From: Thermaerobacter sp. PB12/4term
Lineage (GTDB): Bacteria > Bacillota > Sulfobacillia > Thermaerobacterales > Thermaerobacteraceae
DNA length: 64,000 nucleotides
Reading direction: 5' to 3'
Assembly (NCBI RefSeq): GCF_003403315.2
Contig: NZ_CP048407.1
Span: 1,922,001-1,986,000 of the forward strand
Made by a program: the position numbers and the translations under genes. The notes under the pieces were generated by a model. That model saw nothing but the letters and a program-made list of their open reading frames with translations. It ran no database searches and was not told the DNA's origin. Of the stretch, positions 1 through 64,000 are shown in pieces (position 1 is the first letter of the stretch; the number at the start of each line of letters is the position of its first letter).

Positions 1-2
1 GT

Positions 3-884
3 ACCGGGCCGGTCGACCTGGCCGTCCTGGCGGGCGAGGCCGTTGAGGATGCGGCCCCGGCCGCCCGGGAAAAGGGCGTGGGCCTCGAGCTGGAGGTGCA
101 CCCGCCCGTCCCCGCCGTGCAGGCGGACGCCGACCGGCTGCGCCAGGTGCTGTGGAACCTGCTCGACAACGCGCTGGCCCACACCCCACCGGGCGGCCGG
201 ATCTGGGTGGAGGTCTGCCGCGCCGGGCAAACGGTCGAGGTGACGGTCCACGACACGGGCACCGGTTTCGACCCCGCGGAGAGCGAGAACATCTGGCGCC
301 CGTTCTACCGCGTGGACAGGGCTTCCGGAGGCCCCCGGCCCCCGGGGCGGCGGGGTTACGGCCTCGGGCTGGCCACGGTGCGGCAGGTCATTGAAGCCCA
401 TGGCGGTACGGTCCATGCCGACGGCCGGCCCGGGCAGGGTGCCTCGGTGGGCTTTCGCCTGCCGGTGATGCTGCCGGCCGGCGGTCCCGCCACGACGGCG
501 CCGGCCGCCCGGCCAGCGAGGGCGATCCCCGGTGCTGCGGGCGATGGCGGTGATGGGGTCCTCCCAGCGGACGAACCCGGCCGCCGGGCGGCGTCCGGTC
601 TCGGGCCGCCCGCCGCCGTGCAGCAGCCGTCCCCTCGGCCGCTGCCACGGGCCGGGGACCGTGCCTGGGCCAGCGGCGAGTCCCTGGTCGCCGTGCTCCT
701 GGTGGTCGTGGGCGTTCTGGCGCTGGCGACGGCCTCGCTCCTGCCCCGGCTGGTATCCCCGGCGGGTGCCAGAGGCTTTGCGGACCTGTTGATCATCGCC
801 CTGACGGGAGCCGTCAGCACCGTTTTGCTGGCAGGCATCATCGCCCTTTTATACAGGGCCTGGATGGGAGGCCGGTCGACATGA
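3..884 (+). CDS. Sensor histidine kinase, 3' part, with a C-terminal membrane hairpin
   Basis: The reading frame is open from the left edge, so the sensor region and the phospho-acceptor histidine lie outside the window. What is seen is the HATPase_c domain: N-box LWNLLDNALAHTPPGG at about nt 150-197, G1 box DTGTGFDP near nt 257, and G2 box GYGLGLATV near nt 356. Such kinases phosphorylate a partner response regulator, here most likely the product at 1301-2077. After the ATPase fold, which ends near nt 470, the frame continues through about 70 Ala/Pro/Gly-rich residues and then two hydrophobic segments (about nt 678-745 and 780-855). Membrane segments after the catalytic domain are unusual, because kinases normally carry them before it. 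No in-frame start with a ribosome site was seen that would make the membrane part a separate gene. The stop overlaps the next start as ATGA. Confidence 0.85.
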   Translation, partial: TGPVDLAVLAGEAVEDAAPAAREKGVGLELEVHPPVPAVQADADRLRQVLWNLLDNALAHTPPGGRIWVEVCRAGQTVEVTVHDTGTGFDPAESENIWRPFYRVDRASGGPRPPGRRGYGLGLATVRQVIEAHGGTVHADGRPGQGASVGFRLPVMLPAGGPATTAPAARPARAIPGAAGDGGDGVLPADEPGRRAASGLGPPAAVQQPSPRPLPRAGDRAWASGESLVAVLLVVVGVLALATASLLPRLVSPAGARGFADLLIIALTGAVSTVLLAGIIALLYRAWMGGRST

Positions 885-1150
885 TGATGCATCCGGGGTG
901 GAGCAACGGTTGGGGCCTGTGGGGGATGTGGCTGGCCATGGTGGCCTTCTGGCTCGTGCCGCTGTTGCTGGTGGCCGGCATCTTCTGGCTCTTCCTGGGG
1001 CGGGACCGCCATCGTGGGGACCGGGGGTCCGAGCCAGCGGTTTTCGACGAGAACCGCCGGGCCCTTGCCGTCCTCAAGGAGCGGTACGCCCGGGGCGAGA
1101 TCAGCCGCGAGGAGTTCGAGCGGATCAAGGACGACATCATGAAATCGTAG
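881..1150 (+). CDS. Small membrane protein with C-terminal SHOCT domain
   Basis: This 89-residue protein has a hydrophobic, Trp-rich N-terminal membrane segment (about residues 10-41) and a charged tail ending in a SHOCT motif. The tail has the typical pattern of an LKERYARGEIS stretch followed by EEFERIKDDI at residues 65-87. SHOCT segments are short amphipathic helices often found at the ends of membrane proteins and thought to mediate oligomer contacts. The start codon overlaps the stop of the upstream kinase as ATGA, so the two are probably translationally coupled. The response regulator follows 150 bases later. Its role is unknown; by position it is an accessory of the signalling pair. 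Confidence 0.8.
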   Translation: MMMHPGWSNGWGLWGMWLAMVAFWLVPLLLVAGIFWLFLGRDRHRGDRGSEPAVFDENRRALAVLKERYARGEISREEFERIKDDIMKS

Positions 1151-1300
1151 GGGGCACCGGTCGCTCAGGTTGCGCAGGTCCATCGCCCTTCGGCTGGCGC
1201 CTTCGCGATACGCCCGCGCCGCCGTCCCGGCGGGTGGCGGCCACCGGGACCGTCCCCGCCGGGGTACCGGCGTGGGCGTCCTGGGGAGGTCACCCGGGAG

Positions 1301-2077
1301 ATGGAGACGGGAGAGTACGGCCACAATTCCGGTGATGCACCGTCACCGGACCGCCATCCCGGCCCGCACGCCCCGGCCGTCCTGGTGGTGGACGACGAGG
1401 CGGAAATCCGGCGCCTGCTCCGGCTGTACCTGGAACGGGCCGGGTTCGTCGTGATGGAAGCCGGCGATGGTACGTCCGCCCTGGCGGCTTTCGATGCGGC
1501 CGGGCGACAAGGCCGCCCCGTAGCGGCGGTGGTGCTCGACCTGATGCTTCCCGGCATGGACGGGTGGGAGGTCTGCGAACGGCTCCGGGAACGCAGCCCG
1601 GTGCCCATCCTCATGCTTACCGCCCGCGGTGACATCCACGAGCGGCTGCACGGCTTTCAACTGGGGGCCGACGACTATGTGGTCAAACCTTTCGACCCGC
1701 GGGAGATCGTGGCCCGCGTCCGGGCCCTCCTCCGCCGCGGGATGCCCGCTGCCGGGGCGACCCGGCCTCCGGGGGCCGAACCGGCCCTTGAACTCGGCCG
1801 GCTGGTCATCGACCCAGGCGCCCGCACGGTGACGGTCGACGGGCAACCCGTCCCGCTGACCCGCACCGAGTTCGACCTTCTCTACATCCTGGCCCGCCAC
1901 CGCGGCCAGACGCTGGGCCGCCAGCAGATCCTGGACCGCCTGCGGGGCGGCGACTATTTCGGCGACGAGCGGGTCGTCGACAGCCACGTTCGCAACCTGA
2001 GGGAAAAGCTCGAGGCTTTCGGGCTGCGCCACCTCATCGCCACCGTCTGGGGCGTGGGGTACCGTTTTGATGGTTAG
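1301..2077 (+). CDS. OmpR/PhoB-family response regulator
   Basis: This is a 258-residue DNA-binding response regulator. The receiver domain (about residues 26-142) shows the acidic pair DDE at 31-33, the phospho-acceptor Asp80 in VVLDLMLPG, and the conserved Lys129 in YVVKPFDP. The C-terminal winged helix (about 165-256) has the usual TRTEFDLLYILARH and WGVGYRF segments. A short Pro/Ala linker joins the two. It is presumably phosphorylated by the kinase ending at 884. The ATG at 1301 has a purine-rich GGGAG immediately before it and GGAGGT about 10 bases further up, so spacing is not ideal and the exact start is uncertain. The first 25 residues are not part of the fold. Confidence 0.9.
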   Translation: METGEYGHNSGDAPSPDRHPGPHAPAVLVVDDEAEIRRLLRLYLERAGFVVMEAGDGTSALAAFDAAGRQGRPVAAVVLDLMLPGMDGWEVCERLRERSPVPILMLTARGDIHERLHGFQLGADDYVVKPFDPREIVARVRALLRRGMPAAGATRPPGAEPALELGRLVIDPGARTVTVDGQPVPLTRTEFDLLYILARHRGQTLGRQQILDRLRGGDYFGDERVVDSHVRNLREKLEAFGLRHLIATVWGVGYRFDG

Positions 2078-2107
2078 GGCGGCTGCAGCGACCGGGCCTT
2101 CAGGATC

Positions 2108-4021
2108 CTACCCCGAGCCGAGCCGCTGTCGCAGCCCATGCCGTTGCAGCTTGCCGCTGGCGGTGCGCGGCAGGGGTTCGGAGGTGAAGAAGACCCTGCG
2201 GGGCACCTTGTACCGCGCCAGCCGCTCGGCACAGAAGCGCAGGAGGGCCTCTTCCGTCACCGGAGACGGGTGCGGGGCCGGGTCAGGGGCCGGGGACCCG
2301 TACCGGCTCGGTTGCGCTGCCAGCACGGGGGCTGAGGCGCGGCTCCGCTCCGGGTCCCGGGCAGGGGCCGGCGTGCGACCCGCTTCCGGGACCGCGTGCC
2401 TCCCGGAGCCAAGGCCCGCATCCGGTGCGGTGTCTAGGTGGGGGTCACGCAGCCGCACCACCGCCACCGGCACCTGCCCCCACTCCGGATCCGGCACCCC
2501 GACCACCCCGGCCTCCTCCACCGCCGGGTGGGCCAGCAGCACCGCCTCCACCTCCGCCGGGTAGATGTTCTCACCGCCGGAGATGATCAGGTCGTCCCGG
2601 CGATCGGCCACGTAGAGGTAGCCCTCCTCATCCAGGTAGCCCAGGTCGCCGGTGTGGAACCAGCCGTCTCGCCAGGCGCGGGCGGTGGCGTCGGGCCGGT
2701 GGTGGTACCCCGGGCTGACCGTGGGACCCTGCACCGCGATCTCCCCCACCTGGCCGGGCGGCAGGTCGCGGCCGCGTTCGTCCACGATGCGCAGCCGGTT
2801 GAAGAACAGCGGCTTGCCGGCCGAGCCCAGCTTGCGCAGGGCGTCGACGGGGGCCAGGGTCGCAAACTGGGAGGCCGTCTCCGTCATGCCGTAGGTCTGC
2901 ACCACCGGGATGCCGCGGGCGGCGCAGGCCTCCAGCAGCGGCCGCGGGGCCGGCCCGCCCCCCAGGAGCACGCAGCGCAGGTGCTCGGGGTAGGGCCGGG
3001 GGCCGCGTTCGTCCAGCATGCGCTGGAGCATGGTGGCCACCACCGAGATCACCGTCACCCGGTGCCGCTCGATGGACGCGTTGACCGCCGCCGGGTCGAA
3101 CCGCCGGTGCAGCACCATGGGGATCCCGTAGATCACCGACCGGAAGACGATGGACAGCCCGCTGACGTGGAAGAGGGGCACGCAGCAGAGCCAGCGGTCG
3201 TCCCGGTGAAGGCCCAGGTTGAGGGCCGACTGGACGGCGCTCCAGAAGTGGTTGCCGTAGGTCAGGACGGCGCCCTTGGGCCGGCCCGTGGTCCCCGAGG
3301 TGTAGATGATGCAGTGGGGCGCCGCCAGGTCGATGGCGGCTGAAAGGCCCGAGGTCGTGACAGTGGAATCCGCGGCGGCGGAGACCGAGGCGGCGACCCC
3401 GGTGGAAGCCATGGCGGCGGGACCGGCGGAAGCCGCCGCAGCGGGCCCGACACCGGCCAGATCGGCCAGGGAGAGAAGGCAAGGCCGCCCCTTCGAGCGG
3501 GACGGTGCCCGGGTGGCTTGCGCCGGCTCGGAAGAAGGGTGGGCCGCCACTGCCGCTGCGGTCTCCCCGAACCCCTGGCCGTAGATCAGCCAGTCGGCGC
3601 CGCTGTCGGCCACCTGCCAGGCCAGTTCGGCCGGCGTCAGGCGCACGTTGAGGGGAACCAGTACAGCGCCCGCCCGAATCAGGGCGTGGATCAGCACCAC
3701 GTACCCGGGCTCGTTGGCCGCCAGCGCCGCGACGGTCTGGCCCGGCTGGACACCGGCTGCCCGGAGCCGCTCGGCCAGTGCCGTCGCCGCGGCGTCCAGC
3801 GCCGCGAAGGTCCAGCAGCGTTCGTCACGGCTCGCGGCCGGATCGCCGGCCACCAGCAAGGCCAGCCCGCCGGGTTGCAGTTCCGCCTGCCGGTGAAGCC
3901 AGTCGGGCATCGGCACGGTCCATCCCCAGGTAGCCGGCCCCCCGGCCGTCCCGGGTCGACCCGGCCCACCGTGCTCCGGCCGTCCCGCCTGATCGGGAAG
4001 GGGGGATTGGGGCGTGGTCAC
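2108..4021 (-). CDS. menE: o-Succinylbenzoate--CoA ligase (MenE-like acyl-CoA synthetase)
   Basis: This adenylate-forming enzyme is predicted to activate o-succinylbenzoate to its CoA thioester in menaquinone synthesis. The P-loop YTSGTTGRPKG lies near residue 240, the YGMTETA motif near 377, TGDLGYL near 460, and the C-terminal catalytic lysine in TASGKLQRH near 628. The open frame extends upstream over the divergent acetamidase start. The GTG at 4021 is preferred because an AGGTGGAGGT site lies 6-7 bases before it; this gives 637 residues. That is longer than usual (about 450-550) because of an Ser/Ala/Thr-rich insert after the first third and about 70 Pro/Ala/Arg residues inside the small C-terminal domain. 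The other men genes lie 9 kb away, so another acyl-CoA synthetase specificity is possible. Confidence 0.8.
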   Translation of the reverse strand: MTTPQSPLPDQAGRPEHGGPGRPGTAGGPATWGWTVPMPDWLHRQAELQPGGLALLVAGDPAASRDERCWTFAALDAAATALAERLRAAGVQPGQTVAALAANEPGYVVLIHALIRAGAVLVPLNVRLTPAELAWQVADSGADWLIYGQGFGETAAAVAAHPSSEPAQATRAPSRSKGRPCLLSLADLAGVGPAAAASAGPAAMASTGVAASVSAAADSTVTTSGLSAAIDLAAPHCIIYTSGTTGRPKGAVLTYGNHFWSAVQSALNLGLHRDDRWLCCVPLFHVSGLSIVFRSVIYGIPMVLHRRFDPAAVNASIERHRVTVISVVATMLQRMLDERGPRPYPEHLRCVLLGGGPAPRPLLEACAARGIPVVQTYGMTETASQFATLAPVDALRKLGSAGKPLFFNRLRIVDERGRDLPPGQVGEIAVQGPTVSPGYHHRPDATARAWRDGWFHTGDLGYLDEEGYLYVADRRDDLIISGGENIYPAEVEAVLLAHPAVEEAGVVGVPDPEWGQVPVAVVRLRDPHLDTAPDAGLGSGRHAVPEAGRTPAPARDPERSRASAPVLAAQPSRYGSPAPDPAPHPSPVTEEALLRFCAERLARYKVPRRVFFTSEPLPRTASGKLQRHGLRQRLGSG

Positions 4022-4175
4022 GTTTCGACCTCCACCTGGCCTCGTCGGCGTCGTCGCAGGGCAGACGTCACGGCCGCCCTGCGCACCATCACCATCATAG
4101 GACTCGTCGCCGAACCAAGACAGGCCTTTTCCCGGTCGCCACCGAAATGGCATCCAGGGACACCAGGCCGTTTGC

Positions 4176-4183
4176 AAGGAGGG
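4176..4183 (+). promoter_or_regulatory. Strong ribosome binding site deciding the acetamidase start
   Basis: The sequence AAGGAGGG lies 6 bases before the ATG at 4190. The open frame extends far upstream across menE, so this site fixes the start of the acetamidase gene. The intergenic stretch 4022-4189 must also hold the divergent promoters, but no convincing pair of boxes was seen. Confidence 0.8.
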
Positions 4184-4189
4184 AACCCC

Positions 4190-5122
4190 ATGGCCCACAC
4201 CATCCATTCCCGTCACGTCCACTACGGCTGGGACAACGGCCTCGAGCCGGTGCTGGAAGTCGAACCCGGCGAGACGGTTGAGTTCGAGGTGGTCGATGCC
4301 TCGGGCGGCCAGCTGAACCCCGGTTCGACCGCCGCGGACGTGGCACGGCTTGACTTCGAGCGGGTCAATCCCGTCACCGGACCGGTGTTCATCAAGGGGG
4401 CGAAGCCGGGGGACGTGCTGGAGGTCGAGATCCTAGAGTTCGGTCCCGCCCGCTGGGGCTGGACGGCCATCATCCCCGGGTTTGGCCTTCTGGCCGACGA
4501 GTTCCCGGAACCCTACCTCAAGATCTGGGACCTGTCGGGGACCGGTGACCGCGCCTGGTTCAACGAGCGCATCGCCGTACCCCTCAACCCCTTCCCGGGC
4601 ACCATCGGCGTCGCTCTGCCCGAGCCCGGGCGGCACAGCATCGTCCCGCCGCGGAAGAACGGCGGCAATCTGGACATCCGCCACCTGACCACCGGCACCC
4701 GGCTGCTCCTGCCGGTGTGGGTCGAGGGGGCGCTCTTCTCCATCGGCGACACCCACGCTGCGCAGGGCGACGGGGAGGTGTGCGGCACGGCCATCGAGGC
4801 GGCCATGCAGGTGGCCTGCCGCTTCCGCGTCCGCCGCGACCTGCGCCTGGACGAACCGGCCTTCATCGTGCCGGGCCCGCTGGCGTCGGGCCAGGACCCG
4901 CGGGGCTACTTCGTCACCACCGGGATCAGCGACCACCTGATGGAGGCCACCCGCAAGGCCGTGCGGGCGATGATCCGCTATCTGGGGGAGACCTACCACC
5001 TGGAGCCTGCGGAGGCCTACGCCCTGGCCAGCGTGGCCGTGGACCTCAAGATCAGCGAGGTCGTCGACGCGCCCAACTGGGTGATCTCGGCGTTCCTCCC
5101 CCAGTCCCTGTTCGTCCGGTGA
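4190..5122 (+). CDS. Acetamidase/formamidase family protein
   Basis: This 310-residue protein belongs to the FmdA/AmdA family, which hydrolyses short amides such as formamide or acetamide to ammonia and the acid. Family features visible are the N-terminal beta-rich half (EPGETVEFEVVDASGGQL, then a GPVFIKGAKPGDVLEVEI-like stretch), the NGGNLD segment, the GDTHAAQGDGEVCGTAIE segment bearing the conserved Asp/His/Gly residues, and a C-terminal helical SVAVDLKISEVVD stretch. The length matches the family. It is divergent from menE and followed by a convergent toxin-antitoxin pair, so it is probably a single-gene unit. The substrate cannot be told from sequence. Confidence 0.88.
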   Translation: MAHTIHSRHVHYGWDNGLEPVLEVEPGETVEFEVVDASGGQLNPGSTAADVARLDFERVNPVTGPVFIKGAKPGDVLEVEILEFGPARWGWTAIIPGFGLLADEFPEPYLKIWDLSGTGDRAWFNERIAVPLNPFPGTIGVALPEPGRHSIVPPRKNGGNLDIRHLTTGTRLLLPVWVEGALFSIGDTHAAQGDGEVCGTAIEAAMQVACRFRVRRDLRLDEPAFIVPGPLASGQDPRGYFVTTGISDHLMEATRKAVRAMIRYLGETYHLEPAEAYALASVAVDLKISEVVDAPNWVISAFLPQSLFVR

Positions 5123-5237
5123 GGAAGGTGCAGGCGGCGGGATATCGACCGCGACGTGCGGCCGGCAGCAAGGGGCGGTGCGGGCGGGACTCGCGCCGCC
5201 CCTATACGTTGGCCGATAAGGGGCGCTCGGTCCATGG

Positions 5238-5639
5238 TCACGACAACTTCGTCTGACCGTCTCGTCTCCTGACCCACCGCTCCACCCATCGTGCCAGTTC
5301 CCGCTCATCCATGTCACCAACCGCTACCCGTTCCATGACCTCAACCGCCTCCGCTGGTGGCGGATCGAAGACGAGACCTTCGGACGCAAGCCAGAGGCCG
5401 AGTGCCAAGAAAGCCGTCCGCTTGTTTCCATCCACAAACGGGTGGTCGCGCACAAGGGCATGCGCACACGCCGCTGCCTGTGCAACAGGCGTCAGGTAAG
5501 CAGGTTGTCCACCGACAGTCTGGAGCGCCCTCGCAACAGCCGCCTCAACGCGACCTACGTCAAGAACCCCTGGCGCGCCACCGCCGAACTCGAGGGCCAG
5601 GTCGTGTAGGTAGAGGATCTGAGCGGGGGTGAGACTCAT
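5238..5639 (-). CDS. Doc-type (Fic fold) toxin
   Basis: This 133-residue protein has the Doc/Fic signature HPFVDGNKRTAF beginning at His66. Doc proteins carry this shortened Fic loop; they phosphorylate elongation factor Tu and stop translation rather than transferring AMP. The N-terminal helix with ILYLHDLALEFGG and the GLRDV-like LDVGRVEAAV segment are typical of the family. Its ATG overlaps the stop of the upstream AbrB-type gene as ATGA, the usual antitoxin-first arrangement. It ends 115 bases from the acetamidase stop, in convergent orientation. Toxicity has to be assumed from family membership. Confidence 0.88.
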   Translation of the reverse strand: MSLTPAQILYLHDLALEFGGGAPGVLDVGRVEAAVARALQTVGGQPAYLTPVAQAAACAHALVRDHPFVDGNKRTAFLALGLWLASEGLVFDPPPAEAVEVMERVAVGDMDERELARWVERWVRRRDGQTKLS

Positions 5640-5884
5640 CGCCGGGCGAGCTCTTCGAGGATGACCCGATGCCGTTCGGCGAATCGCCGGGCCTCCTCGA
5701 CAAACGACGGGTCAACGCCTGTCGCGGAGTCCAAGGGCCGGATGACCACCCGCCGCAGGACACGATCCACCTCGACCTCGACCGGAGCACCCTCCTTCAG
5801 CCCCAGCTCATGAAGCTCCCGGGCGGGCAGGGTAACACCAAGGCTCTGGCCGATTCGTAAGATTCGCCGGATCCCCATGGCCAT
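5636..5884 (-). CDS. AbrB/SpoVT-type antitoxin
   Basis: This 82-residue protein begins with a swapped-hairpin AbrB DNA-binding domain: IRRILRIGQSLGVTLP, then LGLKEGAPVEVEVD and VVIRPL at residues 5-51. Its C-terminal Arg/Glu-rich helix would be the toxin-binding tail. AbrB/MazE-type antitoxins neutralise the partner and repress their own promoter. A second ATG two codons downstream (5878) is an equally possible start. A TAGAAT box on the minus strand at 5912-5917 is a possible -10 element for the pair. Confidence 0.85.
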   Translation of the reverse strand: MAMGIRRILRIGQSLGVTLPARELHELGLKEGAPVEVEVDRVLRRVVIRPLDSATGVDPSFVEEARRFAERHRVILEELARR

Positions 5885-6150
5885 CCCCCCACACAGATCC
5901 TGATGAAATCCATTCTAACCTTTCCAACCTCCCGCGCGGCACCGCTGGCTCGTGGCGCGCACGCGGCCGAACACCCTCGGCGGTGCGTGCGGTGCGTGCG
6001 GGACGCGCACCGCCTTGTGCTATCATCGTGCCGGTCGAAGACCGCGGCGCGGTCGCAGGGACCCGGAAGGAGCCCAATCCACCGCGGAGGTCGCATGGAC
6101 GCGGGCGATCGCCATCGAGGTCCCAGGGGGCAGTCCAAGGGGGGCCGGCG

Positions 6151-6984
6151 GTGACGGGGCGGGCGACCATCCTCATCGTGGATGACGAGCCGGATCTGAC
6201 CCGGCTTCTGGCCGAGCACCTGACGCGGGAGGGCTTCGCGACCCGGGCGGCGCCGGATGCGGAGACCGCCCTCCGGCTGCTGGACGAGGAGCCGTGCGAC
6301 CTGGTCATCCTGGACATCATGCTGCCGGGGGTGGACGGGATCGACCTGTTGCGCCGGATCCGCGACCCCCGGCGGGGATGGCCCGACCTGCCGGTGATCA
6401 TGCTCTCCGCCCGTGGCAGCGTGGTGGACAAGACGGTGGGCCTCTCCTTGGGCGCCGACGACTACGTCGCCAAGCCCTTCAGCCTGCTGGAGCTGACCGC
6501 CCGCGTGCACGCGGTGCTGCGCCGGTCCCGGACCCGAGCCACGCAGCCGGCTACGGTGGACCCGGCGCCGCTGGCGACCGCTGGCGCGCCGGGCCCCTCG
6601 GCCCCGCCGCCGTCACCCGGCCGGGAGGCGGCGCCCCCCGCGGCCGCGTTCGTCCGGGAACCGCAGGGGACCGGCGGCGAGGTGGTCCGGTGCGGGCCCC
6701 TCACCATGGACCTGGCGGCAGCCCGGGTCTGGGTGGACGGGAAGCAGGTCCACCTCACCGCCAGGGAGTACCAGCTGCTGGCATGGTGGATCCGCCACCC
6801 CGAGCGGGTCTTCACCAAGCAGCAGATCTACGAAGCCGTTTGGGGCGAGCCCTACGTGACCGACGACAACACGGTCGCCGTCCACATCCACCGGCTGCGG
6901 GCGAAGATCGAGCGCAACCCGGAGCGGCCGGAGATCATCCAGACCGTCCGCGGGCTGGGATACCGGCTGGTCTGCGGGCCATGA
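6151..6984 (+). CDS. OmpR-family response regulator of an ABC-exporter system
   Basis: This is a 277-residue regulator. The receiver domain has the acidic pair at 11-12, the phospho-acceptor Asp55 in VILDIMLPG, and the conserved Lys in YVAKPFS near 108. The winged helix (about 175-275) carries LTAREYQLLAWW and VRGLGYRL. The two domains are joined by about 45 Ala/Pro/Gly-rich residues, much longer than the usual linker. The frame is open further upstream, but GTG at 6151 is preceded by an AAGGGGGG ribosome site and the protein fold starts immediately after it. The stop overlaps the kinase start at 6981 as ATGA, so the two are coupled. Confidence 0.9.
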   Translation: MTGRATILIVDDEPDLTRLLAEHLTREGFATRAAPDAETALRLLDEEPCDLVILDIMLPGVDGIDLLRRIRDPRRGWPDLPVIMLSARGSVVDKTVGLSLGADDYVAKPFSLLELTARVHAVLRRSRTRATQPATVDPAPLATAGAPGPSAPPPSPGREAAPPAAAFVREPQGTGGEVVRCGPLTMDLAAARVWVDGKQVHLTAREYQLLAWWIRHPERVFTKQQIYEAVWGEPYVTDDNTVAVHIHRLRAKIERNPERPEIIQTVRGLGYRLVCGP

Positions 6985-7988
6985 GCAGCCATGGATTCGG
7001 GCTGGCGGCGGGGCCGTGGCCGGTGGCGGCCCTCCTGGCGCTGGCCGTGGCGCTGCTGGCGCTGGCCGCCTGCTGGGGCCTGCGCCGGGAGCTCGGGCGC
7101 CTGGCCCGGGCGGTGGACGAGGCCCGGAGCGGCGACGTCCTGACCCGCTTCCACTCCCGGGCCCCCGGGCTGAAGGCGCTCGCGGCCGCGTTCAACCAGA
7201 TCCTGCGCCGCCTGCACGACCTGGAGGCCGAGCGCAGGCGCGACGAGCAGCGCCGCCGTCAACTCCTGGCGGCCCTCTCCCATGACCTGCGCACGCCGCT
7301 GACGGCGGTGCTGGGCTACCTGGAGGCCGTCGCCGGCGGCCACCTCGATCCCGTAACCGAACAGCAATACCTCGCCACGGCTTGCCGGAAGGGCCGGGAG
7401 CTGTGGGAGACCCTGGACCGGATCTTCGAGTGGGCGCGCCTCGACCTGGAGGTCGCGGACCTGCCCTCCCCCCGCATCAACCTGGCGGAGCGGCTGCGCC
7501 AGGTCCTGATCGAGTTCTACCCTGCGTTCCACCAGCAGGGCGTCGCACTGCGGCCGGAGCTCCCCGAAGAGGCCTGGGTGCGGTGTCACCCCGACCTGGT
7601 GGACCGCGTCACCCGGAACCTGGTCGACAACGCGCTCCGCCACGCGCGCGGGATCACGTGCCTGGCGGTGACCCTGCGTCCCGCGGGTCGCACCTGGGAG
7701 CTGGTGGTGGCGGACGACGGCGAGCCCGTCGCCGCCGACGTGCTGGCGAACCTGTTCGTCCCCTTCCACCGGCGCCCGGGATCGCCCGGAGCAGGGCTGG
7801 GTCTGGCGATCAGCCGCCAGCTGGCCCGTGCCTGGGGCGGGGACCTGCGCGCCTGCCCGCGGCGGCCGCGGGGACTCGCGTTCATCGTCTCCTGGCCGCG
7901 ATCCGAGCCCGTGGCGGCGTCCCGGGCTGCGCAGGCGGCGGCCACCCCGGTGGGAGGTCGCCCCGGCGAGGGCGAAACGCGCCGGTAG
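6981..7988 (+). CDS. Sensor histidine kinase with minimal sensor region
   Basis: This 335-residue kinase has one hydrophobic N-terminal segment (about residues 13-34), a HAMP-like linker, a HisKA domain with His101 in LSHDLRTPLT, and an HATPase domain with N-box NLVDNALRHARG near 213 and G2 box GAGLGLAIS near 272. There is no room for an extracellular sensor domain. Such intramembrane-sensing kinases are often paired with ABC exporters that handle peptides or ions, which fits the exporter genes downstream. About 40 Ala/Arg-rich residues follow the ATPase fold. Confidence 0.9.
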   Translation: MSSHGFGLAAGPWPVAALLALAVALLALAACWGLRRELGRLARAVDEARSGDVLTRFHSRAPGLKALAAAFNQILRRLHDLEAERRRDEQRRRQLLAALSHDLRTPLTAVLGYLEAVAGGHLDPVTEQQYLATACRKGRELWETLDRIFEWARLDLEVADLPSPRINLAERLRQVLIEFYPAFHQQGVALRPELPEEAWVRCHPDLVDRVTRNLVDNALRHARGITCLAVTLRPAGRTWELVVADDGEPVAADVLANLFVPFHRRPGSPGAGLGLAISRQLARAWGGDLRACPRRPRGLAFIVSWPRSEPVAASRAAQAAATPVGGRPGEGETRR

Positions 7989-8134
7989 CGGCCGGCCACG
8001 GGCCACGGGCTCCGTGCCGGCCCCCACGTCAGGGTGCCGGGGTGTCAGAGCGCCAGGGCGTCCGTGCCGCGGCTGGCTCCGCCCCGACCCGTTGCATCTC
8101 CCCTGCTTCCCGCAAGCCACTGGTTGACCGCTTT

Positions 8135-8156
8135 GTAATCCAGCCTTAATCCAGCC
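8135..8156 (+). promoter_or_regulatory. Direct repeat with 11-bp period, candidate response-regulator operator
   Basis: The decamer TAATCCAGCC occurs at 8136-8145 and again at 8147-8156, exactly 11 bases apart. A TTGACC box lies just upstream at 8124-8129. OmpR-family regulators bind tandem repeats spaced by one helical turn, and this pair lies between the two-component genes and the ABC-exporter genes. Regulation of the exporter by the regulator at 6151 is an inference. Confidence 0.5.
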
Positions 8157-8207
8157 GACGGGTCCCGTTCAACCTCGTCCGGTATGCTGCGGCCGGGAGG
8201 TGACACG

Positions 8208-9155
8208 ATGGACAGCACGACGCCCGCCGTGCAGTTGCGCGGGGTGGGCAAGCGGTACGGCCACCGCTGGGCGGTGCGCGACCTGGACATGGCGGTGCGC
8301 AGCGGCGAGGTCTATGCCCTGCTCGGCCGCAACGGCGCCGGCAAGACCACGACGCTGCGGATGATCCTGGGCTTGGCGCGGCGATCGACCGGGGAGATCG
8401 AGCTGTTCGGGCGCCGCCTCGAAGAATGGAGTGCCGAAGTCTACCGGCGCGTCGGCGCGACGGTGGAGACCCCGGGCTTCTACGGCAACCTGACGGCGCG
8501 GGAGAACCTCCTGCACAACCTGATGATCCTCGGCGTCCCGGAACCCCGCCGCATCGACGAGGTCCTCGAACTGGTGGGACTGCGCCAGGCCGCCGACCGG
8601 CGGGTGCGGGAGTTCTCCCTGGGCATGCGCCAGCGGCTGGGCATCGCCCGCGCCCTGCTGCACGAACCCCGGCTCCTCATCCTGGATGAACCGACCAACG
8701 GGCTCGACCCCGCCGGCATCCGCGAGGTACGCGAGCTGATCCGGGAGCTGGCCGCGGAGAGGCGGATGGCGGTGCTCCTTTCCAGCCACATCCTGGCCGA
8801 GGTGGAACAGGTCGCCGACCGGGTCGGCATCCTCCATAAGGGCCGGCTGGTGGAGGAGGTCAGCATGGGCGAGCTGCGGGACCGCGGTCGCACGTATCTG
8901 GTGATCGAGACCCGCGAGCCCGAGGCAGCCGTGCGCCTGCTGGAGGAACGCCTCGCGGTGCGCCGCTACACGGTGCTGCCCGGCGGCACGCTGCGGGTCT
9001 ACGAGCACGTGGACCGGCCGGAGGAGGTCGTCCGCGCACTGGTCGAACAGGGCCTGCAGGTTGCCCACGTGTCGGTGCAGCGGGAGAGCCTGGAGGACCA
9101 CTTCCTGCGCGCCACCGCGGAGACGACGACGCACCCGCCAGCCGGCTCGAACTGA
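8208..9155 (+). CDS. ABC exporter ATP-binding protein (BcrA/NatA type)
   Basis: This 315-residue ATPase powers an ABC-2 type exporter. It has Walker A GRNGAGKTT at residues 40-48, the signature FSLGMRQRLGIAR near 137, Walker B LLILDEPTNGLDP near 157, and the switch histidine in SSHILAEVEQ. About 85 residues follow the ATPase fold, as in BcrA and NatA subunits. The ATG at 8208 has GGGAGGTG seven bases upstream. The permease partner follows at 9361 after a 205-base gap. The substrate is unknown; family members handle antibiotics, peptides or sodium. Confidence 0.92.
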   Translation: MDSTTPAVQLRGVGKRYGHRWAVRDLDMAVRSGEVYALLGRNGAGKTTTLRMILGLARRSTGEIELFGRRLEEWSAEVYRRVGATVETPGFYGNLTARENLLHNLMILGVPEPRRIDEVLELVGLRQAADRRVREFSLGMRQRLGIARALLHEPRLLILDEPTNGLDPAGIREVRELIRELAAERRMAVLLSSHILAEVEQVADRVGILHKGRLVEEVSMGELRDRGRTYLVIETREPEAAVRLLEERLAVRRYTVLPGGTLRVYEHVDRPEEVVRALVEQGLQVAHVSVQRESLEDHFLRATAETTTHPPAGSN

Positions 9156-9360
9156 CCACGGGGTCGGCGGCAAGCCAGGGTGGCAACCCGTTGCGCCGTC
9201 GATCGCCCCTTGACTGGGAACCGTGACGAGAGCACGTGGAACAGGTGCGCGAAGGCCAGCGGGCCGGCGGCCGCGACGTCCGGGACGACGGCCGGGCACG
9301 CGTCTCGGCCGCGCGCACCCGCAACACGCCGCGAGGAGCGCAGAACGGGAGGCGAGGCAT

Positions 9361-10116
9361 ATGGCGATCCTGCACGCTGAACTACTGAAGTGGAAGCGGT
9401 CGTGGGTCCTCTGGGCCGCCCTGCTGGCGGCGGCGGCCGCGCCGGCCTTGAACGGCCTGATTTTCTGGTCGACCAAGCGCCTGCGGGCCGCCGCCGGCCA
9501 GGTCATCGACATCCCCTGGGACGGGTTCTTCGCCCAGGCGGCCTCGTTCGCTCACCTCCTTGTCTACCCCTTGCTGTTCGGCTTCGTGGTGACCTACGCC
9601 GTCGCCCGCGAGTTCCAGGAGGGCGCGGCGACCAATCTCTTCGCCCTGCCCGCCAGCCGCACCGCCCTCCTGCTGGCGAAGCTGGGCGCCGCGGCGCTCA
9701 TCCTAGCGGTGCCCGTGGTGGCGGCGGTGCCGATGGCGGTGGTGGCAGGAACGCCCGTGATCGGCCGCCCGCCGTCGTGGGCCGAGGTGGCCGACGGCCT
9801 CCAGGTCCACCTGATCGCAGGGCTCGCCCAATTCCTCCTGACGCCTCTCATCCTCTGGCTGGCGACCCTGACCCGCGGTTACGTGGTGCCAGTGGCGGCG
9901 GCGGGTTCCTTCGTCGTCGCCAACGTGGTCTTCAGCATGGCGCCCGGCGATCGATTCCTGTGGTGGCCTACGGCTCTGCCCGCCTGGACGGCGCAGGCCA
10001 CGTGGCTACCGGACCTCTTCGTTCACCTCCCCGCTTGGTGGGTCGAGCTGCCGCCCCTGTTCGTCGTATTCGTGGCCCTGGCCGCAGTGACGGTGGCCCG
10101 CCGGGACGTGATGTGA
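9361..10116 (+). CDS. ABC-2 type permease
   Basis: This 251-residue polytopic membrane protein has about six hydrophobic segments, starting with WVLWAALLAAAAAPALNGL and ending with LFVVFVALAAVTVA. The segment VAREFQEGAATNLFALPASR is the typical coupling region of the BcrB/NatB-like permeases that use an ATPase like the one encoded upstream. It begins with an ATG preceded by GGAGGCGAGG. It closes the response regulator-kinase-ATPase-permease set. Confidence 0.85.
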   Translation: MAILHAELLKWKRSWVLWAALLAAAAAPALNGLIFWSTKRLRAAAGQVIDIPWDGFFAQAASFAHLLVYPLLFGFVVTYAVAREFQEGAATNLFALPASRTALLLAKLGAAALILAVPVVAAVPMAVVAGTPVIGRPPSWAEVADGLQVHLIAGLAQFLLTPLILWLATLTRGYVVPVAAAGSFVVANVVFSMAPGDRFLWWPTALPAWTAQATWLPDLFVHLPAWWVELPPLFVVFVALAAVTVARRDVM

Positions 10117-10296
10117 CCACGGGGCCGACGGTCGCCTCGGCTCGGGTGCTGCGCGCCGCCTCGGGTTGCCACGGACGCGGCGGCCGGTCCGGGACATCCT
10201 ACGGAAAGGAGCGGAAGGAAGGCGCCGCGCCGCAAGCCCGCCGGTCCGGAGAACGCGGCCGGGTAGCGGCGCGGCGCCGGGGAGGAGGCGACGGCC

Positions 10297-10413
10297 ATGC
10301 CGACCCTCTGGCCTTGGGTGATCACCTGGGGACTGATCCTGGCCAGCGGGCTCGCCCTGTGGGCCTTCGTGCGCCGGGCCCACTACCAGCGGAACCGGCG
10401 CGACAAGATCTAA
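10297..10413 (+). CDS. Small single-span membrane peptide (38 aa)
   Basis: ATG at 10297 with a GGAGGAGG site at 10281-10288 opens a 38-codon frame. The product has a hydrophobic segment (about residues 4-25, starting WPWVITWGLILAS) followed by a basic tail with RRAHYQRNRRDK. A strong ribosome site and the membrane-span/positive-tail layout support expression. It follows the exporter permease by 180 bases and could be an accessory subunit. Its stop shares three bases with the stop of the convergent gene at 10410. No family was recognised. Confidence 0.6.
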   Translation: MPTLWPWVITWGLILASGLALWAFVRRAHYQRNRRDKI

Positions 10414-10796
10414 CCGCCCACCATCCACCGGGTCGATGCGGTTCCGCACTCCACTTTGGCCCGCGCCACGACGATCCCGAAGGGACCCAGGGCGTCCACG
10501 GTGGCGCGGTACGGCGCCAGACCGGGCACGTCGTCGCAGGCCGGAGCGGGATCCGACAGCGGCTGCACGTCGCGCACCGCAACGCGCCAGATGAGCGGAC
10601 GAGCCAGCGGGGCGTCAAAGGCCGCGGGCGCCATCTGCAGGGCATGTTCGGCGAAGCGGGCCTGGTCGGGTGCCAGGACCGGGGGAACTTGCGGCACGGA
10701 GAGCGGCATCCACACAGCTCCCAGAAGGAGCAGGACGGTGACTGCGGCGGCGGCCGTCGCGAGCCGCCGGTTCTTCCACCAGTCCACGGGGTTCAC
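10410..10796 (-). CDS. Hypothetical membrane-anchored protein
   Basis: This 128-residue protein has a GTG start with a GGAGAGGAG site just upstream. Basic residues precede one hydrophobic segment (about residues 13-31, TAAAAVTVLLLLGAVWMPL), so the remaining ~95 residues probably face outward. The outer part contains two cysteines (in PACDD and KVECG) that could form a disulfide. No family was recognised. It is convergent with the small peptide gene and overlaps it at the stop codons. Confidence 0.6.
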   Translation of the reverse strand: MNPVDWWKNRRLATAAAAVTVLLLLGAVWMPLSVPQVPPVLAPDQARFAEHALQMAPAAFDAPLARPLIWRVAVRDVQPLSDPAPACDDVPGLAPYRATVDALGPFGIVVARAKVECGTASTRWMVGG

Positions 10797-11091
10797 GCTC
10801 CTCTCCTTGGCGCCTCGAGGACTTGACCACGGTATTCGTTGGCGATCGTGGAGCCCAGGCCGGTGCGGGCGCCGAGGTCCGCGTGGGCGTGGACGGGTTT
10901 CCGTTCTCGTCCCTGTTGCGGTCCTGGATCGTCGACGCCGGGTGCCCTGGCGGCCGGCCCTTGTGGACCGGGCCGGTTTGTCGTCCTCGGTGCTACCCCA
11001 TCGCGCGGGTCGTTCGCGCTCATGGGCGTCCTGTGCGACGATGGGCCCGCCCCATCGGGAGGAACACGCCCGGATCCAGCCGCCACGATGT
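10797..11091. other. Intergenic stretch with a duplicated oxidase-end sequence
   Basis: No gene was seen. Near its right end (about 11058-11080) is a near-copy of the sequence at 11101-11124, sharing the core GAACACGCCCGGAT. Read on the minus strand both copies encode the last residues of the FAD oxidase remnant next door (LDPGVFLP and LNPGVFFP), so this looks like a duplicated scrap of the same gene end. Confidence 0.5.
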
Positions 11092-11275
11092 TCAACCGGC
11101 GGGGAAGAACACGCCCGGATTCAGCACCCCCGCCGGGTCGAGGTGCGCCTTGAGGGCCCGCAACGCGGCCACGTGACCCGGACCGTGCTCCCGTGCGAAG
11201 AACGGCGCGAAGTCGCGGCCGGTACCGTGGTGATGGCTCAGGGTGGCACCGGCCCCCTGAAGCCGGCAAGGACAG
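11092..11275 (-). pseudogene. C-terminal remnant of an FAD-linked oxidase
   Basis: On the minus strand the last ~60 codons before the stop at 11092 encode a recognisable end of a GlcD/alkyl-DHAP-synthase-type FAD-linked oxidase: GATLSHHHGTGRDFAPFF, then ALRALKAHLDPAGVLNPG. The HHHG segment is the flavin-side histidine motif of this family, and LDPxGxLNPG is its C-terminal hallmark. Upstream the frame runs into low-complexity Pro/Arg/Ala sequence with no FAD-binding domain (a whole enzyme has about 450-550 residues). The gene is therefore a remnant. Confidence 0.75.
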
Positions 11276-11438
11276 GCAGGCCGCCGCTCGGGCCCCCTTA
11301 GCCGCAGGCCGGGGGCGGGGCCGCGGGCTGTGACTCGGGCCCGGGACGGGGGCCGCCGACCAGGAGCCGGGGCGCCCTCGCCCATCCGTCCGCGGTTCCT
11401 TTCGTCCTCGGCCTGCCCGGCCCCTGGCGGGAACGGCA

Positions 11439-11477
11439 CGGCGGCCGCAGGTTCCTGACGGGAACCTGCGGCCGCCG
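11439..11477. repeat. Long GC-rich inverted repeat
   Basis: Seventeen-base arms (11439-11455 and 11461-11477, core GCGGCCGCAGGTTCC) flank a five-base spacer. No run of T follows on either strand, so it is not a standard intrinsic terminator. It lies in the gene-poor stretch between the oxidase remnant and the symporter. The rest of 11276-11722 is GC-rich sequence with short repeats of CGGGCCGGGGA type and shows no gene. Confidence 0.6.
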
Positions 11478-11722
11478 GCCGGATGCGTCCTGGTCCTACT
11501 TGGATGCTCATGGTTCCGTCCCCGCGCGGGTCGACGGCAACCCGGGAGGACCAGTTGACCACGGATCGGAGACCGCGGGCCGGGGATCACGGACCGGCGA
11601 CCGCGGGCCGGGGACCGCGGACCGCCGCCCCGGACGCCGGACACCGAACCGCGAACCCTTATCGCGACACCGGATCGCACCCCCACCCCGGCGCATCCCG
11701 CAACCGGTATGCGAGTGGCCGC

Positions 11723-13147
11723 TCAGGCGCCGACCTGGACCCCCGCCTCCTCGCCGGTGCCTGCACCCGCGCCCGTGGCCCCGCGCCCCCGGTACACGTC
11801 GACGTCCAGGCGTCCCGCCATGCGGCTGGTCAGGATCCCCGCCGTCATGGCGCCGCTGACGTTGAGAGCCGTGCGGCCCATGTCGATCAAGGGCTCCACC
11901 GAGATCAGCAGGCCCGCCAGCCCCACGGGCAGGTTCAGCATGGACAGCACCAGCAGCGACGCAAACGTGGCGCCGCCGCCCACGCCCGCCACGCCGAAGG
12001 AGCTGATGGCCACCACGCCGACCACGCTGAGCAGGAACCCGGGCGTCCAGGGGTCGATCCCCACCAGGGGCGCCGCCATCACCGCCAGCATGGCCGGATA
12101 CACGCCGGCGCAGCCGTTTTGGCCGATGGAGAGCCCCAGGGACCCGGCCAGGTTGGCGATGCCCTGGGGCACGCCCAGTTCCTCCACCTGGGTGCGGACG
12201 TTGAGCGGCAGGGTCGCCGCGCTCGACCGGGACGAGAAGGCGAAGGTGAGCACGGGCAACGCCTTGCGCACGTAGGCCGCCGGGCTCAGGCCGGCCGCTC
12301 CCAGGAAGAGGAGGTGCAGCAGGAACATGGCCGCCAGCGCCGCGTAGGAGGCGACGACGAACTTGCCCAGCTGCCAGATGGCCGTGTAGTCGCTGGTGGC
12401 GGCCACCCGGGTCATGATGGCCAGGATGCCGTAGGGCGTGAGCCGGATCACCTGCCGCACCATGCCCATGACCACGCCCTCCAGCGCCCGGACGATCCCG
12501 GCGAAGGTCTCGGCCGCCTGGGGGTCCCGGTGCCGCAGGCCCAGGTACGCCGAGCCGACGAAGGCCGCAAAGATCACCACGGCGATGGTCGAAGCGCGCC
12601 GCTGCCCGGTGAAGTCAAGGAAGGGGTTGGCGGGCAGCAGCTCCAGCAGCCGCTCGGGCGCCGACATCTGCTGCAGCTCGCCGAAGGTCTGCTCCAGCTG
12701 CTGGATGCGCTGGGCCTCCGCCTGGCCCTGGTGGAACTGGCTGGCGTCAAGGCCAAACAGGCCGACGGATCCGATGCCCAGGACGGCCGCGATGGCCGTG
12801 GTGGCCACCAGGATCGCGACCACGGTCAGGGCCAGCCGGCCGGTGTTGTCGGCCAGTTCCATGCGGGTGAAGGCGGAGACGATGGCGACGAACACCAGCG
12901 GGATGGTCACCATCTGGAGCAGCTTGACGTAGCCCGTCCCCACCAGGTTGAACCACTCCACCGAGGCAGGGATCACCCCGGGCTGCGCCTGGTAGGCGGT
13001 GTGAAGAACGAGTCCGTAGGCCACGCCGAGCCCAAGGCCGGCGAACACCCGGCTGGAAAAGCTGAGGCCGCGGCCCTTCAGCCCGTAGAGCACCGCGATC
13101 AGGACGAACAGGCCGGCGACGTTCAGCGCCACGGGAAGCCATGCCAT
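11723..13147 (-). CDS. Cation:dicarboxylate-family symporter, TcyP (L-cystine)-like
   Basis: This 474-residue polytopic membrane protein belongs to the DAACS family. It has the HP1 serine-rich motif SSRSSAATLPLN and the downstream GLSIGQNGCAGVYPAML and SFGVAGVGGGATFA segments. The SSRSSAATLPLN form, together with the YGLVLH start region, is closest to what I know of TcyP/YdjN sodium-coupled cystine carriers, but glutamate or dicarboxylate transport is not excluded. The frame extends upstream, but ATG at 13147 has a GAGGAGG site about 8 bases before it and the first membrane segment starts right after. A Gly/Ala-rich tail closes it. It lies downstream of menB but behind a terminator, so it is probably transcribed separately. 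Confidence 0.8.
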   Translation of the reverse strand: MAWLPVALNVAGLFVLIAVLYGLKGRGLSFSSRVFAGLGLGVAYGLVLHTAYQAQPGVIPASVEWFNLVGTGYVKLLQMVTIPLVFVAIVSAFTRMELADNTGRLALTVVAILVATTAIAAVLGIGSVGLFGLDASQFHQGQAEAQRIQQLEQTFGELQQMSAPERLLELLPANPFLDFTGQRRASTIAVVIFAAFVGSAYLGLRHRDPQAAETFAGIVRALEGVVMGMVRQVIRLTPYGILAIMTRVAATSDYTAIWQLGKFVVASYAALAAMFLLHLLFLGAAGLSPAAYVRKALPVLTFAFSSRSSAATLPLNVRTQVEELGVPQGIANLAGSLGLSIGQNGCAGVYPAMLAVMAAPLVGIDPWTPGFLLSVVGVVAISSFGVAGVGGGATFASLLVLSMLNLPVGLAGLLISVEPLIDMGRTALNVSGAMTAGILTSRMAGRLDVDVYRGRGATGAGAGTGEEAGVQVGA

Positions 13148-13334
13148 TGCGGCATCCTCCTCACCTACCCGGTTTCCCCTGCTGCGGCCGCCGCGGCGGT
13201 CCCGAAGCATCCCTCCTAATCCGCTCGGCATACTCATTAAATCCCAGGGCGCTCCCGGGCGCAAGGGACACCGGTCACGGTAACCCGGCCTGCACCGAAC
13301 CCACCGCAGCCGTGCCTACTTGAAGCAACACAAC

Positions 13335-13357
13335 GGCCCCGCGGCAACAGCGGGGCC
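13335..13357 (-). terminator. Terminator downstream of menB
   Basis: Eight-base arms (GGCCCCGC / GCGGGGCC) at 13335-13342 and 13350-13357 are separated by seven bases. On the minus strand they are followed by a T/G-rich GTTGTGTTG stretch. It lies just past the menB stop. Confidence 0.65.
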
Positions 13358-13412
13358 TCCGGTCGACATCGGTGGGCGGACCGAACCTATGCGCGGAACC
13401 GCGGTGTGCCCA

Positions 13413-14249
13413 TCAGGGAAACCGCGGGAACTTGCTCCAGTCGGGCTTGCGCTTCTCCAGAAAGGCCCGCTGGCCTTCCTTGGCCTCGTCGGTGAGGTAG
13501 TAGATCAAGGTGGCGTCGCCCGCCAGCTGCTGCAGGCCCGCCAGGCCGTCGGTGTCGGCGTTGAAGGCCGCCTTGAGCATGCGGATGGCGATGGGGCTCT
13601 TGTCTAGGATCTCCCGGGCCCACTTGACGCCCTCCGCCTCCAGCTGGTCGGCGGGCACGACGGCGTTGACCAGCCCCATCTCCAGGGCTTCCTGGGCGGT
13701 GTACTGGCGGCAGAGGTACCAGATCTCGCGAGCCTTCTTGTGCCCCACGATGCGTGCCAGCAGGCCGGCGCCGTAGCCGCCGTCGAAGCTGCCGACCCGA
13801 GGCCCCGCCTGGCCGAAGCGGGCGTTGTCCGCGGCGATGGTCAGGTCGCAAACCACGTGCAGCACGTGGCCGCCGCCGATGGCGTAACCGGCCACCAGGG
13901 CGATGACCGGCTTGGGCAGCGTGCGGATCTGGCGCTGCAGGTCCAGCACGTTGAGCCGCGCCATGCCCCCTTCGTCCACGTAGCCGCCGTGGCCCCGCAC
14001 CTTCTGGTCGCCACCGCTGCAGAAGTTGCCTCCCGCCCCCGTCAGCAGGACCACGCCGATGCGCGGGTCGTTCCGGGCGTCGGTGAAGGCGTCCTGCATC
14101 TCCATGACCGTTTCGGGCCGGAAGGCATTGAGCACGTGCGGCCGGTTGATGGTGATCTTGGCGATGCCCTCGCCGTCGGCCTTCTCGTAGATGATGTCCT
14201 CGTAATCCTTGACCTTGATCCAGCGCGGAAGCTGGACGTCCGTCGCCAT
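13413..14249 (-). CDS. menB: 1,4-Dihydroxy-2-naphthoyl-CoA synthase (MenB)
   Basis: This crotonase-fold enzyme closes the second naphthalene ring in menaquinone synthesis. The 278-residue length and motifs match Men[16 protein letters not shown] near 35, the oxyanion-hole [12 protein letters not shown] near 75, [12 protein letters not shown] near 125, [16 protein letters not shown] near 148, and the C-terminal [18 protein letters not shown]. The ATG at 14249 has a GGGGAGGGAAGGGG site. It lies 195 bases downstream of the menD-menH fusion on the same strand, so co-transcription is likely. Confidence 0.95.
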
Positions 14250-14443
14250 CCCCTTCCCTCCCCGGTGATCTTGCCCAGTGGGGCTGCCTGTCCATCGTAC
14301 CACGCCATCGTACCACGCCCGGCGCCCGGCGGGCCCGGGACGGACGCGGGCGGGCCGCGCCGCGCCGCCGGCTGGGCGACGCCGGTGCCACGCGGCTGTT
14401 CAGGGCCCGTGAGGGCTTTCGTTGCGCGCAGGACCTGCCTGGC

Positions 14444-17400
14444 TTAAAACCGGTGCTCCCGCCAGAAGGCTCTCACCTCCCGGACGAACGCGGCCGGTTC
14501 TTCCAGGTGGACGGTGTGCCCTGCCCCCGGGACGATCACCGCCCGCCCGCGCGGAATCCGCCCGGCCATGGTGCGGGCCAGGGCGGCGTACTTGGCATCG
14601 GCCGCACCCGCCAGGCACAGCACCGGCATGGGGAGATCCGCCAGGCGGTCCCAGAGGGGCGTCTGAACCCCGGCCCCCATGCCTCGCAGGCTGCCGGCCA
14701 GCCCCCGCGGTCGCTGGGCCAGGCGGGTGGCCCGGACCGACGCCCGGGCGGCGGGGTCGAGGTCCTTAAGCCCGGCAAAGAGGGGAAGCTCTTCCCAGGC
14801 CCGGGTGAAGGCCCCGACCCCCTCCTCCTCGATCCGGCGGGCCAGGGCCTCGTCGGACCGGCGGCGGGCCTCCCGCTCGCCGGGGCCGGCCAGCCCGGGC
14901 GACGACGACTCCAGCACCACCGAAGCCACCCGCTCCGGCGCCGCGGCCGCCAGGCTCAGGGCCACCCGCCCGCCCATGGAGTAGCCCACCAGGTGCACTC
15001 GCCCGATGCCCAGCCGGTCCAGCAGGGCCACCAGGTCGGCGACCTGCTCCTCCATGTGGTAGCGGTCCGGGCCGGCCGGCGCCGCCGACCGGCCGTGGCC
15101 CAGAAGGTCGACGGCCAGCAGTGGCCCCGCGGCGGCCAGCTGGGACCAGACCCCCGCCCAGGTGGCGGTGCTGCCGGTGAAACCGTGGAGCAGCAGCGCC
15201 GGTTCCGGGAGCATGGAGGTGTCGCCGCCCAGCAGAAGCGGCGCCGGTTCCAGATGCCTTGAGGCGCCGCCGGACCGTGGCGCCAGCTCCGAGAGCCTGG
15301 GGGCGCCGCCGGCCCGTAGTGCCGCTTCAGGAAGTCCCGACGGGCCCCCGGCTGAGCCGGGAGCCCCGACTGGCCCGCCCCCCGCGGCCAGCCCGGCCAC
15401 GGCCGGCGTCGCGGGCCCGCCGGAGCCGGAGGGCGAGGGCCGCCGGGGATCACCGGGGCGCGAGGGCGCGGCGTCCCCATCCAGTGGCAGGGTCGCCGTC
15501 TCTCTCCCCGGCTCCCGGGTCGCGGGCTCCCCGCCCGGCCGGGAGGCCGCGGCCGCGAGCGCACCGCTCTGGTGGAGCGGCCAGCCCTCGGCTTCGACGT
15601 AATAGCGGGCCCCGCGGACCCGGACGAACCCGGCCCGGGCACCCCCGGCCGGAGGCGCAGCCCCAGGCTCCTGACCGGTCCTGCCGGCCCCAGGACCCCG
15701 AGCCTGCCCGCCGGCCCCATGTTCCCCAGCCCTCCCGCCGGCGCCGGGCTCACCAGCCTTCCCGCCGGCGCTGTGCTCGCCAGCCTTCCCGCCGTCCGAC
15801 TCCCCCGCCTGCCCGGTGCCCGGCCCCGCGGCCTGTCCGGTGCTCGACTCCGCGGCCTGCGCTGCCAGCAAGTCCGGCGGCCGGGGTACCGGGGCCTCCT
15901 GGTCCGGACGCCCCCTGCCCTCCGCTGCCGGGCGGGCTGAAATCGCCGCAGCCCCATGGCCGTCGGGCTCCAGGGCCCGGGCGGTGGCCGCCTCCGCCGG
16001 CTCACCTGCCAGCCCGGCCTCTGCCAGCGCGGCCGCCACCGCCTGCCAGATCTGCCGGTGGTGGTCCACATTGCGCTGCCGGTTCGTCCGGATCTCGACG
16101 ATGGACGGGCCAGGGGTGTTGCCGTCCGCAGGGCCGGTGCGCTCCCCGGGGGCGCCCGCAGCGCCCGGGAGGCCGGTTCCACCGCCGCCCGGCGCCCGGC
16201 CGAGCGCCTCCTGCACGGCCGCCCGGAAGGCGTCCCAGGTGTCCACCCGGCGGTAGGGGATCCCGTACAGGGCCGCGGCGTGGCGAAAGTCCAGCCCGTG
16301 GGGCGTGCCCCAGAGGGGCTCAAACTCCGCCGGATCCAGCCGGCTCTGGGCCAGGAAGGAGAAGATCCCCCCGCCGTCGTTGTTCACCACCACCGTGACC
16401 AGGGGCAGGCCGTAGCGGGCGGCCGCCCAGAGACCGTTAAGGTCGTGATAAAAGGAAAGGTCGCCGATCAGCAGCACCACGGGCCCCTCGCCGGCCGCCG
16501 CCACCCCTGCGGCGGTGGAGACCACCCCGTCGATGCCGGCGGCTCCGCGGTTGGCCAGGATGCGGACGGGGCGCGGGCCCGCCGGGAAAAAGGTGTCCAC
16601 GTCCCGGATGGGCATGCTGTTGCCGGCAAAGAGCAGGCTGCCCGCAGGCAGGAGCCGGGCCAGCTCCGCCACCACCCGGGGCTCGGCCGGTTCGTCCCAC
16701 CGGGCCAGCTGGCGGGCCATGGCCTGGCGGGCGATGTGGTTGAGGCGCTGCCAGAGGCCCAGCCAGGAACCGGCGCCCGGAGGCCTTGACGCATCGCCGG
16801 GCGCCGGGACGGGATCCACCGGACCGCCGGCGCCTACCGAACCGGCCGGGACGCTCCCGCTGGAGAAACCGGTGGAGGAACCGGCCGTCCCTTGGCCGGG
16901 CAGTGCGCCTTCATCCTGGTGCGCCGGTGGGCCGCCCGCCCGGGATGCCACCCCCGTCCCGGCGGTTTGCCGGGTCTCCGACCCCGGGGCACCTTCGCGT
17001 TGCGTATCGGCCACGGCGCCGGGCCCGCCCTGCCCGCCGCCGGGCTGTGCCTCGCCAGCCGGGGCCGGTTCGTCCCCGCAATAGGCCGCCGCCAGCTGCG
17101 CCAGCTGCCAGCAGGCCTGCACGGGGTCCGCCCGCACCACCAGCGCCGCCCCGTGGCTGGGGTCGGGCCAGCCGCCCTCGTCGATCACCACCTGCACGGC
17201 CCGGGGGTGCCGCTCCAGGAACTGGGCCAGGGGCTTGGACACCGGCATGCCGCCCAGGCGCAGGACCACGTCGGGGGCCAGGGCCGACGCCAGGGCGGGG
17301 ACCCGCAGGAACGCATCGTAGGCATCGATGATGGGGCCCGGGATGGGGCCCTGCATCCCGCCCTGGGCGGAACCCTGAACGGAACCCGCCACGGGCCCCT

Positions 17401-19081
17401 CGGCGGGGTCCTGGGCGACGCCCTCCCCGGTCGCCTGCGCCTCCCGGGCCAGCCCGGGGGCCGTCCCGGCGGCCTCGTTCCCGGCCGCGCCTCCGGCCAC
17501 CCCGCCGCCCGGGCCGGCGGCCGCCGCGGCATCCGGCCCCGCAGCCACCGCCTCACCCTGCTGGGCCGCGGGTGCCGCCCCACCCTGCTGACCCCAAGCC
17601 GCAGGTCCACCCTGCCGCGTCCCGGCCGCCGGCCCGGCCTGCCGAGCCGCCTGCTGCGCCCCGTACGCCTCCGCGGACGCATGGGGGCCGCACCGCACCC
17701 CGGACAGGGGATCGGCCAGCACCGGCAAGCCAAGGCGCCGGGCCAGCCGGGTCACCGCCACGGCCAGGGGCGGTCCCTCCGCCGAGAAGGCCGGTGCGCC
17801 GCCGGGACCGCCCGCCGCCGGCCCCACACCGGGGGCCACCGCCAGTACGGGAGAAAGGGGCCCGCAGACGATGAGCCCCCGCCGCGCACCGGCCAGCAAG
17901 CCGAAGAGCTCGTGGGCCTGGGCCTCCGTCAGGGCAGCGGCCCCGAGCCTTGGCTCGACGGGCTGCCGCCGGGCAGGCCGCGGCTGAGCGGACGTCAGCG
18001 GGGCCTGCCACGGCCCTCCGGACACCGGCTGGGCAGGGCCACCAGCCAGCCGCCCCTCGCCGGCGAGGTGCGCCTCGACGGCCTCCCGATCCGGCGGGCC
18101 CTGTCCAACCGGCTCCCCCCCGGCGAGCCCGCGTTCAACGGCCGCCAGGCCTTGCACCATGCCAACGGCATCAGCGGCTGCGGCCGCCCCCACCGCAGCG
18201 GGATGGGACGAGGCGCCGGCTCCGGCCGGCCGGGATGCTGCCGGCGCCTCCGGCACCAGGGGCTCCCGGAAGGGCACGTTCAGGTGGACGGGCCCGGCCG
18301 GGGCCGCCAGGGCCTCGGTCACCGCCCGCACCGCCGCCCGGGTCACGTAGGCCCGGGCAGCGGGGTCGTCTTCCGGCAGGGGCAGGTCGGCAAACCACTT
18401 GGCGTGCCGGCCGTAGAGGTGGATCTGGTCCACGGTCTGGGAGGCGCCGAACTCCCGCAGCTCGTGGGGCCGGTCGGCGGAAAGGACCACCAGCGGAACC
18501 CGGCCGTAGCGCGCTTCGATCACCGCCGGGTAGAAGTTGGCCGGCGCCGTCCCCGACGTGGCCACCACCGCCGCCGGGCGGCCCGTAGCGCGCCCGAGCC
18601 CCAGGGCGAAAAAGGCCGCCGAGCGCTCGTCCAGCTGCACCCAGAGCCGCACCCCAGGGTGCCGGGCCGCCGCCAGGGCCAGAGGCGTGGACCGCGACCC
18701 CGGGCAGACCACCACGTGCTCGACCCCCGCGCTCACCAGGCCGTCCATCAGGGCCAGAGCCCAGGCCAGGTTGGTCCGGCCCAGGTCCGGTCCCGGCGGC
18801 GCCGCAGGTCCGGCCACCACAGCAGGTGCGATGGTCCCAGGGAGGCCGGAAGGCCCGGCGGATCCACCAGGACCGGCAGGCGCGTCAGCCCCCGCAAGGC
18901 CCGCAGGCCCGGCAGCTCCAGCGGGACCCGCAGGGCCGGCGGACCCGTTGCCGGCGTCTTCCGTCACGGAGGAAGCGCCGGCCACCGCACCCCCCGCTGC
19001 GGGCCCGCCGGCGGCGCCGGCCCTTCCCGCGCCGGGCTCCTCCCGCTTCCCTTGGGGGCCTGCTCCGACCGGCTCAGCCAC
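14444..19081 (-). CDS. menD: MenD-MenH fusion: SEPHCHC synthase and SHCHC synthase in one chain
   Basis: This 1545-residue protein joins two successive menaquinone enzymes. After a ~100-residue Ala/Gly/Pro tail, the ThDP enzyme MenD begins (GRTNLAWALALMDG near 101; VCPGSRSTPLALAAA; the catalytic-glutamate helix LDERSAAFFALG near 148). Its pyrophosphate domain carries GDLSFYHDLNGL near 874 and NNDGGGIFSF near 900. From about residue 1290 an alpha/beta hydrolase follows (LLLHGFTGS, nucleophile in GYSMGG, Asp in AGAADAKY, His in GAGHTVHLE), matching MenH. MenD is usually about 580 residues and MenH about 260, so roughly 700 residues are low-complexity insertions and linkers. GTG at 19081 overlaps the menF stop by 8 bases and has GGAGGTGG upstream, so translation is coupled to menF. 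Confidence 0.9.
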   Translation of the reverse strand: MAEPVGAGPQGKREEPGAGRAGAAGGPAAGGAVAGASSVTEDAGNGSAGPAGPAGAAGPAGLAGADAPAGPGGSAGPSGLPGTIAPAVVAGPAAPPGPDLGRTNLAWALALMDGLVSAGVEHVVVCPGSRSTPLALAAARHPGVRLWVQLDERSAAFFALGLGRATGRPAAVVATSGTAPANFYPAVIEARYGRVPLVVLSADRPHELREFGASQTVDQIHLYGRHAKWFADLPLPEDDPAARAYVTRAAVRAVTEALAAPAGPVHLNVPFREPLVPEAPAASRPAGAGASSHPAAVGAAAAADAVGMVQGLAAVERGLAGGEPVGQGPPDREAVEAHLAGEGRLAGGPAQPVSGGPWQAPLTSAQPRPARRQPVEPRLGAAALTEAQAHELFGLLAGARRGLIVCGPLSPVLAVAPGVGPAAGGPGGAPAFSAEGPPLAVAVTRLARRLGLPVLADPLSGVRCGPHASAEAYGAQQAARQAGPAAGTRQGGPAAWGQQGGAAPAAQQGEAVAAGPDAAAAAGPGGGVAGGAAGNEAAGTAPGLAREAQATGEGVAQDPAEGPVAGSVQGSAQGGMQGPIPGPIIDAYDAFLRVPALASALAPDVVLRLGGMPVSKPLAQFLERHPRAVQVVIDEGGWPDPSHGAALVVRADPVQACWQLAQLAAAYCGDEPAPAGEAQPGGGQGGPGAVADTQREGAPGSETRQTAGTGVASRAGGPPAHQDEGALPGQGTAGSSTGFSSGSVPAGSVGAGGPVDPVPAPGDASRPPGAGSWLGLWQRLNHIARQAMARQLARWDEPAEPRVVAELARLLPAGSLLFAGNSMPIRDVDTFFPAGPRPVRILANRGAAGIDGVVSTAAGVAAAGEGPVVLLIGDLSFYHDLNGLWAAARYGLPLVTVVVNNDGGGIFSFLAQSRLDPAEFEPLWGTPHGLDFRHAAALYGIPYRRVDTWDAFRAAVQEALGRAPGGGGTGLPGAAGAPGERTGPADGNTPGPSIVEIRTNRQRNVDHHRQIWQAVAAALAEAGLAGEPAEAATARALEPDGHGAAAISARPAAEGRGRPDQEAPVPRPPDLLAAQAAESSTGQAAGPGTGQAGESDGGKAGEHSAGGKAGEPGAGGRAGEHGAGGQARGPGAGRTGQEPGAAPPAGGARAGFVRVRGARYYVEAEGWPLHQSGALAAAASRPGGEPATREPGRETATLPLDGDAAPSRPGDPRRPSPSGSGGPATPAVAGLAAGGGPVGAPGSAGGPSGLPEAALRAGGAPRLSELAPRSGGASRHLEPAPLLLGGDTSMLPEPALLLHGFTGSTATWAGVWSQLAAAGPLLAVDLLGHGRSAAPAGPDRYHMEEQVADLVALLDRLGIGRVHLVGYSMGGRVALSLAAAAPERVASVVLESSSPGLAGPGEREARRRSDEALARRIEEEGVGAFTRAWEELPLFAGLKDLDPAARASVRATRLAQRPRGLAGSLRGMGAGVQTPLWDRLADLPMPVLCLAGAADAKYAALARTMAGRIPRGRAVIVPGAGHTVHLEEPAAFVREVRAFWREHRF

Positions 19082-20903
19082 CGTGGTCCACCTCCGTGGC
19101 GCCGGGTTCCACCCCCAGGGCGGCTGCCAGCGGCTGCAGCTTCAGGGCCGTCTCCTGCCACTCGCGCCCCGGATCCGACCCCGCCACCACGCCGCAGCCG
19201 GCAAAGAGCCACGCCTCGGTCCCCCGCACCACCCCCGAACGGATGGCCACCGCCATCTCCCCCTCGCCCCGGTGGTCGAACCAGCCCAGGGGAGCCGCGT
19301 ACCAGCCCCGGGTTCGGCCCTCCCAGCGGCGGATGAACTCCAGGGCCCGCTCCCGCGGCCAGCCGCCCAAAGCCGGCGTGGGATGGAGCCGCGCCACCAG
19401 CTCCGGCACCGTGGCGCCGTCGACCACCCCGGTGATGGGCGTGTACAGGTGCTGCACGTTCTGCAGCTGGAGCAGGCGGGGCTCCGCCGGGACGTCCAGC
19501 ACCCGGCAGACCGGCCCCAGGGTGTCGCGCAGCATCCGCACCACCAACGCGTGTTCTTCCCTTTCCTTGGGGCTGGCCAGCAGTTCCCGGGCCAGGGCGG
19601 CGTCGGCTTCGGGGGTCGCCCCCCGGGCGGTCGAACCGGCCACCGCGGCCGTCTCCACGCGCCGGTCCCGGAGCCGCACCAGCCGCTCGGGCGTGGCCCC
19701 CAGGAAGACGGTGCGGTCCCGGGCCACGGCGAAGACGAAGCATTCGGGGTAACCGGCCTGCAGCCGGCGCAGGGCCGCCCCGGGATCGAAGGCCGCCCCG
19801 GCGCGCAGGTGCAGCCGGCGCGCCAGGACCACCTTGGCCAGCTCGCCCCGGCCGATGGCATCCAGCGCCGCACGTACCATGGCCTCCCAGGCCTCCCGGC
19901 CGGGCACGGCCCGGGCCCCGATGAGGGACGGGGCTCCGCCGGCACCGGACGGCCGGGCGGACGAACCGGGCCCGCCCCGCCCGCCAGCCTCACAGCGCGG
20001 GCCCGGCGCACCGGGTTCGGCACCGAGCCCTCCGGCCCCGGCCGGCCGGGAACCGGCCGGGCCGCCTGCTGCAGCCGCCGCCTTGCCCGGCCCGCCGGCT
20101 CCCGGGGCACCGGCAGGCTCGCGGGGGTCCGTCCCGCGGCTTCCCGGGCGTCGCCCGGCCGTTGAAGCCACGGCCAGCAGCGAGAGCCAGCGGCGGCCGC
20201 GCTCTCCCGCGGCGGTGGTGGCCGCCGCGGGCACGTGCAGCCGGATGCCCCCCGGGAAGATCCAGCCGGCCCCTTCGCCGGCACCGTCCGCGGCCGAGGT
20301 CCCGGCCGCCGTCCCCGCCTCCGTCCCCACCCCGGGCACCACCACCCGGTTGAAGGTGAGCCAGGTCTCGCCGCCTGTCCGGGTGACCAGCAGCTCCGGC
20401 AGAACGAAGCGGGCCGCAGGGAAGCCGGCCCACAGCAAATCCGCCGGCTCCTGGGGGTCGAAGGCAAAGCCCCCCACCACCACCGGTCCCGTGCCCCACA
20501 CGCCGTGGGGCGCATCGATGAGCGCTCCCTCACACAGGGCCTGCCAGGCGGAAGCCAGCGCCGGGGCGATGGCGGCCAGGGGCCCGGCGGGACCGGCGCC
20601 GGCCGCTTCAGACTCGGCAGCCACGCCCGGACCGGCTTCCAGGACGGCTGCCGCCCCCAGGGCGACCATGGCCATGGTGCCGCCGGGAGCGGACCAGAGA
20701 GCCCGCTCCCGGGTCAGGATGGCGGCGCCCTCAAACAGGGCGATGGGGTCCAGGTCCTCGGCGGCGACGGTAAAGCTCACCACGGAAGGTCGCCGCCCGC
20801 GCCGGGCCTGGTCCCGCGCGCGGGCATGGAGCCGGTCCAGATCGCGACTTACGGGTCCCGTGAGGGACGCAAGGTGGGGCACTTCCCTGGCCAAGGATGT
20901 CAT
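19074..20903 (-). CDS. menF: Isochorismate synthase (MenF)
   Basis: This 609-residue chorismate-binding enzyme converts chorismate to isochorismate, the first committed menaquinone step. The C-terminal catalytic half shows GELAKVVLARR, PERLVRLRDRRVETAAVAG, EEHALVVRMLRD, LQNVQHLYTPITGVV, HPTPALGGWPRE, PLGWFDHRGEGEMAVAIRS and FAGCGVVAGSDP. About 75 Gly/Ala/Pro residues are inserted between the N-terminal beta half and the catalytic half, making it longer than the usual 450-480. ATG at 20903 with AGAGGG upstream is preferred over the upstream continuation of the frame, which covers repeat-rich intergenic DNA. The stop overlaps the menD start. Confidence 0.9.
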   Translation of the reverse strand: MTSLAREVPHLASLTGPVSRDLDRLHARARDQARRGRRPSVVSFTVAAEDLDPIALFEGAAILTRERALWSAPGGTMAMVALGAAAVLEAGPGVAAESEAAGAGPAGPLAAIAPALASAWQALCEGALIDAPHGVWGTGPVVVGGFAFDPQEPADLLWAGFPAARFVLPELLVTRTGGETWLTFNRVVVPGVGTEAGTAAGTSAADGAGEGAGWIFPGGIRLHVPAAATTAAGERGRRWLSLLAVASTAGRRPGSRGTDPREPAGAPGAGGPGKAAAAAGGPAGSRPAGAGGLGAEPGAPGPRCEAGGRGGPGSSARPSGAGGAPSLIGARAVPGREAWEAMVRAALDAIGRGELAKVVLARRLHLRAGAAFDPGAALRRLQAGYPECFVFAVARDRTVFLGATPERLVRLRDRRVETAAVAGSTARGATPEADAALARELLASPKEREEHALVVRMLRDTLGPVCRVLDVPAEPRLLQLQNVQHLYTPITGVVDGATVPELVARLHPTPALGGWPRERALEFIRRWEGRTRGWYAAPLGWFDHRGEGEMAVAIRSGVVRGTEAWLFAGCGVVAGSDPGREWQETALKLQPLAAALGVEPGATEVDHGG

Positions 20904-20981
20904 CCCTCTATCCTGAGGATCGTTCGTTCGTTGAACCCGGCGGATTGTTGGTTCCTTGAATCGGCAACGGCTGGCGTCCCC

Positions 20982-21010
20982 GGTGAACTCTGGGTGAACG
21001 TTCATTCACC
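20982..21010 (-). promoter_or_regulatory. Repeat cluster upstream of menF, candidate operator
   Basis: On the minus strand TTCACC occurs twice 11 bases apart (plus-strand GGTGAAC at 20982-20988 and 20993-20999). The right copy is also part of an inverted repeat GGTGAA-N6-TTCACC. Tandem TT(A/C)AC(A/C) elements with this period are what PhoP-type OmpR regulators bind in Bacillus. The neighbouring stretch 20904-20980 is comparatively AT-rich and must hold the menF promoter, but no clear -35/-10 pair was seen. Confidence 0.4.
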
Positions 21011-21190
21011 GGCGACCCAAAGCAGGGATGTTCGTGAGCCAGGCCCAAATCCCTTCCTCACCACCGCCCGCCTCGGCTGGGCCGCCCAAGCCGGCGGGTC
21101 CCGCAAGACCGACGGCCCGCGGGATGTGCTCGGCGCACCGCTGGCGGCAGATCCGCCCAGGCCGGCGGGTCCCGCAAAACCCCGGTCCTG

Positions 21191-22387
21191 TCAGGACCAA
21201 AGGGCCGATCGCAGCCACCACCAGCCGTATCCCGCCACCAGCGAGACCCCCGCCGCCTTGTATAGCCCCAGGGCCAGCCGTCCCAGGCGGTAAAGGTCCT
21301 GGTGCCGGTAAGGCCGGGCCAGGAAGAGCGGGGCCTGCCGCAGGCAGCGGGCCGCGGGCACCAGCGTGGCCAGCACCAGGGCGGGCAGCCGCCCGGCCGC
21401 CACCCCCGCCACCACCAGCACCGCCGTGGCCGCCACCCACCCGAAGTACAGGCGCAGGGCGCGCGTCTCTCCCAGCCGCGCCGCCACGGTCATCTTGCCG
21501 GTGGCCCGGTCTTCTTCGATGTCGTGGATCGACTCGGCATAGAGGATCAGGGCCACCAGGGACACCAGGGGCAAGGAGGCCACCAGCGCCTCCAGGGAAA
21601 GGGTGCGGGCCTGGACGTAGTACGAACCCAGCACCAGCACCGCGCCCATGTTGAGTCCCACCATGACCTCGCCGAACCCGCGGTAGCCGTAGCGGATGGG
21701 CGGAGCCGTGTAGAAGAGCCCGCTGGCAATGCCCAGCAGGCCGAAGGCCAGGGCGGGCCAGCCCGTGCGTGCCGCCAGGTAGCCGCCCACCAGAGCGCCG
21801 AAGCCGAAGGTGGCCCAAGCTCCCCGGCGCAGGCTGTCCGGGCTGAGCCATCCCGCCTGGATCACGCCGCTGCCGCCGGTGAAGGGTGCATCGCCCTCGT
21901 ACATGATGTAGTCGAAGTAGTCGTTGGCCATGTCGGTGCCGGCGTGGATGGCCAGGCTGCCCAGCATGGTGAGCAGCGCCAGCCAGGGGTCGAAGTGGCC
22001 CTCCCCGCCGGCCACCAGGATCCCCACCAGCACGGGGATGATGGTGACCGGCTTGAGGTGGGGGCGGCTGGCCTGGAACCAGGCCCGGGCCAGCAGGCGC
22101 CAGGAGCGGGCGGTGGGTGCCTCGGCCCCTGCGGCCGCCGCGGCCGTCCCTGCCCCACCGGACCGGAGCCGTCCCGCGCCGCCGTCCCGCCCGATCTTCG
22201 GAGGCCTTGCCCCCGGGCTGCCGGCGCGCAGGCCGGTAGCCGGCTCGCCCCCGTCCGACCGCTCGCTACCGGCAGCCGCAGGGGTCGCCGCAGCCTCCGC
22301 ACGCCCCCCTGAACCCGCGGCCGGCGCCGGCGCGCTCGCGGCCGCCGCCCGTGCCATGGCCGGGCCGTGTTCGTCCGCCTGGTGCAC
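21191..22387 (-). CDS. menA: 1,4-Dihydroxy-2-naphthoate polyprenyltransferase (MenA)
   Basis: This UbiA-family membrane enzyme attaches the polyprenyl tail to dihydroxynaphthoate. The first Asp-rich motif is DMANDYFDY near residue 152 and the second is DIEEDRATGKMT near 291; both bind the prenyl diphosphate through magnesium. Eight or nine hydrophobic segments follow residue 105. The first ~90 residues are an Ala/Gly-rich tail with no counterpart in MenA (usually about 300 residues). GTG at 22387 has GGGGGAG about 9 bases upstream; an ATG ten codons later is an alternative. It is the first gene of the minus-strand men set, 287 bases before menF. Confidence 0.9.
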   Translation of the reverse strand: MHQADEHGPAMARAAAASAPAPAAGSGGRAEAAATPAAAGSERSDGGEPATGLRAGSPGARPPKIGRDGGAGRLRSGGAGTAAAAAGAEAPTARSWRLLARAWFQASRPHLKPVTIIPVLVGILVAGGEGHFDPWLALLTMLGSLAIHAGTDMANDYFDYIMYEGDAPFTGGSGVIQAGWLSPDSLRRGAWATFGFGALVGGYLAARTGWPALAFGLLGIASGLFYTAPPIRYGYRGFGEVMVGLNMGAVLVLGSYYVQARTLSLEALVASLPLVSLVALILYAESIHDIEEDRATGKMTVAARLGETRALRLYFGWVAATAVLVVAGVAAGRLPALVLATLVPAARCLRQAPLFLARPYRHQDLYRLGRLALGLYKAAGVSLVAGYGWWWLRSALWS

Positions 22388-22511
22388 CGGATATCTCCCC
22401 CATCGCGCGCCCCGTTGACCGGGTCACGCACCCGTCCGGGTGGCCAGTGTACCGTTCCAGGTGCCCTGTTGCACGTCTCTTATTGTAACGAAGGAAACGG
22501 GTTCCGGCCTG

Positions 22512-22540
22512 TTGCCGGGATGGCGGAACCCGGCTATACT
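22512..22540 (+). promoter_or_regulatory. Sigma-A-type promoter of the methionine unit
   Basis: TTGCCG at 22512-22517 and TATACT at 22535-22540 are separated by 17 bases. Transcription would start near 22547, about 45 bases before the SAM-I aptamer, which is the expected layout. Confidence 0.7.
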
Positions 22541-22590
22541 GTCCCTAATCTCCATTGACAACGCATGCGGCCGGCCGAGCCGGCCGACCC

Positions 22591-22704
22591 CTCTCTTATC
22601 CAGAGCGGTCGAGGGACGGGCCCGATGACGCCGCGGCAACCGGCGACCTTGGTCGTGCGGTGCCAACTCCCGCGGCTCCCTCCGGGAGCCGAGAGATGAG
22701 AGAA
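22591..22704 (+). ncRNA. SAM-I (S-box) riboswitch
   Basis: The conserved S-box core is present: CTCTTATCCAGAG, GAGGGA, GGGCCCGATGACGCC, the CGGCAACC block, GGTGCCAACTCC and a closing GAGATGAGAG. The first and last elements (22593-22600 and 22695-22702) pair as helix P1. In this class SAM binding stabilises P1 and lets the terminator form, so the methionine genes are switched off when SAM is plentiful. It precedes the MetF-type fusion and the PLP enzyme. Confidence 0.95.
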
Positions 22705-22732
22705 GGGGGACGGGGACCCTGCTGTGATCACC

Positions 22733-22767
22733 AAGCCCCTTCCTCCTTCGGAAGGGGCTTCTTCTTT
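22733..22767 (+). terminator. Riboswitch-controlled terminator
   Basis: An 11-base perfect stem (AAGCCCCTTCC / GGAAGGGGCTT, 22733-22743 and 22750-22760) with a six-base loop is followed by CTTCTTT. It is the expression platform of the SAM-I element just upstream. The following 22768-22961 up to the first gene shows nothing else. Confidence 0.9.
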
Positions 22768-22961
22768 GGCCGCTAGGGCCTCAGGGACCGGAGGCGCCCC
22801 AGGGACCCAGGGGGTCCCGGAGCCCGGCGGGCCAGGGGGCCGGTGGGGCCAGGAAGGGCCCGTTCCCCCACATCGTGCAGCGCCGAGCGCCGTGCGGAAG
22901 CCTCAGGCACCCTGTGCCGGGGCGCTGTCACCGGCGCCGGGAACTGGAGGTGACGACCAGG

Positions 22962-25346
22962 GTGACCCAGCCCTTCCGGCCGGCCGCCGGACCGCGACCT
23001 GCCCACCCGGCCACGGCCAACCCACAGCCAGACGACCCGGGCCCGCCCCGGGCGGCCTTCCCTGCCGCGGGACACCCGCCAGGGGGCTCCGGCCCCGCTG
23101 GCCGTGCCGGTCCCCCTCCGGCACGACCGGTTTCAGGGGGTGGGGGCGGAGGAACCTTCGTGCCCTTCGCCCCGGATCCGGCTCCCCGAACCCTGGCGGC
23201 GGTGAGCCCTGGGCCCGTCCTGCCCGCCCTGGCCGATGGCGACCCTTCCTGGACCCTGGCCGCCCGCCCGGTCCAGCCCTCCCCCGCGGGCAACAGCCCG
23301 TCCGGCGGAGGACCCGCACCTTCCCAACCTGGCACGGGGCCGCACGGGTGGCCCCGTGCCGCGGCCCGGGAGGAGGAAGAACCGGCTCCGGGCACCGCCC
23401 TCCTGCCCCTCACCGAACCCGCCGCGGTGGAAGGCGTCCACCTGGCGGCCATCCGGGCCGGGGCCCGCCTGGTCCGCACCGCCACCCGCTGGGCCAGCCC
23501 CTGGTGGCTTCCGTCCACGTCCCCGGAGCGGATCGAGGAGGTCAATCTCTGGGCCGCCAAGCTGGCGCGGTCCGCCCGGGAGCTGGCCGGACGGCCCTGC
23601 CTGGTGGCGGGGTTTTTGGGACCGCTGCCCGCCACCGCCGCTGCCGGCGGCAGCGCCCCGCCGGAGGCCGTCCTTGAAGGCTACCGCCGCCAGGTAGCCG
23701 GGCTGCTCGCAGGGGGCGTCGACCTGTTCTGGGTTGAAGCCCGCCACCCCCAGGAGGCCGGCCTTGCCCTGAAGGCCGTGCGGGAGGCGGCCCGGTTGCC
23801 GGTGGGTGTCCTGCTGGTGGGGGAGGGGGAGCCGCCGGTTGCCCTCCCCTCCCCCTGGCTGGAGGCGTTCCACGCGGCCGGCTGGCCCGACGCCCTCGGT
23901 GTGGCCGCGGGCGGCGGGCCGGCTTGGGCGGCCCGCTGGCTGGCGGCGGTGCGGCGGGCCGGGTGGAGCGGTCCCCTGTGGGTCACCCTGGGGCAGCTGG
24001 AGAACAAGCCCGGACCGGCCGCCCGTGGGCTGGCCGCCCACAAGCCGGCCACCCAGGACACCGGCGGGTGGGATGCGTGGGATGCCCTGCGCCTTCTGGG
24101 GGCCGGCTGGGTAGGTGGAACCGGCCCCTGGCAGCCCGCGGACCTGGAGGCTCTGGCCGCCCGCATCCAAGCGGTCCACCTGGAGCCGGAGGGCCCGGCC
24201 CCGGCCCTGCCGGTCCTAGGCCCTCTGAACCGGACGGGTTCGGGCAGCGGCCCCGGCGAGCCGGACGCCGGCGAGCTGAACGCCGGCGGTCCGGCCGCCT
24301 CCCGGCCCGCCGCTGCCCTTTGGACCAGGAGCCGGCCTGCCGGTGCAGGCTCCCTCCCAGGCGACACCGCCAGCGGCAAGGGCGGGGCCGCCGGGCACTG
24401 CAGTCCCGACCCGCTGCGGGAGAAGCTGGGGCGCCGGTTCGTCATCAGCGTCGAGCTGGACCCGCCGCGGGGTCCGGTGGCCAACAAGTTCCTGGCCGAT
24501 GCCCGCACCGTGGCGGCGGCCGGAGCCGATGCCGTCAACGTGGGCGACAGCCCCATGGCCCGGCCGCGCATGGCGGCTTGGGCCGGTGCCTTGCTGGCCC
24601 GCAGCGCCGGCATCGATGCCATCATGCACTGCACCACCCGGGACCGGAACCTGATGGCCCTGCAGGCCGACCTGCTGGCCGCCCATGCCCTGGGCGTCCG
24701 CAACGTCCTGGCCCTGACGGGCGACCATCCCCGCCTGGGTTCCAGCGGCGCCTCCCCGGTGTACGACGTGGACTCCATCGGCCTGCTGGAGGTGCTGGCG
24801 GCCCTGCGGCGGGGCGAGGATCCCCGGGGCAACGCCCTGGGGGCGCCGGCCGACTTCACCGTGGCCTGCGCCCTGAGCCCGTCGGCGGACGACCTGGACC
24901 GGGAGCTGGAGCGCTTTCGCCGCAAGCTGGCGGTGGGTGTGGTGGACTTCGTCATGACCCAGCCCCTCTACGAGCTGGAGCCGCTAGAGCGGGTCCTGGA
25001 TCGCCTGGGCGGGTGCCCGGTGCCCATCGTCATGGGCGTGATGCCCCTGCACAGCGGCCGCCACGCCCACTACCTGCACCACCAGGTGCCCGGCATCTCC
25101 ATCCCCGCCCGGATCCGCGAGGCCCTGGACCGGGCCGGCGAGCGGGGCCTGGAGGTGGGCCTCCAGCTGGCCGAAGAAGTGGTGGAGGCCGCCCGGCCCT
25201 ACATTGCCGGGGTCTACGTGGTGGTCTCCTACGGGAAGGCGGAGCCGGTGGCCGAGTTCGTCCGCCGCTTGCGGGCCCGGCTGGACGGCCCCCTGCCCGC
25301 GGCTGCAGCCCGGAGCCCGGAGGAGGTGCGCCACCATGCCGGTTGA
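22962..25346 (+). CDS. Methylenetetrahydrofolate reductase fused to a degenerate homocysteine S-methyltransferase-like domain
   Basis: This 794-residue protein has the layout of Bacillus YitJ (homocysteine methyltransferase plus MetF). Residues ~480-785 are a full 5,10-methylene-THF reductase: FVISVELDPPRGP, then HCTTRDRN, VLALTGDHP and FVMTQPLYELE. The preceding part (about residues 150-410) keeps the barrel pattern of Hcy-binding domains (EGVHLAAIRAGARLVRT, EEVNLWAAKLAR, LLAGGVDLFWVEARH). The three zinc cysteines are lost, however: the NC position reads GVAAGG and GGCCG reads GGTGP. The first ~150 residues are Pro/Gly-rich. GTG at 22962 is chosen because GGAGGTG lies 9 bases upstream; GTG 22950 is the alternative. 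It lies under SAM-I control. Confidence 0.88.
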   Translation: MTQPFRPAAGPRPAHPATANPQPDDPGPPRAAFPAAGHPPGGSGPAGRAGPPPARPVSGGGGGGTFVPFAPDPAPRTLAAVSPGPVLPALADGDPSWTLAARPVQPSPAGNSPSGGGPAPSQPGTGPHGWPRAAAREEEEPAPGTALLPLTEPAAVEGVHLAAIRAGARLVRTATRWASPWWLPSTSPERIEEVNLWAAKLARSARELAGRPCLVAGFLGPLPATAAAGGSAPPEAVLEGYRRQVAGLLAGGVDLFWVEARHPQEAGLALKAVREAARLPVGVLLVGEGEPPVALPSPWLEAFHAAGWPDALGVAAGGGPAWAARWLAAVRRAGWSGPLWVTLGQLENKPGPAARGLAAHKPATQDTGGWDAWDALRLLGAGWVGGTGPWQPADLEALAARIQAVHLEPEGPAPALPVLGPLNRTGSGSGPGEPDAGELNAGGPAASRPAAALWTRSRPAGAGSLPGDTASGKGGAAGHCSPDPLREKLGRRFVISVELDPPRGPVANKFLADARTVAAAGADAVNVGDSPMARPRMAAWAGALLARSAGIDAIMHCTTRDRNLMALQADLLAAHALGVRNVLALTGDHPRLGSSGASPVYDVDSIGLLEVLAALRRGEDPRGNALGAPADFTVACALSPSADDLDRELERFRRKLAVGVVDFVMTQPLYELEPLERVLDRLGGCPVPIVMGVMPLHSGRHAHYLHHQVPGISIPARIREALDRAGERGLEVGLQLAEEVVEAARPYIAGVYVVVSYGKAEPVAEFVRRLRARLDGPLPAAAARSPEEVRHHAG

Positions 25347-26625
25347 ACCGGTTCCCGCCCCAAAACAGGGCGGGGCGGTCCCGCCCACCGGGGGGGCCCG
25401 CCCCGCCGCCTCGCTGCACCCGGCCACCCGGGTGGTTCACGCCGGGGTGCGCCGCGACCCCCGCACCGGGTCCGTGGCCGTGCCGATCTACCAGACGGCC
25501 ACCTACGAGCACCCGGGACCCGGCCAGACCACCGGCTGGGATTACAGCCGGCTGCACAACCCCACCCGGGAAGCCTTCGAAGAGGCGGTCAACGGGCTGG
25601 AAGACGGCTTCGCCGCCCTGGCCTTCGCCTCGGGCATGGCCGCCGTCACGGCGGTGCTGCACCTCTTCCGGCCCGGCGACCACCTGGTGGTGACCGAGGA
25701 CCTGTACGGCCATACCTGGCGGGTACTGGACGAGCTGTTCCGCCACCTGGGCATCGGCTACAGCCTGGCCGACACCACCGACGCCGCGGCCGTGGCGGAG
25801 GCCCTGACGCCGGCGACCCGGGCCGTGCTGGTGGAGAGCCCGACCAACCCCCTCATGCGGGTGGCCGACCTGGACGGGCTGGCCGCCCTGTGCCGGCGCC
25901 AGCGCCTGTGGCTCCTGGTGGACTCGACCCTGTTCACGCCCCTCTTCCAGCGGCCCCTTACCCGGGGCGCCGACGTGGTGATCCACAGCGCCAGCAAGTA
26001 CCTGGCCGGCCACAACGACCTGGTGGCGGGCGTGGCCGTGGCGGGGACCCCGGCCCTGGCGGACGAACTAGCCTCCCTGCGCACCATCACCGGAGGTATC
26101 CTGGGCCCCCACGACGCCTGGCTGGCGGTGCGGGGCCTCAAGACCCTGGCGCTGCGGATGGCCCAGGCACAACAGAACGCCCTGACCCTGGCCCACTGGC
26201 TGGAGGCCCACCCGGCGGTGGCGGCGGTGTACTATCCGGGGCTGCCGTCAAGCCCCTTCTTCCGGCGCTGCCGGCAGCAGGCGGAGGGCTTCGGGGCGAT
26301 GCTCAGCTTCCGCTTGCGGGATACCGGCCGGGCCGGCGACGTGCTGCGGCGGCTCCAGCTCATTCTCTTCGCGGAAAGCTTCGGCGGCGTGGAGAGCCTG
26401 ATCACCCACCCCGCCAGCACCACCCACAGGGAGATGCCTGCCGCCCTGCGGGAGCGGCTGGGTATCGACGCGGGACTGCTGCGGCTTTCGGTGGGCATCG
26501 AGGCGGCGGACGACCTGGCCGCCGACCTGGAGCAGGCGCTGCAGGGGCCGTCGGCCCTGTCCCTGGCGGAGGCCCGGGCCCGGGCCGAAGCCATCCTGGC
26601 CGGCCGGGCGCGGCAGGAGGCGTGA
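25336..26625 (+). CDS. Cys/Met-metabolism PLP enzyme (cystathionine gamma-synthase/beta-lyase type)
   Basis: This 429-residue type-I PLP enzyme of transsulfuration has the cofactor lysine Lys221 in HSASKYLAGHND, the YSRLHNPTREAFE entry motif near 70, SGMAAV near 99, VESPTNPLM near 167 and SFGGVESLI near 357. The HSASKYLAGHND form suits both cystathionine gamma-synthase/O-acetylhomoserine thiol-lyase (MetI) and cystathionine beta-lyase (MetC); sequence alone does not separate them. The start overlaps the upstream gene by 11 bases with an AGGAGGTG site inside it, so the two genes share the SAM-I-controlled transcript. Confidence 0.88.
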   Translation: MPVEPVPAPKQGGAVPPTGGARPAASLHPATRVVHAGVRRDPRTGSVAVPIYQTATYEHPGPGQTTGWDYSRLHNPTREAFEEAVNGLEDGFAALAFASGMAAVTAVLHLFRPGDHLVVTEDLYGHTWRVLDELFRHLGIGYSLADTTDAAAVAEALTPATRAVLVESPTNPLMRVADLDGLAALCRRQRLWLLVDSTLFTPLFQRPLTRGADVVIHSASKYLAGHNDLVAGVAVAGTPALADELASLRTITGGILGPHDAWLAVRGLKTLALRMAQAQQNALTLAHWLEAHPAVAAVYYPGLPSSPFFRRCRQQAEGFGAMLSFRLRDTGRAGDVLRRLQLILFAESFGGVESLITHPASTTHREMPAALRERLGIDAGLLRLSVGIEAADDLAADLEQALQGPSALSLAEARARAEAILAGRARQEA

Positions 26626-26695
26626 GACCGGAGCCCCCCGGTGCTCCCGGGTGGCCGGAGGCCTGTGCCGGCGGCTCGCCCGCATGGCGGCCCGG

Positions 26696-26732
26696 CCCCT
26701 GGGCTCGAGGCCCCGGGCCTCGAGCCCAGGGG
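26696..26732. terminator. Perfect 37-base palindrome between convergent genes
   Basis: Eighteen-base arms (26696-26713 and 26715-26732) around a single central base form a perfect palindrome containing CTCGAG twice. It lies between the stops of the PLP enzyme (+) and the sortase (-), where a bidirectional terminator would be expected. There is no T-run on either side. Confidence 0.5.
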
Positions 26733-26776
26733 CCTCGAGCCTCGCCTCGGCCTCACCCTCAGCCCAAGGACGATCC

Positions 26777-27676
26777 TTACGGCGTAACGCCGGTCAGTTC
26801 GGCATACACCACCAGCCGCTGCCGGGACGAACCCGGCGGGTGGCAGGTGGTGAGGATGAGCCCCGGTCGGGGCCCCTCCAGCACCGCCCGCCAGTCGTTG
26901 CGGTGGGTGGCGAAGACGCGGCGGGCAGTGTACCGGTACCAGCGGCCCTGATACCACAGGGCGAGGGCATCGCCGGGCTGCAGCCGGTCGATGTGACGGA
27001 ACCAGGCGCCATAGGTGGTCCGGTGGGCGGCGATGGCCACCCGGGCCTGGGGCCCGGGCAGCTCGGCCTCCTGGTAGATGCCGGGTCCCCGCGCCAGGAC
27101 GACCCGGCTCGTACCGTAAAGGACCACGGCGTCCACGCCGGCCCGGGGGATCACCAGCCGCGCGACGGGCTGCCCCGCCTCCCGGGAGGCCGCTTCTCGG
27201 CCGCCCGCCGCGCCCCCGCGGGCGCCCCCGGCGCCCCGCCCGGCTGCTGCCTGGAGCCGCTCCCCGCCGCGGAGCTCCCCGGGTTCAGGGACGGTCGCCG
27301 TCGCGGCCAGGCCGGGGTCTTCCCACCACCAGGCCAGCCACCCTTCAGGGACTCCCGCCTCGGTCAGGAGCTCCCGCAACCAGCCGAGAAGCCTTTCGAG
27401 CCCGCCCAACCAGCGGCCGAGGAGCTCGAGGAGCCGGTCCGCGGCAGGGGACGCCCAGATCCGGCCGGCAGGCCCCACGCCCGGCGGCGCGGGCTCCCCC
27501 GGGTCCCCGCCCGGCCCATCCGGACCCGGCCGGGCCAGCTGCGCCTGCAGGTGGGCCTGCCAGCCGGCGCCGTACACCCACTGCAAGGCGGGCGCCGTGG
27601 CCAGGGCGACCCCCACCAGGACGAGGACCCAGCCAACCAGGGTTCCCCACCACCGGCGCGTGAACCGCACTGCCAC
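26777..27676 (-). CDS. Sortase (class D/E-like)
   Basis: Sortases cut LPXTG-type signals and attach surface proteins to the wall. The catalytic triad is visible: His in AAHRTTYGAWF, Cys in LILTTCHPPG and Arg in SSRQRLVVY near the C-terminus. The N-terminus has basic residues and one membrane span (WWGTLVGWVLVLVGVALAT). About 90 Gly/Ala/Pro/Trp-rich residues separate span and catalytic domain. GTG at 27676 is preferred over ATG at 27694 because GGGAGG lies ten bases before it; this gives 299 residues. The gene ends the minus-strand pair with its likely substrate, whose stop is 41 bases upstream. Confidence 0.85.
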   Translation of the reverse strand: MAVRFTRRWWGTLVGWVLVLVGVALATAPALQWVYGAGWQAHLQAQLARPGPDGPGGDPGEPAPPGVGPAGRIWASPAADRLLELLGRWLGGLERLLGWLRELLTEAGVPEGWLAWWWEDPGLAATATVPEPGELRGGERLQAAAGRGAGGARGGAAGGREAASREAGQPVARLVIPRAGVDAVVLYGTSRVVLARGPGIYQEAELPGPQARVAIAAHRTTYGAWFRHIDRLQPGDALALWYQGRWYRYTARRVFATHRNDWRAVLEGPRPGLILTTCHPPGSSRQRLVVYAELTGVTP

Positions 27677-27717
27677 GGCGCCTGCGCCTCCCATCAGGCT
27701 GGGATCCGTCCGCTGTG

Positions 27718-29181
27718 TCAGCAGGATGGGGCGGGCTCACCGGCCTTTGGCGGTGCGGGCGCGCCGGCCGCCGTGCCGGCGGGGGATGGGCCGGCGGCAC
27801 CCGCATCCGTCACCGTCCCGAAGGCTGCCCGCACTCCCCGGGCTCCACCTTTCAGCGCCCACCGCCGGACCGCCAGGCCGGCACCGGCCGCCAAGGAGCC
27901 GGCGAGCAGAAAGGCCAGGCCGTTGCCGCCGGTGAACGGCAGGCTGCCCCAGCCCGCCCGCTCGTCACCGGTACCGCCGCTGCCGCCGGGGTCGCTGCCG
28001 GTGGACCCACCACCTGACCCGCCCGTGCCCGGTTCCGTACCAGGGCCGGGAGTGCCACCGCCCGGGCCGCCGGGCGGCGATCCCCCGTCACCGTCCTCAC
28101 CGGGCTGATCGCCGGGCGGGTTTTGGGGGCCGGTACTGGCGCGCTCCAGGCAGACCTTCACCGTGGCCGTGCCGTCGGGCCCCAGGGTGATGGGGCCGGA
28201 AGTGGTCACGGCATATCCCCCGGCGCTGGCGGTAATGGTCAACCGGCCGCTGGAGGTGCGTCCGATGTCCAGGCTGAAGTTCCCGCCCAGGTCGGTCCGG
28301 GCGATGCCCAGGGCGGCGCCCCGTTCCTCACCCACCGACACGGTCGCTCCGGGGATGGGAAGACCACTCAGGGCGTCGCACACCAGGCCGGTGATGGTGC
28401 CCGTGGGCAGGTCGACCCGCACCGGCCCATCCCCTTCCTCGCCGGCGGGGCCGCCGCCGGATCCGCCGCTGCCGCCCTGGTCCCCATTGCCGCCGCCCGA
28501 ACCTGATAGGAGCCCGCCCGTCGGGTCCGGGCTGATGCGCAGGCCGCCGTCCAGGCTGACCTCCACGTTCTGGTCGCCGATCTGCAGGTTCAAGGAGGGC
28601 CCGCTACCCGTATTGCCGTCCTGGTTCCCGCCTCCCCCCGTGGACAGGAGGTCGCCGGCCGTGTCCAAGATGGCGCCGGTCAGGGTGCCGGCGGCGCCTT
28701 CCACGGTTCCGGCCACCCCCTCCACCAGGGAGCCGAGCTGGTCTCCCGCGAGGACCCCGGCCACCCCACCGGCCGTCTGGCCCACCTGGTCCACCGTGCC
28801 CTCGACGGCCTCACCGCCTGCCCCTCCGGTCAGGGCGCCCGCCAGCTGACCGGCGGCCTCGCCGGCGGTGGCGGCGATGGTGCCGGCGGTTCCTGCGGCG
28901 GTACCGGTCACAACGCCGAGGCTACCGGACAGCATGCCCGTCGTTGCCGTCACCAGCCTGGCGGCTGCCGCTGACGCGTCCCGCGACGTGCCCCCGCCGG
29001 TGGCCAGTACCCCCTGGGTCGCCTCCTGCACCTTCTCCGAGCCGGGCAGGCGCGGGCCGCCTGCCTCGGCCGCCGGCCCCCCTCCCAACAGGACGCCGCC
29101 CCCGGTGGCCACCACCAGGGCGAGGCTGGTGACCCAGGCCACCGGGCGCCGCCAGCGGGAGGCCTGTTCCGCTTGCCGCAT
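27718..29181 (-). CDS. LPXTG-anchored surface protein with a carboxypeptidase-regulatory-like domain
   Basis: This 487-residue exported protein has a signal peptide (basic start, hydrophobic VTSLALVVATGGGVLLGG, then AEAGG), a ~130-residue Ala/Gly/Thr-rich repeat-like region, Gly-rich linkers, and a beta-sandwich of the CarboxypepD_reg type (TGLVCDALSGLPIPGATV near 270). A sorting signal follows near residue 415: LPFTG, a hydrophobic span and RRWALKGG. About 40 Ala/Pro residues ending in Cys follow the charged stop, which is longer than the usual sorting-signal tail. Neighbouring sortase makes it the probable substrate. GGGGGAGGGGGAG precedes the ATG. Confidence 0.85.
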   Translation of the reverse strand: MRQAEQASRWRRPVAWVTSLALVVATGGGVLLGGGPAAEAGGPRLPGSEKVQEATQGVLATGGGTSRDASAAAARLVTATTGMLSGSLGVVTGTAAGTAGTIAATAGEAAGQLAGALTGGAGGEAVEGTVDQVGQTAGGVAGVLAGDQLGSLVEGVAGTVEGAAGTLTGAILDTAGDLLSTGGGGNQDGNTGSGPSLNLQIGDQNVEVSLDGGLRISPDPTGGLLSGSGGGNGDQGGSGGSGGGPAGEEGDGPVRVDLPTGTITGLVCDALSGLPIPGATVSVGEERGAALGIARTDLGGNFSLDIGRTSSGRLTITASAGGYAVTTSGPITLGPDGTATVKVCLERASTGPQNPPGDQPGEDGDGGSPPGGPGGGTPGPGTEPGTGGSGGGSTGSDPGGSGGTGDERAGWGSLPFTGGNGLAFLLAGSLAAGAGLAVRRWALKGGARGVRAAFGTVTDAGAAGPSPAGTAAGAPAPPKAGEPAPSC

Positions 29182-29485
29182 GCTCCCCCTCCCCCATACC
29201 GACTGAATGGACGTTTAGTATTAAGGGAATTCGTTGGGATTGGCCTTTTTATGGTATGGAGGCGTTTTAAACAGCAATGGTTGGATTCGCGGCGGGATCG
29301 AGGCGCGGTAGCGGTACGAAACGAATCATCATTCGACATGACCACCCATGGTGCTTTTGCGGTACTTGCCAAAAGCGCACGGGACGGCCTCCCCTCCCCG
29401 GGGAAGCCGTCCCCATGCCCCTGCCGGCCCTTTGCCGATTGTCGAATCCCGTCGCAATCCTTCGCTGCGGGCTGCAGGTGCCGGC
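29182..29485. other. AT-rich promoter region and metE terminator zone
   Basis: This 304-base gap is strikingly AT-rich in its left half (29210-29290), which should hold the promoter of the surface-protein gene. A minus-strand CATAAA box with a TTGCTG box 18 bases away is a weak candidate. At 29351-29380 there is an imperfect AT-rich hairpin (GTGCTTTTG / CAAAAGCGCAC). No gene was seen. Confidence 0.5.
29381..29413 (-). terminator. metE terminator
   Basis: Eight-base arms GGGACGGC / GCCGTCCC at 29381-29388 and 29406-29413 enclose a further CCCC/GGGG pairing. On the minus strand the hairpin is followed by GTGCGCTTTTGG. It lies about 70 bases past the metE stop. Confidence 0.6.
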
Positions 29486-32014
29486 CTACCGGCCGCCGGC
29501 CGCAGGAGCCGGTGCCCACTCCTCCCGCAGTTCCCGGGCCGCCTGGACCATGTGCCGCAGGGCCGGTTCGACCTCCTCGTAACGCCGGGTCTTGAGGCCG
29601 CAGTCCGGGTTCACCCAGAGCTGGGCCGGGTCGAGCACCGCGGCCGCCTTGCGCAGCAGCGCCTTGATCTCGTCCACCGGCGGCACCCGGGGCGAGTGGA
29701 TGTCGTACACCCCCGGGCCGATGTCGCTGGGGTAGCGGTGCTGTACGAAGGCGTCCAGCAGCTCCATGCCCGAGCGCGAGGCCTCGATCAGGATCACGTC
29801 GGCGTCCAGGGCGGCGATGGCGTCCAGGATGTCGTTGAACTCCGAGTAGCACATGTGGGTGTGGATCTGGGTCTCCTCTCGCACCCCGCCGGTGACCAGG
29901 CGGAAGCACTCGGTGGCCCAGGCCAGGTAGGCGGGCCGGTCCGCCTGCCGCAGGGGCATGGCCTCCCGGAAGGCCGGCTCGTCGATCTGGATGACCCGGA
30001 TGCCCGCCGCCTCCAGGTCCTGGACCTCGTCGCGGATGGCCAGGGCGATCTGCCGGCAGGTCACCTCCCGGGGCTGGTCGTCCCGGACGAAGGACCACTG
30101 CAGGATGGTGACGGGCCCGGTCAGCATGCCCTTGACCGGCCGTTCCGTCAGGGACTGGGCGTAGGTGATCCACCGGACGGTCATGGGGCCGGGCCGGGCC
30201 ACGTCGCCGTAGAGGATGGGCGGCTTGACGCAGCGGCTGCCGTAGCTTTGCACCCAGCCGTGGCGGGTGAAGGCGAAGCCCTCCAGCTGCTCGGCGAAGT
30301 ACTCCACCATGTCGTTGCGCTCGGCCTCGCCGTGGACCAGCACGTCCAGGCCCAGCTCCTCCTGCAGCCGGATCACCCGGCGGATCTCGGCGCGGATGCC
30401 CTCTTCGTAGGTGGCGGTGTCGATCTCCCCGCGCCGCCAGCGCGCCCGCAGCCGGCGCACCTCCGGCGTCTGGGGGAAGGAGCCGATGGTGGTGGTGGGC
30501 AGGAGCGGAAGACCCAGCCGTTCCCGCTGCAACGGCCGCCGCTGGGGCGCCCGGGAGGGCCTGCGGGTCTCGTCCGGGTTGAGCCGCGCCAGCCGCTCCT
30601 GCACCTCCGGCCGGGTGCGCCGGGGCGAGCGGCGCCGGGCCTCCACCGCCGCCCGGCTGGCCGCCAGGGCACCGGCCACGGCCTGCCGGCCCTGGTTCAA
30701 GGCGCGGGTCAGGACCGCCACTTCCTCCAACTTCTGCTTCGCGAAGGCAAGCCAGCCCTTGATCTCCGGGTCCAGGTCCGTCTCCAGGTTCAGGTCGATG
30801 GGCACGTGCAGCAGCGAGCAGGAGGGGGCGACGAAGAGCCGCCCGGCCCCCAGGGCGTCCCGGGCCCGCTCCAGAAGGGCCAGGGCCGCCTCCAGGTCCG
30901 CCCGCCAGACGTTGCGGCCGTCCACCACCCCCAGGGAGAGGTGCAGGGTGGGCGGAACCCCGGCGGCCAGCACCTGCTCCAGCTGGCCGGGGTCCCGCAC
31001 CAGATCCAGGTGCAGGGCCTGCACCGGCAGGCTCAAGGCCAGCTCCAGGTTGTCCCGCAACCCCTCGAAGTAGGTGGCCAGGAAGAGCCGGAGCCCCGGG
31101 GCCGCCTGGGCTAAGGTGGCGTAGGCGCGGCGGAAGGCGGCCCGGGCCGGTTCGTCCAGGTCCAGGGCCAGGAACGGCTCATCCAGCTGAACCCAGGTGG
31201 CGCCGGCGGCCGCCAGCTCCCGCAGCACCTGCCCGTACACGGGCAGCAGGCCGTCCAGCAAGGCAAGGCGCGGGCCGGCGGCCCCTTCCCCGCCGGAGGA
31301 ACCGGCCGTCCGGCTGCCCAGGCCTTCGGCCTCGCTGCGGCTCGCCTCCGGGGACCGGCCGGCGGCGCCGGCCTCCGCCGGGCTGCGGAGCTTGGCCAGC
31401 AGCAGGAAGCTGACCGGGCCCAGCAGCACGGGGCGGGGCTCGAAACCCAGGGTGCGGGCCTCGCGGAACTCCTCCACCACCTTGCGGGACGCCAGGTGGA
31501 AGGCCTGTCCCGGTTCCAGCTCGGGCACGATGTAATGGTAGTTGGTGTCGAACCACTTGGTCATCTCCAGGGCGGGGACGCCCCGGCCGGGGGTGCCCCG
31601 GGCCATGGCGAAGTAGACGTCCAGGGGGACCTCCGCGGCAGCCGCGGTGCCCGGACCCGCCTCCGCCCCCAGGCCCGCCGCCGGGGTGGACCGGCCCGCG
31701 CCGGCGGCATCGCCACAAGGAGCCAGGGGGGTGGAGGCGCCGGCTCCCGGTGAAGGGGCCCACCCGTAACGGGCGGGCACGGCCCCCACCATGCAGGCGG
31801 TGTCCAGCACGTGGTCGTAGAGGGAGAAATCCCCCACGGGCACCACGTCGATGCCCGCCGCCCGCTGCAGCTCCCAGTGCCGCCGCCGCAGGGCCGCCGC
31901 CGTCGCCAGCAGGGAGTCCGCGGAAATCTTGCCGTCCCAGTAAGCCTCCAGGGCCTGTTTCAACTCCCGGCCGGCGCCGATGCGGGGGAAGCCCAGGTTG
32001 GTTGCCACGGCCAT
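29486..32014 (-). CDS. metE: Cobalamin-independent methionine synthase (MetE)
   Basis: This 842-residue enzyme moves the methyl group from methyltetrahydrofolate polyglutamate to homocysteine. The N-terminal barrel starts with [14 protein letters not shown]; the C-terminal barrel holds [14 protein letters not shown] near 505 and the zinc ligands His and Cys in THMCYSEF near 720 and Cys in NPDCGLK near 802. Two Ala/Gly/Ser-rich inserts of about 40 residues interrupt the N-terminal barrel (after [10 protein letters not shown] and after LLAKLRSP), which makes it longer than the usual ~760. ATG at 32014 has AAGGAGGCGAGG. It has its own SAM-I leader and is divergent in regulation from the MetF fusion unit. 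Confidence 0.95.
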
Positions 32015-32048
32015 GGGTCCTCGCCTCCTTCGTGGGATGGGGCTGAAA

Positions 32049-32078
32049 ATGAAAAACCCCTCCGGGAAAGGAGAGGTT
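32049..32078 (-). terminator. Riboswitch-controlled terminator of metE
   Basis: Nine-base arms (32055-32063 and 32070-32078, AACCTCTCC / GGAGGGGTT on the minus strand, one wobble pair) are followed by TTTTTC. It lies between the SAM-I aptamer and metE. Confidence 0.88.
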
Positions 32079-32088
32079 CCTCGCCTTT

Positions 32089-32201
32089 CCCTATCTCCCG
32101 GGAACGCCTCCCGCGGGAATTGGCACCGTGCCGCCTGGGTGGAGCCGGCGGCCGGTTGCCGTGGCGTCATCGGGCCCGTCCCTCGGCCACTCTCGATAGG
32201 G
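32089..32201 (-). ncRNA. SAM-I (S-box) riboswitch
   Basis: Read on the minus strand, the aptamer starts with CCCTATCGAGAG and contains GAGGGACGGGCCCGATGACG, the CGGCAACC block and GGTGCCAATTCC. It closes with GGGAGATAGGG; CCCTATC and GATAGGG form P1. It precedes metE and its terminator, so methionine synthase is shut off by SAM in the same way as the MetF/PLP unit 10 kb away. Confidence 0.95.
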
Positions 32202-32681
32202 CTTTGTCCGGTCATTCCCTTGTAAGCGACCGCGGGGTTGCAGGCGGTGCGGCCTGCAAGGCCCCCCGGGTTTCCGCATCGCCGCAGCCAAGGAAGGGGC
32301 CCATGGCCTCGCGGCCTGAGGCGCGGCACCGCGGTCCGCGGCCCTCCGGGTCTCGTTCGGCTGGCGTGAGCCCGGTGGGCTTGCAGGGCACGTTGCCCAG
32401 GTACGGCCTGGCGCCCCGGCGCCGCAGCGGGCCGGAACCCTCGCGCGGGATGCGGGCATTGGGGACTGCTATTCGGGGCCGGCGACGAAAGTCCTGCTGC
32501 CCCAACATCCAGGGTGGGGTGAAACCGCGCCATCCCCGGCGGTCGCCCGCTGCGGGCCCTGCCGGCCGCCGGCGCGCCGCTGCGGCCCGGGCTCTGCCGG
32601 CCCGAGGTGGCCCGCATCCTGCCGGCGGCAGCCTATAAGCTTATAATTGAAGGGAAAACGGCGCAAGGAGGCAGCCCAGCC
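32202..32681. other. Intergenic region between metE leader and pncA
   Basis: No gene was seen in this ~480-base stretch. It must hold the minus-strand metE promoter near 32210-32240, where no convincing boxes were found. A small hairpin TTGCAGGC / GCCTGCAA lies at 32238-32259. Near the right end is the AT-rich palindrome TATAAGCTTATA at 32634-32645 overlapping a TATAAT box (32642-32647), the probable pncA promoter region. Confidence 0.5.
32634..32647 (+). promoter_or_regulatory. AT-rich palindrome and -10 box before pncA
   Basis: The 12-base perfect palindrome TATAAGCTTATA overlaps TATAAT at 32642-32647. In this GC-rich DNA an isolated AT island 35 bases before a start codon is a good promoter candidate, and the palindrome could be an operator. 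A -35 box was not clear. Confidence 0.45.
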
Positions 32682-33365
32682 ATGGACCGCCTGCAGCCCG
32701 GCGGCGCCGCGACGGGGGGCGGGGCGGCACCGGCCCCCGCCGGCGCCGTGACCCCTGAGGCAGCCGCCCAGGATCCTGAAGCCGCCCTGGTGGTGGTGGA
32801 CGTCCAGAACGACTTCTGTCCCGGCGGTGCCCTGGCCGTGCCCCAGGGCGACCAGGTGGTGCCCGTCCTCAACCGGTGGATCGCGGCCTTCCACGCGGCC
32901 GGCCGGCCCGTCGTCTTCACCCAGGACTGGCATCCCGCCGGCCATGTGAGCTTCCGCGAGAAGGGCGGGCCCTGGCCGGTCCACTGCGTGCAGGGCAGCC
33001 CGGGCGCCGCCTTCCACCCGGAACTGGAGGTCCGGGGCACCGTCTTCCGCAAGGGGTTCGACCCCGACCGGGAGGCCTACAGCGGCTTCGACGGCGCCCT
33101 GGCCGCCGGTGAGGCGGGGGTCCGCCCCGAGGTCACCCTGGCCGGCTGGCTGCGGCAGCAGGGGGTCCGGCACCTGTACGTGGGCGGCCTGGCCACCGAC
33201 TACTGCGTGCGGGCCACGGTGCTGGACGGCCTGCGGGAGGGTTTTCGGGTCACGGTGCTGGTTCCGGCCGTGCGGGCCGTCGATGTGACCCCGGGGGACG
33301 GGGAGCGCGCCCTGGCGGAGATGGAGGCCCGCGGGGCCGTGCTGGCCGCCGGGGAGGCCCGGTGA
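32682..33365 (+). CDS. pncA: Nicotinamidase (PncA)
   Basis: This isochorismatase-fold hydrolase deaminates nicotinamide to nicotinate for NAD salvage. In the 227-residue protein the catalytic Asp40 is in VVVDVQNDFCPGG, the metal-binding motif is DWHPAGHVSF (Asp82, His84, His88), the conserved Lys is in FRKGFDP, and the nucleophilic Cys is in LATDYCVRATV near 172. ATG at 32682 is preceded by AAGGAGG; the frame runs further upstream, but the first ~35 residues are already low-complexity. Its stop overlaps the GTG of the next gene (GTGA), so it is the first cistron of a coupled set. Confidence 0.92.
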   Translation: MDRLQPGGAATGGGAAPAPAGAVTPEAAAQDPEAALVVVDVQNDFCPGGALAVPQGDQVVPVLNRWIAAFHAAGRPVVFTQDWHPAGHVSFREKGGPWPVHCVQGSPGAAFHPELEVRGTVFRKGFDPDREAYSGFDGALAAGEAGVRPEVTLAGWLRQQGVRHLYVGGLATDYCVRATVLDGLREGFRVTVLVPAVRAVDVTPGDGERALAEMEARGAVLAAGEAR

Positions 33366-34216
33366 CCGTGCTCTTCCGGGACGAACGCGGCCGCGGCGGG
33401 CCACCGGCGCCGGCGGCCGCCTCCACCCGACACGCCCGCCCGGCGCCGGCTTCCGCCGGCGGCAAGCCCTCCGCTCTGGCGCCGGCAGCCCCCGCCGCCC
33501 GGCCCGGCCCCGGTCCGGACAGGCCGGCACCGGCCGGTCCCACCGTGCTGGTGGTGGACGACGAAGAGTCCCTGCTGGAACTGGTGGCGTACAACCTACA
33601 GCGCAACGGCATGGCACCGGTGCTGGCCCGGGACGGTGCCGAGGCCCTGCGCCGCCTGGAGGAGCGCCGGCCCCAGGTGATCATCCTGGACGTCATGCTG
33701 CCCGATACCGACGGCTTCACCCTCTGCCGCCACCTGCGGGAGCGGGGCATTCAGACGCCCATCCTCATGCTCACCGCCCGGGACAGCGAGATCGACAAGG
33801 TGCTGGGGCTGGAGCTGGGCGCCGACGACTACGTGACCAAGCCCTTCAGCCCCCGGGAGCTGGTGGCGCGGATCAAGGCGCTGCTGCGCCGCACCGAGGG
33901 CCGGCGCCAGCAGATCGGCCCCATCGTGATCGACTACGCCGGCCATGAGGTCTACCGGGACGGCCAGCGGGTGGCCCTGACCCCCACGGAGTTCAAGCTG
34001 CTGGCCACCCTGGCCGCCGAGCCGGGCCGGGCCTTCACCCGGCAGGAGCTGCTGGACAGGGTCTGGGGCGAAGAGGCCTTCGGCGACCCGCGCACCGTGG
34101 ACGTCCACGTGCGCCACCTGCGGGAGAAGCTGGAGCGCAACCCCAGCCAGCCGGAGTGGATCCTCACCGTGCGGGGACACGGCTACAAGCTGAACTCCCC
34201 GGTGGCCGGGCTGTGA
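33362..34216 (+). CDS. PhoP/WalR-type response regulator
   Basis: This 284-residue OmpR-family regulator has the acidic pair at 66-67, phospho-acceptor Asp110 in VIILDVMLPD, Lys in YVTKPFSPRE, and a winged helix ending VRGHGYKL. The first ~60 residues are a Pro/Ala-rich tail absent from relatives. It has no kinase beside it. The PhoR-like kinase at 48312 also lacks an adjacent regulator, which makes them a plausible pair. GTG start overlaps the pncA stop, and its own stop overlaps the peroxiredoxin start. Confidence 0.9.
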   Translation: MTVLFRDERGRGGPPAPAAASTRHARPAPASAGGKPSALAPAAPAARPGPGPDRPAPAGPTVLVVDDEESLLELVAYNLQRNGMAPVLARDGAEALRRLEERRPQVIILDVMLPDTDGFTLCRHLRERGIQTPILMLTARDSEIDKVLGLELGADDYVTKPFSPRELVARIKALLRRTEGRRQQIGPIVIDYAGHEVYRDGQRVALTPTEFKLLATLAAEPGRAFTRQELLDRVWGEEAFGDPRTVDVHVRHLREKLERNPSQPEWILTVRGHGYKLNSPVAGL

Positions 34217-34785
34217 GCCGGGGGGCCGGCCCCGGTCCGGTTCAGCGCTGGCGGGAGGCCTGGCTCCGCCGGCGCATGCCCCGGCCGGGCCAGGAAGCGC
34301 CGGACTTCACCCTGCCCCTCGCCGGAACCGGCGATGAATCCTTGCGGCTGCGCGATCTCAGGGGCCGCCCGCTGGTCCTGCTCTTCTTCCCCTTTGCCTT
34401 CAGTCCGGGCTGCTGCAACGAGATCGAGGACTTCACCGCCCGCTGCCCGGACTTCGCCTCCCGGGGCGCCCAGGTGGTGGGCATCAGCACCGACAGTCCC
34501 TACGCCCTCCGGGCGTGGGCCGATCGCTACCAGGTGCCCTTCCCCCTGGCCAGCGATTACAACCGGCGGGTGATCCGGCGCTACGGTGTGGCCATCAGCC
34601 GCTGGGGCCTGGGCGATTTTGCCGACCGGGCCGTGTTCGTCCTGGATGAACGCGGCGTCGTGCGCTGGGTCTGGCGGGCGCCGGACCTGGGCTACCTGCC
34701 CGATCCGGACCAGGTGCTGGCCCACCTGCCGGACCCGCCCGGTGGCCGGCCGGGCCCGGCCGGTACCGGCAGGGGCCGGTGCTGA
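34213..34785 (+). CDS. Peroxiredoxin (AhpC/TSA family)
   Basis: This 190-residue thiol peroxidase has the peroxidatic motif PFAFSPGCCNE, i.e. PxxxSxxC with Ser in place of the usual Thr, and a second cysteine directly next to the first. GISTDSPYALRAWADRY and the downstream RAVFVLDERGVVRWVW segments match the family. GTG at 34213 overlaps the regulator stop; an ATG at 34276 just before the fold is an alternative. The tail is Pro/Gly-rich. Third gene of the pncA-regulator-peroxiredoxin unit. Confidence 0.88.
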   Translation: MSRGAGPGPVQRWREAWLRRRMPRPGQEAPDFTLPLAGTGDESLRLRDLRGRPLVLLFFPFAFSPGCCNEIEDFTARCPDFASRGAQVVGISTDSPYALRAWADRYQVPFPLASDYNRRVIRRYGVAISRWGLGDFADRAVFVLDERGVVRWVWRAPDLGYLPDPDQVLAHLPDPPGGRPGPAGTGRGRC

Positions 34786-34862
34786 GCAGCGGCCGGGAGG
34801 GGAGAGTAACTGCTGGGAATCCATGAAGCCGAGGGGGACGCCGGGGTGATGGGCCCGGCACA

Positions 34863-34892
34863 GCAGCGGGGCCGCTGCGGCGGCCCCGCTGC
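34863..34892. terminator. Bidirectional terminator-like hairpin
   Basis: Thirteen base pairs (GCAGCGGGGCCGC / GCGGCCCCGCTGC) enclose a four-base loop TGCG. It lies between the peroxiredoxin (+) and glpD (-) stops; no strong T-run is seen on either strand. Confidence 0.6.
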
Positions 34893-34940
34893 CGGCTCGT
34901 TATCGCCACCGTGCAACGACCCGTCCCACGGGCCGGACCG

Positions 34941-36728
34941 TCAGAAGCTTTCGCGCCAGGCGTGCATGGCCTGCACCTGGCTGAGGTACGCGGCCACCTC
35001 GCCGTCCCGCCGCTCCTCGTCCCAGCCCAGGATCTCGCCCATGGCCGCCGCCGCGTCGGCCGCCACCCCGCGCCCGTTGTCGGTGCTCCAGAGGGCCTCG
35101 GGCACCCGGCGCCAGAGGGCGTCGGCCAGGGTCTGGGCCATCTCCTCCGCGGCAGCGTACCGGGCCGCCGCCCGGACCCGGGCCGCCCGCGGCCCCGCCT
35201 GCAGGTCTTCGGGGCGCAGGTAGCCCAGGACCCGGACGATCTCATCCCCGTAGTGGCGGGCCAGCCACTGCAGTTCTTCCACGGGCAAGCCCGTCTGGGC
35301 CGCCTTCTGCCGCAATTCGGCCTCCGCCGGCACGGCTGCGCCGCCGGGCAGGGGCTCCTCGTCCACCGGTGCCCCTTGGGTCTCGGGAAACACCTGATCG
35401 ACGATGTTGCGGGCCATGGCCTTGTAGGCCGTCAGCTTCCCGCCGGCCACCGTCACCAGGCCCGAAGGGCTGGTGTAGAGCTTGTAGTCCCGGGAGATGG
35501 CGCTGGGATCCCGCGTATCCCCCGGGTCGATGAGCGGCCGCAGGCCCGCCCAGGCGCTGATCACGTCGTCCGGTCCCAGGCGGGTGGCGGGGAAGGTGCG
35601 GTTGAGGGCGTCCAGCACGTAGCGGACGTCAGCGGCCTCGGGCCGGGGACGGGCCGGATCGTCCTGGTATACGGTGTCGGTGGTACCGGCATAGGCGAAG
35701 GCTCCCCGGGGCACGGCGAACATGATGCGCCCGTCCGGGCCGCGCATGGTCACCGCGTGGCGGATGGGCAACCGGTCGCGGGTGAAGGCGATGTGGATGC
35801 CCTTGGTCAGCCGCAGGAGGCGCGGTGAGCCGGGGTCGTCCAGCTGGCGCACCCGGTCGGCCCAGGGACCCGTGGCGTTGAGGATCCGGCGGGCCCGGAT
35901 GACGAACTCGTCGCCGCCGGCGCCCGCCTGGCCGGCCGCACCACCGGCATCCGCCTGACCGGCCGCCTGCACCGCCGGGCCAGCGGCCGCCGTCCCCTGC
36001 CCCGGCGTGGCCCCCTGGCCCGCCGCGGGCGCAACCTCCGCGCCGGCCGCCTCCGGCGTGCCGGCCGCCGCCGTCCCTGCCCCGGGCCCGCCACCCGCCA
36101 GCAGGTCCCGGACCCGCACGCCCACCACCTGCCCGCCCGCGTCCTTGACGAACCCGGTCACCTCGGCGTAGTTGACCACCACCGCCCCTGCGGCCACGGC
36201 CTGGCGCGCCACCGTCGCCGTCAGGCGCGCGTCGTCAGTGACGGCGTCGACGTACATGCCGGCCCCCACCAGCCCTTCCTGGCGCAGCAGGGGCTCCTCC
36301 TGCTGCACGCGGGCCGGGCTGAGGATCCGGTGCCGCAGGGTGCCCAGGCTCCGGCCGGCGTACCGGTCATAAAGCCAGAGGCCGATGCGCAGTTGCCACA
36401 GCGGGTCGGGGTCACCCCGGTACACGGGAAAGACGAACCACTCCGGCCGCACCAGGTGGGGTGCCAGGCGCAGGAGGCGCATGCGCTCCACCACCGCCTC
36501 GTGGACCAGGCGGAAGTCCCGCTCCTTGAGATAGCGCAGCCCGCCGTGGATCAGCTTGGTCGAGCGGCTGCTGGTCCCGGCGGCGAAGTCCCGCGCCTCC
36601 ACCACCGCGACCCGCAGCCCCCGGTGCGCTGCCTCCCGGGCCACGCCGCTACCCGTGATGCCGCCCCCGATGATGAGCAGGTCGAAGGTCTCCCGCTGCA
36701 GTTGGGCCAGCGCCTGCTGGCGATTCAC
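34941..36728 (-). CDS. glpD: Glycerol-3-phosphate dehydrogenase, FAD-dependent (GlpD)
   Basis: This 595-residue membrane-associated flavoprotein oxidises glycerol-3-phosphate to DHAP and passes electrons to menaquinone. The FAD Rossmann motif is LLIIGGGITGSG near 20, followed by GTSSRSTKLIHGGLRYL near 52. Substrate-side motifs include PRGAFAYAGTTDT, SAWAGLRPLI and VTVAGGKLTAYK. A ~60-residue Ala/Gly-rich insert sits between VRVRDLL and FVIRARRILNATG. Of the two GTG starts, 36728 stands 8 bases from GGAGG, whereas 36734 is too close. Last gene of the glp-dha set; a hairpin separates it from glpK. Confidence 0.93.
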   Translation of the reverse strand: MNRQQALAQLQRETFDLLIIGGGITGSGVAREAAHRGLRVAVVEARDFAAGTSSRSTKLIHGGLRYLKERDFRLVHEAVVERMRLLRLAPHLVRPEWFVFPVYRGDPDPLWQLRIGLWLYDRYAGRSLGTLRHRILSPARVQQEEPLLRQEGLVGAGMYVDAVTDDARLTATVARQAVAAGAVVVNYAEVTGFVKDAGGQVVGVRVRDLLAGGGPGAGTAAAGTPEAAGAEVAPAAGQGATPGQGTAAAGPAVQAAGQADAGGAAGQAGAGGDEFVIRARRILNATGPWADRVRQLDDPGSPRLLRLTKGIHIAFTRDRLPIRHAVTMRGPDGRIMFAVPRGAFAYAGTTDTVYQDDPARPRPEAADVRYVLDALNRTFPATRLGPDDVISAWAGLRPLIDPGDTRDPSAISRDYKLYTSPSGLVTVAGGKLTAYKAMARNIVDQVFPETQGAPVDEEPLPGGAAVPAEAELRQKAAQTGLPVEELQWLARHYGDEIVRVLGYLRPEDLQAGPRAARVRAAARYAAAEEMAQTLADALWRRVPEALWSTDNGRGVAADAAAAMGEILGWDEERRDGEVAAYLSQVQAMHAWRESF

Positions 36729-36916
36729 TGCCACCGCCTCCTACGTGCAGAATGCCCGCGGCTGCTGCCTGCCGGCGGGGGGTCCCGGCGCCAAGGTTTG
36801 CTCGACCCGGCGGGCATGTTGAGGCCGGCGGGTCTCCGGCCGGCGCGTCGCCCGCACGGGTCCGTCGTCCGGACGAGTCGCCGGGCAAGGCGTGCCGGGC
36901 AGCCTGCGCCGGGAAA

Positions 36917-36948
36917 GGCGGGGCGGCCGTGTGACCGGCCGCCCCGCC
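36917..36948 (-). terminator. Hairpin between glpK and glpD
   Basis: A perfect 12-base stem GGCGGGGCGGCC / GGCCGCCCCGCC (36917-36928 and 36937-36948) with an eight-base loop lies 7 bases past the glpK stop. On the minus strand TTTCCC follows. It may terminate or attenuate transcription before glpD; antitermination by GlpP here is possible but not shown. Confidence 0.65.
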
Positions 36949-36954
36949 GCCCCC

Positions 36955-38982
<2,028 letters not shown>

Positions 38983-38986
<4 letters not shown>

Positions 38987-39642
38987 GACGCCGGGCCCCC
39001 CGCCAGGGTCTCGGCCGCCGCCTCCATCATCAGGGTGGCGCTCAGAGAGCCGGGATCCCGGTGCCCCCGAGAACGCTCGCCCAGATAACTGGCACGCCCC
39101 TTGGTCGCCACCAGGGGAATGGTGGCGTCGGAGCCTTCCCGGGCGGCCCGGGCGGCTTCCGCCAGGGCCTCACCCAGGGCGGCCCCCCGCCCCAGGGCGG
39201 CCTCCAGGGCCTCGACGGCCGGCGCCAGGGCGTCGACCATCGTCTTCTCGCCCCGGGTCGCCTTGCCCCGCTCCTGGATCCCCGCCAGGGCGGCCTTGAA
39301 GAGGGCGGCCACGTCCCCAGGCTCCAGGGCCGCCTTGCCCGCCACCGCGCCGGCGGCCCGCAAGAAGGCCGTTCCGTACAGCGGGCCCGAGGCCCCGCCG
39401 ACCTTGGAGATCAGGGCCATGGCGACGGCCTTGAGCAGATCGGCGGGGGCCGCTCCCTCGGCGGGCAGCCGCTCCAGCGCAGCCTGCAGGCCACGGTCCA
39501 TGTTGGTGCCGTGGTCGGCGTCGCCGATGGCCGCGTCCAGGGCGGTCAGCTCGTCCTTGTGGGCGGCCACCTTCTCGGCGAACCGGCGGATGAAGGCCCG
39601 GATCCGCTCCCCGTCCACGGTCGCTGCCGCGTCCCCTGCCAT
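38983..39642 (-). CDS. dhaL: Dihydroxyacetone kinase ADP-binding subunit (DhaL)
   Basis: This 219-residue subunit has the aspartate cluster DAAIGDADHGTNMDRG near residue 27 that holds two magnesium ions and ADP, and the GGASGPLYGTAFL and GDATIPL-like segments of the nucleotide loop. ATG 39642 or the GTG one codon earlier could start translation (GAGGTGACGGTG upstream). Its stop overlaps the dhaM start as ATGA, and its start region overlaps the dhaK end closely. Confidence 0.92.
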
Positions 39643-39652
39643 CACCGTCACC

Positions 39653-40654
<1,002 letters not shown>

Positions 40655-40764
40655 GGGGCGGTCCTCCTTCCCCCGGGCACCACGGGCGCCCGGATGTGGG
40701 GCCGCCCGCCCGCGGGACGGGCGGCCGCCGGTCTCACTGCGAGGGGCCGGTTCTTCCGGACCGA

Positions 40765-41478
40765 TCAGCCGAACAGGCCCTGGAAGAGCACGGCACCCAA
40801 GACGCCGCCGATGATCGGCCCGACCACGGGGATCCAGGCATAGCCCCAGTCGGAGCTGCCCTTGCCGGGGATGGGCAGGACGGCGTGGGCGATGCGGGGC
40901 CCCAGGTCACGGGCCGGGTTGATGGCGTAGCCCGTGGGTCCACCCAGCGACAGGCCGATGGACCAGACCAGGAAGCCGACCAGAAGAGGGCTCAGGCCGC
41001 CTGCCAGGTTGTTGGCCGGATGGCCGATGCCCAGCACGCCCAGCACCAGCGCCGCCGTGCCGATGATCTCGGTCACCAGGTTGGCGGCGGGGTTGCGCAC
41101 CGCCGGCCCCGTGGAGAAGACCGCCAGCTTGAGCTCGGGGTCGTCGGTGATACCCCAGTGGGGAAGGTAGGTCACGTAGACCAGCACGGCGCCGAGGAAG
41201 GCGCCGATCATCTGGGCGATGATGTAGGACGGCACCTGGGCCCAGTCGAACTGGCCGATGGCCGCCAGGCCGATGGTCACCGCCGGGTTGATGTGGGCGC
41301 CGCTGACGTGCCCCACCACGTAGACCGCCACGGTCACCGCCAGGGCCCAGCCGGTGGTGATGACGATCCAGCCGGAGTTCTGGCCCTTGGACCGGTTCAG
41401 CAGCACGTTGGCCACGACACCGTCGCCCAGGAGGATCAGGATCGCGGTGCCGAGGACCTCACCGAGAAAAGGACTCAC
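40765..41478 (-). CDS. glpF: Glycerol uptake facilitator (GlpF, MIP family)
   Basis: This 237-residue channel has six hydrophobic segments and both half-membrane motifs of aquaglyceroporins: [12 protein letters not shown] near 60 and [12 protein letters not shown] near 186. Asp after the second NPAR is the residue that marks glycerol rather than water channels. First gene after the GlpP-type leader terminator; dhaK follows after 110 bases. Confidence 0.95.
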
Positions 41479-41899
41479 GGATCAACCCCCCTGAATGTTG
41501 TGGGCGGTCGCTCCCCTTCTTATCCCTGCTCCGTGCTCCCGTCGCTCCGTGCTCCCGTCCGGATGAGAGACCGCCCCCGGGACGAAAGCCCGCCTCGGGG
41601 CGTCCCCTGCCGGGGCCTCCGCCCGCCGGTGCGGGTCCTGCTGGCCCCGCACCGCCACGGGCGCCGGCTCCGCCGTGGAAGCCGGCTCCCCCGCGGACGC
41701 CCGGTCCGTCCGGACGGGCGGCGCGGCCCGGCCTCCTGCCGCCGCCGCGCCTCCACCATCCCCCCTTCCATGCCCCCGCGGCCCCCAGGGTCCCCTCCAC
41801 CGGGAGAGGGACACCGGTCGCCGCCCCGACCGCTTGCCCGCCCCCGGTTTGCATGCCGAAGCCTGCGGGGCCCCGGCCTGCCAAACACGACCCAGGCCT
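41479..41899 (-). other. Long untranslated stretch between glpF leader terminator and glpF
   Basis: About 420 bases of GC-rich sequence separate the leader hairpin from the glpF ATG. No convincing gene, second terminator or repeat was recognised. Such a long gap is unusual for a leader-controlled gene; it may contain further RNA structure. Confidence 0.5.
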
Positions 41900-41948
41900 T
41901 TCAAAACAGGAAAGCCCTGCGCGAAGCGTGGTTCGCCTCGCGCAGGGC
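41900..41948 (-). terminator. glpF leader terminator, probable GlpP target
   Basis: Eleven-base perfect arms GCCCTGCGCGA / TCGCGCAGGGC (41914-41924 and 41938-41948) with a 13-base loop are followed on the minus strand by TTTCCTGTTTT. It stands about 55 bases after a candidate promoter and upstream of glpF, as the inverted repeat bound by GlpP stands in the Bacillus glpD leader. GlpP itself is encoded just upstream. Confidence 0.8.
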
Positions 41949-42002
41949 CTTTCTCCCAGGTCTCCGGCCCGTGCTTGCAGGTGCCGCGCCTTAAGGCAGC
42001 GG

Positions 42003-42030
42003 ATTTTGCATGATGATTGCCGTTCTGCAA
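42003..42030 (-). promoter_or_regulatory. Candidate promoter of the glpF-dha-glp unit
   Basis: On the minus strand TTGCAG (42025-42030) and CAAAAT (42003-42008) are spaced by 16 bases inside a locally AT-rich island. It is correctly placed upstream of the leader terminator. The remainder up to the glpP stop (42031-42263) shows nothing recognisable. Confidence 0.5.
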
Positions 42031-42263
42031 GAAGGGCTTCGCGGAAGGGCGCCGTTCTCCTGCCGGTCCCCTGGGGATCACGAAGAGAATTCCGAAAGGC
42101 GGGGCCCCGGCCGTCGGAGCACACCGGCGCCTTGGGCGGGAGGCGGTGCCGGGGGACCGCCTCCGGCCGGCAAAGGGCAGTGCCATGGCCCCGGTCCGGC
42201 ACGCCGGGGGTGCCTGCGGACCGCCGGCAGAGGATGGGGGGTGCGGTGGAGGCCCGCTGGGGG

Positions 42264-42872
42264 CTAACCGGACTCCACCCCGTCCCACAACGAAGGACTA
42301 CTGGTGGAGACGGCCGTGGCACCGGCCGCCAGCACCTTCTTGATGTCCGGGAGGACTCGGACCAGTCCCCCCGCCACCAGGGGCCCCCCGTGCACGGTGC
42401 GGATCTCGGCGAAAACCCAGGCAGGCAGCGAAGCCGGCAGCACTTCCACGGCCCCGGGCTGGGTGCGCCGGATCACCTGGACCGCGGTGGCCACGGCCGC
42501 GCTGTCCAGGGCGAAGATGCGCAGGATGGTCTCCAGGCCCGCCTCCAGGCTGTAGCGGGCCACGGTGCTGCGGGTGGTGATGATCCCGTCGGGCCGGGCG
42601 TAGCGGGCCAGGAACTCGACCCCGCTGCGATCGCCCGCCAGCCCCTCCACCAGGTCGTAGTGGACGAACACAGCCTTGCCCGCAGCCCGGCAGCGCTCGA
42701 TCACCCGCGGCAGGGTGAGCAAGCTGGCGCTGAGCAGGAACAAGGCTCCCGCCGGCGAGCCCAGGGCCGCGTCCAGGTCTTCTTCCCGCCGCACCGCCGG
42801 GATGATCGGGTACCGGTTCAGCGCCTGCCGCGACGACACCCGCGGCGCCCCATCCATCTCCGTGTCCCCCAT
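42264..42872 (-). CDS. glpP: Glycerol-3-phosphate-responsive antiterminator (GlpP)
   Basis: This 202-residue protein of the GlpP family binds leader mRNA when glycerol-3-phosphate is present and prevents termination. Typical segments: PIIPAVRREEDLDAAL near 22, VFVHYDLVEGLAGD near 69, GIITTRSTVARY near 96, and PLVAGGLVRVLPDIKKVLAAGA near 165. ATG at 42872 is one base past the arsC stop, with GAGGAGGAG inside arsC. Its target is probably the hairpin at 41914-41948. Confidence 0.92.
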   Translation of the reverse strand: MGDTEMDGAPRVSSRQALNRYPIIPAVRREEDLDAALGSPAGALFLLSASLLTLPRVIERCRAAGKAVFVHYDLVEGLAGDRSGVEFLARYARPDGIITTRSTVARYSLEAGLETILRIFALDSAAVATAVQVIRRTQPGAVEVLPASLPAWVFAEIRTVHGGPLVAGGLVRVLPDIKKVLAAGATAVSTSSPSLWDGVESG

Positions 42873-42873
42873 G

Positions 42874-43335
42874 TCACTCCTCCTCGCCGCCGTCTCCCAC
42901 GCCCGGAGCGAGACCGGGACGACCGGGCGGAAGCAACGCTTGCCGGATACGCCGGAGCAGCTCGTCGCGCACCCGGCGAAAGGCGGCCAGCCGTTGTTCT
43001 CCCGTCCCCTCGACGGCCGCCGGATCGGGCAGGGACCAGTGCAGCCGCCGCACGTGGGGTGGGGTCACCGGGCAGCGCTCGGCCGCATCGTCGCACAGGG
43101 TGACGATGAGGTCCATCTGGTCGAGCAGTGCGGGATCGATAGGCTTGGAGGACTGAGCGCGGATGTCGATGCCGATCTCTTCCATGGCGCGAACGGCCAG
43201 CGGGTGTACCCCCTTCGGATCCAGGCCTGCGCTGTACACCTCCCAGGTCCCTCCGAGCAAGGATCTGGCCAGTCCTTCCGCCATCTGGCTCCGCGCCGAA
43301 TTGCCGGTGCACAGGAACATCAAGCGCTTCGCCAC
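42874..43335 (-). CDS. arsC: Arsenate reductase, thioredoxin-coupled (LMW-phosphatase type)
   Basis: This 153-residue protein has the P-loop FLCTGNSARSQMAEG with Cys9, and the redox cysteines Cys81 and Cys88 in VTLCDDAAERCP, followed by SLPDPA. This three-cysteine pattern matches thioredoxin-dependent ArsC, which reduces arsenate. An ordinary tyrosine phosphatase would lack the last two. GTG at 43335 gives the natural start of the fold. It sits between phoU and glpP, next to phosphate-uptake genes that also admit arsenate; no ars efflux genes are nearby. The last ~20 residues are Pro/Gly-rich. Confidence 0.9.
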   Translation of the reverse strand: MAKRLMFLCTGNSARSQMAEGLARSLLGGTWEVYSAGLDPKGVHPLAVRAMEEIGIDIRAQSSKPIDPALLDQMDLIVTLCDDAAERCPVTPPHVRRLHWSLPDPAAVEGTGEQRLAAFRRVRDELLRRIRQALLPPGRPGLAPGVGDGGEEE

Positions 43336-43380
43336 ACGTCGAGCCCCCTTGTCGCGTTGGCGCCGCACCGGAAGTCCGGC

Positions 43381-44037
43381 TCAGTCATTGAGCTCCTGGC
43401 GGACGCCGGTCACCAGGTAGATCACCCACTCGGCCAGGTTGGTCGCGTGGTCGCCGATGCGCTCCAGGTGGGAGCCCACCATCAGCAGCTGGGTGGCCTG
43501 GTCCACCGTGCCCGGCTTTTCGCGCATGATCATCAAGAGCTCGCGGAAGATCTGGTTGAACAGGTGGTCCAGCTCATCGTCCCGGGCCACCATGGCCCGG
43601 GCCAGTTCCACGTCGCCTTCGACGAAGGCCTTCAGGCCATCCCGCACCATCTTCTCCGCGACCTCCGCCATGCGCGGAATGTCCACCAGCGGCTTGATCA
43701 GAGGCTCATCGCCCAGGCGCAACGTCACTTTGGCGATGTCGTGGGCGTGATCGGCCATGCGTTCCAGGTCGGTGATCACCTTTAGGGTCATGCCGATCTG
43801 CCGCAGGTCGCCTGCCATGGGCTGTTGCAGGGCGATCAGGTTCAGGCAGCGCCGTTCGATGTCCAGCTCCATGCGGTCGACCTCGTCCTCCAGCGCCAGG
43901 ACCCTGTGGGCCTTCTCCGCATTCCGCTCCTTGAGGGATTCCACCGCCAGCCGGATCGCTTCCTCCACCTGGGTCCCCATGCGCAGCAAGTCCCGGCGCA
44001 GGGCATCCAGCTCGGCATGGTAAGAGACGCGCGCCAT
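43381..44037 (-). CDS. phoU: Phosphate signalling protein PhoU
   Basis: This 218-residue all-helical protein has two PhoU repeats with their metal-binding E/DxxxD motifs (LEDEVDRMELDIERR near 49, DLERMADHAHDIAK near 89, RDDELDHLFNQIF near 150 and LERIGDHATNLAEW near 191). PhoU links PstB activity to the PhoR kinase. ATG with GAGGAGG upstream. It follows pstB on the same strand after 193 bases. Confidence 0.96.
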   Translation of the reverse strand: MARVSYHAELDALRRDLLRMGTQVEEAIRLAVESLKERNAEKAHRVLALEDEVDRMELDIERRCLNLIALQQPMAGDLRQIGMTLKVITDLERMADHAHDIAKVTLRLGDEPLIKPLVDIPRMAEVAEKMVRDGLKAFVEGDVELARAMVARDDELDHLFNQIFRELLMIMREKPGTVDQATQLLMVGSHLERIGDHATNLAEWVIYLVTGVRQELND

Positions 44038-44230
44038 GATCCCATTCCTCCTCTCCGCGGCGGCCCCATGGCACCGGCCTCACGGCGCCCCACGGCCGCC
44101 CGGGTGCTCACCGGGCGCCCTGCGCAAGGATACGTCACTCACCCTGGCCCCGGAACGCCCGGGCCGCCTGCACCGCCACGCTCTCTCCGCCCGCCGGCCT
44201 CGCGGCAATGGCGGCGCCGGGAGCCCGACG

Positions 44231-45082
44231 TCAGCCAAAGCGACCCGTGATGTAATCCTCCGTTCGCTTGTCGCGGGGCCGGGTGAAGATCGCCGACGTC
44301 GGCCCGTACTCGATCAGCTCGCCGTTTAGGAAGAAGGCCGTCCGATCCGCGACGCGGGCCGCCTGCTGCATGTTGTGCGTAACGATGACGATGGTGTACC
44401 GCTGCTTGAGTTCCGTGACCAGGTCCTCAATCCGGGCTGTGGCCGCCGGATCCAGCGCGGAGGTGGGTTCGTCCAGGAGGAGCACGTCCGGGTCGACGGC
44501 CAGGGCCCGGGCGATGCACAGCCGCTGCTGCTGGCCGCCCGAGAGGGCGGTGGCCGGTGCGTTGAGACGGTCCTTCACCTCGTCCCACAACGCCGCCGCC
44601 CTGAGCGCCTGCTCGACCCGTTCCGCTATCTGCGGCTTCGGAAGACGCCCACCCAGACGCAACCCCGAGGCCACGTTGTCGAAGATGGACATGGTGGGGA
44701 ACGGCGTCGGCCGCTGGAACACCATGCCGATTCGGCGCCGCACCATCACCGGGTCCACGCCCGGTGCGTAGATGTCGGCCCCGTCCACGTAGACGCTCCC
44801 TTCGACCCGCGCGCCCGGTACCACCTCGTGCATGCGGTTGAGGCACCGGATCAGGGTCGACTTACCGCAACCCGACGGACCGATGATGGCGGTGATGGCC
44901 TTTGCACCGACCTCGAGGCTCACCCCGTGCAGGACCTTGCGATCCCCGTACCAGGCCGACAAACCATGTACGGACAACTTGATCGAACTCTCCATGACAC
45001 CCTTCCGTTCCCTGGTATTTACTTCGCCGGCGGACGCGGGCGTACTCGCAGCGTCCCTCTCCGCCACACGCAGCACTTCCAT
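44231..45082 (-). CDS. pstB: Phosphate ABC transporter ATPase (PstB)
   Basis: This 283-residue ATPase has Walker [12 protein letters not shown] near 66, the PstB-typical [14 protein letters not shown] near 120, signature [15 protein letters not shown] near 184 and Walker [14 protein letters not shown] near 207. The first 29 residues do not belong to the fold; ATG at 44995 would give the usual ~254-residue form, but the ATG at 45082 is behind a GGAGGAGGG site, so the start is undecided. It lies 3 bases past the pstA stop. Confidence 0.94.
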
Positions 45083-45085
45083 GGC

Positions 45086-45973
45086 TTAGTTCGTCCCTCC
45101 TCCCTGCCGCCGCGCCACCAGCGTCCGCGCCACGATGTTCAGGACCAGGACCAGTACGATCAGAATGAACGCGGCACCCCACGCCTTTTGTTGTGCGTTC
45201 TCAAAGGGGGTCAAGGCGAAGGTAAACACCTGGACCGAGAGGGTGGCAATGGGCTGGTCGAGACGCCAGGACCAGAAATTGTTGTTGAGCGCCGTAAAAA
45301 GCAACGGTGCCGTCTCGCCTGCGATGCGGGCCACGGCAAGCATCACGCCGGTCAGTACGCCACCCGCTGCCGCCGGGAGAACGATTCGCAACGTCACCTT
45401 CCAGGGTGAAATGCCGAGGGCCAGTCCCGCCTCGCGCACAGCCCCAGGGACGAGGCGCAGCATCTCCTCGGTGGTGCGCGTCACCAGCGGCAGCATGATC
45501 ACGGCCAGGGCCATGCTCCCCGCCAGGGCCGAGAACGTGCCCGTCCGTACCACAACGAGCCCGTAGATGAACAGGCCGACCACGATGGACGGCACCCCGC
45601 TCAGAACCTCCGTCAAAAACCGGAGCATGGTGCCGAGGCGCCCGTCGCCGAACTCGGACAGGTAGATACCCGCTAGGATCCCCACCGGCACCGCCACCAA
45701 GGACGCGACCAGGACGACGATCAACGTGCCCACGATGCCGTTGCCCACGCCACCACCCTGGTCGGTCACCGCGCCCGGCAGCGAGGTGAGGAACTCCCAG
45801 CTGATCGCTGCCATCCCTTCGCGAACGACATACGCCATCACGATGACCAGGGGAACCAAGACAATGCCCGTGGCCAGGACCGGCAGCCACCGCAAGACCC
45901 TGTCGGCGACGACCCTCCGCCGCAGAACCGGATCCGGAGCAAACGGGTTGACGTTCTCCGCCCGTTGCATCAT
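45086..45973 (-). CDS. pstA: Phosphate ABC transporter permease PstA
   Basis: This 295-residue permease has six membrane segments and the family motifs GGVGNGIVGTLIVVL, LSGVPSIVVGLF and the cytoplasmic EAGLALGISPWKVTLRIVLPAA coupling loop, followed by AVARIAGETAPLLFTA. Its start overlaps the pstC stop by 4 bases. Confidence 0.95.
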   Translation of the reverse strand: MMQRAENVNPFAPDPVLRRRVVADRVLRWLPVLATGIVLVPLVIVMAYVVREGMAAISWEFLTSLPGAVTDQGGGVGNGIVGTLIVVLVASLVAVPVGILAGIYLSEFGDGRLGTMLRFLTEVLSGVPSIVVGLFIYGLVVVRTGTFSALAGSMALAVIMLPLVTRTTEEMLRLVPGAVREAGLALGISPWKVTLRIVLPAAAGGVLTGVMLAVARIAGETAPLLFTALNNNFWSWRLDQPIATLSVQVFTFALTPFENAQQKAWGAAFILIVLVLVLNIVARTLVARRQGGGTN

Positions 45974-46929
45974 CGTGCACCCTCCACCACCTGCAGGCGT
46001 CGGAGCAACAAGCGCGCCAGGATATTGACCAACAAGCTGATCACCAGCAGCAACACACCGATTTCCATCAGCGCCGCCCGGTGAAGCTCGGTGGTGGCCT
46101 CGGCGAACTCGTTGGCGATGACGCTGGCCATGGTCGCCGCCGGCGCCAGCAGCGAGGTCGAGATCTCGGGAGCGTTCCCGATGACCATCGTCACCGCCAT
46201 CGTCTCTCCCAGGGCGCGCCCCAGGGCCAGGATGACGGCGCCGGCGATGCCGGACCGGGCAAAGGGCAGTACCACGCGAAAGATCGTCTCCATGGGCGTG
46301 GCACCCAGCGCCAGGAAGGCCTCTCGCTGGCTGCGGGGCACGGCGCCGATGACGTCCCGGGAGATGGCGCTGATGGTGGGAACGATCATGATGGCCAGAA
46401 CCAGTGCACCGGCCATCATGCTGATCCCGTACGGAGCTCCCTCAAACAGCGGGAGGAAGCCAAGGTGCTCGCCCAGCCACGGCTGGATCCTCTCCTGCAG
46501 CCACGGCACCATGACGTACAAGCCCCAAAGGCCGTAGACCACGCTGGGCACCGCGGCCAGCAATTCCACCAGAAAGGACAGCAACGCCCGCCAGCGCGGG
46601 GGCGCCAGTTCCGCCAGGTAGATGCCCGTCAAGATGCCCAATGGCGTCGCCAGGAGCAGCGCCAGCAGCGATGAGACCACCGTTCCGTAGATGAAGGGCA
46701 GAGCACCAAACTCGCCGGCCACCGGGTCCCACGCCCGCGAGCGGAGGAACCCCCAGCCAAAGGCCGCGCGTGCATCCTGGGAGTTCCGGTACAGCTCCAC
46801 CGCCAGCCCCAACAGCACGAGACCCACGGCCGCGGCCGCAAGAAGCGTGATCAGCTGGAAACCGCTTAGCTCGAACCCACGTCTCCACCACGGTCCTGTT
46901 CGTTGCCGCACGACGGCGACACCTCTCAT
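45970..46929 (-). CDS. pstC: Phosphate ABC transporter permease PstC
   Basis: This permease partner of PstA has six hydrophobic segments with PFIYGTVVSSLLALLLA, LLAAVPSVVYGLWGLYV, and the coupling loop EAFLALGATPMETIFRVVLPFA followed by GRALGETMAVTMVIGNAP. ATG at 46929 gives 319 residues; the GTG six codons later (46911) has a better AGAGGTG site and may be the true start. A GGGCGCGCGCCC palindrome lies in the short gap after pstS. Confidence 0.94.
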   Translation of the reverse strand: MRGVAVVRQRTGPWWRRGFELSGFQLITLLAAAAVGLVLLGLAVELYRNSQDARAAFGWGFLRSRAWDPVAGEFGALPFIYGTVVSSLLALLLATPLGILTGIYLAELAPPRWRALLSFLVELLAAVPSVVYGLWGLYVMVPWLQERIQPWLGEHLGFLPLFEGAPYGISMMAGALVLAIMIVPTISAISRDVIGAVPRSQREAFLALGATPMETIFRVVLPFARSGIAGAVILALGRALGETMAVTMVIGNAPEISTSLLAPAATMASVIANEFAEATTELHRAALMEIGVLLLVISLLVNILARLLLRRLQVVEGAR

Positions 46930-47048
46930 TCCAGGCGTTGTCAAACTGCGCCTGGCAGGCAACCCAAACGGGCGCGCGCCCGCGGAACGACCGGAACGCA
47001 CGCCCGAACGGGAGGGGGGGTAACCCAAAACCTCTCTGGATCGATTCC

Positions 47049-48188
47049 TTACTGCAGAATGGGCTGGCCGTTGCAGGTGATGGTCTTCACCGCGTCCAGC
47101 GCCATCTGCTTGACGTTGTCCGGCAACGGCGCGTAGAGGAGGTCGGCCGCGTAGGATTCGCCCTCCGCCAGCGCCCACTGCAGGAACTCCACCAGCGCCT
47201 TGCCCTTCGTGCAATCCGTCTGATCCTTGTAGACCAGCAGCCAGGTGAAGCCGGAGATGGGATAGGCGTTCTCGCCGGGCTGGTCCACGATGAAGATCCG
47301 GAAGTCCTCGGGCATGTTCGCCGCAGCCCCGGCGGCCGCCGCCGTGACCGTGTCGATGGAGGGCTCGACGAAGTTGCCCGCCTTGTTCTTCACCAGGGCG
47401 TAGGGCATGTTGTTCTCGATGGCGTAGGCCAGTTCGACGTAACCGATGGAGTTCTTCAGCTTCTGCACCTGGGTAGCGACGCCCTCGTTGCCCTTGGCGC
47501 CGATGCCGGTGGGCCAGTCGACGGAAGTGCCGGCCCCCACCTGGCTCTTCCACTCCGAGCTCACGGCACTCAAGTACTCGGTGAAGATGTTCGTCGTACC
47601 GCTACCGTCGGAGCGGCGGACCACGACGATATCCGCGTCCGGCAGGTTGACGCCGGGGTTGACGCTGGCGATGGCCGGATCGTTCCACTTCTTGATCTTG
47701 CCCAGGTAGATCCCGGCGATCGCCTCCGGAGTGAGCTTCAGGCCGCTTTCCACGCCCGGCAGGTTGTAGGTCAGCACCACCGCGCCCATGACCGTGGGGA
47801 TGTGCATCAACTCACCCTGGACCTTGGCCAGCTCCTCGTCGCTCATCGGGCCGTCCGAGGCGCCGAAGTCCACGGTCTTGGCCGTGATCTGCTGCTTGCC
47901 GCCGCCGCTACCGATGGACTGATAGTTGATCTGGACGTCGGGACGGAGCTTGTGATACTCGTCGAACCACTTGGAATAGAGCGGATACGGGAAGGTCGCG
48001 CCAGCCCCGTTCAGGACGACGGTCTGGGCAGAAGATCCGGAAGAAGAGCCCCCCTGGTCCGTACCTGGGGCCTGCCCGCCCTGATCCTGTCCTTGCCCGC
48101 CCGACGAGCCGCCGCCGCAGGCTGTCAAGACCAGTGCGCTGGCAAGCAAAACCGCCAGCCAGATCCGGCGCGTGAAACGTTTCGCCAC
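47049..48188 (-). CDS. pstS: Phosphate-binding lipoprotein PstS
   Basis: This 379-residue substrate-binding protein has a lipoprotein signal (basic start, hydrophobic core and lipobox LTACGGG with Cys24), a Gly/Gln/Ser-rich linker, then the phosphate-binding fold: GAGATFPYPLYSKW near 68, YQSIGSGGGKQQI near 97, DFGASDGPM near 117, and VRRSDGSGTTNIF near 190. GTG with GGGAGGGA upstream. First gene of pstSCAB-phoU. Confidence 0.96.
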   Translation of the reverse strand: MAKRFTRRIWLAVLLASALVLTACGGGSSGGQGQDQGGQAPGTDQGGSSSGSSAQTVVLNGAGATFPYPLYSKWFDEYHKLRPDVQINYQSIGSGGGKQQITAKTVDFGASDGPMSDEELAKVQGELMHIPTVMGAVVLTYNLPGVESGLKLTPEAIAGIYLGKIKKWNDPAIASVNPGVNLPDADIVVVRRSDGSGTTNIFTEYLSAVSSEWKSQVGAGTSVDWPTGIGAKGNEGVATQVQKLKNSIGYVELAYAIENNMPYALVKNKAGNFVEPSIDTVTAAAAGAAANMPEDFRIFIVDQPGENAYPISGFTWLLVYKDQTDCTKGKALVEFLQWALAEGESYAADLLYAPLPDNVKQMALDAVKTITCNGQPILQ

Positions 48189-48221
48189 GCCTGTCCCTCC
48201 CTGGGGATGAAGATTCGTTGC

Positions 48222-48293
48222 GCTTATCACGTTACCGGACCCTCCGCGGGGACAGGTTGGTGAACGGGGAACCTTTTGTGAAGCTTCTGTTAA
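48222..48293 (-). promoter_or_regulatory. PhoP-type direct repeats and -10 box before pstS
   Basis: On the minus strand TTAACA (48288-48293), TTCACA (48277-48282) and TTCCCC (48266-48271) are spaced exactly 11 bases apart; a further TTCACC is at 48259-48264. This matches the tandem TT(A/C/T)ACA elements bound by Bacillus PhoP. GATAAG at 48222-48227 is a possible -10 box. Induction of pst by phosphate starvation is inferred. Confidence 0.75.
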
Positions 48294-48311
48294 GGTCTTC
48301 GCAGCCGGCCG

Positions 48312-49880
48312 TCAACGTCCACCCTCGCAGCCGCCGGGGAATTCCCCTACCCCCTTCGCGCCCGCCGCGACGTCGTCGGCAGCCAGCGGGATGCGGAAAC
48401 GGATGACGGTGCCAGCACCCAGCTGGCTTTCGGCCCCGACCGCCCCGCCGTGAGCCTCGATGATGTGCTTGACGATGGCCAGGCCGAGACCGGTCCCACC
48501 GGCCGCCCGGCTGCGACCGGGGTCGACGCGGTAAAAGCGCTCGAAGATCCGCGGCAGGACATCGGGAGGAATGCCGCGCCCAGTGTCCCGCACCTCACCG
48601 ACCGCCATGGCCTGGTGGCCCTGCCCCTCTCGACCGACCGCCACCGTCACCGTCCCGCCCGCCGGGGTGTACTGGCGCGCATTCTCCAGCAGGTTCGTCC
48701 ACACCTGATCCAGCCGGTGCCGATCGGCCCAGACCGGCACAGGCTCGGGCGACAACTGCACCTCCAGACGCAAGCCGGTTGCCTCCAGCCGCGGCCGGAA
48801 CCGCTCCGCCGCCTGCGCCGCGCTATCCCGCAGGTCGAACCGCTCCCGCTGTAACCCCGGTTCCGGCGACTCCAGGCGCGCCAGGTCCAGCAGGTCCTGG
48901 ACCAGGCGAGCCATGCGCTCCGCCTCACGGTGGATAACCTGCGCAAAACGTTCGGCCGTGGCCGGATCTTCTCGGATGACTCCCTCAAGCAAGGTTTCCG
49001 CAAACCCTTGGATGGCCGCCACGGGTGTGCGCAGTTCATGGGAAACGTTGGCTACGAAATCGCGCCGGATCTGCTCCAGCCGCCGGATCTCGCTGATGTC
49101 GTGCAGGACCACGACCAGGCCACCGCCCTTCCCTCCCGCAGCCATGGCGCCGCGCCCGGCAAACTTGGAGCCGGCTTCGCCAGGGACATCCACACCACCC
49201 GGCACCGTCGCCCCCCCGGCATCGGTACCTAGAGGCACCACCGTGACCCGCACGTGTCGCGGCGCTGCACCGGGATCGGGTGGGATGGTCACGTCGTGCT
49301 CCACAACCTGCCCTCCGACAAGGCCTTCCTCAATCACGCGCGCCAGGCCGTAGTGGCGGGTCACGCTGATATAGTCGCGTCCCAGTGCCTGCTCAGGAAT
49401 ATCCAGCAACCGGCGGGCGGCCGGATTCGCCAGGCGCAACCGGCCATCACCGTCAATGAACAGCACCCCGCTGGTCATGGCACCTACCACGGTGGCAAGC
49501 CGCGCCTGCTCCGTCCGCAGCTCGCGCAAGGTCACCTGCAGCCGGGCGGCCATCTCGTTGAAGGCGCGGGCCAGGGTGACCAGCTCGTCGGGCCCGTCGA
49601 CGTGCACCCGGCGCTCGAACTCGCCCGCGGCCAGCTGGCGCGCCCCCGCCACAAGTTCCCGCACCGGCCGGGTCACCCGCTCCGCCATGGCCCAGCCAAG
49701 GCCGGCACCGGTCAGGGCGGCCACCAGCAGGCCCAGGATCAGCGTCGGCAAAAAGTCCCGGGAAAAGAGCTGCGGCAGCTCCCCCAGCAACAGGGCCGTC
49801 ACGGTCCCCACCACGGCCACACCCAGCGGGAAGTAAACCGCCAGTCGCCAGGCCAAGTACCGCCGCAGCCCCCCCGCCAT
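48312..49880 (-). CDS. phoR: PhoR-like sensor histidine kinase
   Basis: This 522-residue kinase has two N-terminal membrane segments (about 12-32 and 44-65), a HAMP domain (ERVTRPVRELVAGARQL), a PAS domain (SGVLFIDGDGRLRLANPAARRLL near 135), HisKA with ANVSHELRTPVAAIQGF near 280, and HATPase motifs LLENARQYTPAGG, DTGRGIPPDVLP and GGTGLGLAIV. This layout and the place next to pstS fit PhoR. A ~40-residue Gly/Val-rich insert splits the PAS domain. No regulator gene is adjacent; the one at 33362 is the nearest PhoP-like candidate. Confidence 0.88.
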   Translation of the reverse strand: MAGGLRRYLAWRLAVYFPLGVAVVGTVTALLLGELPQLFSRDFLPTLILGLLVAALTGAGLGWAMAERVTRPVRELVAGARQLAAGEFERRVHVDGPDELVTLARAFNEMAARLQVTLRELRTEQARLATVVGAMTSGVLFIDGDGRLRLANPAARRLLDIPEQALGRDYISVTRHYGLARVIEEGLVGGQVVEHDVTIPPDPGAAPRHVRVTVVPLGTDAGGATVPGGVDVPGEAGSKFAGRGAMAAGGKGGGLVVVLHDISEIRRLEQIRRDFVANVSHELRTPVAAIQGFAETLLEGVIREDPATAERFAQVIHREAERMARLVQDLLDLARLESPEPGLQRERFDLRDSAAQAAERFRPRLEATGLRLEVQLSPEPVPVWADRHRLDQVWTNLLENARQYTPAGGTVTVAVGREGQGHQAMAVGEVRDTGRGIPPDVLPRIFERFYRVDPGRSRAAGGTGLGLAIVKHIIEAHGGAVGAESQLGAGTVIRFRIPLAADDVAAGAKGVGEFPGGCEGGR

Positions 49881-50030
49881 GATGCCGCCTCCTCGCTCGT
49901 TCCGCGCCGCCGCCCGCCCCGGTGGCCCGCGGCGCCAGGTCTGCCCGGACCCCGGCCGGCGTAGATCTGGGATGAACCGGTCACGGGCTCACCACGGTCC
50001 GCCCGGGCCGGACGACCAGGGGGGAGTTCC

Positions 50031-50642
50031 GTGCCGGAAGCCGCCGCACGGGTCGCGCGCCCGCCCTACCGGCCACCCACACCGGACGAACCCGGTCCCC
50101 GGGAGCGGGGTACTGGCCGCCCGCCCGTCCCCCGGGGATGCCCTGCCGGTCGCCGTCCGAGCGCACCCGTTGGGGACACCGCCGCCGGGTCCAGGGGGAG
50201 CCGCCGGGGGCACCGGTTCCGGTTGCGGTTGCGGTCCCGACCCGGGTGGCGCATCCCCGGGGTGTGGGCGCCCCGGCACCTGGCCCCCGCGCTGGGCATC
50301 CTGTTGGTCGCCCTGCTGGCGGCCGGCTGCGGTGCGCGCCCCTGGGGTCCCCGGACCATCACCCTCACCCTCACTCCGGAGTTCACCATGGAACCCCGGG
50401 AGGTGGTGGTGCGCCCGGGGGAGACGGTGCGGCTCGTGGTGGTCAACGCCGACACCCGCCTGCCCCACCAGGTGCGCTCCGCCGCCAAGCTGGGGCCCGA
50501 CCTGGAGCTTGAGCCGGGCCAGCGCCAGGTCCTGGAGTGGAAGGCACCCGCCGAGCCCGGCGCCTTCCCCATCTGGTGCGGCATGCCGGGCCACCGGAAA
50601 AACGGCATGGTGGCCCGGGTGGTGATCCGCGGGGAGCGCTAA
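50031..50642 (+). CDS. Cupredoxin-like lipoprotein
   Basis: The C-terminal ~100 residues form a cupredoxin: FTMEPREVVVRPGETVRLVV, a first copper ligand His in RLPHQV, then Cys, His and Met in IWCGMPGHRKNGM. This is a type-I copper site layout. A lipoprotein signal (LLVALLAAGCGAR) precedes it. The GTG at 50031 has GGGGGGAG before it, which gives 203 residues with a 75-residue Arg/Pro-rich lead that is odd before a signal peptide. GTG at 50262 would give a normal 126-residue lipoprotein. A role in electron transfer or copper handling is likely but undefined. Confidence 0.75.
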   Translation: MPEAAARVARPPYRPPTPDEPGPRERGTGRPPVPRGCPAGRRPSAPVGDTAAGSRGSRRGHRFRLRLRSRPGWRIPGVWAPRHLAPALGILLVALLAAGCGARPWGPRTITLTLTPEFTMEPREVVVRPGETVRLVVVNADTRLPHQVRSAAKLGPDLELEPGQRQVLEWKAPAEPGAFPIWCGMPGHRKNGMVARVVIRGER

Positions 50643-50846
50643 GCACCGCGCGCCTCGGCCCCATTGCCCGCACCCGGCGCCTTCGCCGCGCCTCGCCACC
50701 CCCTGGCCGCCCTGCGTGCCCGTCCTCGCCTGCACGGCCCCTCCGCCGCCTCCGCCCGGCCCTCCGGCGCCGCCTCCGCCCCACCGGTGCTGTTGGGGCA
50801 GCAGCGAGGCCGGCGCCGGCGGGCCCGCCCGCCGCCTTGCCGGTCG

Positions 50847-51230
50847 TCAGCGCTGCCGGTTCTTCCGGTAGGCGACGATCTCCACGTCCTCGAGGACGAC
50901 TAGGCCTTCCTGCACCGCCTCGTCCAGGAAGGCCAGAAGGGGCTGGAGGCGCTCCACATGGTCGATGATCTCGACGATGACCGGCAGGTCCGCCGACAGT
51001 TCCAGTACCCGGGCCGCGTGGACACGGCTGTTGGCACCGAACCCCTCGATGCCGCGGTACACGGTGGCCCCGGCCAGCCCCAGCTCCCGCGCCTTGAGCA
51101 CGATGGTGTGGTAGAGGGGTTGCCCCTGCCAGCGGTCCGTCTCCCCGATGTAGACCGTCAAGCGCCGGGCCGGCGCCTGGATGCGCAAGGCCGCTTCCCC
51201 CTCTTCCGGCGATGTCCGCCACCGCTCCAT
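50847..51230 (-). CDS. DUF190 (PII-like) protein
   Basis: This 127-residue protein has the DUF190 pattern: LTVYIGETDRWQGQPLYHTIV near 29, GLAGATVYRGIEGFG near 56 and VIVEIIDHVERLQPLLAFLD near 85. The fold is PII-like, and members are commonly coded next to CrcB/Fluc fluoride channels, as here, suggesting a role in regulating ion export. Its ATG overlaps the crcB stop as ATGA. Confidence 0.88.
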   Translation of the reverse strand: MERWRTSPEEGEAALRIQAPARRLTVYIGETDRWQGQPLYHTIVLKARELGLAGATVYRGIEGFGANSRVHAARVLELSADLPVIVEIIDHVERLQPLLAFLDEAVQEGLVVLEDVEIVAYRKNRQR

Positions 51231-51610
51231 CACGACCGCACCCCCAGAGCCTGGCTGGCACCCCAGCCCAACCAGGCGGCCGCCATCCCCAGGACCAGGC
51301 TCACCCCCAGGTAGGCGGCGGCTGCCCCGGGGCGCCCATCCCGCAGCAGGGTCAGCGCTTCCCAGGTCATGGTGGAAAAGGTGGTGTACGCGCCGACAAA
51401 CCCGCTGGTCAACGCCAGGCGTACGGCCGGCGATGTCACGGTATTCAGCAGCAGTGGGTGCAGGAACGCCAAGATGAAGGCGCCCGTCAGGTTGATCACC
51501 AGCGTTCCCCAGGGGAACCCTCCAGGCGTCCGTTCGGCGATCCACTGGGTCAGCCCGTACCGCGCCAGCGCGCCGGCCGCTCCCCCCAGCGCGACTCCAA
51601 GCCAGACCAG
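51230..51610 (-). CDS. crcB: Fluoride channel CrcB/Fluc with probable CTG start
   Basis: Fluc proteins are small dual-topology fluoride exporters of about 125 residues. The conserved channel core INLTGAFILAF, TSGFVGAYTTFSTMTWEA is here. An internal GTG (51499) would give only 89 residues and lose the first helix. In the same frame upstream the missing part LVWLGVALGGAAGALARYG is fully encoded back to a TGA, with no ATG, GTG or TTG. CTG at 51610, nine bases after a GGAG, gives the normal 126 residues. Confidence 0.8.
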   Translation of the reverse strand: MVWLGVALGGAAGALARYGLTQWIAERTPGGFPWGTLVINLTGAFILAFLHPLLLNTVTSPAVRLALTSGFVGAYTTFSTMTWEALTLLRDGRPGAAAAYLGVSLVLGMAAAWLGWGASQALGVRS

Positions 51611-51624
51611 GACCGATCACTCCA

Positions 51625-51654
51625 TTTCCAATTGCCGTCCCTCCCCAGTATAAT
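51625..51654 (+). promoter_or_regulatory. Promoter of the terC leader, on an AT island shared with crcB
   Basis: A perfect TATAAT lies at 51649-51654, with TTTCCA 18 bases upstream at 51625-51630. On the other strand the same island reads TATACT, a possible -10 for crcB. Transcription to the right would start near 51661 and run through the manganese aptamer. A hairpin GGGGGCC / GGCCCCC lies at 51674-51693. Confidence 0.6.
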
Positions 51655-51710
51655 CGAGGAGAAGATCCGGTCGGGGGCCGCGTCAGGCCCCCAATCCCAA
51701 AACCAAGATC

Positions 51711-51873
51711 CCTGAAGGGGAGTAGCCGCCGCGGGACGAACCGGCCGGTGCCGCCCATCCGGGCGGCACCGGGGTGATCGCCGGGGTCTCGCGGTCCCGC
51801 GGGCCGTCAATACGGGGCGACCATGCGCCGCCCGGCCCGCGGTGCGCAGGTCCAGCGGGCAAGACCTTCGGGC
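51711..51873 (+). ncRNA. yybP-ykoY manganese riboswitch
   Basis: The class hallmarks are present: GAAGGGGAGTAGCC at the 5' side, CGTCAATACG in the second loop and GCAAGACCTTC at the 3' side. P1 is formed by CCTGAAGG (51711-51718) with CCTTCGGG (51865-51872), one G-U pair. That 3' strand is also the left arm of the terminator, so P1 and terminator exclude each other: manganese binding should keep the downstream gene on. The downstream TerC-family gene is a typical partner. Confidence 0.92.
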
Positions 51874-51913
51874 GCTTGCGACCGTTCGATCGCAGCTGCC
51901 CGAAGGTTTTTTA
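51864..51913 (+). terminator. Terminator of the manganese riboswitch
   Basis: Ten-base perfect arms ACCTTCGGGC / GCCCGAAGGT (51864-51873 and 51898-51907) enclose an inner TGCGA/TCGCA pairing and end in TTTTTTA. It overlaps the aptamer's 3' strand as expected for the expression platform. Confidence 0.92.
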
Positions 51914-51974
51914 TTTAACGTCAGGGGTTCGGCAATGCTGTAGCCGACCTCGAGACCAACAGGAGGGACGGACG

Positions 51975-52910
51975 TTGGCCCTGGTCCTGTTCAATCTGCT
52001 GGTCGTCGCCCTGATCCTCTTCGACCTGGGTCTCGGCCGGCGCCAGGCCACCTTGACGGCTCGCCAGGCCGTCTTCCGGACGCTCTTTTACGTGGCCATC
52101 GCCGTCGGCTTCGGCATCTGGCTGGGGCAGGCCCGGGGCGGCACCACCATGGCGGAGTACTTCGCCGGCTACCTGGTGGAGTACGCGCTGAGCATGGACA
52201 ACATCTTCGTCTTCATCGCGCTGTTCTCGTTCTTCTCCGTGCCGGAGGAGCTGCGCCCCCGGGTGCTGCTGTGGGGCGTGCTGGGTGCCCTCATCATGCG
52301 CGGGCTGATGATCTGGGGCGGTGCCGCCCTGCTGGAACGCTTCAACTGGTTGCTTTACGTCTTCGGGGTCATCCTGATCGCCACGGGCATCCGCTTCTTG
52401 CGGCACAAGGACGACGAGGCCGGCGACGTGGAACGCAACCCCGTGCTGCGGCTGGTGCGCAAGCTCTTGCCCGTCACGGAGGAGTACCACGGGGGCCGGT
52501 TCTTCGTCCGGAGGAACGGTCGGCTGTGGGCGACGCCGCTGTTCGTCGTCCTGGTGCTGATCGAGACCACGGACCTGATGTTCGCACTGGATTCCATCCC
52601 GGCCATCTTCGGCATCACCCGGGATCCCTTCGTGGTCTACACCGCCAACGTCTTCGCCATCATCGGGCTGCGGTCGCTGTTCTTTGTCTTCAGCGCCATC
52701 CTGCCCCTGATTCGCTACCTGAAGTACGGCCTGGCCGTCACCCTGGTGTTCATCGGGGTGAAGATGTTGCTGATCGACGTGATCCACCTGGCCCCCGCCA
52801 CCTCGCTGGGCATCTTGGCTCTCATTCTGGGGGCGTCCGTCGTGGCCTCGGTCCTGTTCCCCCCGCGGGAGCCGGCGGAAGCTGCGGGCAACCCTCGCCA
52901 CAAGTCCTGA
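51975..52910 (+). CDS. TerC-family membrane protein, probable manganese exporter
   Basis: This 311-residue protein has about seven to nine membrane segments and the two acidic family motifs, EYALSMDNIFVF near 73 and ETTDLMFALDSIPA near 200, which place Asp/Glu inside the membrane. TerC relatives behind yybP-ykoY switches export Mn(II) or supply it to secreted enzymes. The start is TTG at 51975, seven bases after AGGAGGG; no other start fits. A cytoplasmic loop (about 145-185) separates the two halves. Confidence 0.88.
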   Translation: MALVLFNLLVVALILFDLGLGRRQATLTARQAVFRTLFYVAIAVGFGIWLGQARGGTTMAEYFAGYLVEYALSMDNIFVFIALFSFFSVPEELRPRVLLWGVLGALIMRGLMIWGGAALLERFNWLLYVFGVILIATGIRFLRHKDDEAGDVERNPVLRLVRKLLPVTEEYHGGRFFVRRNGRLWATPLFVVLVLIETTDLMFALDSIPAIFGITRDPFVVYTANVFAIIGLRSLFFVFSAILPLIRYLKYGLAVTLVFIGVKMLLIDVIHLAPATSLGILALILGASVVASVLFPPREPAEAAGNPRHKS

Positions 52911-53072
52911 CAACCGGGGAGGCCGGCGACGGGCGCGGAGCGCTGGACCGGTCGCGCCGCCGGCACCGGCGCGCTCCGCACGCCGCTTGCCGGCCCCCGC
53001 GGCCCCGTACGCCGCCACCCGCCCATGGTATGATCAGGATGGCACAAGCCATCCTGGTGGAGGTGGCACCCC

Positions 53073-54476
53073 GTGGCAGAACAGGCCTATCGCATCGAGC
53101 GGGACTCCATGGGCGAGATGCGGGTCCCCGCCGATGCCCTCTACGGCGCCCAGACCCAGCGGGCCGTGGAGAACTTCCCCATCAGCGGCATCCGCTTTCC
53201 ACGCCCCTTCATCCGCGCCCTGGGATTGATCAAGCGCGCTGCCGCCCAGACCAACGCCGAGCTGGGGCTCCTCGACTCCCGCCTGGCGGAGGCCATCGTC
53301 CAGGCGGCCGGCGAGGTCATCGAGGGCAAGCTGGACGGCCACTTCGTCCTGGACATCTTCCAGACCGGCTCGGGCACCTCGACCAACATGAACGCCAACG
53401 AGGTCATCGCCAACCGGGCCATCCAGATCCTGGGCGGCGAGCTGGGGACGCGCAGCGTTCATCCCAACGACCACGTCAACATGGGCCAGTCCAGCAACGA
53501 CGTGATCCCCACCGCCATCCACATCGCCGCCCTGGAACAGATCGAACGCAAGCTGATCCCCGCTCTGGAAGCCTTGCGGGACGCCCTGGCCGAAAAGGCC
53601 CGTGCCTTCGATGACGTCATCAAGATCGGGCGCACCCACCTTCAGGACGCCACGCCCATTCGCCTGGGCCAGGAGTTCTCGGGCTACGCCAGCATGGTCG
53701 ACCACGGCATCCGCCGCCTGCGGTCGCTGCGGGAGCACCTGGCCGAACTGGCCCTGGGCGGCACGGCGGTGGGGACGGGCATCAACACCCACCCCGAGTT
53801 CCCGCGGCGCACCATCGCCCGGATCGCCGAGGCGACGGGCCTGCCCTTCCGCGAGGCGGAGAACCACTTCGAGGCCCAGGGCTCAAGGGATGCGGTGGTG
53901 GAAGCCAGCGGCCAGCTGCGCACCGTGGCCACCAGCCTGATGAAGATCGCCAACGACATCCGCTGGCTGGGCTCCGGTCCCCGCTGCGGCATCGGCGAGA
54001 TCCTGATCCCGCCGACCCAGCCGGGTTCGTCCATCATGCCGGGCAAGGTCAACCCCGTCATGTCCGAGATGCTGATGATGGTCTGCGCGCAGGTGATCGG
54101 CAACGACGCGGCCATCGCCGTCAGCAACACCCACGGCAACTTCGAGCTCAACGTGATGATGCCGGTGATGGCCCACAACCTGCTCCAGTCCATCGAGTTG
54201 CTGGCCAACGGGGCGGCCACCTTCACCGAGCGCTGCGTGCGCGGCATCGAGGCGAACCGGGAGCGCTGCGAGGCGCTGATCGAGGGGTCCCTGGCCATGG
54301 TCACCTCCCTGGTGCCCCGGCTGGGCTACGACACCGCCGCCGACATCGCCAAGGAGGCCTACGCCAGCGGCCGCACGGTGCGGCAGCTGATTTTGGAGAA
54401 GGGCCTGCTCTCGGAAGAGGAGACGGCCCGCCTGCTGGACCCGCGGCGGATGACGGAACCGGGCCGGGCCGAGTGA
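53073..54476 (+). CDS. fumC: Fumarate hydratase, class II (FumC)
   Basis: This 467-residue iron-independent fumarase interconverts fumarate and malate. The signature [11 protein letters not shown] is near 315, the substrate-binding [14 protein letters not shown] near 97, [14 protein letters not shown] near 129 and the catalytic-site [10 protein letters not shown] near 185. GTG start preceded by GGTGGAGGTGGC. Single gene; TATGAT at 53029-53034 is a possible -10 box. Confidence 0.95.
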
Positions 54477-54684
54477 GGGGCCCGGCCCGGCGCAGGGCGG
54501 AGGCGGTCGCTGCAGGCCCGCGCCATCTGGTGCCTCCGCCGCGAGCCGGCTCAGCAGCGGGCAGCGGCCAGGGGGTGCGGGTCGTGCAAGCTCCTGCCCG
54601 AATTCGACGTTGCGGCTGTTGCCCGCTCCGACCCCGATCCCTAATGGCCCATGCGTGGAACACAAACATTTGTTTTGGAAGTAG
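54477..54684. other. Gap after fumC
   Basis: The 306 bases before the next start hold a weak hairpin GGCGGAGGC / GCCTCCGCC (54496-54504 and 54532-54540) that may end fumC transcription, then a sudden AT-rich stretch from about 54645 leading into the promoter below. No gene was seen. Confidence 0.5.
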
Positions 54685-54713
54685 TTGACAGACCCCTGCG
54701 TTGGATTTATTCT
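54685..54713 (+). promoter_or_regulatory. Strong sigma-A-type promoter
   Basis: A perfect TTGACA (54685-54690) and TATTCT (54708-54713) are spaced by 17 bases within an AT island, 70 bases before the coiled-coil gene. It is the closest match to the consensus in the window. Confidence 0.8.
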
Positions 54714-54782
54714 TTGTTGTGTGGCCTGCCTAATAGGGCAAGGCCCGGCTCGCAGGAAGGGTGTCGGGAGAGGGGGCGCGCC

Positions 54783-55385
54783 ATGACCGTAGGCGAAACG
54801 GCCGCCAGCCAGGACCCTTCGGCGCCGCCGGAGCGCATCGACGCCCTCTCCCTCTGGCTCGTGATGCAGCGTTTGGACGACTTCAAGCGGGACCAGGAGC
54901 GGCTTTATGGCCAGGTGGACCTCCTCCACCGGGGGCTCACCGATGTGCGCCGAGAGATCGGTGACGTGCGCCACGAGATGACGGCTATACGCCAGGAGGT
55001 CGCCGGCCTGCGGCAGGACATGCACCAGGAAATCGCCGCCGTACGGAGGGAGCTCGGCCAGAAGACGGCCACGGTACGACAGGAGCTGCGGGAGGAGTTC
55101 GCTGGCCTGCGGCAGGAGGTGCATCGGGAGATCACCACCGTACGGCAGGAGTTGCGGGACGCGATCGCTGGCCTACGGCAGGATTTGCGAGATGAGATCG
55201 CTGGCTTACGGCAGGAGATGCGCAACGAAATGGCCACCGTACGCCACGACGCCGGCGGTCTCCAGCTTGCCATGGCGGAGTTACGGCGCGACCTCGACCA
55301 GCGGATCAGCCGGCTGACCGGGTGGCTCGTAGGCGGCCTGGTCACCCTTCTGGGCACGGTGGTGGGTTTACGGTTCCTGGGCTGA
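54783..55385 (+). CDS. Tail-anchored hendecad coiled-coil protein
   Basis: This 200-residue protein has a short disordered start, a long coiled coil and a C-terminal membrane span (LTGWLVGGLVTLLGTVVGL). The coil opens with three seven-residue units and then changes, at nt 55008-55238, into seven perfect-length 11-residue units of the pattern LRQELRDEIAG. Hendecads give straight, slightly right-handed coils. Similar proteins (DUF1640-like) are found in many thermophiles, without known function. ATG with a purine-rich GGGAGAGGGGG site. A strong promoter precedes it; convergent with the lipoprotein gene at 55452. Confidence 0.75.
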   Translation: MTVGETAASQDPSAPPERIDALSLWLVMQRLDDFKRDQERLYGQVDLLHRGLTDVRREIGDVRHEMTAIRQEVAGLRQDMHQEIAAVRRELGQKTATVRQELREEFAGLRQEVHREITTVRQELRDAIAGLRQDLRDEIAGLRQEMRNEMATVRHDAGGLQLAMAELRRDLDQRISRLTGWLVGGLVTLLGTVVGLRFLG

Positions 55386-55451
55386 ACCTGTCCCGGGTCC
55401 AACGCGAGTACCGGCCCCGGGGTTCAAGGCTGGTGCGTCGCGGGGAAAACC

Positions 55452-56582
55452 CTAGCGCGCCGGGCCGAGTTCTTCCTGAAAATCGTAGACGAGCTTGCTG
55501 ATCCGGGCGATGTCTTCGAACCCCTGGTCGATGTTGTCCACGCCTTTTGAAAGGATGGCCAGGACGAACGGCCGGCGGCCGAAGACGATGCCCACATCGT
55601 CGGCCACGCCCTCGATGTCCCCTTCCTTGTGGGCGACAAACACATCCGGAGGCAACTCACCCGGCAGGCCAACATGGAAGATGGCGTGACCCATGTCGTC
55701 CAGCATGCGGCCGCCCAGCAAGGGGTGTTGGCGGGCAAAGTCCAGCACGGCCTCCACGTAGATCCCCATGTCCCGGGCGGTACTGACGCGGCGGCCGCCG
55801 GGGAAGATCACCTCGCCCCCCAGCCGGCGCATGAACTCGCCCACGTTGTCCTTGCCGAAGTGGCGGAACAGCATGTTCGTCGTCACGTTGTCGCTGATGG
55901 TGATGGACAGGTTGGTGAGGACGCGCAGGGAGTAACTCTTGCCCGGGAAGCCGTCCCGCTGCAGGATGCCGGCGCCGCCCGTCAGGTCCCGATCGGGCTC
56001 ATAGACGATCCGGTCGTCCATGCGGGCGCGTCCGGCGGCCACCTGGTGATTCACATAGAGGACCAGCGGGACCTTGATGGTGCTGGCGGCGTGGATCGGC
56101 TCCCGCTCGTTGATCCCCCAGGTCGCGCCCGTTTGCAGGTCTTTGAAATAAATGCCGAAGGTCTGGGGCCGTGTCTCGATGAACTCCCGAACCCTGGCCA
56201 CCAGGGGGCCGTAGTCGGGCTGCCGCGCCCCGGGTCGCAGCTCGGCGCGATCCAGAAGCTCGTCCAGCCGGGCCAGGGTGTCTCCGGAATCGGGATCGAC
56301 CACGGGGATGCTGGAGGCACTCAGACCGGGCGCCCTGCCGGGCTTGGCTGCCCGGCCGCCGTCGGGAGCCTGGGCCAGGTTCATCCGGCATCCAGCCAGA
56401 AGCACGCTAAGGCTCACAAGGCCCGTTAGGGCCACCACAAGGCGCGCCCGAGGGCGAGACCGGCCGTTCCTTTGCTCCCCGCCCTGCCTTCCGGACCCCT
56501 CTTGCCGCCGGTTTTCAGGCCGGCCCGGCCCGGCTGCATGCCCGCGGCCCGTGTCCCCGCGGCGCCTTGCCCCGCCATCCAT
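55452..56582 (-). CDS. Class A beta-lactamase-fold lipoprotein
   Basis: This 376-residue protein has a ~50-residue Arg/Gly-rich start, a lipoprotein signal (VSLSVLLAGCRMN), a linker and a serine hydrolase domain with SxxK in AASTIKVPL near 166, SDN in ISDNVTTN near 230 and KEG in AHKEGDIEG near 317 (KTG in most relatives). The ExxLN motif that supplies the deacylating glutamate of true beta-lactamases was not found, so antibiotic hydrolysis is doubtful; a cell-wall or peptidase role is as likely. ATG at 56582 has AGGAGGGG upstream. Confidence 0.8.
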   Translation of the reverse strand: MDGGARRRGDTGRGHAAGPGRPENRRQEGSGRQGGEQRNGRSRPRARLVVALTGLVSLSVLLAGCRMNLAQAPDGGRAAKPGRAPGLSASSIPVVDPDSGDTLARLDELLDRAELRPGARQPDYGPLVARVREFIETRPQTFGIYFKDLQTGATWGINEREPIHAASTIKVPLVLYVNHQVAAGRARMDDRIVYEPDRDLTGGAGILQRDGFPGKSYSLRVLTNLSITISDNVTTNMLFRHFGKDNVGEFMRRLGGEVIFPGGRRVSTARDMGIYVEAVLDFARQHPLLGGRMLDDMGHAIFHVGLPGELPPDVFVAHKEGDIEGVADDVGIVFGRRPFVLAILSKGVDNIDQGFEDIARISKLVYDFQEELGPAR

Positions 56583-56902
56583 GTCGCTACGCCCCTCCTG
56601 CCTTGCCCGGCCCATGCCTGGCGGCCGATGGTCCCCTGGGCTGTCCGGGTTCACCACCGGCCCTGGTCTCCTGGGCTACCCCTCTTTCCCGGGGCCTCTC
56701 CGGGTCTCTCCCCGGTCCCCCGGCTCCCTGGCTGCGGCCCGCCGCCGCCCGGGGCAATAATTGGTCCCCCGTCCTGTCACCCACTGAATATGGCCAGCCA
56801 CACCGGCTGTCCCCGCTGCTGGGAGCGGGCTGTCCCTGCAGCTGGGAGCGCTTGGAGGCGGGCCGCCGCCTCTCCCCAGTGCCGAACCTGCCCATCCCCT
56901 CG
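56583..56902. other. Gene-free gap upstream of the beta-lactamase-like gene
   Basis: These 320 bases hold no recognisable gene. A small AT-rich patch at 56757-56795 (AATAATTGG, GAATATGG) should contain the minus-strand promoter, but boxes are not clear. The decamer GCTGGGAGCG is repeated about 22 bases apart near 56820-56850. Confidence 0.45.
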
Positions 56903-57268
56903 TCAGTAGGTGCCGATGTCTTCGATGAGGGTGGTCATCAGGGCCAGGGCGGTGATGGCTTCGCTCTTGTCCTGCAGCTCGATGGCTGCACGCAACGTCG
57001 CCAGCTGGGCCTCGAAGTCCCGGATGGCCGTGGCATCGCTGTTCACCGCCACGGGCACCCTCACCCTTTTCCATTCGGATTCCAGGCGCGCGGCCAGGGC
57101 GGCGGCCCGCTGCCAGTCCTCCGCCTGGACGGCCTCCCGCGTCGCCTTGATGCCCTGGCCGATGGAGCCGCCGGGGGTCAGGGGCTTGCGGAAGTACGTC
57201 GGCGCCACGCCCAGGGCGATCCCCATGATCACCAGGAGGGTGACGATGATGTAGCGCCGTGCCTTCAT
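56903..57268 (-). CDS. DUF4363-family protein
   Basis: This 121-residue protein has one N-terminal membrane span (YIIVTLLVIMGIALGVAP) and an outer helical domain with the pattern typical of DUF4363 (W, then LESEWKRVRVPVAVN, IRDFEAQLATLRAAI, ALALMTTLIEDIG). DUF4363 genes commonly lie beside DUF421 membrane genes, as here. It follows the DUF1657 gene by 8 bases on the same strand, so they form a pair. Function unknown. Confidence 0.75.
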   Translation of the reverse strand: MKARRYIIVTLLVIMGIALGVAPTYFRKPLTPGGSIGQGIKATREAVQAEDWQRAAALAARLESEWKRVRVPVAVNSDATAIRDFEAQLATLRAAIELQDKSEAITALALMTTLIEDIGTY

Positions 57269-57276
57269 GGACCCGG

Positions 57277-57690
57277 CTACTCCTTACCGCCGCCGGCCGC
57301 CCCACCGCCGGCGGCGCCTCGGCCTGCCGCCACCGGTTCGGCCTTGCCCCGCCGCCGCCGGGGGCTCCCCTGGGCCCCCGCGAGCGGCTCGCCGGGTGCA
57401 ACCTCGGCCGGAGGCTCGGGCCGCTCCCGGGCCGGGGGCCGGTGGTCGTTGTGCCCGTCGGCGCCGAACAGCTCGCCTCCGGGAGACTGGCGTGCGTATT
57501 CCGGTTCCTCCGCCGCAACCTTGCGAATGCGGCGTTCCAGTCCCTGTTCCATCACCCGCGCCTGCGCCGCCGCCCGGCGCAGGCGCTCCCGCTCTTCTTC
57601 GGACTGCGCGCTGGCGGCCAGAGAATCCAGCCCTGCCCGCACCCGCTTCAGGGTCGCCGCCGCCCGCAACAGCTTGGCGTAGGTCGTCAT
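57277..57690 (-). CDS. DUF1657-family protein with Pro/Arg-rich tail
   Basis: The first ~65 residues match DUF1657 (MTTYAKLLRAAATLKRVRAGL, then EEERERLRRAAAQARVMEQGLERR and EEPEY). The remaining ~70 residues are Pro/Arg/Gly-rich. In spore formers DUF1657 genes accompany DUF421 (YetF) and spoVA genes. ATG with GGAGGG upstream. Divergent from the DUF421 gene; the 281-base gap between them shows no clear promoter. Confidence 0.75.
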   Translation of the reverse strand: MTTYAKLLRAAATLKRVRAGLDSLAASAQSEEERERLRRAAAQARVMEQGLERRIRKVAAEEPEYARQSPGGELFGADGHNDHRPPARERPEPPAEVAPGEPLAGAQGSPRRRRGKAEPVAAGRGAAGGGAAGGGKE

Positions 57691-57971
57691 GCCACAGGCC
57701 CTCCTTGCAACGGCCGGTCGCGGCTTCCTGCGGAATCCATCCCATGGCGAAGGCCCGTCGCTTGCGAGTATCCCCCGCCGGCGGGGTGCGTATTTCGCGG
57801 CGGCGCCGCAGACACTGGGAGCGGACAGGCGTGACCGGCCGGCGGGCGGGCGTCACCGCCCGTTCGACCTGGCCTGATCAGTGCCGCTGCCGGGCCTTGC
57901 CGGCGGAGGGACCGCCGGTTGCGCGGTTTTGCGTCGACGTGATCCGGACGGTGGCTTGGGGGGACGTGCGG

Positions 57972-58832
57972 GTGCCGGAAACACTACTGGTGCTGATCCG
58001 GTCGATCATCGCGTTCGTCTGGCTCTTCTTTCTGACCCGGTTCGTGGGCCGCAAGCAGGTGTCCCAGTTGACCTTCACCGAGTACGTGGTGGGGATCACC
58101 ATCGGGTCCATCGCCGCCCAGGCCTCCACCGATCCCCAGAACCGGTTCCTCGACGGTATCGTGGGAGTGGCCGTGTGGGCGCTGGCTGCGCTCGCACTGA
58201 CCTACCTGCAGCAAAACAGCAACGCGGGGCGCAAGTTCATCGAAGGGGAGCCCGTGGTGGTGGTCGCCCGGGGCCAGGTGCAGGAGAAGGGCTTGCGGAT
58301 GGCCCGGCTCTCGGTGGCGGAGCTCATGGAGCTGCTGCGCCAGAAGAACATCTTCGACCTGCGCCAGGTGGACTGGGCCCTCATGGAAACCGACGGGCAG
58401 CTCACGGTTCTCAAGAAGCCCGAGTATGAGCCGCTGACGGCAAAGACCGCGGGCATGCTGACCCCGTCCCGCCCTGAATTCCCGTATGTGGTCATTGCGG
58501 ACGGGCAGGTTCTTCCCAACTCGCTGCGTGCGGCGGGCAAGGACGAGGCCTGGCTGCGCCAGGAGCTGTTGCGCAACGGAGTCGACGACCCGAGCCAGGT
58601 GATGGTGGGCCAGATCATCGGCAACCAGCTGTACGTGGACCTCAAGCAAGACACCCAGACCATCACCCAGCCCCCGCTCCGGGCAACCCTGGGCGCCGAC
58701 CTGGAATCCCTCCAGGCGGACTTCGCCAGCTGGGCCCTGGAAACGGAGGACCCCGAGGCTCGTCAAATGTACGAGGAGTACGCCCGGAAGACGGGGGAGA
58801 TCCTGAAGGATCTGGACGCCCTGGTGAGATAG
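57972..58832 (+). CDS. DUF421 (YetF/YcaP) membrane protein
   Basis: This 286-residue protein has three N-terminal membrane segments (LLVLIRSIIAFVWLFFLTRFVG, YVVGITIGSIAA, IVGVAVWALAALALTYL) and a cytoplasmic DUF421 domain with KFIEGEPVVVVARGQ, MARLSVAELMELLRQKNIFDL, DWALMETDGQLTV. Several GTG codons could start it; 57972 is chosen because GGGGGGA precedes it by 8 bases and the first membrane span follows. In Bacillus, YetF-type proteins occur in spore membranes. Confidence 0.82.
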   Translation: MPETLLVLIRSIIAFVWLFFLTRFVGRKQVSQLTFTEYVVGITIGSIAAQASTDPQNRFLDGIVGVAVWALAALALTYLQQNSNAGRKFIEGEPVVVVARGQVQEKGLRMARLSVAELMELLRQKNIFDLRQVDWALMETDGQLTVLKKPEYEPLTAKTAGMLTPSRPEFPYVVIADGQVLPNSLRAAGKDEAWLRQELLRNGVDDPSQVMVGQIIGNQLYVDLKQDTQTITQPPLRATLGADLESLQADFASWALETEDPEARQMYEEYARKTGEILKDLDALVR

Positions 58833-59197
58833 CCCAGCGGTTTAGGGTTTGAATTAATCAATTCGCCCCCCGAAAGAAGCAGGGATACGAAACGAGGTGT
58901 CGAAAAACCCATAGCGACGAGGGGACATACAGCATGCCCCGCCCCTCGTCAACCGGCCAGGTTCCTCACCGCTGGCCCCAAAGCTTCCGGCCCTGCCGGG
59001 CGGTCGCCTGCCCCGCCCGCCCGGAGCCGGGCCGGAGGGTACCCATGCCCCCAGCAGAGGCGATGCGCCACCCGCGCAGCGCCTCTGCTTTTTGCTGTAG
59101 CGTTGCGGCCATGGCCACCCGCACGGCCATCGCCCCCCTCCCCCCACGCCCGGCAGCCACCGGCCCGTTGGCGTGCCCGTTCCAATGCGGGGGGCCG
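58833..59197. other. Structured gene-free region between DUF421 and comEB
   Basis: These 365 bases start AT-rich (58850-58920). They contain GAATTAATCAATTC (58858-58871 region), a nine-base inverted repeat GACGAGGGG / CCCCTCGTC near 58916-58950, and a good plus-strand terminator at 59053-59093. No gene was seen. The plus-strand terminator 220 bases past the DUF421 stop could close a long 3' untranslated region or a small RNA. Confidence 0.5.
59053..59093 (+). terminator. Intrinsic terminator
   Basis: Ten-base arms AGCAGAGGCG / CGCCTCTGCT (59053-59062 and 59080-59089), with the last T shared with the T-run TTTTT, form a textbook terminator reading to the right. Confidence 0.85.
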
Positions 59198-59758
59198 TTA
59201 TGCGGGGGCCGGTCCCCCGGCACCGCCCGCCATGGGCTCCAGCGGGATCCCCGCCCGCTCCAGGAATTCCACCGCCCGCGGGTCGGGGTACCAGTCCCGG
59301 TAGACCACCCGCACCACCCCTGCGCCGATCAGCAGCTTGGCGCAGTGGAGACAAGGGGTGGCCGTGGTGTAGAGAGTGCTGCCCTTCACGGTGACCCCGT
59401 GCAGGGCCGCCTGGAGGATGGCATTGGCTTCGGCGTGGATGGTGCGGACGCAGTGCCCGTCTTGCATCAGGCAACCGGCCTCGGTACAGTGGGGGAACCC
59501 CGGTGGTGCCCCGTTGTAGCCGGTGGCCAGGATACGCCGGTCCCGCACCAGCACCGCCCCCACGTGGCGGCGCGGGCAGGTGGACCGCCTCGCCACCACC
59601 TCCGCCAGTTCCATGAAATAGGCATCCCAGGGGGGCCGCTGGTCGGCTTGATCCTCCTGGCGCGACCCGGCCGGAGGAGCCGGCTCCTGGTGCGGGTCGG
59701 GCCGGACGGCTTGATCCGGCCGGGCTGGTGGGTCCTGCGCGCTCTGCTGCTCGGCCAT
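59198..59758 (-). CDS. comEB: dCMP/cytidylate deaminase family protein (ComEB-like)
   Basis: This 186-residue zinc enzyme converts dCMP to dUMP. The zinc site is HAEANAIL near 109 and PCLHCAK near 139; upstream CPRRHVGAVLV and GYNGAPPGFPHC match dCMP deaminases rather than cytidine deaminases. ATG at 59758 with GAGGAAGG. The first ~45 residues are Gln/Pro/Asp-rich. Divergent from the DUF2203 gene. Confidence 0.9.
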   Translation of the reverse strand: MAEQQSAQDPPARPDQAVRPDPHQEPAPPAGSRQEDQADQRPPWDAYFMELAEVVARRSTCPRRHVGAVLVRDRRILATGYNGAPPGFPHCTEAGCLMQDGHCVRTIHAEANAILQAALHGVTVKGSTLYTTATPCLHCAKLLIGAGVVRVVYRDWYPDPRAVEFLERAGIPLEPMAGGAGGPAPA

Positions 59759-59852
59759 CGGTGCCTTCCTCCCCGCCTGATTGCCTGACTGCCTGACGAC
59801 CTGTTGACCAGATTCCCTGGCGGCTTGCACGGCTTGGTGGATGGGCCAGCCG

Positions 59853-59880
59853 TTGCCGCCGCCTGCGGCGATGTTACAAT
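59853..59880 (+). promoter_or_regulatory. Promoter of the DUF2203 gene
   Basis: TTGCCG (59853-59858) and TACAAT (59875-59880) are 16 bases apart, 28 bases before the ATG at 59909. Confidence 0.65.
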
Positions 59881-59908
59881 AACACCAGTTTGAGTCGAGG
59901 TGACCGCG

Positions 59909-60508
59909 ATGCCCGCCGCAGGCCGCAAGTTCTTCACCCCCGAAGAGGCCACCGCCCTGCTGCCCGTCATCCGGCAGCGGCTCCTGCGCCTGCGCCGCCT
60001 CTACCAGAAGGCGCGCCAGTCGTACCGGGAGATGGAGCAGATCAAGGCCGTCGGCTACAAGCCCGACGGCACCCTGATCATGTCCTACGACTACAAGCTG
60101 GCGCGGCAGGCGCTGCGGGCGGCCGTGGAAGAGGCCAACCAGCTGCTGGCGGAGATCCACAGCCTGGGCTGCCTGGTCAAGGACGTCGACCTGGGGCTGG
60201 TGGACTTTCCGGCGCGCCTGAACGGAGAGCCCGTGCTCCTCTGCTGGCGGCTGGGAGAGCCCCGGGTTGCCTACTACCACGGCGAGCATGAGGGCTTTCG
60301 CGGCCGCAAGCCGATCCCACCCGCACGGGACGGTGGCTCCGTTTCCTGCGGCCCCGCCGGCTGGGACGCGGCGTCGGAGGGCATCGGCCCGGGGGGATCC
60401 AGCGCGGGGTCCTCACCGCCGCGCTGGCGCCGCGCCGCCGGTCACAACGGATCCACGGGTCCCGGCACCGGTCCGGACGAACCGGCTGGCCCGGACCGGG
60501 AGGCCTGA
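59909..60508 (+). CDS. DUF2203-family protein
   Basis: This 199-residue protein begins with FFTPEEATALLPVIRQRL and a helical stretch, then GCLVKDVDLGLVDFPARLNGEPVLLCWRLGEP and YYHGEHEGFRGRKP, the conserved DUF2203 pattern. The last ~60 residues are Gly/Ser/Pro-rich. ATG at 59909 is chosen over the GTG at 59900 because GAGGTG lies 7 bases before it. Function unknown. Confidence 0.82.
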   Translation: MPAAGRKFFTPEEATALLPVIRQRLLRLRRLYQKARQSYREMEQIKAVGYKPDGTLIMSYDYKLARQALRAAVEEANQLLAEIHSLGCLVKDVDLGLVDFPARLNGEPVLLCWRLGEPRVAYYHGEHEGFRGRKPIPPARDGGSVSCGPAGWDAASEGIGPGGSSAGSSPPRWRRAAGHNGSTGPGTGPDEPAGPDREA

Positions 60509-60526
60509 CCACCACCCGTCTCGCCA

Positions 60527-61189
60527 TCAATCCAGGCCCCGACCGGCGGACCGTAACCGGAGGAAGGGGTTGGCCACGCGCTCGGTCCCGATCCGGGTTT
60601 CAGGCCCATGGCCCGGCAGCACCCGGGTGGCGTCGGGCAACACCATCAGTTCCCGGTGAATGCTCTGGAGCAACGTCTCCAGATCCCCGCCCGGCAGGTC
60701 GGTGCGGCCGATCCCGCCGGCGAAGAGGGTGTCGCCAGCCAGCACCAGCCCCTCGGCGGCACCGCGGCCCACGTACACCACGTGCCCGGGGCTGTGCCCG
60801 GGAGTAAAGCGCACCTCGAATTCCATGGACCCGAACGCCAGGCGCTCGCCGCCCTCCAGCAGGTGATCCGCCGGCGGCGCCACCACCGGCTCCAGCCAGA
60901 CCGACAGGTTCAGCTGGGGATCCCCCAGCCAGCCCGCCTCGTTCCGGTGGATCCACACCGGCGCCCCCGTGGCTTCCTTGATCGCCTGGAGGCCGCCGAT
61001 GTGGTCGAAGTGGGCGTGGGTGAGCATCACGGCCGCCACCCGGTGTCCCCGGACCGCTTCCAGCATGGGATCGGGGTCATGGGGAGCGTCGACCAGCACC
61101 GCCACCCCGCTGGCACCGTCCAGCAGCACGTACCCGTTGGCCTGGACGGGGCCCAGGGGAAAGGCCAGCACACGCAAGGCAGGTTCCAT
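60527..61189 (-). CDS. Metallo-beta-lactamase-fold hydrolase (glyoxalase II-like)
   Basis: This 220-residue protein has the zinc motif THAHFDHIGG near 53, His in FTPGHSPGHVVY, Asp in LAGDTLFAGGIGR and His in VLPGHGPET. The small size and FAGGIGRTDLPGG segment suit the YqgX/GloB-like group that hydrolyses thioesters. ATG 61189 (or GTG 61192) overlaps the lipB stop, so it is coupled to lipB-lipA; a role in lipoate chemistry is possible but unproven. Confidence 0.85.
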   Translation of the reverse strand: MEPALRVLAFPLGPVQANGYVLLDGASGVAVLVDAPHDPDPMLEAVRGHRVAAVMLTHAHFDHIGGLQAIKEATGAPVWIHRNEAGWLGDPQLNLSVWLEPVVAPPADHLLEGGERLAFGSMEFEVRFTPGHSPGHVVYVGRGAAEGLVLAGDTLFAGGIGRTDLPGGDLETLLQSIHRELMVLPDATRVLPGHGPETRIGTERVANPFLRLRSAGRGLD

Positions 61190-62253
61190 CACCCGGCCCC
61201 CTTCCCGGCGGCGGAGGCTGCCGCCGCGCCGTCCGCATCCTGGCGGGCCGGCCGGTATCCCCAGTCCTCGAGCCAGCCCGGGCCTCCGGCCCACTCCAGG
61301 CGACGCCCCAGGACCCGGGCCAGTTCCTCCGCGGCCACCTGCGCCACCGCCTCCAGCGCCGGCGCCCGGCCCAGCAAGCGGGCCATGGAGGTGACGCCCC
61401 GGTCGGTGATGCCGCAGGGGATGATGCCGCCGAAATAGGCCAGGTCGGGGTCCACGTTGAGGGCGAACCCGTGCCAGGTGATGCCCCGGCTCACGCGGAT
61501 GCCGATGGCGGCGATCTTCTCGTGGCCGGCCCACACGCCCACCAGCCCGTCCTCCCGGTGGGCAACGATGCCGAAGCGGGCCAGGGTCGCCACCAGGGCT
61601 TCCTCCAGGCCGTGGACGTACCGCTTGAGGCCCCCGGGCAGGTTCTTCAGGTCGATGATGCCGTAACCCACCAGCTGCCCCGGGCCGTGGTAGGTCACCT
61701 TGCCCCCGCGGTCGATGTGGAACACCTCCACCCCCCGCTGCCGGCGCAGGGTGGGGCTGAGCAGGATCTCCTCCTCGCGACCGCTGCGGCCCACGGTGTA
61801 CACCGGCGGGTGCTGGAGCAGGAGGAACAGGTCCGGCAGCCGCCCCTCCCCCCGGGCCCGGGCCAGTCGCTCCTGCAGCCGCCAGGCAGGCTCGTAGGGG
61901 GTGAGGCCGGGCAGCCAGGTGACCCGGAGGACGGGCGCGCCGTCCGGCAGAGCCTGGCCGGCAGCAGGGGCCGTTGGGACGGCCCGATGGAGCTCCGCCA
62001 CAGCGCCCATTCCGGTGGCCGTGGCGGTTCCCACGATGCCATCGGCCCCTCCCCTGGTGTGGGGGCCGGTTGTGGAATTTGCACCCATGGCGGCATCCGC
62101 CCCCATGCTTGCATGGACCCCTCGGCCGGGATCGACCTCTCGCGCCGGACGCATCCCCATGGCGGAGCCATCCTGACCGGCCAGGAACCGGCTCGCCTGA
62201 CCGGCCGGTGCCCCGCGCCCCGTGCTCCATGGTGCGCCCCCGTGCTCCATCAT
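61189..62253 (-). CDS. lipB: Lipoyl(octanoyl) transferase (LipB)
   Basis: LipB moves octanoate from acyl carrier protein to lipoyl domains. Seen are [15 protein letters not shown], the substrate loop [16 protein letters not shown], the catalytic Lys in [10 protein letters not shown] and the catalytic Cys in [14 protein letters not shown]. The catalytic part is about 230 residues, as usual; starting at ATG 62253 it carries a ~110-residue Gly/Ala/Met-rich lead, giving 354 residues. That ATG overlaps the lipA stop as ATGA. ATG codons within the lead (for example near 62163) are alternatives. Confidence 0.9.
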
Positions 62254-63566
62254 GCTCCCGCTGCGCCCCCCGCTGCCCGGGCGGCCTCCAGGCCATGAGG
62301 CGTTTCCAGGGGTGCCGCCTGGGCCGGAGCACCGCGGTTGGTCGCCAGGGACCCGACCTGGGCCGGTGCGGCTTCGTCCCCCGCTCCCTCCCGCCGGCGA
62401 GCCCGGTCGGCCTGCTCGTGGGCGTGGTACGAGCTCCGCACCAGGGGGCCGGATTCCACGTGGGAAAAGCCCATGGCCAGGCCGATCCGCTTGAGCTCCG
62501 CGAACTCGTCCGGATGGTAGTACTTCTCCACCGGGAGGTGGATGGGCTCCCGGGTCGGGCGCAGGTACTGGCCGATGGTGACGATGTCCACCTGGTGGGC
62601 CCGCAGGTCCCGCAGGGTCTCCAGGATCTCGTCCCACGTCTCGCCCAATCCCAGCATCAGGCCCGACTTGGTCTTGATGTGGGGTGCCCGCCGCTTGGCT
62701 TCGGCCAGAAGGGCCAGGGACCGGTCGTATCTGGCCCGCGAGCGCACCCGGTCGGAGAGGCGGCGCACCGTCTCCACGTTGTGGTTCAGGATGTCGGGTT
62801 CCGCGTCCAGGACCACCTGCAGGGCGTCCCAGTCGCCGTTGAAGTCGGGGATCAGCACCTCGACCGCCGTGTCCGGACAGCGGCGCCGTATGGCCCGGAT
62901 GGTCTCGGCGAAGACGGCCGCACCCCCGTCGCGGAGGTCGTCCCGCGCCACCGACGTGACCACCACGTGTTGCAGGCCCAGGCGCTGGACGGCATCCGCC
63001 ACCCGCTCCGGCTCCGCCCAATCCAGTTCGGTGGGCCGGCCCGTGGTGACGGCGCAGAACCGGCAGGCCCGGGTGCAGATGTTACCCAGGATCATGAAGG
63101 TGGCGGTCAGGTTCTCGAAGCACTCGTAGATGTTCGGGCAGCGGGCCTCTTCGCAGACGGTGTGCAGGCTCATGCCGCGCAGCAGCCGCTTGAGCCGGTT
63201 GTAATTGGGCCCCTGGGCCAGGCGCACCTTGAGCCAGTCGGGATGGCGGCGCCCGGCGTGACCGCCGGCCAGGGCATGGCCGTCCGCTGCCGGGAGGTCA
63301 CGGAACCCTCGGGTAGGGGCATCGGAGCCGGATCCACCGGCCGCCGGCGGCGGTCCGGCCTCAGCGGGGGAGCGGCGGGGTAGCGCCGTTGCGGCGGCAT
63401 CGGGCCCGGGAAGAGCCGGACCGGTTTCCTGGCCGGCACCTGCCTGGCCAGGGCGAGCCGCCGGGGAAGCGGGTACGGAGGCCCGGCCGGCGCCGGCCCC
63501 GGGCTCCTGTCGCCCCGCCGGCGCTTCCGTTTCGGGCGAGGTTCCAATGCGGTGAAGGGCTTCCAT
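62250..63566 (-). CDS. lipA: Lipoyl synthase (LipA)
   Basis: This radical-SAM enzyme inserts two sulfurs into octanoyl groups. Both iron-sulfur motifs are present: [12 protein letters not shown] for the auxiliary cluster and [10 protein letters not shown] for the SAM cluster, followed by [30 protein letters not shown] and [11 protein letters not shown]. The enzyme core is about 290 residues; a ~105-residue Pro/Ala/Gly-rich lead and a ~40-residue Ala-rich tail bring it to 438. ATG at 63566 is one option; ATG at 63589 seven codons upstream is another. Confidence 0.92.
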
Positions 63567-63838
63567 GGGGCGTGATCCCACCTTCATTGGGGTGGCAGCC
63601 GCAGGGCCGGCTGGCCCGGCGCGGCTGCCAAATGGGCCTTCGCCTTCGGGCGCCGGGTTCCTCCCGGGCGGGTTCCCGCGGGCAGGTTCCTGCGGGCGGG
63701 GGACTTTCGGCAGGGGCCTTCCGGCGGGGGCCTTGCGGCGAGGGCCTTGCGGCGCGTTGTGCCCACCAGCTCCCACCGCGGGCTCCCCCGGCTCGGGGAG
63801 CCGCGACGGCAGCACAGCACCGGCCGTCAACGCGACAA
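63567..63838. other. GC-rich gap upstream of lipA
   Basis: No gene was recognised. The stretch 63650-63760 has short imperfect tandem repeats (GGGCCTTGCGGCG and GCGGGTTCC types). A hairpin GGCTCCCC / GGGGAGCC lies at 63781-63802. Confidence 0.45.
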
Positions 63839-63864
63839 GGGGGCCGGGATGGAACCCGGCCCCC
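63839..63864 (-). terminator. Terminator of the gene at the right edge
   Basis: Ten-base perfect arms GGGGGCCGGG / CCCGGCCCCC (63839-63848 and 63855-63864) enclose a six-base loop. On the minus strand CTTGTCGCG follows. It lies 27 bases past the stop at 63892. Confidence 0.7.
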
Positions 63865-63891
63865 TGGACGGCCGTACCGGCGGCGGTCACG

Positions 63892-64000
63892 TCAACCCCG
63901 GAAAGCGCCGCCCGCCTGCTCGTTGGCCGTGGCCGACTGCCATTTGGCGGAGTAGTTCTCCGCCGGGTTGTAGCTCTGGGCCGTGGCGCCATACTGGGCA
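63892..64000 (-). CDS. C-terminal part of a small hypothetical protein, cut by the window edge
   Basis: The last ~35 codons of a minus-strand gene are visible ([19 protein letters not shown], then [16 protein letters not shown] and stop). The Ala/Gln/Asn-rich, charge-poor composition is different from the surrounding enzymes and recalls small abundant spore or stress proteins, but no family can be named from this fragment. A terminator follows directly. Confidence 0.6.

Follow-up and report, generated by a model that had tools for sequence, protein, structure and literature searches.

The question raised by this locus of Thermaerobacter is whether the homocysteine (Hcy) methyltransferase half of a YitJ-type fusion protein still performs its chemistry and, if not, why the domain has been retained. 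The gene lies in a window of 64,000 nucleotides, that is, the whole stretch of DNA that was analysed (genome positions 1922001-1986000), and genome-wide searches covered the complete genome of 2,820,915 bases. Specifically, an open reading frame on the plus strand (22875-25346) encodes a PF02574 (S-methyl_trans) region followed by a PF02219 (MTHFR) domain. Its translation probably starts at the GTG at 22962, as suggested by the conservation of GGAGGTGACGACCAGGGTG in three congeners, and the resulting protein of 794 amino acids (22962-25346) is matched by Pfam and NCBIfam models. The gene is preceded on the same strand by a SAM-I riboswitch (S box leader; 22593-22702; Rfam RF00162, 87.6 bits), with a hairpin resembling an intrinsic terminator on its 3' side (22733-22760; an 11-pair stem and then a T-rich tail, a consensus match only). 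The YitJ-type layout proposed in an earlier note on this DNA, with both barrels in one frame behind a SAM-responsive leader, is present. A gene for a PLP enzyme of Cys/Met metabolism follows (25336-26625, plus strand; PF01053, 447.9 bits), whose ATG overlaps the stop codon of the fusion and is preceded by GGAGGTG. On the minus strand lies metE (29486-32020, start approximate), encoding a cobalamin-independent methionine synthase which is full-length (PRK05222, cut-off 541 bits, score 1143 bits), carries the zinc motifs HMC and DCG and is preceded by its own SAM-I riboswitch (32088-32202, minus strand; RF00162, 79.2 bits). Neither a second PF02574 protein nor a second MTHFR was found in the whole genome, and the suggestion that MetE can supply the methionine-forming reaction is supported.

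At the level of family membership the two halves of the protein behave differently. The MTHFR half (24399-25289) scores 88.5 bits with PF02219 against a cut-off of 24, keeps the near-invariant residues of the family and matches structure 1v93 with a Z-score of 28.6. The N-terminal half also exceeds the gathering cut-off of PF02574 (67.7 bits against 22), the match covering only profile positions 23-168 of 283, and its barrel lacks the three zinc-binding cysteines (NC and GGCC motifs) expected of this family. As for the bifunctional Hcy S-methyltransferase/MTHFR family (NF006396/PRK08645), the domain order is that of the family and the score, 346 bits, falls below the equivalog cut-off of 453. 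The Hcy-like domain had been placed at 23400-24200; the motifs are indeed found there, but the domain starts earlier and spans approximately 23220 to 24182.

The alignment with relatives locates the loss precisely. In the fusion of the window, GVAAGGGP aligns with GxNCxxGP and GGTGPWQP with GGCCGTTP, so that the NC columns (23904-23909) read AA and the CC columns (24120-24125) read TG, in agreement with the earlier claim that all three cysteines are gone. The three zinc-cysteine columns hold A/T/V/V, T/T/T/T and G/G/G/G in four Thermaerobacter species, and cysteine in 60/60 aligned relatives. When solved structures are searched with a profile, the columns in question fall on INC and GGCC of Thermotoga maritima MetH, motifs which we take to hold the zinc in that enzyme. 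In BHMT, the zinc ligands are Cys217, Cys299 and Cys300 (PMC4101490), and the columns matching them are non-ligands in Thermaerobacter. Substitute ligands were looked for among the Cys and His positions of the congeners' domain and none was found: no Cys/His cluster lies near the site, and His93 and Cys146 are the only Cys or His residues invariant in the genus. The counterpart of the GDGAMGT loop, on the other hand, is not absent, as had been thought, but altered. Strand 1 and its loop, LADGDPSWTLAA (23229-23264), contain LADGDPSW, in which the Asp (Asp25) and the DPSW are invariant in 4/4 species, and a variable low-complexity insert of 44 residues and low pLDDT follows (23265-23396), with 1/45 positions invariant in congeners.

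The loss extends beyond the metal site. If columns are called near-invariant when they agree in at least 95% of 60 intact relatives, the Hcy half has 45; all four species keep 23 of them and 13 are lost, while another 8 are kept in part and 1 is gapped. In particular, 12 of the 13 lost columns belong to the DGAMGT, ET, NC, PNAG and CCGT segments, the thirteenth being a Tyr in the first helix; the PNAG segment (24000-24011) is hard to align in the congeners, which makes the loss of any single column there less certain. The columns that are kept are mostly structural, with structural Gly, Pro and Arg positions among them. Part of the putative amino-acid pocket also persists: Asp25, Thr106 and Thr108 are kept in 4/4 species and Glu192 in 3/4, at columns that presumably contact the amino acid in MetH and BHMT structures. 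By comparison, 38/41 near-invariant columns of the MTHFR half are kept in all four congeners. Cys146 (23598-23600), at the start of strand 3, is the only congener-invariant cysteine and does not occur at that column in the displayed relatives. One congener (L005 of genome G003) has lost the near-invariant Glu192 and, in addition, has some 60 residues of repeat-like sequence inserted into the second half of its barrel.

Structure prediction returns a complete (beta/alpha)8 barrel for 23220-24182, with eight strands, a mean AlphaFold2 pLDDT of 78.9 and a pTM of 0.81; because the alignments behind the models consisted of intact relatives, congeners left out, the models are biased toward an intact barrel and cannot prove that the diverged one folds, and its intactness is best regarded as a prediction. 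Foldseek places MetH, MmuM and BHMT at the top ranks for this model, and the nearest structures are MetH Hcy domains, with a Z-score of 29.6 and an rmsd of 3.3 over 279 residues to 9cbp. The model of the whole fusion has a pTM of 0.76, with 143 residues at pLDDT below 50 and a predicted disordered linker between the barrels (24201-24398; model residues 347-412). Judged without PAE, this pTM hints at a defined packing of the two barrels. A MetH-like packing was considered and discarded, since the modelled arrangement appears to differ from that of MetH, with a superposition rmsd of about 20 Å. Long low-complexity inserts rich in Ala, Gly and Pro, like the linkers of the fusion, also occur in the MenD-like reading frame, which has a hydrolase-like part at its C-terminus, and the MenF-like reading frame of the window (14444-21005, minus strand), as recognized by eye from their translations.

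How widely the zinc site has been lost was addressed by comparison with relatives. The loss is common to four Thermaerobacter species, including T. marianensis, a sample in which two species are 94% alike. PF02574 is present in 72/151 genomes of the class, scoring about 70-73 bits in the four Thermaerobacter genomes; in each of the other class genomes with a match, the top score is 174.6-265 bits. All 25 fusions retrieved from other class families (L006-L031 except L017) have the GGCC motif, and those displayed in the alignment also have DGAxGT and NC. The search of relatives for an equal loss, recommended by the earlier note, found none among 80 named relatives (from Chloroflexota, Obscuribacterales, Zixiibacteriota, Armatimonadota, Bacillota and others), 80/80 of which keep the NC cysteine and the CC pair. 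Three apparent exceptions were dismissed, one as a frameshifted assembly (L048) and two as harmless variants (L100, L109). For 398 genomes of the phylum, the only other score as weak among the matches listed (G458, 5e-18) probably reflects truncation, as that genome is 72% complete in 340 contigs and G391, from the same genus, reaches 1e-74. When a tree is built from the MTHFR half alone, the four species group together as a clade (100/99) whose sister group consists of the intact fusions of class family f38 (99/97). This tree places the loss once, on the stem of the genus, beside a clade with an intact site. Two draft genomes from the same family and the same order (G004, G005) contain MetE with no match to the fusion, and in one of them (G004) MTHFR is not matched either.

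The reading that we consider clearly the most probable joins these observations as follows. The MTHFR half would still make 5-methyl-tetrahydrofolate, and MetE, under its own SAM riboswitch, would turn the methyl group of this folate to methionine formation. Zinc binding and catalysis by the barrel would have been lost once, before the sampled species diverged, and the dead but folded barrel at the N-terminus would be retained because the MTHFR half needs a scaffold or something to pack against, with selection on it weaker than on an enzyme. As already anticipated in the earlier note, catalysis by the Hcy half is very unlikely, because the zinc ligands that activate the thiol are lost; the loss of near-invariant loop residues in 4/4 species and the relaxed constraint point the same way. 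What remains is probably an enzyme with a single function to which a dead domain is attached. The presence of MetE as the sole cause of the loss was discarded, and MetE redundancy is permissive but insufficient, because the f38 relatives carry full-length MetE beside an intact fusion.

Why the barrel persists has to be judged from the selection acting on it. Within the genus, omega (Nei-Gojobori; some dS values are high, which makes single ratios rough) is 0.35-0.48 for the Hcy-like region against 0.06-0.10 for MTHFR, and reaches 1.35 in the inter-domain linker. The dN contrast, which is independent of dS, is a ratio of Hcy to MTHFR of 4.9-10.6 in the genus against 0.6-1.7 in three families with an intact site. 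In other words, constraint on the Hcy-like domain is relaxed and selection is still purifying. It is conceivable, albeit improbable, that the domain is simply decaying without function and is held only because the N-terminus has to be translated ahead of the MTHFR half; in line with this are a dN 5-11 times as high as in MTHFR, gaps that affect up to 35-87 columns when species are compared, and stretches that evolve like linkers. However, omega stays below 1, the four species agree at 61% of positions 79-158 against 2-4% in the two variable segments, and the Gly, Pro and Arg columns of structural importance have been preserved. Because fold residues are retained and omega is below 1, the barrel would still matter, and the simplest account of its role is that of a scaffold. 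Lost catalytic residues together with fold residues apparently under purifying selection correspond to what is called a pseudoenzyme, so the best reading is a genus-wide pseudoenzyme domain, kept mainly as a folded scaffold.

The same constraint could instead reflect a new function rather than scaffolding, as omega below 1 is accompanied by conserved replacements (TG in 4/4 species, DPSW in 4/4). In its explicit form, this alternative makes the dead barrel a sensor that binds homocysteine, methionine or SAM without reaction and controls the attached MTHFR. The surviving Asp25, Thr106/Thr108 and, in three species, Glu192, the nearly or fully invariant LADGDPSW loop and new Cys146, and the position of the gene in the SAM regulon all agree with it; yet what constraint there is appears weak and is distributed along the fold, one species has lost Glu192, and both sequence and length differ between species in the PNAG loop and in much of the second half. 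We regard such a sensor as rather unlikely, marginally less likely than decay, and its stricter version, a ligand-sensing regulatory domain of a bacterial MTHFR acting through the surviving amino-acid pocket, as slightly less likely again; the data favour a structural role over a regulatory one. That the barrel is still a methyltransferase, using other zinc ligands or a metal-free mechanism, is very hard to credit: the predicted barrel is still there, as are Asp25 and most columns for binding the amino acid, but the domain has no Cys/His cluster, His93 and Cys146 are its sole invariant Cys or His residues, the PNAG, NC and CC motifs are lost together with part of the DGAMGT loop, and constraint is relaxed. 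Even less credence can be given to a sequencing error or frameshift in a single genome. A frameshift of this kind does exist in the assembly of one relative, the already mentioned L048, but four separately assembled species have equal replacements in an open frame, which refutes it.

The closest known systems help to define what is particular to Thermaerobacter. The YitJ-type proteins (PRK08645, NF006396; YitJ of Bacillus subtilis, or SamT) are alike in domain order, MTHFR half and barrel, whereas the Thermaerobacter fusion is without the zinc cysteines and several catalytic-loop residues. Control by a SAM-I riboswitch is also in common with B. subtilis yitJ (Lu et al. 2010, as cited in PMC5743806). 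It has been proposed that the Hcy domain of that protein uses (R,S)-AdoMet (PMC6302742, PMC5743806). If using up (R,S)-SAM were the general role of the YitJ domain, Thermaerobacter would have given this role up. SAM should racemise faster in a thermophile. The Hcy domain of MetH (T. maritima 1q8j, T. thermophilus 9cbp) has the same (beta/alpha)8 fold (Z 26.5-29.6), but it is joined to a folate/B12 module and the Thermaerobacter barrel, without zinc ligands, to MTHFR. BHMT and MmuM are alike in fold (Z 22.8-27.8). Were the barrel a sensor, it would stand for an independent way of evolving the SAM feedback known from eukaryotic MTHFR, where control operates through a C-terminal domain unrelated to the Hcy barrel.

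Literature searches returned no paper on the Hcy domain in Thermaerobacter, none on the fusion under the terms used, and nothing relevant on pseudoenzymes in connection with homocysteine. The case does not represent a new system; rather, it is a clean natural example of a bifunctional enzyme with one domain that lost its chemistry in a single event and a partner that remained strictly conserved. It also has a practical side, as automatic annotation could easily call the gene bifunctional and methionine-forming, crediting these organisms with a methyltransferase that they probably lack. A similar event is known from the MesB-like core methionine synthases of Chloroflexales, methionine-synthase homologues in which the zinc ligands are not conserved (PMC7857596), although these are separate proteins of the MetE fold and the Thermaerobacter barrel is a domain on MTHFR. 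Core-MetE-like (PF01717) genes were also encountered among the class relatives: in families f8, f18, f47 and others (L006-L008, L018-L031), two adjacent genes of this type adjoin the intact fusion and replace full-length MetE, as for example at G073:C1:3437910-3441737.
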